Virus record (IMG/VR): IMGVR_UViG_3300044535_000907
Span: 1-21,745 of that record
Direction: 5' to 3' (one strand)
Length of the DNA: 21,745 nt
Origin: a virus
Shown here: positions 1-21,745 of the stretch, piece after piece
Position numbering within the stretch: the stretch's first letter is position 1
Layout: each line of letters opens with the position of its first letter
Translations under genes and position numbers: made by a program
Notes under the pieces: generated by a model
What the model saw: only the letters and a program-made list of their open reading frames with translations
Database searches by the model: none
What the model was told of the DNA's origin: nothing

Positions 1-2
1 AC

Positions 3-509
3 TCAAAGGGCACAGCAAGACGTCTTGCTAAAATGTATTTCAACGAAATAATGGCAGGAAGATATGAACCAGCACCAGATTGCACAGCGTTTCCAAATGA
101 TTCAGCAGACCGTTACGAAGGCATGCTCGTGGTTCGCAGTGAACTTCGTAGTATGTGTAGTCATCATCACCAACCCGTTGCTGGGGTTGCTTATATTGGC
201 ATTATTGCGGCAGAGAAACTGATTGGTCTTAGTAAGTACACCCGCATTGCACAATGGTGTGCCCGTCGTGGTACACTACAGGAAGAACTGTGCATTGACA
301 TAGCCAATGAGATCATGGCAGCAACTGCATCCAAAGATGTGGGCGTTTACATTCAAGCAGTGCATGGATGCTGTGAGAATCGCGGCATCATGGCACACTC
401 CAGCCTAACACAAACCACTGTGTTGCGTGGTGCGTTCAAAGACGATGACAGTGTGAAAAAAGAGTTCATGGACAATATCAAGCTACAACAGGAGTTTGCA
501 CCAAGATGA
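3..509 (+). CDS. folE: GTP cyclohydrolase I (FolE), 5' end outside the window
   Basis: FolE converts GTP to 7,8-dihydroneopterin triphosphate, the first step toward folate and toward the 7-deazaguanines preQ0 and queuosine. The frame is open from base 3, and the ten codons before the first ATG (base 33) read into typical FolE sequence (ARRLAKMYFNEI), so the gene starts upstream of the window. Visible family motifs are the zinc/active-site segment CSHHHQPVAG (usually CEHHxxPxxG), LIGLSKYTRIAQWCARR, and VHGCCENRG near the C-terminus, which holds the second zinc cysteine. The 168 visible residues are most of a normal domain (about 180-220). With queD and queE downstream it probably feeds preQ0 synthesis rather than folate. 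Its TGA overlaps the next small ORF by ATGA. The family call is secure; the pathway role is inferred. Confidence 0.93.
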   Translation, partial: SKGTARRLAKMYFNEIMAGRYEPAPDCTAFPNDSADRYEGMLVVRSELRSMCSHHHQPVAGVAYIGIIAAEKLIGLSKYTRIAQWCARRGTLQEELCIDIANEIMAATASKDVGVYIQAVHGCCENRGIMAHSSLTQTTVLRGAFKDDDSVKKEFMDNIKLQQEFAPR

Positions 510-619
510 TTATCACAAACATCACAGGCGAGATTCGACTGCCTTGGGAACCAGGGTTGTTGGAGTGGTTGCAGGAACACTATCCTGCTAGCCAATATAG
601 AGTGGTAGAATTAACTTAA
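506..619 (+). CDS. small hypothetical protein, 37 aa
   Basis: The ATG overlaps the folE stop codon (ATGA), the translational-coupling arrangement used throughout this window. The frame runs 37 codons to a TAA. The peptide begins MIITNITGEIRLPWEPG and ends YRVVELT; it is soluble, with no obvious transmembrane segment or motif. It fills the only gap between folE and the next gene. I recognise no family. The overlap is the main evidence that it is translated; its short length keeps confidence moderate. Confidence 0.5.
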   Translation: MIITNITGEIRLPWEPGLLEWLQEHYPASQYRVVELT

Positions 620-629
620 AGGAAAAGTC

Positions 630-821
630 ATGGCAAAATTAACCAAACTAAGCAAAGTAAATGAATCAATCACCATCAATCGTTACGACAACGGTTTCAT
701 GGTGGAAGTGGGCGGACGTGATGACGAAAACGATTGGAAAAGTGCCAAGATTCTTTGTAACACAGAAGCAGAAATGCTTGACGTGGTCAAAGAGTGGAAC
801 TCAATGGAAATTGATACTTAA
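630..821 (+). CDS. small hypothetical protein, 63 aa
   Basis: The 63-codon ORF is preceded by AAAGGAAAA about 8 bases before its ATG, a reasonable ribosome binding site. The product starts MAKLTKLSKVNESITINRYDNG and is a small soluble protein with an alternating hydrophobic pattern (SITINRYDNGFMVEVGG) suggesting beta strands, followed by a likely C-terminal helix (EAEMLDVVKEW). Similar short proteins occur in phages, but I cannot name a family. The overlapping +1 frame ORF at 661-867 lacks a ribosome binding site and is taken as a shadow. The next gene starts 9 bases downstream with its own AAGGAG. Confidence 0.75.
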   Translation: MAKLTKLSKVNESITINRYDNGFMVEVGGRDDENDWKSAKILCNTEAEMLDVVKEWNSMEIDT

Positions 822-830
822 GGAGACGTT

Positions 831-1529
831 ATGTTTGGCGCAAACTACAATGACAACGATGTTATAAACTATCGTTCAGCAGAAGAAATTAATTCGGCCA
901 TGGGTCGTGTGTATGGACACATGAGCTTGGCTGTTCTGGTCAGTATGCTGATCAGTTATTGGATTGGTACCACACCAGAACTGTTGCAATTCTTTTTCAC
1001 TGGCGTGTTGAAATGGATTGTGATCTTTGCACCCTTGGCAGCCATATTTGGTGTGAGTTATGTGTTGGCCAATAACCCTACAAAATCCACAGCACAGTTG
1101 TGCTTACACGGATTTGCTGCCTTGATGGGCTTGAGTTTTAGCATGATCTTTGCAGTGTTTACCATGGGATCAATTGTGAGTGCATTCATGGGCGCAGCCA
1201 TTTTGTTTGGTGTGATGAGTGGCTATGGCTATTTTACCCGACGCAGCCTTGACAGTGTGGGCCGGTTCATGTTTGTGGGCTTGATCGCCATCATCATTGC
1301 CAGCATTGTGAACATCTTTATTGGATCAACTGTAATGCAAATGGTTATCAGTGCATTGGCTATCATAATCTTCCTGGGACTTACTGCCTATGACACACAA
1401 AAGATTCGCGAAGAACTCAGTGTGGAGACCAGTGACAGTGCAGAAGTACGTGGTGCATTGACCTTGTACATGGACTTTATCAACTTGTTTTTGAATCTAC
1501 TACAATTGTTTGGTGGTAGAAAGGAGTAA
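831..1529 (+). CDS. Bax inhibitor-1 / YbhL-YccA family membrane protein
   Basis: This 232-residue protein has about seven hydrophobic segments between residues 30 and 225 and ends YMDFINLFLNLLQLFGGRKE, the characteristic C-terminus of the Bax inhibitor-1 family (bacterial YccA, YbhL and YetJ). The segment LGLTAYDTQKIREEL is also typical. Bacterial members are inner-membrane proteins; YetJ is a pH-sensitive calcium leak channel, and E. coli YccA binds the FtsH protease and inhibits it. In a phage it might protect phage or host membrane proteins from FtsH, or alter ion balance; this is inference. AAGGAG lies 6 bases before the ATG. Length is normal for the family, so it looks intact. The acidic N-terminal 25 residues are probably cytoplasmic. 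Confidence 0.93.
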   Translation: MFGANYNDNDVINYRSAEEINSAMGRVYGHMSLAVLVSMLISYWIGTTPELLQFFFTGVLKWIVIFAPLAAIFGVSYVLANNPTKSTAQLCLHGFAALMGLSFSMIFAVFTMGSIVSAFMGAAILFGVMSGYGYFTRRSLDSVGRFMFVGLIAIIIASIVNIFIGSTVMQMVISALAIIIFLGLTAYDTQKIREELSVETSDSAEVRGALTLYMDFINLFLNLLQLFGGRKE

Positions 1530-1531
1530 TC

Positions 1532-2179
1532 ATGGCAACGTGGGAACTATCAACTGAATACAAAAAGAACGCCATCGAAGTACAACTGTGGTACAAGAAT
1601 GGCGTTACCATCAAGAAAATTGAAGGCTATCGTTGGGGCACTTTCTACTGTGAAAGCGACGAGCAGCCCGACATTGACTTGCGCAACCCAGACGGCTATG
1701 AACTAGCAGACTATGACTGGGAACTGGACAGCTTGGATGATGGTTGCTGGGGCAATTGGGAATACCCAGATTCTGTGTCAGCAGAGGAACGTGAACAGAT
1801 TGAAGCAGCCTGGGACGAAAACTGGTACGAAGGCATGGAAGAACTGGGCTGGTCAAACGATGATACCGAGTACCATTTTCAAGGTCCGCTGAAGTTGGTG
1901 AACCGAGACACCGGTGAAGAGTTCTCGGTGTTGGATGCCGATGGCAATGTCATTCCTGAACCAGAATGGGATCCGGCTGTAGAACTTGACAAACTTGAAC
2001 CACCACTGACTGAATGGTTCCCATCAGATGTTAATCCTGTGCGTGAAGGTCGCTACCAAATTACCGACGACAAAATTCCACACTGGCCATTTCCAACTTA
2101 TGCAGACTGGGACGGGCAAAAGTGGAGTGAGGACAGTATTCAACAGTGGCGCGGACTTGCTGAGGATCCCAATAAGTGA
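1532..2179 (+). CDS. conserved-looking acidic Trp-rich hypothetical protein
   Basis: The 215-residue product is strongly acidic and rich in tryptophan and tyrosine (for example DDGCWGNWEYPDS and WEPEWDPA-like stretches), with no signal peptide or membrane segment. Residues 1-60 look like a beta-rich domain; residues 75-110 contain a charged helix (AEEREQIEAAWDENW); the C-terminal third is Pro/Trp-rich and contains VREGRYQITDDKIPHWPFPTY. I do not recognise a named family, though it has the feel of hypothetical proteins in marine T4-like phages. AAAGGAG straddles the stop codon of the preceding gene, two bases upstream, suggesting coupling. Its own TGA overlaps the GTG start of the HIT gene. 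Confidence 0.85.
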   Translation: MATWELSTEYKKNAIEVQLWYKNGVTIKKIEGYRWGTFYCESDEQPDIDLRNPDGYELADYDWELDSLDDGCWGNWEYPDSVSAEEREQIEAAWDENWYEGMEELGWSNDDTEYHFQGPLKLVNRDTGEEFSVLDADGNVIPEPEWDPAVELDKLEPPLTEWFPSDVNPVREGRYQITDDKIPHWPFPTYADWDGQKWSEDSIQQWRGLAEDPNK

Positions 2180-2580
2180 TCAAGTACGAAACATTAGAAC
2201 AGGCACAACAAGCAAAAGTTGCACCCTGGGACCTAGCAGTCAACCACTTGACTGACTTTCATGTTGCAGTGTTTCGTGATAGATATCCTGTCACTCGTGG
2301 ACATTTGTTGTTTGTGCCCAAACACAATACAGATGCTGTGATCCAAGACTGTTTTGAAACAGCCATGCGTGAAGGTCGTAGAATGGTCGATGCTGGTGAA
2401 TGTGACGCATTCAACATAGGTATCAACATGGGCACAGCCGCTGGACAAACTGTGATGTATCCACATGTGCATTTGATTCCCAGACGATCAGGCGACTGTG
2501 CTGATCCTGTGGGTGGCGTTCGCGGAGTGATCTTTGGACAGGCCAACTATAAAGCTGGTGGCTATCAACAACCAACATAA
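2176..2580 (+). CDS. HIT family protein (histidine triad nucleotide-binding)
   Basis: HIT proteins are nucleotide hydrolases or transferases that act through a catalytic histidine. The 134-residue product has RGHLLFVPK (residues 41-49), the NMGTAAGQTV segment and the HIT active-site region with Y95, H97 and H99 followed by LIPRR, and it closes with GGVRGVI, all family features. The normal motif is H-x-H-x-H; aligned on the IPR tail, the first His is Tyr here, while the expected nucleophile His (H97) and the third His (H99) remain. It starts with GTG inside the previous stop (GTGA). Substrate is unknown; adenosine-nucleotide hydrolysis is the usual role. Confidence 0.88.
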   Translation: MIKYETLEQAQQAKVAPWDLAVNHLTDFHVAVFRDRYPVTRGHLLFVPKHNTDAVIQDCFETAMREGRRMVDAGECDAFNIGINMGTAAGQTVMYPHVHLIPRRSGDCADPVGGVRGVIFGQANYKAGGYQQPT

Positions 2581-2613
2581 GTACAATTCAGCGGCCTTTG
2601 AGCATCATCCCGC

Positions 2614-2642
2614 TATACAAATTCTGCTGCCTATGCTAAAAT
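2614..2642 (+). promoter_or_regulatory. sigma70-type extended -10 promoter upstream of queD
   Basis: TATACA (2614-2619), a 17-base spacer, then TGC followed by TAAAAT (2637-2642). It lies in the 80-base gap before queD, one of the few gaps in this part of the window, and the queD start is 19 bases further on with GGAG between. The same TGC plus -10 arrangement recurs upstream of 14618 and 15003. The -35 matches only 4 of 6 bases. Confidence 0.5.
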
Positions 2643-2660
2643 TAACATAGGAGATAAAGC

Positions 2661-3194
2661 ATGTCACAAGATCAATACGAAGTAGGTCACCGTTGGATGT
2701 CAGCAAGACAATACAAATACACCAGTACAAAAGAGTACCACGATGCATTTCCATGTGCATATCGTCAGTGGCGGGCAGACAGTCATTGCAATTTGATTCA
2801 CGGCTATTCATTTTCAATGAAGTTCTACTTTGGAACAGACAACTTGGACGCACGTAACTGGGCTGCTGATTATGGCGGTCTCAAAGAACTCAAGTCAGTG
2901 TTGGAAAGCCAATTTGATCATACCCTGCTGGTGGCAGAAGACGATCCTGAACTGGAGTTCTACCAGGAAATGCAACGCCGTAATCTTGCTAAATTAACCA
3001 TCCTGCCTAAATTGGGCTGTGAAGGATTGGCAGATCAATTGTACCGGTATGTCAACGGTGTTTACATTCCTGACATGTGGGGTGCTGGAGAAGCCGAACG
3101 TCTTTGGTGCTATCGTGTAGAAGTACGTGAGACACAGGCTAACATGGCTTTCCGCGAAGGTCATAGAGAATGGAATGAGGACTTGTTTGCATGA
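2661..3194 (+). CDS. queD: 6-carboxy-tetrahydropterin synthase-like (QueD)
   Basis: QueD converts dihydroneopterin triphosphate to 6-carboxy-tetrahydropterin, the second step of preQ0 synthesis. The 177-residue product shows the fold's landmarks: a probable first zinc histidine (H27), catalytic-region cysteine C43 in SHCNLIHGY with H47, DYGGLKELK (E. coli has DFAELK), the FDHTLL Asp-His pair (D86, H87) and the late glutamate in VRETQAN. The usual HGH is HGY, so the third zinc ligand is replaced by Tyr49. I remember FRQWRA-SHC-HGY sequences as a distinct subgroup in alphaproteobacteria and phages, so this is probably a family variant rather than a broken gene. GGAGATAAAGC precedes the ATG. Its stop overlaps the next start (ATGA). 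Confidence 0.9.
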   Translation: MSQDQYEVGHRWMSARQYKYTSTKEYHDAFPCAYRQWRADSHCNLIHGYSFSMKFYFGTDNLDARNWAADYGGLKELKSVLESQFDHTLLVAEDDPELEFYQEMQRRNLAKLTILPKLGCEGLADQLYRYVNGVYIPDMWGAGEAERLWCYRVEVRETQANMAFREGHREWNEDLFA

Positions 3195-4024
3195 CACCTG
3201 AGTATGATATTGCCATGTTATTGGCCACTCGAGGCCGCACCGAAAGCCTTGGTCGCAGTGTTCGCAGCCTGATCAAATTTGCAGATCATCCAGAACGTTT
3301 GCAGTTGATGTTTGCGTTTGACGACGATGATACGGCAGGCACTGAATACTTCAAGACGGAACTACAACCGTGGTTGGACGAACAAGAACTCACGTACACT
3401 GCCATGCAGTTTGAACGTCAAGGCTATCATAGGCTGCACATCTACAACAACAAGATGGCTGAACACACAGATGCTCGCTGGCTAATGATCTGGAACGATG
3501 ATGCTGTGATGGAAACACAAGGTTGGGACACAGAGATCATGAACCGTGAAGGTCAGTTCAAACTGCTGGCATTTCATACTCACCTGGATCATCCCTACAG
3601 TATCTTCCCTATCCTGCCACGTAAATGGTATGAACTGCTGGGTTATATCTCACCGCATTCAGTACAAGATGGCTGGCTCAGTCAACAGGCCTACATGCTG
3701 GATATCTGGGAACGCATACCTGTTTGGGTGTTGCATGACCGTGCTGACATCACAGGCAACAACAATGATGACACATTCCGTGAACGTGCATCACTAGAAG
3801 GACGCCCATTTGACGAAGCAGATTTTCACAGTCGAACACAAATTGAATTAAGGCATCAAGACTGTGCTAAGTTGGCCACATACATGCACAATCAAGGTAT
3901 TAGCACTGAATTCTTTCAAAACATTTTTAAAGGCACACAGGATCCTTGGGAAAAACTAGCCCAGAATGATGTCAATAAGCAAATGGTACAATTTGACAAT
4001 CCGCACCGGCACTTTGCTAAATGA
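3191..4024 (+). CDS. GT2-like (GT-A fold) glycosyltransferase
   Basis: The 277-residue protein begins with a Rossmann-type strand and turn (IAMLLATRGRTESLGRSV, residues 7-24), the usual nucleotide-sugar entry of family 2 glycosyltransferases. FAFDDDDTAG follows at residues 42-50. WLMIWNDDAVM (97-107) matches the position of the metal-binding DxD motif. The C-terminal half has acceptor-side residues (HDRADITGNNNDDTF) and no membrane helices, so it should be cytoplasmic. It starts in the queD stop codon (ATGA) and is followed 12 bases later by a radical-SAM gene. The donor and acceptor cannot be told; the setting between queD and queE makes a modified nucleobase one option, a surface glycan another. 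Confidence 0.8.
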   Translation: MTPEYDIAMLLATRGRTESLGRSVRSLIKFADHPERLQLMFAFDDDDTAGTEYFKTELQPWLDEQELTYTAMQFERQGYHRLHIYNNKMAEHTDARWLMIWNDDAVMETQGWDTEIMNREGQFKLLAFHTHLDHPYSIFPILPRKWYELLGYISPHSVQDGWLSQQAYMLDIWERIPVWVLHDRADITGNNNDDTFRERASLEGRPFDEADFHSRTQIELRHQDCAKLATYMHNQGISTEFFQNIFKGTQDPWEKLAQNDVNKQMVQFDNPHRHFAK

Positions 4025-4036
4025 CTTAAATACAGG

Positions 4037-6043
4037 ATGACATATAAAATAGCCTTTGTTCAGCCCAACTTTCAACAAGGGCCAAAAGAATTCAACGCAT
4101 ACTACTTGCCTTATTCAGCAGGTGTAGTATGGAGTTATTCACTGCAGGATCCCTGGGTGCGTGATAATTTTTCAGTGACTGAGTGGATATGGCGTAGAGA
4201 TGCGTTAGAACCGTTGGCACAACGATTGGCGCAAAACAACATGGTCACGTTCAGTACATACGTGTGGAATCATCGCTACAATTATGCGCTGGCTCGACGT
4301 ATCAAGGAAATCAATCCCGGTGTGTTGACAGTGTTTGGTGGTCCCGAAGTAGCCATCACAGATCCTGATCTTTTTGTCAAAGAACCATTCATGGATCTGG
4401 TTATCTGTTATGAAGGCGAAATAACATTCAAGCGAGTGTTAGAACATTTTGAACAAGGCGACTGGGAGTCAGTGCCTGGACTGTTGATCAATCGCAACGG
4501 TGTTGCTGTAAAAACACAAGATGCCGAACGCATTGATACCTTGGACCAGGTACCCAGTCCGTATTTGTCGGGCATATTTGATCAAATGATTGCAGACCAT
4601 CCCGAAGTGACCTGGCAAGGTACTTTGGAAACCAATCGTGGTTGTCCTTATGCTTGCACCTTTTGCGACTGGGGTAGTTTGACCTACAACAAGGTTAAGA
4701 AATTTGAACTGGAACGTGTGTTTGCTGAACTAGAATGGATGGCTCGCCGCAACTTTGATTGGATCTCAATCACTGATGCCAACTTTGGTATGTATCCTGA
4801 ACGTGATGGCATGATAGCTGACAAAATTATTGAGATGCAGGAAAAGTTTGGCTCACCAAGAACATTCAGTGTAGCATGGGCCAAGAACCAAAAGAAAGAA
4901 GTGATCGACATTGTGAAAAAACTGTTGGATGCTCGGGGGTTTAACCAAGGTCTCACACTGAGTGTACAGAGTCTGGACCATGATGTGTTGGAAAACATTC
5001 GTCGCAAGAACATGGAAATGAACAAACTCAACGAAGTGTTTGAGCTGTGTGACCAACGCAATATTCCTGCATACACAGAATTGATCCTGGGCCTGCCTGG
5101 CGAAACACTTGAGACATGGAAGAAAAACTTCTATGCCTTGTACGAATTGAATCAGCACACTGGCATCACAACATTCCAAGCACAGTTGTTGGAAAATGCT
5201 GAAATGAACCTGTTGCAGAAAAAACTGTTCAAGATCACCAGCCAACCTGTGACAGATTACTTTGCTGGCAGCTATAGTGTGGAACACATTGAAGAAAGCA
5301 TTGACGTTATCACAGGCACCAAGGACATGCCCACTCCAGTGATGTTGGATGCACAGATCTTTAGTTGGTTCCAGACCACGTTTCATATCAACGGCTTTGC
5401 CACCTTGGTTGCACGTTTTATCCACAAGTATCTAGGTATTAGTTACAACGACTACTACGAAGAATTGTTTGCACACTTTATGACCAATGACTGGGTAAAG
5501 AAAGAAGAAGCAGAAGCTCGTATGTATTTCAACAACTGGATGATGACTGGCCGTATCAATCATCCCAAGATTGGCGTAGAAATTCATGGCTGGAACATTA
5601 TACATCGCACGTCCATGAACATGCACCAGGAAAATCAAGTTGAGCAACTGTATGATCATCTGGAACAGTTCCTAGAACGTTACAACTTGCCGGCCAATCT
5701 ACTGGCTAGCTTGATGAAACTGCAGAGAAGTTACTATATCAAATATGATGATAGAAATCAATATCCCATGAACCTGGAGTTGGACTTCAACATCTGGGAA
5801 TATTTAAGTTTCAATCGACCACTAACAGAAAATAAAACTGTGTACCGCTTGGACTTTCCTGAGGACAAGACCATGAGTTTCAATAGATTCTTGGAGTTGT
5901 TTTACTTTGCAAGGCGTAGAAACTTTGGTAAAGCCACAGTGGATCGCGTCAGTGGCGGAGACTCCAAAGGTGCACGCCGAGGTGCAGGTGCTGCCAAAGC
6001 ACAAGGCAGTTTTTCAGTAAAGAAAAAACAACTAGTGGCGTGA
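4037..6043 (+). CDS. radical SAM protein with B12-binding-like N-terminal domain
   Basis: The 668-residue protein has an N-terminal Rossmann-like region (residues 1-150, with VFGGPEVA and CYEGE) of the type fused to B12-dependent radical SAM enzymes, then the radical SAM core with the iron-sulfur motif C203-PYA-C207-TF-C210, then LGLPGE near residue 355 and a long C-terminal region of about 270 residues. Such enzymes use S-adenosylmethionine and a 4Fe-4S cluster for methylation or rearrangement at unreactive carbons. I see no DxHxxG cobalamin-ligand motif, so cobalamin may not bind, or may bind base-off without a protein ligand. The tail is Gly/Ala/Lys-rich (from about residue 640). ACAGG precedes the ATG. 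It overlaps the next gene as TGATG. Substrate unknown. Confidence 0.9.
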   Translation: MTYKIAFVQPNFQQGPKEFNAYYLPYSAGVVWSYSLQDPWVRDNFSVTEWIWRRDALEPLAQRLAQNNMVTFSTYVWNHRYNYALARRIKEINPGVLTVFGGPEVAITDPDLFVKEPFMDLVICYEGEITFKRVLEHFEQGDWESVPGLLINRNGVAVKTQDAERIDTLDQVPSPYLSGIFDQMIADHPEVTWQGTLETNRGCPYACTFCDWGSLTYNKVKKFELERVFAELEWMARRNFDWISITDANFGMYPERDGMIADKIIEMQEKFGSPRTFSVAWAKNQKKEVIDIVKKLLDARGFNQGLTLSVQSLDHDVLENIRRKNMEMNKLNEVFELCDQRNIPAYTELILGLPGETLETWKKNFYALYELNQHTGITTFQAQLLENAEMNLLQKKLFKITSQPVTDYFAGSYSVEHIEESIDVITGTKDMPTPVMLDAQIFSWFQTTFHINGFATLVARFIHKYLGISYNDYYEELFAHFMTNDWVKKEEAEARMYFNNWMMTGRINHPKIGVEIHGWNIIHRTSMNMHQENQVEQLYDHLEQFLERYNLPANLLASLMKLQRSYYIKYDDRNQYPMNLELDFNIWEYLSFNRPLTENKTVYRLDFPEDKTMSFNRFLELFYFARRRNFGKATVDRVSGGDSKGARRGAGAAKAQGSFSVKKKQLVA

Positions 6044-6747
6044 TGTCAAGACTGTTTGCATTTGGATGCAGTTTTACCAACTATCGTTGGAGTACTTGGG
6101 CAGATTGTTTGGCACCAGAGTTTGACTACTTTGAAAATTGGGGCCAAGCCGGTGGTGGCAATCACTACATCTTCAACAGTGTGATGGAGGCAGATCAGCG
6201 GCATCAGTTTGGTGCTGGCGACACTGTTATAGTATGCTGGACAGATTTCAACCGAGATGATCGTTATGTTTCAGGGCGTTGGCATACCCTGGGCAATATT
6301 TTCAACTGCCCTATATACGAACCTAAGTATCTAAAGGATCATTATGATGAACGAGGGTATTTGATCAGAGACTTGGCATACATCAAGGCAGTAAAAACAC
6401 TTTTGGAAAATCGCCCGGGGCTGACCTGGCGTTTTCTCAGCATGGTAGAACTCATGGCACGACCTGCACCTGATGATGACGTCAGTTTGCACAGAGATGC
6501 CATGCGATTGTACAGCAATGTATTAGACAGTATATTACCAGGCTATGATAAAACTGTGTTCGTAAACAACTGGCCCAAGCCTGGCGCAGATCCACACCCC
6601 AGTCCTGAAGAGCATTTGGCCTATTTGGATGCAGTATTACCAGGTTGGGTGACAAAAACAGAAACTCGTGTTAAAATGCATGAACAAAGTATTAATCTAA
6701 ATAAAGATCCTAAGAAGACAGGAATGACAAAGGTAACAAGACTATGA
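6043..6747 (+). CDS. SGNH/GDSL-like hydrolase
   Basis: The 234-residue product starts LFAFGCSFTNY, in which Ser10 sits in the position of the GDS nucleophile of SGNH hydrolases (GCSFT is a frequent variant). GGGNHY (37-42) supplies the block III-like glycine and asparagine, and DPHPSPEEH (183-191) supplies the C-terminal Asp-x-His dyad. These enzymes remove acyl groups from lipids or sugars. The likely start is the ATG at 6043, sharing a base with the preceding TGA; a GTG one codon earlier is possible. The last 35 residues are Lys-rich and not part of the fold. A second SGNH-like gene lies at 8482. Target unknown; a glycan or modified base ester is conceivable. Confidence 0.78.
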   Translation: MSRLFAFGCSFTNYRWSTWADCLAPEFDYFENWGQAGGGNHYIFNSVMEADQRHQFGAGDTVIVCWTDFNRDDRYVSGRWHTLGNIFNCPIYEPKYLKDHYDERGYLIRDLAYIKAVKTLLENRPGLTWRFLSMVELMARPAPDDDVSLHRDAMRLYSNVLDSILPGYDKTVFVNNWPKPGADPHPSPEEHLAYLDAVLPGWVTKTETRVKMHEQSINLNKDPKKTGMTKVTRL

Positions 6748-7589
6748 AACTCAAAGTATCAGAATTATTTTATTCAGCACAAGGCGAAGGACGCTATGTT
6801 GGTGTGCCCAGTGTATTTTTACGCATGTTTGGTTGTAACTTTACCTGTTCAGGGTTTGGTTGCAAACCAGGAGAGCGGAGCACGGAAGCAGATGAAGTGG
6901 CCAAGACTGTGGAATTGTACAAAACATTTGAAGAACTGCCATTGGTGAACACAGGCTGTGACAGTTATGCGTCATGGCATCCTGACTTCAAACACTTGAG
7001 TCCCACATACACAGTGGAAGAACTTGTGGACAAAATGACAGCACTGTTACCCAATGGCAACTGGCTGCAACCCAATGGCAATCCTGTGCATTTGGTTATT
7101 ACCGGAGGCGAGCCGCTGTTAGGTTGGCAACGTGCCTATCCCGAACTGTTGGATGTGTTACACGAACGTGGACTGCGACACATCACATTCGAAACCAATG
7201 GTACTCAGGACTTGAGTCGAGACTTTAAAGATTACTTGCGCAACTGGTTTGGTGAGATTACCTTTAGTGTTAGCCCTAAACTATCAGTGTCAGGTGAGTC
7301 ATGGGAGGATGCCATCAAGCCTGACGTGGTCTGGGACTATGAAACATATGGTGTGACCTATCTCAAGTTTGTTGTGGAAAAGATCTCAGACTTTGATGAA
7401 CTGGATCGGGCGGTGGATGAATATCGCTTGCGTGAATTTGGTGGCCCTGTGTTTGTGATGCCTGTGGGCGGTGTTGTTTCGGTATATGATGGCAACAGGA
7501 TCAATGTTGCTGACGAAGCACTCAAACGTGGCTACTGGTACAGTCCACGATTACACGTTGACCTTTGGGGCAACGGGTGGGGTAAATGA
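6744..7589 (+). CDS. queE: 7-carboxy-7-deazaguanine synthase-like radical SAM enzyme (QueE)
   Basis: QueE makes 7-carboxy-7-deazaguanine, the third step to preQ0. The 281-residue product opens with the family signature SELFYSAQGEGRYVGVPSVF, followed by C31, C35 and C40 in GCNFTCSGFGC, then TGCDSYASWHPDFK, a segment I associate with phage-type QueE. GGEP at residues 121-124 (SAM binding), FETNGTQ and SVSPKLS follow in family order. The cysteine spacing is CX3CX4C rather than the usual CX3CX2C, so the third cluster ligand needs checking (C40 or the Cys in TGCDS). It starts in the preceding stop (ATGA), with AAGG upstream. With folE and queD it strongly implies preQ0 production; queC is not in this window. 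Confidence 0.9.
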   Translation: MKLKVSELFYSAQGEGRYVGVPSVFLRMFGCNFTCSGFGCKPGERSTEADEVAKTVELYKTFEELPLVNTGCDSYASWHPDFKHLSPTYTVEELVDKMTALLPNGNWLQPNGNPVHLVITGGEPLLGWQRAYPELLDVLHERGLRHITFETNGTQDLSRDFKDYLRNWFGEITFSVSPKLSVSGESWEDAIKPDVVWDYETYGVTYLKFVVEKISDFDELDRAVDEYRLREFGGPVFVMPVGGVVSVYDGNRINVADEALKRGYWYSPRLHVDLWGNGWGK

Positions 7590-8008
7590 TACTAGATGGA
7601 GCATTTGAAATGTGGGATTGGTTAACAAAAAAGAAAACGCCTCCTATTAAAGAGGAAAAAGAAAAAGTTATCCGTGTGCCCAAGGCACCTGAAAAGTCTG
7701 CCAAGCAAAAGGCCACAGAAAACAACGAGCCGTATGTGGCTATTGTGACCATGGACATTGATCCCAACAACTTGCACCAAGGTGCATTTGAATTGGACTG
7801 GAATGAAATATTCATTGCTCGCCTGGTCAAGGCCGGCTACATGATGAAGCCCACAGACGCAGACTCAGACATTGTGGATCGTTGGTTCCAAAATGTCTGC
7901 AGACACGTTGTGATGGAAACATGGGAACAGGACCAAGCCATGCGCAACTCAGTAAGTGGTTATGTACACACTCGAGACATTGGCGACGGACGCACGGAGA
8001 TCAGTTAA
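7586..8008 (+). CDS. hypothetical phage protein, 140 aa
   Basis: The ORF begins in the queE stop codon (ATGA); an alternative ATG eight codons later (7610) has no better ribosome binding site. Residues 10-50 are a highly charged Lys/Glu/Pro-rich linker (WLTKKKTPPIKEEKEK), and residues 50-140 form a likely globular domain with YVAIVTMDIDP, AFELDWNEIFIARLVKAGY and DIVDRWFQNVCRHVV. The second half looks like a conserved protein of T4-like marine phages, as far as I remember, but I cannot give it a function. It ends directly against the start of the cytidylyltransferase gene. Confidence 0.78.
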   Translation: MILDGAFEMWDWLTKKKTPPIKEEKEKVIRVPKAPEKSAKQKATENNEPYVAIVTMDIDPNNLHQGAFELDWNEIFIARLVKAGYMMKPTDADSDIVDRWFQNVCRHVVMETWEQDQAMRNSVSGYVHTRDIGDGRTEIS

Positions 8009-8485
8009 ATGATTTTTAATCACATCAAAGAACTCAAAGCCCAGGGCAAAAAGATTGGTATCACTTTCAGCACATTTGACATGCTACACGCTGGTCATAT
8101 TGCCATGCTGAGTGAGGCTCGAAATCATTGCGACTATTTGATCTGTGGCCTGCAAACTGACCCCACTATTGACAGACCTGAAACCAAAAACTCGCCAATA
8201 CAAAGCATTGTGGAACGACAGATCCAACTTGCGGCTTGTCGTTATGTGGATGAAGTTGTGGTTTACCAAACTGAACAAGACTTGGTGGACTTGTTGTTGA
8301 TCCTGCCTTTGGATGTTCGTATCCTTGGTGTGGAATACGAAGAGAAGAATTTCTCCGGCAGGGACGAATGCTATGATCGCGGTATTGATATTGTATTCAA
8401 CGGTCGTGATCATTCTTTCTCCAGTAGCAGCCTGCGCAGACGTGTGGTGGCAGCGGAAAGTCACAAAATACTGTCTACTCCATGA
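8009..8485 (+). CDS. cytidylyltransferase-like nucleotidyltransferase (TagD/RfaE-N type)
   Basis: The 158-residue product carries the nucleotidyltransferase signature TFSTFDMLHAGH (residues 19-30) with the HxGH ATP/CTP-binding motif at H27-H30, and the C-terminal SSSSLRRRV that corresponds to the ISTTxxR motif. GVEYEEKNFSGRD fits the glycerol-3-phosphate cytidylyltransferase pattern. The family joins CTP or ATP to a phosphorylated alcohol or sugar such as glycerol 3-phosphate, ethanolamine phosphate or a heptose phosphate. Full length for the family. The start directly follows the previous stop, and GGAG about 11 bases upstream may serve as ribosome binding site. Between two SGNH hydrolases and near a glycosyltransferase, it may supply an activated alditol or sugar; this is inference. 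Confidence 0.85.
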   Translation: MIFNHIKELKAQGKKIGITFSTFDMLHAGHIAMLSEARNHCDYLICGLQTDPTIDRPETKNSPIQSIVERQIQLAACRYVDEVVVYQTEQDLVDLLLILPLDVRILGVEYEEKNFSGRDECYDRGIDIVFNGRDHSFSSSSLRRRVVAAESHKILSTP

Positions 8486-9204
8486 TCTTGTACGCCAATG
8501 GTTGCAGTCACACTGCGGCCGCAGAAGCAGTGGTACCTAATTGTTTTGCAAAGGATGATGGCCGGGCAGGAATAGATCGCCGTCCGCATCCTGCAAATCT
8601 AGCGGCCAGTTGGTGTACTCAACTTGCTGAACAACTGGGCGCAGATCTAGTATGTGATGCAGAATCTGGGTCCAGCAATGATCGTATATTACGCACCACT
8701 CGGCAATGGCTGAATTCACAAACTGATTTATCTAACACCGTTGTTGTAATACAATGGACAACCTGGGAACGAGAAGAGTGGTTGCACAATGGAACTTGGT
8801 ATCAAGTCAACGCATCTGGTACAGACTGGGTTCCAACAGATTTGCACTTGCGTTACAAGGAATATGTGACCAATCATGACTATTGGGCAAAGACTCAAGA
8901 ATGGTACAAAAAAATCTGGGACTTGCATGTTGAACTGCTAGACCGAAAAATAACACATTTGTTTTACAATGGCTGGAGCACATTCAGTGATATCCCCAAC
9001 AAACGAGATTTTGGTAAAAACTACATTGGTCCATATGATCGTGAATTGAGTTATAACTCTGTGTTGATCAGCAACGGTTTTGAGTGGGTCACCCCAAATT
9101 CATACCATTTTGATGCCAAAGGCCATTGCTTTTGGGCCAACTATGTGTTACAATACATCAAGCAAAACAACTTGGTGAACACAAATGCGCTATCTACTGA
9201 TTGA
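8482..9204 (+). CDS. second SGNH-like hydrolase
   Basis: The 240-residue product begins MILYANGCSHTAAAE, with Ser9 in the nucleophile position (NGCSHT), followed by ESGSSNDRI (61-69), which matches the glycine and asparagine of SGNH blocks II/III, and SYHFDAKGHCFWA (207-219), in which H209 is the probable catalytic histidine. An asparagine (N206) stands where the aspartate of DxxH is usually found. VVVIQWTTWEREEW fits the central strand of these phage proteins. It overlaps the cytidylyltransferase by ATGA and is itself overlapped 20 bases by the exonuclease gene. It differs greatly from the SGNH protein at 6043, so it is not a recent duplicate. Substrate unknown. Confidence 0.75.
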   Translation: MILYANGCSHTAAAEAVVPNCFAKDDGRAGIDRRPHPANLAASWCTQLAEQLGADLVCDAESGSSNDRILRTTRQWLNSQTDLSNTVVVIQWTTWEREEWLHNGTWYQVNASGTDWVPTDLHLRYKEYVTNHDYWAKTQEWYKKIWDLHVELLDRKITHLFYNGWSTFSDIPNKRDFGKNYIGPYDRELSYNSVLISNGFEWVTPNSYHFDAKGHCFWANYVLQYIKQNNLVNTNALSTD

Positions 9205-10243
9205 TACTTCCAACATGTTTTTCCGTGCGCGACACCATGCGCACCGTGCCGCAGACACATGGACCAAACTGGGTTTTGCCCTGCACTTAACGTTAATGAG
9301 TGCAAACAAAGTGGCACGTGATTTGGGCGCTGATCATGTGGTATTCGCACTGGAAGGTCGTAGCTGGCGCAAAGATCACTACAAGCCCTACAAAGCCAAT
9401 CGTGCCGTGGCACGTGGGCAAATGAGCGAGTCAGAAGCAGAAGAGGACAAGCTGTTCTGGGAAACCTATGATGAGCTGACTAAATACTTGTCTACAAAAA
9501 CCAATTGTAGTGTTGTTCGTTGTGCCACAGCAGAAGCAGATGACATCATTGCACGTTGGATTGCTTTACACCCCCAAGACGAACACGTTATTGTCAGTTC
9601 AGATTCTGACTTTGTGCAGTTGATTGCACCCAATGTAAAATTGTACAATGGTATCAACGATCACTTGTTCAGTGTTGCTGGTGTTACAGACGCAAAAGGC
9701 AAAAACTTGGCATTCACTATTGAAAGCAACAGCAAGATCAAGGTTGGCAAAGCCGACGCTAATTTTGTACCACCTCTTGATTATCAGAAATGGGTGTTGT
9801 TCTTGAAGTGCATGCGAGGCGACCCCGGTGACAATGTGTTCTCAGCCTATCCTGGTGTACGTGTGAAAGGCACAAAGAATCAAGTGGGACTGACGGAAGC
9901 ATTTGAAGATCGTGACCGTCGTGGCTATGCATGGAACAATCTCATGTTGCAACGTTGGATGGATCATGAGCAGGCAGAACACAAGGTGCTAGAAGATTAT
10001 GAACGCAACCGCACCCTGATTGATCTCACAGCACAGCCCGATGCGATCAAAGCTGTGGTAGACGAAGCCATACGTGAGCAGATTAGCCATAGAGATGTGG
10101 GCATGGTAGGTGCACACTTCCTAAGATTCTGTGGCAAGTACGAACTCACCAAACTCAGTGACTATGCAGATGCCATTGGTCGCTGGTTGAATCAAACATA
10201 CAAAGGAGTATTAGATGATCGAAGCCAAACCCATAGTGGATAA
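9185..10243 (+). CDS. 5'-3' exonuclease / RNase H-like flap nuclease (FEN/PIN superfamily)
   Basis: The 352-residue protein has every landmark of the phage flap nuclease family: Asp7 in LLIDTSNMFFRA, FALEGRSWRKDHYKPYKANR (54-73) with the helical-arch Arg and Lys residues, ATAEADDIIARW (115-125) with the acidic metal ligands, SSDSDF (138-143), and GDPGDN (212-217) leading into a helix-hairpin-helix type segment (AYPGVRVKGTKNQ). In T4 the equivalent RNase H removes RNA primers and flaps during lagging-strand synthesis. It is longer than T4 RNase H (about 305), with an insert around residues 165-195. The start ATG lies 20 bases inside the previous gene without a clear ribosome binding site. Confidence 0.9.
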   Translation: MRYLLIDTSNMFFRARHHAHRAADTWTKLGFALHLTLMSANKVARDLGADHVVFALEGRSWRKDHYKPYKANRAVARGQMSESEAEEDKLFWETYDELTKYLSTKTNCSVVRCATAEADDIIARWIALHPQDEHVIVSSDSDFVQLIAPNVKLYNGINDHLFSVAGVTDAKGKNLAFTIESNSKIKVGKADANFVPPLDYQKWVLFLKCMRGDPGDNVFSAYPGVRVKGTKNQVGLTEAFEDRDRRGYAWNNLMLQRWMDHEQAEHKVLEDYERNRTLIDLTAQPDAIKAVVDEAIREQISHRDVGMVGAHFLRFCGKYELTKLSDYADAIGRWLNQTYKGVLDDRSQTHSG

Positions 10244-10664
10244 AAAGTATTGGATCTTGAAGCAGAATGACCGCAAGGTCGGCGTAGTTGAAGCTGAGGA
10301 TGACGGCTACACTGTGCGCATCAATGATCAAGTAGGCAAGTTCAAAACCATTCCCATGGTGCGCAAGCGAGCCAACATTGAATTTGCACCACCTGAAAAA
10401 ATCACAAAGCCCGCGCCAGACCAAGTGCATGGATTTGAAACAGGTTGTAGAGCATTCAACCCCATGTGGGACGTCAAACACCGGTTACCACTGTTCACCA
10501 AAGAAAACAAATCCAAGTCATGGTATGCCGCAGGTTGGTATGCTGTGAAACAACATCGTAGTTGGAAACTGATTCGCAACCCAAAATTAATTGTGTTAGA
10601 ACGCTATCAATATCAAGGACCATTTCATACTCAGGAGGCAGCACGTGACAAATCCCTTTCGTGA
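10215..10664 (+). CDS. conserved phage hypothetical protein, 149 aa
   Basis: The 149-residue product has two parts. Residues 1-60 look beta-rich (YWILKQNDRKVGVVEAEDDG). Residues 70-145 contain the segments AFNPMWDVKHRLPLFTK and KSKSWYAAGWYAVK, then a Trp/Lys-rich end. I remember very similar segments (a DVxRKLPLFTKxxKSK pattern) in many T4-like cyanophage and marine phage genomes, where the protein is uncharacterised. AAAGGAG lies 6 bases before the ATG (10202-10208), inside the end of the exonuclease gene, so the start is well supported. Its 3' end overlaps the MazG-like gene by 20 bases. It may work in replication, given its neighbours, but nothing proves it. Confidence 0.85.
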   Translation: MIEAKPIVDKKYWILKQNDRKVGVVEAEDDGYTVRINDQVGKFKTIPMVRKRANIEFAPPEKITKPAPDQVHGFETGCRAFNPMWDVKHRLPLFTKENKSKSWYAAGWYAVKQHRSWKLIRNPKLIVLERYQYQGPFHTQEAARDKSLS

Positions 10665-11007
10665 TCAAGAAAAATTCATGCGAGCATGCGACCAGTCAGT
10701 GGACGCAATGAATGAATCTCAGTACACTATGTATAAGAGTTTGATTGCGGAAGAATTCCGCGAACTTCAAGAAGCACATGACATGGAAGCAGAACTGGAT
10801 GCGCTAATTGACATCCTTGTGGTCACAATCGGTGCTATTCACTCAGCCGGCTTTGATGCTGAAGGTGCATGGAAAGAAGTCATGGCCACCAACTTCAACA
10901 AGATTGATCGTGAAACTGGCAAGGTGCGCAAGCGTGAAGATGGCAAAGTTTTGAAACCTGTGGGTTGGGTGGCTCCTAACATGGTACCGTTCCTGCGTAG
11001 AAAATGA
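10645..11007 (+). CDS. MazG-like / phosphoribosyl-ATP pyrophosphohydrolase-fold protein
   Basis: The all-alpha NTP pyrophosphatase fold is shown by AEEFRELQEA (E36, E37, E40) and ELDALIDILVVTIGA (D52, D56), the two metal-binding acidic clusters of MazG-type enzymes, followed by the phage-typical ending GKVRKREDGKVLKPVGW. The family hydrolyses NTPs or dNTPs to monophosphates and pyrophosphate; phage members may trim the nucleotide pool. The 120-residue length fits single-domain phage forms. The start codon is GTG at 10645, chosen because AGGAGG lies at 10633-10638 with 6-base spacing. It ends in an ATGA overlap with the next gene. The proximity to 7-deazaguanine genes might link it to nucleotide-pool sanitation, but this is speculation. 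Confidence 0.88.
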   Translation: MTNPFRDQEKFMRACDQSVDAMNESQYTMYKSLIAEEFRELQEAHDMEAELDALIDILVVTIGAIHSAGFDAEGAWKEVMATNFNKIDRETGKVRKREDGKVLKPVGWVAPNMVPFLRRK

Positions 11008-11216
11008 GTCTGCATATACACCGATTTGTGGATAGTGTCAAAGCACATGAAGCACGTGGGCAAAAAGACTTCATGATGCCCATGCGTGATGCCAAAGACT
11101 TACACGCAGACATAACCAAATTGTTGCTTACACTGGAACAATTGCGTGAACAGCAGGCACGTGGTGCAGAAATAGTAGAAGTGCAAATAACTGGAGGTAG
11201 TTTTAAAAGTGCATAG
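11004..11216 (+). CDS. small hypothetical protein, 70 aa
   Basis: This 70-residue ORF starts in the stop codon of the MazG-like gene (ATGA). The product, MSLHIHRFVDSVKAHEARGQ onward, is predicted mostly helical, with a heptad-like stretch DLHADITKLLLTLEQLREQQARG (about residues 32-54) that could form a coiled coil. It resembles small uncharacterised proteins of marine T4-like phages (KDFxMPxRDAKDLHADI pattern, from memory). No catalytic motif. It is the last gene before a 30-base gap. Confidence 0.8.
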   Translation: MSLHIHRFVDSVKAHEARGQKDFMMPMRDAKDLHADITKLLLTLEQLREQQARGAEIVEVQITGGSFKSA

Positions 11217-11246
11217 TTATTGGCATAAATAACTGCGGAGTTCGAT

Positions 11247-11543
11247 ATGTCAAGACCAAAGCCAACAGTGCTGATTGAGCACACCAACAAACAAACCTAC
11301 AAGACAGAACAAGTGCTGGCCTCAGAAGGTGTCTGGGCGGTGTTCTTTGACTCCAAGCCCATCAACCTAAAGACCAGCAACCTGCTCACACAATTTCCTG
11401 GTCCTAAATACAAAAAAGTATCGTTTTCCAACCCTGGACATGCCATCAACTTGGCTCGCAAACTCAACACACAATTTAGAACAGACAAGTTCTCAGTTGT
11501 GCTGTTAACACAAGGGGATAAGATCTATCCCAATGCTCAATAA
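11247..11543 (+). CDS. conserved phage hypothetical protein, 98 aa
   Basis: The 98-residue product begins MSRPKPTVLIEHTNKQTYK and contains EGVWAVFFDSKPINLK and GPKYKKVSFSNPGHAINLARKLN. I recall close counterparts of this sequence as unnamed proteins in T4-like cyanophages. It is basic and soluble, with alternating strands and one long helix. GCGGAG lies 7 bases before the ATG. CATAAATA at 11224-11231, just upstream, matches the NATAAATA late-promoter element of T4-like cyanophages, but such a match is expected by chance several times in this window. The 3' end overlaps the next gene by 11 bases. Confidence 0.83.
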   Translation: MSRPKPTVLIEHTNKQTYKTEQVLASEGVWAVFFDSKPINLKTSNLLTQFPGPKYKKVSFSNPGHAINLARKLNTQFRTDKFSVVLLTQGDKIYPNAQ

Positions 11544-11892
11544 ACTCACTCTTACACAGGAACTGATAACACGTTATCCTGATTCACCGCCTCTTGAAGA
11601 AGCCATGGTCACATGGTGGCAGAACATTAGAGATGATGGTGGCTTGAGACTCACCTACGAAGGCTTTTATGTGTTTGAGAATCTGCTGGAACTCAGCAGT
11701 TACACATTTGATTTGCCAGAGAAGTTGCTGACTCCCAAGAACTTGCTGGCCCTGGATCGTCGCATGACTTGTCCCTACTACATGGTAAACAATCGCAAAC
11801 TAAACAAACTGGTGATGTTTGGCAGTCGCGAAGCCATGATGGCCACACTGCATGGAGACATGCAACGGTTCATCACCAGTTTGAGTTATTGA
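11533..11892 (+). CDS. conserved phage hypothetical protein, 119 aa
   Basis: The product of 119 residues contains MVTWWQNIRDDGGLRLTYEG (25-44), an LDRRMTCPYYMV segment (74-85) and a C-terminal MFGSREAMMATLHGDMQRF. This order resembles a small protein widespread in T4-like marine phages (GGLRLT followed by a CPYY and FGSREA), whose function I do not know. It overlaps the preceding gene by 11 bases, and its 3' end overlaps the 3' end of the convergent minus-strand cassette by 20 bases, with no terminator hairpin evident between them. Confidence 0.82.
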   Translation: MLNKLTLTQELITRYPDSPPLEEAMVTWWQNIRDDGGLRLTYEGFYVFENLLELSSYTFDLPEKLLTPKNLLALDRRMTCPYYMVNNRKLNKLVMFGSREAMMATLHGDMQRFITSLSY

Positions 11893-12835
11893 GTTGTTTG
11901 CAGTCACGAATAAAACGCAGTTCCATTATGGCAGGATAATCATTCAACACAAATTCTCTTTGCGCACGTAATCTATCACGATAAGGTGCAAGATCTATTT
12001 TACCAACAATGAGATCTTGATTTGATTCAAGTGCTGCCGTCAACCGTGTTTCATTGGACAAACAATCATACGATGTATCAACCAAGTCGTCAAACATGTC
12101 AAACCCTCGATCTCGTAAACTGAAAATTAATCCTTGACTGCCAATCACAATGGGAATTTGTTCAGCTAGCATAGCAAACAAAGTTTTTTCACAAAACAAT
12201 CCAGGAGCATGATCATACAAAGTTTCTGTCACTATGTTTACTGCACAAGAGCCGTAAATCTTGCCAAGTCTAACAAAGTTTTCGTCATTTTCTGTTCCAC
12301 GATAAGTGTCGTATGCCCATTTGTCCAAGGGTATTGCAGTGCCATAACTCAAGGTGCCATTGGGCCAGTCGCACAATATATTGGCCACACGCCTACGGTG
12401 ATCACACATCCTGCCATTGAGACATTGCCAAGCCTGTGTACGAGGCTGTTCCAAGATGTGTTTCCATTCAGACCATCGGTCACGCAATCTGCTGATTTCT
12501 CTATAATTATGATTGCTAAATTCAATCAAGTTTACAGGGCCGGTATAGAATTTTTCTAAATCTGGATGCATATGAGTTACCAACACTTGATTGGCGTGCT
12601 TGCCGTAGTGTCGGGCCACTTGATCAAGTTCAACGACTCGGCCATTCTGAATAGTAACAAAATCTTGAAAGTGCATGACCAACAATGTGCGTGGGCCAAA
12701 TTCGACATCAGGTAATTTTAGTGGCCAACCATAATGATGATTGTACGGAGGATCAAATGCATTCCAGACCCCGACTACATCATAGCCTAGATCTGTCAGA
12801 ACTTTTTGGAAAAATTCCGAATAATCAAAAGTCAT
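11873..12835 (-). CDS. glycosyltransferase-like protein (fucosyltransferase-type C-terminal pattern)
   Basis: The 320-residue product has a C-terminal segment NIVTET (200-205), FCEKTLFAML (214-223), QIPIVIGSQGLIFSLRDRGFDMFDD (226-250), the pattern of a GT10/exostosin-like donor-sugar site: a Glu-Thr, then EKT, then a strand and a GF-containing helix. LNGRMCDHRRRV (139-150) is the HR-containing segment usual before it. The N-terminal 130 residues form a separate Rossmann-like half (TLLVMHFQDF). The same pattern occurs in the gene at 13452, so the two are distant paralogues. It is the last gene of the minus-strand cassette and starts in the stop codon of the gene before it (ATGA). Likely to modify a phage or host glycan, or DNA; the acceptor is unknown. 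Confidence 0.68.
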   Translation of the reverse strand: MTFDYSEFFQKVLTDLGYDVVGVWNAFDPPYNHHYGWPLKLPDVEFGPRTLLVMHFQDFVTIQNGRVVELDQVARHYGKHANQVLVTHMHPDLEKFYTGPVNLIEFSNHNYREISRLRDRWSEWKHILEQPRTQAWQCLNGRMCDHRRRVANILCDWPNGTLSYGTAIPLDKWAYDTYRGTENDENFVRLGKIYGSCAVNIVTETLYDHAPGLFCEKTLFAMLAEQIPIVIGSQGLIFSLRDRGFDMFDDLVDTSYDCLSNETRLTAALESNQDLIVGKIDLAPYRDRLRAQREFVLNDYPAIMELRFIRDCKQLNNSNW

Positions 12836-13455
12836 GTAAATTTCAACCAGTCAATTGAGTCAGTGCACCACTGCTTGGTTATTTCAAAATCTGCAGATTG
12901 GGTTTTTAGATAATTGGTCATCATGACAACTCTTGTGTCATGATCATGCAAATGATGAGCAGTGCTTTGGTCCCCAATTTCTAACCAGCTGATTCCGGCA
13001 CTGTCTGCTCCAACCAAAACATGTGCATTTGGTTCAAAATTTGTGGCCTGTATTAAATCTTGATTGTTGTGTATCTGAATCCATTGATTATATTGATCTT
13101 GCATGTGTATTGGGCAAACCATCACAACATTTACAGTTAGGAGATCTTTCAACAAAAACAACGCCATAAGTCTGGTATCTCCGCAAATGACCCTGTGCAA
13201 ATGATCTATTAGAATAGGTTTTCGTATTGGTTCTTGTTGTAAATTTTGATAAATCCAATTGACTCTGACCAAGCGTGTGGCTTCGTCTTGATCTCCCCAA
13301 GGCCATTCTGCAATGTTGGTTCCTAAGGTATGTAAACAATAATTTACATAATTCAACGAATTTTCCAACGACTGGCCGGGAGTTAATAATGTTGGGTCTA
13401 CTCCGCCCTTGTAAAACATGCAAAATTTGTCTGACAATGCTTGTTCAATGGTCAT
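12832..13455 (-). CDS. hypothetical protein with possible ParB/sulfiredoxin-like domain
   Basis: The start is placed at ATG 13455-13453 because it overlaps the upstream stop (ATGA); an upstream ATG at 13506 would extend 17 codons into the preceding gene and has no coupling. The 207-residue product has RKPILIDHLHRVICGDTRLMALFLL (residues 78-102), which resembles the ParB-type arrangement of a KPI-V/L-D strand followed by a G-x-x-R-L-x-A segment. Other residues (LVGADSAGISWLEIGDQ) do not suggest anything. In marine phages such domains often occur in proteins of unknown role beside glycosyltransferases. It is coupled at both ends by ATGA. The domain match is weak and should be tested. Confidence 0.6.
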   Translation of the reverse strand: MTIEQALSDKFCMFYKGGVDPTLLTPGQSLENSLNYVNYCLHTLGTNIAEWPWGDQDEATRLVRVNWIYQNLQQEPIRKPILIDHLHRVICGDTRLMALFLLKDLLTVNVVMVCPIHMQDQYNQWIQIHNNQDLIQATNFEPNAHVLVGADSAGISWLEIGDQSTAHHLHDHDTRVVMMTNYLKTQSADFEITKQWCTDSIDWLKFT

Positions 13456-14507
13456 TGCAATTTTTCTAGTACACCAGGCCACCAGGCTGCAAAGTCTGTG
13501 GGCCATTGTTGTTGCATTGATTGTAACAGTGCAATGTTGTGTTCAGCTGCTTGAGCACATCGATCAGCAATATCTTGTTGCTGAAACTGTTGTGTATTTT
13601 CAGTAGCTTCAAACAAAAAGTCTACCATTTTGTCGCCGTAAGCTGCTGTGCGATTTTCAATCATGCTATCATATCTGTGCGTGACTGTGTCTGCAAGCGT
13701 GTCAAACCCCAGGCTGGCCAAACGGGCCACGGTGTGTCGTCCTGAATACAGTTGCCAAGGCACAGGCAAACACAGTGCTCTAAATGTTTTTTCGCTCAAG
13801 GCCACAGTGTTGTCACTGCTGTAAGTTTCCATCACAATGTTTATCCAGGCTGACTGGTGCACTTCGGCCTGACTCAGTGTGTGATTGAGATAAGGCATTC
13901 TATCAATCAGTCTATTGTAAGTGTGTTCATATACTTCATTGTATGGTGATTCCAGTAGTTGGTATTGACGTTGAAAATTGTCTTGTAGCCCCTCAACAGT
14001 GGCGTTGTCACCGTCCCATGACCAGCAATTGAAATTGATGTAATCCTGGTCAGCAGGGTGATCTTCAGATCTCAACTGCAATTCCAGCAACATCAACATG
14101 CGTTTAGCATCCAGTCGATTCACTGCAAAATTGAATCTGCGTTGAGGTTTCCAAGGCAGGCGTTGGGGTCGGTATGCATAGATGCCAAAAAAACTGTCAG
14201 GCAATCGTGCCACTTGATACTGTGTGGGTGCTCCGCACCAGGTGTCTGTTATGACCACAGTGTCGCGGTCAAACATGTAAGGCAGTTTGAGCTCATAGTT
14301 GGTGTTGCAGGTGGTAAAATCATCTACCAAACAAACCACCACAGTTTTATCACCTCGACGCCATGTTTTGTTGCTGTCGTCTGCGGCAGTGTACCCCAGG
14401 GCAATCAGTTGACTACGGAAAAAGTCCAGCAGTGTGTTTTCGTGCCAAATACAACGGCTCTTGACAAATATTTCGTTTTCGTATATGCTGTGATACAAGT
14501 CAGTCAT
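13452..14507 (-). CDS. glycosyltransferase-like protein, paralogue of the 11873 gene
   Basis: The first gene of the minus-strand cassette encodes 351 residues. Its C-terminal half has NIVMETYS (223-230), LSEKTFRALCLPVPWQLYSG (237-256) and LGFDT (266-270), the same arrangement as in the gene at 11873 (NIVTET, CEKTLFAM, RGFDM), plus NFAVNRLDAKRMLML (126-140), the equivalent of the HR-containing segment. VVITDTWCG and LVDDFTTC in the N-terminal half look like Rossmann strands. There is no Shine-Dalgarno sequence: the ATG follows TATAAGTATT by three bases, so the mRNA may be nearly leaderless. No membrane segment. Substrate unknown. Confidence 0.66.
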   Translation of the reverse strand: MTDLYHSIYENEIFVKSRCIWHENTLLDFFRSQLIALGYTAADDSNKTWRRGDKTVVVCLVDDFTTCNTNYELKLPYMFDRDTVVITDTWCGAPTQYQVARLPDSFFGIYAYRPQRLPWKPQRRFNFAVNRLDAKRMLMLLELQLRSEDHPADQDYINFNCWSWDGDNATVEGLQDNFQRQYQLLESPYNEVYEHTYNRLIDRMPYLNHTLSQAEVHQSAWINIVMETYSSDNTVALSEKTFRALCLPVPWQLYSGRHTVARLASLGFDTLADTVTHRYDSMIENRTAAYGDKMVDFLFEATENTQQFQQQDIADRCAQAAEHNIALLQSMQQQWPTDFAAWWPGVLEKLQ

Positions 14508-14582
14508 GTGAATACTTATAGTACTTGAGTATTACCGGGCGCGAAACCCAAAAGGTAGTACTTTTGTAGTACTACTTTGTGG
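14508..14582. promoter_or_regulatory. divergent control region with repeated TAGTACTT/A motifs
   Basis: This 75-base region separates the minus-strand cassette (start 14507) from the plus-strand nuclease gene (start 14618). It contains TAGTACTT at 14519-14526, TAGTACTT at 14556-14563 and TAGTACTA at 14567-14574, the last inside the perfect 10-base palindrome GTAGTACTAC (14566-14575). Such repeated palindromic sites in a divergent promoter region are typical of operators. The first copy overlaps the -10-like element of the minus-strand promoter. Confidence 0.45.
14511..14520 (-). promoter_or_regulatory. -10 or late-promoter-like element before the minus-strand cassette
   Basis: On the minus strand the bases read TATAAGTATT, three bases before the ATG at 14507. 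TATAAGTA matches T4 late-promoter TATAAATA at 7 of 8 positions and also contains TATAAG (5 of 6 to a sigma70 -10). No credible -35 is seen at 15-20 bases spacing, which favours the late-type reading or activator dependence. The same ATAAGTATT-NNN-ATG block precedes the gene at 20575. Confidence 0.4.
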
Positions 14583-14611
14583 TTGACCCGAAATGCTCAA
14601 AATGCTATAAT
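14583..14611 (+). promoter_or_regulatory. sigma70 promoter for the GIY-YIG gene
   Basis: TTGACC (14583-14588), 17-base spacer, extended TGC plus consensus TATAAT (14606-14611). The expected start site (about 14617-14619) falls on the ATG at 14618, so the transcript would be leaderless or nearly so. Confidence 0.8.
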
Positions 14612-14617
14612 ACATGC

Positions 14618-14947
14618 ATGATGAGAAAGAAACGCACTGATAGAACCCACATTGTGTACATGATCCAAATTGGATTGGAGTACTACATTGGTATTACCGC
14701 TAAGACTCAGCGCACCATAAACATGTCGCTTCGTAGCCGTGTGAACAAGCATATCTACCGCGCCCGCACTGAAGACAAGAGCTGGAACCTGTACGAAGCA
14801 ATTCGCACCGCAGGCGAAGCCGCTGTAAACTACGCAATTGTGGACACGGTGCGTGGCAAAGATACTGCACACCGGTTAGAGCGTGAGTTAATACGAATGT
14901 ATGCACCTGCGTTGAACACTGATGTGCGGGTGAAGCAAAACGGTTGA
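14618..14947 (+). CDS. GIY-YIG nuclease family protein
   Basis: The product, 109 residues from the ATG at 14618, is a small GIY-YIG domain: V13-Y14-M15 and Y23-I24-G25 form the paired motif, R41 in SRVNKH is the catalytic arginine, E90 in [11 protein letters not shown] is the metal-binding glutamate, and N100 in APALNTD closes the domain. Free-standing GIY-YIG nucleases in T4-like phages are usually homing (Seg-type) or repair-like endonucleases; this one lacks an extra DNA-binding domain, so its role is open. The frame stays open upstream to 14579, but the consensus promoter at 14583-14611 makes 14618 or 14621 the likely start, with no Shine-Dalgarno sequence. It stands at the head of the small-gene cluster. 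Confidence 0.85.
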
Positions 14948-14972
14948 CCAATAATCACCGTTTTGCTATAAT
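14944..14972 (+). promoter_or_regulatory. sigma70 promoter for the small-gene cluster
   Basis: TTGACC (14944-14949), 17-base spacer, TGC then TATAAT (14967-14972). The -35 overlaps the stop codon of the GIY-YIG gene. A transcript start near 14979 leaves a 24-base leader with AAGGAG (14991-14996) before the ATG at 15003. This is the best promoter in the window by match and spacing and should drive 15003 to at least 17226. Confidence 0.82.
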
Positions 14973-15002
14973 ATAGACATACAAAGCAAAAAGGAGTCAG
15001 CA

Positions 15003-15374
15003 ATGGAACAGTTCAAAAGTTGGGAAGAGATGACTGCACTTGAGCAAGCCCAATGCACCTATTGGGACATGTACAAGGACGCATACGGTCATCGTCCCCG
15101 TGGTGTTGACACTGCCAGCTGGACCCTTGCAGACTTCGAACAGGAGTTTGCCAGCCTGGGTTCTGTTATCCAGCGTGAAGAGGCTGACCGCAAGACAGCT
15201 GAAGCTGAAGCCGTTGACAAGTTTGAAAGTCGTGTAGCCAGTCTCATGCACACTGGCGCTGACCGTGAGCGTGTGATTGCATGGTTGATGGATGCTGAAC
15301 ATGCCAACGGCGACGCTGACTATTTTTGTTTCACGCAGGGCTTGCCCTACGGTTATTTTAGAAAGGCAGCATGA
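15003..15374 (+). CDS. hypothetical protein, 123 aa
   Basis: The first gene behind the 14944-14972 promoter has AAGGAG 6 bases before its ATG. The 123-residue product is helical and acidic: WDMYKDAYGHRPRGVDTASW (residues 21-40) is a segment I recall in uncharacterised phage and bacterial proteins, followed by a long charged helix (IQREEADRKTAEAEAVDKF) and TGADRERVIAWLMDAE. It has no membrane segment or known catalytic motif. Its stop overlaps the next start (ATGA). Being first after a strong host-type promoter, it is likely expressed early in infection; this is inference. Confidence 0.85.
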   Translation: MEQFKSWEEMTALEQAQCTYWDMYKDAYGHRPRGVDTASWTLADFEQEFASLGSVIQREEADRKTAEAEAVDKFESRVASLMHTGADRERVIAWLMDAEHANGDADYFCFTQGLPYGYFRKAA

Positions 15375-15673
15375 TGGCTATCTACAATGATGGATACTTT
15401 GACGAGAAGTATGTGAGCGAGATGTTGGCATTGCACCCTGCTGAGTGTGTGTTTGAACTGGATGCACCTCAAAACATTGTGCAACGGTTGTCAGTTAAAA
15501 CCAAACATGAGTGGTTCGAGGGCTTGCGATACAAAGGAGACGATGAACAGCAACTCAAAGGTCTGCAAGAATTTCGAGCCTGCTGGACAGCCAGTGAAAT
15601 CTACTGCCCACATGAGGGCATTGATAGACTGGCCGAGTGTGGTGTAAAAACTTTAGATTGGGAGACAGCATGA
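15371..15673 (+). CDS. hypothetical protein, 100 aa
   Basis: The ORF starts in the stop of the previous gene (ATGATGG; the second ATG at 15374 is an equally possible start). The product begins MMAIYNDGYFDEKYVSEML and contains CPHEGIDRLAECGVKTLDWE near the end; a mixed alpha/beta soluble protein with three cysteines. No recognised family. It is coupled downstream by ATGA to the gene at 15670. The overlapping ORF at 15447-15647 is out of frame, uncoupled and taken as a shadow. Confidence 0.78.
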   Translation: MMAIYNDGYFDEKYVSEMLALHPAECVFELDAPQNIVQRLSVKTKHEWFEGLRYKGDDEQQLKGLQEFRACWTASEIYCPHEGIDRLAECGVKTLDWETA

Positions 15674-15891
15674 TAAAATTCACAGTTGAATGGCATGACA
15701 AAATGCATCGTTGGGACGTGGTTCGTTGGGACACTACTGCGGAAGGTGTGTATACAATGTATACTGGCACCACAGTGGACCGGTGTGCTACACTAGACGA
15801 AGCAGAAGAAATCTGTGCATATCACACAGACATGATGAACCCTGCCCTGTGGGCAGATGTTGGATGTGAATTTGATCGGGAGATAGCATAA
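15670..15891 (+). CDS. small hypothetical protein, 73 aa
   Basis: The start is set at ATG 15670, which overlaps the stop of the preceding gene (ATGA) and follows GGGAGACAGC; the open frame extends upstream to 15637 but only within that gene. The 73-residue product starts MIKFTVEWHDKMHRWDVVRW and looks like a small beta sheet followed by a helix (TLDEAEEICAYHTDMM). Its stop shares a base with the next ATG (TAATG). No family recognised. Confidence 0.72.
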   Translation: MIKFTVEWHDKMHRWDVVRWDTTAEGVYTMYTGTTVDRCATLDEAEEICAYHTDMMNPALWADVGCEFDREIA

Positions 15892-16064
15892 TGGCAGGCA
15901 AGGCAAAGTCAGTTTATCTCACAATCACTGAGAAGGGCAAACTCAATGCAGTGTTTCGCAAGGTGTTTTTCAATGCCGGTGATTACAATGCCTACGTCAA
16001 AACCGACGAGTTCAAGGCCAAATGGCCTGCTGAACAGTTCGACATCATAAAGGAAACATACTAA
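15891..16064 (+). CDS. small hypothetical protein, 57 aa
   Basis: The ATG uses the last base of the preceding TAA (TAATG), with GGGAGATA about 7 bases before it as ribosome binding site. The 57 codons encode MAGKAKSVYLTITEKGKL followed by NAVFRKVFFNAGDYNAYVKTD, a basic protein with two predicted strands and a helix. It fills the gap between two clearly coding ORFs exactly, which is the strongest argument that it is real. No family recognised. Confidence 0.65.
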   Translation: MAGKAKSVYLTITEKGKLNAVFRKVFFNAGDYNAYVKTDEFKAKWPAEQFDIIKETY

Positions 16065-16065
16065 C

Positions 16066-16464
16066 ATGATGCCTGCAGGAAAATACTACATTGGTGACTT
16101 GTGCTACGTCATGGCTGATGAAGAGTGGCGTGAGATCTGCAACATCATCATAAAAGAGCCACGCATTCTTGACGGCGAATTTGAACTGCCCGATGGCCGC
16201 AGGTTTGCCATCTACAGCACTGCCTACGGTGACGGCACCTATCATGATCAACACGGCCATGCATACAGTGTAGACGCAGGAAGTATTGGTTGTATTCGAT
16301 TGGACGATATAAAGTATGTTGACAATTTTGATCAATTCTTGGACTTGGGTGCTATTCAAGAGTTTGCAGAACCGTTTGTGACTGGTTCACAAGGCGGACA
16401 ACTCCAGTTTGGACATGTCGTAATTGAAACTGATACTGTTGACTGGTATGAGGATGAACTATGA
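16066..16464 (+). CDS. conserved hypothetical protein, 132 aa (GKYYIGDLCYV family)
   Basis: The product begins MMPAGKYYIGDLCYVMADEEW and contains DGRRFAIYSTAYGDGTY (residues 46-62) and VDAGSIGCI (70-78), then GQLQFGHVVIETD near the C-terminus. I recall this pattern from a family of uncharacterised proteins found in both bacteria and phages. It looks like a compact beta-rich domain; the conserved YGDG and VDAG segments may be turns around a binding site, but no activity is known to me. AAAGGA lies 11-14 bases before the two adjacent ATGs, a long spacing that favours the second (16069). It ends in an ATGA overlap. Confidence 0.83.
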   Translation: MMPAGKYYIGDLCYVMADEEWREICNIIIKEPRILDGEFELPDGRRFAIYSTAYGDGTYHDQHGHAYSVDAGSIGCIRLDDIKYVDNFDQFLDLGAIQEFAEPFVTGSQGGQLQFGHVVIETDTVDWYEDEL

Positions 16465-16745
16465 CTAAAGTTGTGATCAATGCTTGCCACGGTGGCTTTG
16501 GTCTTAGTGCCGCGGCCGAGAGTAAATACAGGGAACTGGCTGGCATAACAGATCCTGATTTTCACAACCGCCTTATACCAAGAGACGATGAGCACTTGAT
16601 TTCGATAGTTGAACTCATGGGCTCTGACGCCGACGGTGAGTATGCTGAATTGAAGATTGTGGATGTTCCCGATGATGTCAATTGGTACGTTGAGGAATAT
16701 GACGGCCGTGAATGGGTGGCTGAACGTCACCGAACCTGGAAGTAA
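16461..16745 (+). CDS. conserved phage hypothetical protein, 94 aa
   Basis: The product begins MTKVVINACHGGFGLSAAAE, a start I remember in small phage proteins (VVINxCxGGFGLS). It then has the segment RDDEHLISIVELMGSDADGE (41-60), LKIVDVPDDVNWYVEEYDGREWV (64-86) and a basic end. The acidic, Trp-containing second half looks beta-stranded. It starts in the stop of the preceding gene (ATGA) and ends directly against the next ATG. Function unknown. Confidence 0.83.
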   Translation: MTKVVINACHGGFGLSAAAESKYRELAGITDPDFHNRLIPRDDEHLISIVELMGSDADGEYAELKIVDVPDDVNWYVEEYDGREWVAERHRTWK

Positions 16746-16985
16746 ATGATGACTACTGCAAAAAGTGCCAATGGCATTGAAGGATGCTTGATACGCGGCC
16801 ATGACGGAACATATTATTTCCGTGTGTACGATGCTGACCACAATTTTTGGGACTATGATTTGATGCACAGTGATCTGAGCATTACAATCACAGACCCAGA
16901 TGCGTTCTTTTACGATGATGAATTCACTACCAAGCTGGATCATGCTCCTGCTACACTGGGATTAGACCATGGCAACACAGACTGA
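16746..16985 (+). CDS. hypothetical protein, 79 aa
   Basis: The ATG directly follows the stop of the preceding gene; a second ATG follows one codon later. The product has HDGTYYFRVYDADHNFWDYD (residues 19-38), DLSITITDPDAFFYDDE (43-59) and LDHAPATLG (65-73), an acidic aromatic-rich beta pattern often seen in small phage proteins next to the VVINxCxGGFGLS type. There is no membrane segment or catalytic signature. It overlaps the next ORF by 17 bases. Confidence 0.77.
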   Translation: MMTTAKSANGIEGCLIRGHDGTYYFRVYDADHNFWDYDLMHSDLSITITDPDAFFYDDEFTTKLDHAPATLGLDHGNTD

Positions 16986-17226
16986 TGATGACGATTTTGA
17001 TTTTCCCGAGCGGCCTGTAGAGCCTATTCCAAAAGTAAACATACAAGTTGAGGATCTCCACATGGGCGCTGCCACAGTAAAACCCCTGAGTCGTAGTTGG
17101 GCGGAAGAGTACGGCCCGCAACCTCTGGGACCCGGCATGCGAGCCTTGGATTATTTGATTTTGGCCATGTTTGCAGGCTCAGTTGTGCTGTTTGTCAAAG
17201 CATGTTCCTGGGCAGTGTTTTCATAG
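16969..17226 (+). CDS. small single-pass membrane protein, 85 aa
   Basis: The ORF overlaps the previous gene by 17 bases. The N-terminal 55 residues are acidic and Pro-rich (TDDDDFDFPERPVEPIPK), and residues 60-82 (YLILAMFAGSVVLFVKACSWA) form one transmembrane helix, so it is probably a tail-anchored inner-membrane protein with a cytoplasmic N-terminus. No ribosome binding site is obvious. It is the last gene of the small-gene cluster, 15 bases before the second radical-SAM gene. Function unknown. Confidence 0.72.
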   Translation: MATQTDDDDFDFPERPVEPIPKVNIQVEDLHMGAATVKPLSRSWAEEYGPQPLGPGMRALDYLILAMFAGSVVLFVKACSWAVFS

Positions 17227-17241
17227 CACATAAGTAAGTGC

Positions 17242-19221
17242 ATGGTTCAACCACGCACCGCATTGCACAAAGTAATACCTATACAAACCACACAAGCACC
17301 TGATGTAAGGCCAGTGCTTGATAATGACCCACATGTCAAACTGGCTGAAATGTTTGTGGCCACCCCGCCACCCCTTGGTGTTCGAAAACAAAAAAATCTC
17401 ACAGAAGTTTTAACCACTTACGATATCACTAGAAAAAATCGTGTGGCCTTGATAGTGGCACCCGAGTGGACGCAACTATCTCCCCCTTACGGTATTGCAA
17501 GAATGACAGCCTTGAGTCGTAGCAGTGGATTTGCCACACGCACCTGGGATATCAATATCTTGACCATGCACGAAGCCGGTCATCCAGAATATTGGACTGC
17601 TTATGAAGATTGGAAGTGGCAGGATCCTCATTACAGCGAGCATGTGCATCCACTGATTGAACCAACCTTGCTCAAGTACATGGATCAAGTGTGCGAATGG
17701 GCACCCACTGTGATAGGATTCAGCACCTGGTACACCAACGATGCTTGCACGGTGTGGATGGCTCGGCAATTTCGTCAGCGCATACCCGGTGTTAAAATTA
17801 TATTTGGTGGTGCCAACGCCACGCAAATGAAAATCACAGACACCACCGTGGCCGACTACATTGTCAGTGGTGAAGGCGAATTGCTGTTTGTAAAGATATT
17901 GGAAAATTTAGAAAATCCAACAGAACAACTGCCACACATACTTACGCAAAGCAAAGATCAACGTGTGGATTTGGATTCGATGCCACCAGCAGACTACTCA
18001 GACCTTGATATTTCATTGTATGATTCTCAAGGCATCACCAGCGAGTTCAGCCGTGGATGTATTGCCAACTGTGTGTATTGCAATGAAACTATCTTTTGGA
18101 AGTTTAGAGCCAGACAAAATCATCGTGTGTTGGACGAAATTGAAATTGTATATCGCCAGCAAGGTATTAGAAGTGTGCAGTTTATTGACAGCTTGCTCAA
18201 CGGCAACTTGAAAGAACTTCGAGAATTCGCCGAAGGCTTGATTGAAAGAAAAATACGAGTAAGCTGGGGTGGGTACTCTCGTATAGATGGCAAAATGGAT
18301 CAGGACTTTTGGGCACTGTTGCAAAAGAGCGGAGCATCAGGATTTGCATTTGGTGTAGAGTCTGGTTCACAAAAGGTGTTAGACTTGATGAAAAAGAACT
18401 GTCAAGTGCCTTGGATAGAACAAAATTTTCAAGACTTGTCCAATATTGGACTGAACAACAACTTTGCCACTTGGTTCACAGGATTCCCTGGAGAAGAACT
18501 TACTGATGTAGCACAGACCATGACCTTGATGTGGCGATTGCGTAATTCAGGCATGGGCGGCCAAAGCTCAGGCACTTGCGGGCTTGGACATGGCACTCCA
18601 CTAGACTTAGAACGCGAACGATTTGGTGTGGCCACTGCTGATTGGAGCTGGGGATGGGCCACACAGGACATGCGCAACACAGTATTTCACAGATTCATGC
18701 GATTCAAGTTTACCAACATATTGCTGGAACAATTTAGATTGCACCGCACTGTTAGATCATACGAACAGCACCATCAGTACCCTGATTTAAAAAATCAATA
18801 CAGCATACAATATGATCCTACCAACTGGGCTGACCCTATACCTTGGGAAAAGGACTTTGATTATGAAATTATCAAAGAAGATATCAATCCTGTGGTCAAC
18901 ACGTTGATAAATGAACCTTGGCCTTTGTTGCGAGTACTTTGGCTGGCCATGGGAGCCTTTAAATTGCATGTGGAATTTGAGCCTGAACGTGATCTCAAGG
19001 AGTTTGGATACGTGCGTTATCCACGTGGTGGCGAACACAGACTTTGGGGCACATATGATTTTGACATTGATTCTTCTGGCAACTGGTCAGCCAATTTTGA
19101 TACTCGATTGCAAGCTGATCCTTACAACAATCAGCCCATGGATTTCCACCACGTGTACAACGGCTCTGGGCATTGGTCACGTCCTTTAGAGCAACCTGCT
19201 CTAGCTGAGATCAAGGGCTAA
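17242..19221 (+). CDS. second radical SAM protein with B12-binding-like N-terminal domain
   Basis: The 659-residue product has an N-terminal extension (about 65 residues, basic and Pro-rich), a Rossmann-like region from VALIVAPEWTQLSPPYG (residue 68 on) to IIFGGANAT and SGEGE, and a radical SAM core with the motif C273-IAN-C277-VY-C280 followed by FAFGVESGSQKVLDLMKK and WFTGFPGEE. The last 180 residues are a separate domain with many Trp and Tyr and GEHRLWGTYDFDI. As in the protein at 4037, no DxHxxG cobalamin-ligand motif is seen. The two differ greatly in sequence and C-terminal domain, so they are not recent copies. No Shine-Dalgarno sequence precedes ATG 17242; a later start is possible. 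Substrate unknown. Confidence 0.9.
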   Translation: MVQPRTALHKVIPIQTTQAPDVRPVLDNDPHVKLAEMFVATPPPLGVRKQKNLTEVLTTYDITRKNRVALIVAPEWTQLSPPYGIARMTALSRSSGFATRTWDINILTMHEAGHPEYWTAYEDWKWQDPHYSEHVHPLIEPTLLKYMDQVCEWAPTVIGFSTWYTNDACTVWMARQFRQRIPGVKIIFGGANATQMKITDTTVADYIVSGEGELLFVKILENLENPTEQLPHILTQSKDQRVDLDSMPPADYSDLDISLYDSQGITSEFSRGCIANCVYCNETIFWKFRARQNHRVLDEIEIVYRQQGIRSVQFIDSLLNGNLKELREFAEGLIERKIRVSWGGYSRIDGKMDQDFWALLQKSGASGFAFGVESGSQKVLDLMKKNCQVPWIEQNFQDLSNIGLNNNFATWFTGFPGEELTDVAQTMTLMWRLRNSGMGGQSSGTCGLGHGTPLDLERERFGVATADWSWGWATQDMRNTVFHRFMRFKFTNILLEQFRLHRTVRSYEQHHQYPDLKNQYSIQYDPTNWADPIPWEKDFDYEIIKEDINPVVNTLINEPWPLLRVLWLAMGAFKLHVEFEPERDLKEFGYVRYPRGGEHRLWGTYDFDIDSSGNWSANFDTRLQADPYNNQPMDFHHVYNGSGHWSRPLEQPALAEIKG

Positions 19222-19226
19222 GGCGT

Positions 19227-19234
19227 TATATATA
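19227..19234 (+). promoter_or_regulatory. -10 or late-promoter-like TATATATA next to an ATG
   Basis: TATATATA ends 4 bases before the ATG at 19239 and matches TATAAATA at 7 of 8 positions. No good -35 lies at the usual distance. Transcription from it would give a leaderless or nearly leaderless message for the small HTH-like protein. Confidence 0.35.
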
Positions 19235-19238
19235 GTAC

Positions 19239-19376
19239 ATGAAACGAGAACTCGTTAACCAAGTGCGCGAACTGTTAGAACGCAATCTCAGCACCGCAGA
19301 AATAGCCCACAGGATGGGCATTGACGTGGATTTGGTCAAAATGGCTGCGGACATGATCAACCAACTGCTGACCTAA
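19239..19376 (+). CDS. 45-aa helix-turn-helix-like protein
   Basis: The 45-codon ORF begins MKRELVNQVRELLERN and continues LSTAEIAHRMGIDVDLVKMAADMI. Residues 17-40 fit a helix-turn-helix: a first helix (STAEIAHRM), a turn at Gly27 and a recognition-like helix (DVDLVKMAADMI), preceded by a supporting helix. It may be a minimal DNA-binding regulator acting as an oligomer. No Shine-Dalgarno sequence lies at proper distance (AAGG is 15 bases away); TATATATA directly precedes the ATG. It occupies the gap between the radical-SAM gene and the tRNA promoter, and its stop is 11 bases before that promoter's -35. Function inferred only from the helix pattern. Confidence 0.58.
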   Translation: MKRELVNQVRELLERNLSTAEIAHRMGIDVDLVKMAADMINQLLT

Positions 19377-19387
19377 CCCGCTCTGGG

Positions 19388-19416
19388 TTGACAATAAATA
19401 AAAATCCTGTTACAAT
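19388..19416 (+). promoter_or_regulatory. sigma70 promoter of the tRNA cluster
   Basis: Consensus TTGACA (19388-19393), 17-base spacer and TACAAT (19411-19416), with an expected start at about 19423, two bases before the first tRNA. AATAAATA at 19393-19400 also fits the late-element NATAAATA, but chance matches of that length are expected here. Confidence 0.82.
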
Positions 19417-19424
19417 AGAACAAC

Positions 19425-19512
19425 GCAACGGACGCCGTATTGGTTGCAGGCCCTCGACTCATAATCGAGTGACGAAAGTCCACTGTGGGTTCAAATCCCT
19501 CCCGTTGCACCA
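19425..19512 (+). tRNA. class II tRNA with CAU anticodon (identity unclear: Ile2, Met or Ser/Leu body)
   Basis: The 88-base cloverleaf has a perfect 7-bp acceptor stem (GCAACGG/CCGTTGC), discriminator A and encoded CCA. The D stem is GCC/GGC around a GG-containing loop, the anticodon stem CTCGA/TCGAG with loop CTCATAA (anticodon CAT at 19460-19462), and the T arm carries TTCAAAT with one T-T mismatch in its stem. Between anticodon and T stems are 15 bases, GAC-GAAA-GTC forming a small variable arm, so this is a class II tRNA. The anticodon stem-loop core resembles E. coli tRNA-Ile2 (lysidine at C34), while the D arm resembles tRNA-Ser. First gene of the cluster. Confidence 0.85.
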
Positions 19513-19515
19513 ATT

Positions 19516-19590
19516 CTGGCGTTAGTATAATGGATAATACAAAGAGCTTCTACCTCTTGAATGTGGGTTCGATTCCTGCACGCCGGACCA
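19516..19590 (+). tRNA. tRNA-Arg (UCU)
   Basis: A 75-base cloverleaf: acceptor CTGGCGT/ACGCCGG (with a U-G pair at position 2), discriminator A, encoded CCA, D stem GTAT/ATAC, anticodon stem AAGAG/CTCTT with loop CTTCTAC (anticodon TCT at 19549-19551), T loop TTCGATT. It reads AGA (and AGG by wobble). Three bases separate it from the preceding tRNA. Confidence 0.93.
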
Positions 19591-19604
19591 GTAAATACAC
19601 TCAT

Positions 19605-19690
19605 GCCAGAGTGGAGAAATGGTATACTCTGCAGATTTAAAATCTGCCGTCCGCAAGGGCATACGGGTTCGAGTCCCGTCTCTGGTACCA
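19605..19690 (+). tRNA. tRNA-Leu (UAA)
   Basis: An 86-base class II tRNA: acceptor GCCAGAG/CTCTGGT (first pair G-U), discriminator A, encoded CCA, anticodon stem GCAGA/TCTGC with loop TTTAAAA (anticodon TAA at 19638-19640), a normal long variable arm and T loop TTCGAGT. It reads TTA and TTG. It lies 11 bases before the start of the next protein gene, whose ribosome binding site overlaps the tRNA's 3' end. Confidence 0.94.
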
Positions 19691-19701
19691 AAGGAACTGC
19701 A

Positions 19702-20181
19702 ATGAGCGATCCCATAATTGAACCACATCATGAGAGCGAAGGCACTGACGACGACTTCTTTGATGACATCAGAGGCCGGTGGGCCCAAATGGAGGCTGAA
19801 CGTCGAGAGAGTGACGAGTTCAAAGTCAACAACATGGAATACGACATGAGCCAGGCAGACTGGTTCCTGAGCCGGGTGCGTGGCAGTGACAACTATGCGC
19901 AGAACTTGTATGCTGCCTTGTGCAACAACCAGTTTCAAAAGCAAGATGTGTGGTTGGTGTTGAAGGATCAACACTGGAGTTGTTCATGGCGTTATGCCGG
20001 TGGTGTTGTGGCTGACTTTCAAGGCCAAGGTGGCAACTACATGGATTGGTACTGCTCAGGCATTGGTCCCAAGGACGACACTGAGTTTGTGGGCGAAGGC
20101 ACAGTCACCGATGAAATTCGTGCAGATTTGGCACTTCTGGGTTGGCGTGTGATTGAAGAGCCTGACAGTGAAGACGTGTAA
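19702..20181 (+). CDS. hypothetical phage protein, 159 aa
   Basis: The start is ATG 19702, after AAAGGA overlapping the end of tRNA-Leu; the frame is open back to 19561 only because it runs through the tRNA genes. Residues 1-50 are acidic and disordered-looking. Residues 50-150 form a globular domain: YAQNLYAALCNNQFQKQDVW, HWSCSWRYAGGVVADFQGQGG and DEIRADLALLGWRVIEE. This central domain resembles an uncharacterised phage protein I remember from T4-like marine phages. It is sandwiched between the tRNA cluster and the tmRNA gene and probably shares their transcript. Confidence 0.83.
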   Translation: MSDPIIEPHHESEGTDDDFFDDIRGRWAQMEAERRESDEFKVNNMEYDMSQADWFLSRVRGSDNYAQNLYAALCNNQFQKQDVWLVLKDQHWSCSWRYAGGVVADFQGQGGNYMDWYCSGIGPKDDTEFVGEGTVTDEIRADLALLGWRVIEEPDSEDV

Positions 20182-20189
20182 ATAAGAGT

Positions 20190-20254
20190 TATTGCTGTAT
20201 GAAGCAGATAAAAATGGATTCAAGACGGGGGTGCGAATCCCCCCAGGTCCACCA
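20190..20254 (+). ncRNA. tmRNA acceptor piece
   Basis: Mature 3' fragment with the T arm (GGGGG 20227-20231, loop TGCGAAT, CCCCC 20239-20243), acceptor 3' strand CAGGTCC (20244-20250), A73 and encoded CCA. A small hairpin TGCT/AGCA (20193-20206) lies near its 5' end. TTCAA (20219-20223) can pair with TTGAA (20408-20412) in the coding half as part of the long P2 helix. The 5' boundary is uncertain. The T loop has G where the usual second T stands. Confidence 0.82.
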
Positions 20255-20260
20255 ATAAAG

Positions 20261-20374
20261 ATGATTATGAATTATACCCAAACATTAAAATTAACCGGAA
20301 GTCTAATTGGTGCCTATGTTGTTTACAAGATAGGTCTCGAAGTTTGGTGTATTGTTTATGGACTGCTTTATTGA
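20261..20374 (+). CDS. 37-aa hydrophobic ORF inside the tmRNA spacer
   Basis: The ORF begins 6 bases after the CCA of the acceptor piece and its TGA ends one base before the first G of the coding piece, so it fills the segment that processing would remove. An alternative ATG is at 20267, with AAAG 6 bases upstream. The product MIMNYTQTLKLTGSLIGAYV continues with VYKIGLEVWCIVYGLLY; residues 11-37 could form one membrane helix. A 37-codon open frame can arise by chance (roughly one time in six for a given frame), so translation is unproven. If real, it could be made only from the unprocessed precursor. Confidence 0.42.
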   Translation: MIMNYTQTLKLTGSLIGAYVVYKIGLEVWCIVYGLLY

Positions 20375-20375
20375 T

Positions 20376-20537
20376 GGGCCTGAATAGTATCGATTGGGTC
20401 AGGAGTATTGAAGTGGACAGCACGGTAGGCGATGACCGTTAATCAAGCAAAAAAAGTAAACGCAAACGACTCACAGTTCGCATTGGCCGCGTGAAAACAC
20501 TGCCTAGGGTAAGACATACCTCGTAACAGAAACTCAG
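20376..20537 (+). ncRNA. tmRNA coding piece
   Basis: Starts with the acceptor 5' strand GGGCCTG and a D-loop-like TATCGATTGGG (compare GGATTCGACGGG in E. coli tmRNA). ACGGT/ACCGT (20422-20439) may form part of the first pseudoknot. The tag frame follows a GTAAAC sequence and resumes at GCA (20462). After the stop, AAACACTGCCTAGGGT resembles the E. coli segment GCCCTGCCTGGGGT. GGTA/TACC (20508-20520) is a small hairpin before the terminator. The 3' end is approximate. Confidence 0.85.
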
Positions 20538-20560
20538 AACCCGCTTCGGCGGGTTTCTCT
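20538..20560 (+). terminator. rho-independent terminator after the tmRNA gene
   Basis: Perfect 7-bp stem AACCCGC/GCGGGTT closed by a TTCG tetraloop (20545-20548), followed by TCTCTT. The T tract is interrupted, so efficiency is uncertain. It ends 14 bases before the alpha/beta hydrolase start. Confidence 0.8.
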
Positions 20561-20561
20561 T

Positions 20562-20571
20562 GATAAGTATT
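20562..20571 (+). promoter_or_regulatory. late-promoter-like GATAAGTATT before 20575
   Basis: GATAAGTATT is followed by three bases and the ATG at 20575, the same spacing as TATAAGTATT-CAC-ATG on the minus strand at 14507. GATAAGTA fits the cyanophage late element NATAAATA at 7 of 8 positions (N free). It lies between the tmRNA terminator and a gene without a Shine-Dalgarno sequence, so a promoter is needed here. Confidence 0.4.
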
Positions 20572-20574
20572 TGA

Positions 20575-21159
20575 ATGATAGTTTATATACACGGTGCGTC
20601 AGCCACAGCAGAAAGTTTCACACACATCCGACAATTTGTGCGAGACCACACAGAAGAACCTGACACTGCTTTGGAATACAACAGCGAGGCAGGGTTTGAG
20701 CACAATCTCCAGGCCATGCAAGGACAACTGGACGATGCTGATCGACTGTTCTTTGTGAGCCACAGCCTGGGTGGCATCTATGCCCTGCATCTGGCCAACT
20801 ACTACAGTGAAACCACTGTGGGCGGTGTGAGCCTGAGCACACCTTATGGTGGCAGCAAGCAAGCAGACTTTGCACGGTATTTTTTGCCATTCAATAGGCT
20901 GATGAAGGACATTGGTCCGTTGAGTCGCCCCATGGCTGATGCCAAAAAGTTGCCCCCGCCCCCAAATTGGACACAAGTTGTTACCACACGTGGTGCCAGT
21001 CCTTGGATACAAGAACCCAATGATGGTGTGGTCACCATAGAAAGCCAGCAGTATCGCACAGACTTTGAACTGGTGGAACTGCCGCTAAACCATTATGAAG
21101 TTGTGATCAGCAACGCCGTGGTTGAACTCATCCTGGATCGTATTGCTCGTGTGATCTAA
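20575..21159 (+). CDS. alpha/beta hydrolase (lipase/esterase-like)
   Basis: The 194-residue product has the full layout of a short alpha/beta hydrolase: the oxyanion-hole segment IVYIHGASAT (residues 2-11), the nucleophile elbow SHSLGG with Ser64 (Ser replaces the first Gly of GxSxG), the acid D150 in PNDGVVTIES, and H173 in LPLNHYEVV. STPYGGSKQADFARYF after the elbow is typical of lipase-like members acting on membrane lipids or acyl esters. There is no signal peptide, so it is cytoplasmic, or reaches the envelope only at lysis. The ATG has no ribosome binding site and follows a GATAAGTATT element. It could aid lysis or rework host lipid; not shown. Confidence 0.86.
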   Translation: MIVYIHGASATAESFTHIRQFVRDHTEEPDTALEYNSEAGFEHNLQAMQGQLDDADRLFFVSHSLGGIYALHLANYYSETTVGGVSLSTPYGGSKQADFARYFLPFNRLMKDIGPLSRPMADAKKLPPPPNWTQVVTTRGASPWIQEPNDGVVTIESQQYRTDFELVELPLNHYEVVISNAVVELILDRIARVI

Positions 21160-21167
21160 TAAAAATA

Positions 21168-21196
21168 TTGATCTGCCGACAGGATTAATATATACT
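21168..21196 (+). promoter_or_regulatory. sigma70 promoter upstream of 21218
   Basis: TTGATC (21168-21173), 17-base spacer, TATACT (21191-21196). The expected transcript start is near 21203 and the gene's AGGAG (21208-21212) follows, so this leader is short but conventional. Confidence 0.72.
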
Positions 21197-21217
21197 AAGC
21201 AATATTCAGGAGACATT

Positions 21218-21409
21218 ATGAGCAAAGGCACACGACCCCGTCCCAGTGTGGTCAGTCAAGAAGAACTGGCTGCACGACACGAATCAATTTTTGGCAAGAA
21301 GCCACCAAAGGAACGTTATGTTCCACCACCCTTGCCACCTGAACTAGCAGGACCCAGTTCATTTGAACAGCAGTTGGGTGTGGCCAAACTTCCGCCTGGA
21401 AGAACATAA
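21218..21409 (+). CDS. small conserved phage protein, 63 aa
   Basis: The 63-residue basic, Pro-rich product begins MSKGTRPRPSVVSQEELAA and ends AKLPPGRT. I recall small proteins with the same opening (KGxRPRPxxVSQEE) as unnamed genes in T4-like cyanophages. The C-terminal half (KERYVPPPLPPELAGPSS) is probably unstructured. It has its own promoter at 21168-21196 and AGGAG 5 bases before the ATG, so it is likely expressed separately and early. No function known. Confidence 0.8.
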   Translation: MSKGTRPRPSVVSQEELAARHESIFGKKPPKERYVPPPLPPELAGPSSFEQQLGVAKLPPGRT

Positions 21410-21434
21410 ATTGGCAAAAGACATTTAAAAATCG

Positions 21435-21463
21435 TTGACTTTCTTGTCACTGTCATATATAAT
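21435..21463 (+). promoter_or_regulatory. sigma70 promoter just before a short ORF
   Basis: TTGACT (21435-21440), 17-base spacer, consensus TATAAT (21458-21463). The ATG of a 32-codon ORF follows 5 bases later (21469), so the predicted start site coincides with it. The transcript would end at the terminator at 21588-21620. Confidence 0.8.
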
Positions 21464-21468
21464 ACACT

Positions 21469-21567
21469 ATGATTAAGCAAAACGCCCAACTGTCCTTTGA
21501 GATACCCTCACATGATTATCGTGAGGCGCTGGCCTATACTACAAACAGCGGGAGCAGTGGTACCTAA
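21469..21567 (+). CDS. 32-aa ORF on a short, self-terminating transcript
   Basis: Starts at the predicted transcription start of the 21435-21463 promoter and encodes MIKQNAQLSFEIPSHDYREA followed by LAYTTNSGSSGT. There is no Shine-Dalgarno sequence; the message would be leaderless. It ends 21 bases before a strong terminator, so the transcription unit is only about 140 bases. The unit might instead be a small noncoding RNA. No family recognised. Confidence 0.4.
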   Translation: MIKQNAQLSFEIPSHDYREALAYTTNSGSSGT

Positions 21568-21587
21568 TATAAAAGTACTACTCAAGC

Positions 21588-21620
21588 AAAAACCCGCTTT
21601 CTAGGCGGGTTTTTCTTTTT
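21588..21620 (+). terminator. strong rho-independent terminator
   Basis: AAAAACCCGC (21588-21597) pairs with GCGGGTTTTT (21605-21614) as a 10-bp stem around loop TTTCTAG, followed by CTTTTT. AAGTACTA (21573-21580), the complement of the TAGTACTT motif found at 14508-14582, lies just upstream. Confidence 0.9.
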
Positions 21621-21624
21621 GTGC

Positions 21625-21653
21625 TAGACCAATAATTCGAGAGATGTTATACT
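21625..21653 (+). promoter_or_regulatory. sigma70 extended -10 promoter
   Basis: TAGACC (21625-21630; one base from the TTGACC used elsewhere), 17-base spacer, TGT plus TATACT (21648-21653). It lies directly behind the terminator, so it starts a new transcription unit that runs off the window. Confidence 0.65.
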
Positions 21654-21680
21654 AGAGACTAGTCAGAAAGCAACAGCAAA

Positions 21681-21720
21681 GTTTGCAAAGACCCTACAAA
21701 GTTTAGGGCTTTTGCAAAAC
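21681..21720 (+). other. long imperfect hairpin in the leader of the last transcript
   Basis: Arms 21681-21696 and 21704-21720 pair as GTTTGCAAAG-A-CCCTA with TAGGG-C-TTTTGCAAAAC, about 15 base pairs interrupted by three single-base bulges, with a 7-base loop CAAAGTT. It begins about 21 bases after the predicted start of the 21625-21653 promoter. There is no T tract, so it is not a normal terminator. It could be a small structured RNA or a leader element. TTGACC at 21724-21729 may be another -35, its -10 lying beyond the window. Confidence 0.5.
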
Positions 21721-21745
21721 AAGTTGACCAGAATAGCACAAGATG

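Follow-up and report, generated by a model that had tools for sequence, protein, structure and literature searches.

The closest described counterpart of the tRNA considered here is the class I bacterial tRNA-Ile2, with a CAU anticodon modified to lysidine (k2CAU). In E. coli, isoleucine identity resides in A73, the lysidine-containing anticodon, t6A37 and minor stem pairs; A14 is a major determinant for LeuRS, and the U8:A14 pair matters for the A. aeolicus enzyme (PMC9976931). The TilS orthologues differ in their determinants: that of E. coli needs C4:G69 and C5:G68, and that of B. cenocepacia, studied with its own Ile2 as substrate, requires G3:C70 together with its own type of D loop (PMC12514573). 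Group I introns are found in the Ile2 genes of Burkholderia and Acidovorax (PMC8450103). A long variable arm is taken to mark a tRNA as specific for Leu, Ser, Tyr or Sec, and annotation relies on this feature. Nematode nev-tRNAs have a class II body but the anticodon of a class I isotype, Ile(UAU) among them (PMC4300185), and bacterial allo-tRNAs combine long variable arms with non-Ser anticodons (PMC7609411). No report of a class II tRNA-Ile2 was found in the openly accessible literature searched, and the gene described below is taken as a variant form of tRNA-Ile2, of which a prior mention is possible.

The window analysed is a whole virus record of 21,745 bases (G000), which carries an 88-nt tRNA gene with anticodon CAU and an encoded CCA end (Table 1). 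The sequence-only reading had described a class II tRNA with a 15-base variable region containing a GAC/GTC stem. ARAGORN called the gene with exactly these bounds under the label tRNA-Met(cat), RF00005 matched 19425-19509 (41.9 bits, cut-off 29) with the inserted bases placed in the variable region, and the MFE fold of the strand contained acceptor, D, anticodon, variable (3-bp GAC/GTC stem, GAAA loop) and T arms, so the class II body stood up to the covariance-model check which that reading had proposed. The acceptor stem is GCAACGG/CCGTTGC, the T arm is GTGGGTTCAAATCCCTC and the variable region is TGACGAAAGTCCACT, its 15 nt with a covarying stem standing in place of the 4-5 nt loop of a class I body. 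The 7-nt anticodon loop CTCATAA (19458-19464), with A37, and the discriminator A73 are those of a tRNA-Ile2; the core CGACTCATAATCG, which had been likened to this isotype, is present, and in the reference set the anticodon arm is nearest to that of Burkholderia class I Ile2 (0.88). The D arm does resemble host tRNA-Ser, as had been noted, and the T arm is also close to it. In the D arm core, the usual U8, A14 and A21 give way to A8, U14 and a C (gene position 23). An 8-bp acceptor stem of the allo-tRNA kind was ruled out because A8 cannot pair with C65.

Table 1. Coordinates of the tRNA gene, its parts and other features of the window.
Feature	Position	Strand	Evidence or remark
PTPS/QueD-like protein	2661-3194		
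B12-binding radical-SAM protein, first	4037-6043		
Cytidylyltransferase-like protein	8009-8485		
B12-binding radical-SAM protein, second	17242-19221		
Sigma-70 type promoter TTGACA-17-TACAAT, ahead of tRNA cluster	19388-19416	+	11/12 consensus matches
Class II tRNA gene, anticodon CAU, read as tRNA-Ile2	19425-19512	+	ARAGORN; RF00005, 41.9 bits; model R1, 105.3 bits; MFE cloverleaf
D arm GCCG-TATTGGTTGC-AGGC, tRNA-Ser-like	19434-19451	+	A8/U14/C23 in 50/50 family members
Anticodon arm CTCGA-CTCATAA-TCGAG (CAU at 19460-19462)	19453-19469	+	ARAGORN
Variable region: 1 nt, 3-bp stem GAC/GTC, GAAA loop, 4 nt (CACT)	19470-19484	+	Stem covariation
T arm GTGGG-TTCAAAT-CCCTC, one U.U mismatch	19485-19501	+	Sequence
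A73 (19509) and encoded CCA	19509-19512	+	A73 in 50/50 members
tRNA-Arg(UCU), next cluster gene	19516-19590	+	ARAGORN, RF00005; identical in L674
tRNA-Leu(UAA), third cluster gene	19605-19690	+	ARAGORN, RF00005; identical in L671
Permuted tmRNA, betaproteobacterial type	20148-20560	+	RF04321, 121 bits; RF01850, 108 bits

Phages, Burkholderiaceae genomes and plasmids together yielded 50 distinct relatives, of which 48 measure 88 nt. All 50 share CAU, A8, U14, C23 (gene position) and the A73 reported earlier for the window copy, the constancy of the D arm partly reflecting how members were searched and that of CAU being given by construction in most searches. When viral contigs were searched with a D-arm pattern that left the anticodon free, 32 stretches were found, in which every intact tRNA had CAU. 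A search for the CTCATAATC loop followed by a long gap and the T arm returned 29 viral stretches, most of them sharing the body ACGCCGT(R)(Y)TGGTTGCAGGC; the same body occurred in 117 stretches of genome contigs, and among the titles listed for these all were Burkholderiaceae or Burkholderiales (Paraburkholderia, Ralstonia, Cupriavidus, Trinickia and others).

Among 25 aligned members, standard pairs filled 99% of pair cells, and the three pairs of the variable stem all changed on both sides, with 98.6% pairing and up to four pair types; the T-stem pair at the U.U site was broken in five. Because of these two-sided changes, the long variable arm is, on comparative grounds, a real helix. Its geometry in the family (1 nt, 3 bp, 4-nt loop, 4 nt) differs from that of host Ser, Leu and Tyr arms. 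The family covariance model R1, built in part from the window copy, scored the window at 105.3 bits vs 60-78 for the nearest other class II tRNAs. Since 50 relatives share the body, the variable stem covaries and the R1 score is high, a chance origin of the class II body can be regarded as excluded on this comparison; the tRNA gene is neither isolated nor damaged but belongs to a conserved family. The consensus fold also contained a longer D stem, formed through G13-C and U14.G with a bulged A, which was the MFE structure in 15 of 48 single folds and whose two added pairs never vary in the family; such a stem could explain the loss of U8:A14.

Other genes of related kind were met in the course of these searches. 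Seven phage loci (L014, L018, L021, L032, L035, L036 and L037) encode class II CAU tRNAs with quite different bodies, and for this reason the combination of class II body and CAU probably arose more than once. Prophage-like contigs (L009, L011/L442, L020, L027 and L029) hold either the 3' part of the tRNA alone or a complete gene with the same sequence as in bacteria, a pattern that suggests integration at the class II Ile2 gene. Two UAU tRNAs of 91-92 nt, located near Leu(UAA) at L016:10039-10129 and L445:1238-1329 in phages that also have a class II CAU tRNA, are possible class II Ile(UAU) genes.

The surroundings of the gene were compared in 17 loci related to the radical-SAM protein encoded just upstream of the window tRNA. 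In 14 of them (L664-L667 and L669-L678) a radical-SAM gene is followed by a CAU tRNA, tRNA-Arg(UCU) and tRNA-Leu(UAA), and here the CAU tRNA is of class I, 73-77 nt long and mostly with clear Ile2 features (a typical one reads GGGCCGTTAGCTCATT...GGACTCATAATCC...). The stretch 19388-19417 of the window, which contains the promoter-like element, is kept at 94-97% over 30-31 nt before the same slot in the syntenic phages, among which the sequence behind the slot is also conserved. As judged by this comparison, the window's class II gene replaces the ordinary class I tRNA-Ile2 of the slot in related phages, and this swap is the strongest single evidence for its function.

A second line of evidence came from 150 Burkholderiaceae genomes, 28 of which carry the class II gene. 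A loose class I pattern (TCATAAT type), which picks up the elongator tRNA-Met plus, usually, class I Ile2, gave one match only in 24 of the 28 carriers, identical to the elongator Met sequence wherever listed, vs two or more matches in 94 of the 122 non-carriers (Fisher p = 8.5e-10, a value that overstates independence, as the genomes are related). The class II gene thus largely excludes class I Ile2 in this set. A diverged class II gene hidden in the one-hit non-carriers was ruled out by R1, which gave at most 65.5 bits in 20 one-hit genomes with no class II match vs 109-111 for true members. An intron-split class I Ile2 hidden in carriers was likewise rejected with RF00028, a model of incomplete sensitivity that misses some split Ile2: none was found in 31 carriers (10 + 21), where its five matches all lay in tRNA-Leu(UAA), and intron-split Ile2 genes were detected in several non-carriers.

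Some Cupriavidus genomes depart from this pattern. C. pinatubonensis G003 has a class I Ile2 of the Cupriavidus type (T arm GTGTTC) on the chromosome and the class II gene on a plasmid, and the second match of two further Cupriavidus carriers (G009 and G337) is the same class I form; in these three genomes the class II gene supplements a class I Ile2. Plasmid-borne class II Ile2 genes were also observed in Cupriavidus at L178, L249, L250 and L681, the last on the C. necator H16 megaplasmid pHG1. In Ralstonia G001, CAU is confined to fMet, elongator Met and the class II tRNA, the Ile tRNAs have GAU only, and no Ile-UAU tRNA was found in a near-complete census of this draft genome (tRNA-Tyr, for example, was not found either). 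There the class II tRNA is the sole candidate reader of AUA, which is not the case in Cupriavidus G003. Each of the 13 genomes examined for TilS, including nine carriers, has the gene. It appears that many Burkholderia-related bacteria have no AUA reader other than this class II tRNA.

The phage itself encodes radical-SAM, PTPS and 5'-3' exonuclease proteins, and viral relatives of the first radical-SAM protein number at least 216, almost none of them in named phages. ARAGORN, when run on the window, did not call the tmRNA listed in Table 1, the tag of which likely reads AKKVNANDSQFALAA. Because this tmRNA is permuted and of betaproteobacterial type, the host is likely betaproteobacterial.

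With respect to codon use, the 33 window ORFs contain 11.6 AUA, 9.3 AGA and 8.1 UUA per thousand codons vs 1.95, 1.98 and 1.09, respectively, in long ORFs of the Burkholderiaceae loci; a value of 0.6 per thousand is given for AUA in B. cenocepacia (PMC10128029). The three tRNAs of the cluster match AUA, AGA and UUA. In 1066 alignments with related viral loci, the non-AUA codons of homologues at phage AUA sites were those for Ile (62%), Val (23%), Leu (6.7%) and Met (1.9%); AUA sites behaved like AUU and AUC, and AUG differed. Since this profile resembles that of AUU/AUC and is unlike that of AUG, the alignments indicate that AUA means isoleucine in the phage. A reassignment of AUA was rejected because the codon alignment favours Ile/Val. 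The same alignment tells against the other option raised by the sequence-only reading, a chimera that places another amino acid at AUG or AUA, and no other isotype fits better.

These results make it very probable that the gene is a class II-bodied tRNA-Ile2 that reads AUA as isoleucine after lysidine modification of C34. A divergent Ile2 of this kind had been suggested from the outset, and it is now the best supported reading by virtue of the slot and of the stand-in for class I Ile2 in Burkholderiaceae, except that the gene is no stray form but belongs to a conserved family. From the above we infer the following course of events: the tRNA would be transcribed from its own sigma-70 promoter together with tRNA-Arg(UCU) and tRNA-Leu(UAA), TilS of the presumed host would convert C34 to lysidine, and host IleRS would charge the modified tRNA with isoleucine, allowing it to read AUA. 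The cluster would in this manner supply readers for AUA, AGA and UUA, codons that the phage uses often and GC-rich Burkholderiaceae seldom use.

The weakest point of the Ile2 reading is the fit of the window copy to a TilS. In the family, C4:G69 is present in 45/50 and C5:G68 in 42/50 members, most having GGGCC or a near form, and for the anticodon and acceptor arms of the class II tRNA of Ralstonia, the nearest sequences are class I Ile2 genes. The window copy has A3:U70, A4:U69 and C5:G68, that is, neither C4:G69 nor G3:C70. Either TilS or IleRS could also work less well on a tRNA with the long arm, A8/U14/C23 and the T-stem mismatch. The lack of both pairs would suit a tRNA in which C34 stays unmodified and MetRS, whose main determinant is CAU, charges it as an extra elongator tRNA-Met for AUG, in keeping with the ARAGORN label and with the finding that unmodified Ile2 can be methionylated (PMC9976931). 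We nevertheless consider such a role improbable, as it is class I Ile2 genes that are replaced in the slot, and carriers already keep a separate elongator Met with an A32 loop (ATCATAA), plus fMet, and would be left with no AUA reader in cases such as Ralstonia. The elongator Met signature (ATCATAA, GGCGAATTAGCTCAG...) is absent from the window tRNA, which has a different body and C32. Also, several phages with the class II tRNA encode other CAU tRNAs, among them phage L440, whose roughly 20 tRNAs comprise CAU tRNAs of fMet type and of elongator type besides the class II one. The anticodon-based tRNA-Met label was rejected on the slot and the tRNA census.

A long variable arm together with A73 could instead direct leucine charging and the insertion of Leu at AUA or AUG, as is conceivable from the class II nev-tRNA-Ile(UAU), which takes leucine in vitro (PMC4300185); whole-gene identity of the window tRNA is indeed highest against Leu tRNAs, yet only 0.69. 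This is, if anything, still less probable than methionine charging: the LeuRS determinants A14 and U8:A14 (PMC9976931) are replaced by U14 and A8 in 50/50 members, and Leu makes up 6.7% of the replacements at AUA sites vs 11.5% at AUU sites.

Phage tRNAs can counter tRNA-cutting defences, and odd bodies recur in phage tRNA-Lys genes, features that would agree with a tRNA that has no role in translation and instead diverts host anticodon nucleases or other defences of this type, as a decoy or spare target. To this we assign a very slight probability, because Ralstonia has this tRNA on the chromosome, apparently as its sole Ile2, the phage uses AUA often, and the adjacent tRNAs likewise correspond to codons rare in the host. 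Finally, an anticodon-changed serine tRNA, charged by SerRS through its long arm and mistranslating AUG or AUA, would account for the tRNA-Ser-like D and T arms but is scarcely credible given A73 vs the G73 of all host tRNA-Ser, an arm of 15 nt vs 18-22 nt, the four unpaired nt ahead of the T stem, and conservation in the chromosomes of many species, which speaks against a mistranslator.

As ARAGORN gives such genes the label tRNA-Met, the annotation of AUA readers may be wrong in many genomes. A class II Ile2 without U8:A14 that seems to perform an essential decoding task would allow one to test substrate choice by TilS and IleRS, as well as exclusion of SerRS and LeuRS, and the in-place class I/class II exchange between related phages constitutes a natural experiment on tRNA replacement.

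Among other unusual tRNAs, phage class II tRNA-Lys (RcXuper, LR745206, Kikimora) resemble the family; they have the same geometry (1 nt, 3 bp, GAAA loop, CAYC), the nearest R1 scores outside the family (60-78 bits) and a CTCTTAATC only one base apart from the CTCATAATC of the Ile2 family, but differ in their Lys anticodon, another D arm and U8 vs A8. Class II tRNA-Lys genes (UUU or CUU, 82-94 nt) are widespread in phages (L004:1290-1555, L005:1470-1557, L006:1469-1555, L038-L152); 115 viral stretches yielded 98 distinct class II Lys or CAU sequences, nearly all Lys. Several of them share the arm GACGAAAGTCCAYC with the Ile2 family, and many have U73. Tentatively, and with somewhat more doubt than confidence, we propose that a class II lineage (1 nt, 3 bp, tetraloop, 4 nt) took over AUA-Ile decoding in Ralstonia, Paraburkholderia, Trinickia and phages; its Ile2 branch would have a reorganised core devoid of U8:A14. 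A shift of one anticodon base would link the lineage to the widespread phage class II tRNA-Lys genes, and it would have spread by phage and plasmid transfer between hosts, with in-place replacement of class I genes. On this proposal, a housekeeping tRNA would break the rule that a class II body in bacteria signifies Leu, Ser, Tyr or Sec.

The nematode nev-tRNAs are alike in principle but are eukaryotic, have UAU rather than a lysidine-dependent CAU and are leucine-charged in vitro (PMC4300185). The allo-tRNAs differ by their 8/4 or 9/3 bp acceptor/T stems vs 7/5 in the window tRNA. With class I bacterial tRNA-Ile2, the window tRNA has in common the CTCATAA loop, a CGACTCATAATCG-type arm, A73, C5:G68, the slot in syntenic phages and apparently the role in Burkholderiaceae, and it differs in its 88-nt class II body with a covarying arm, A8/U14/C23 and the tRNA-Ser-like D arm. 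The Burkholderia-type class I Ile2 has 77 nt, a 5-nt variable loop and another D arm but shares with the bacterial class II genes an identical acceptor stem (GGGCCGG/CCGGCCC), a nearly identical T arm, A8 and an extendable D stem; the match in acceptor stem, T arm and A8 suggests common descent of parts of the two forms.
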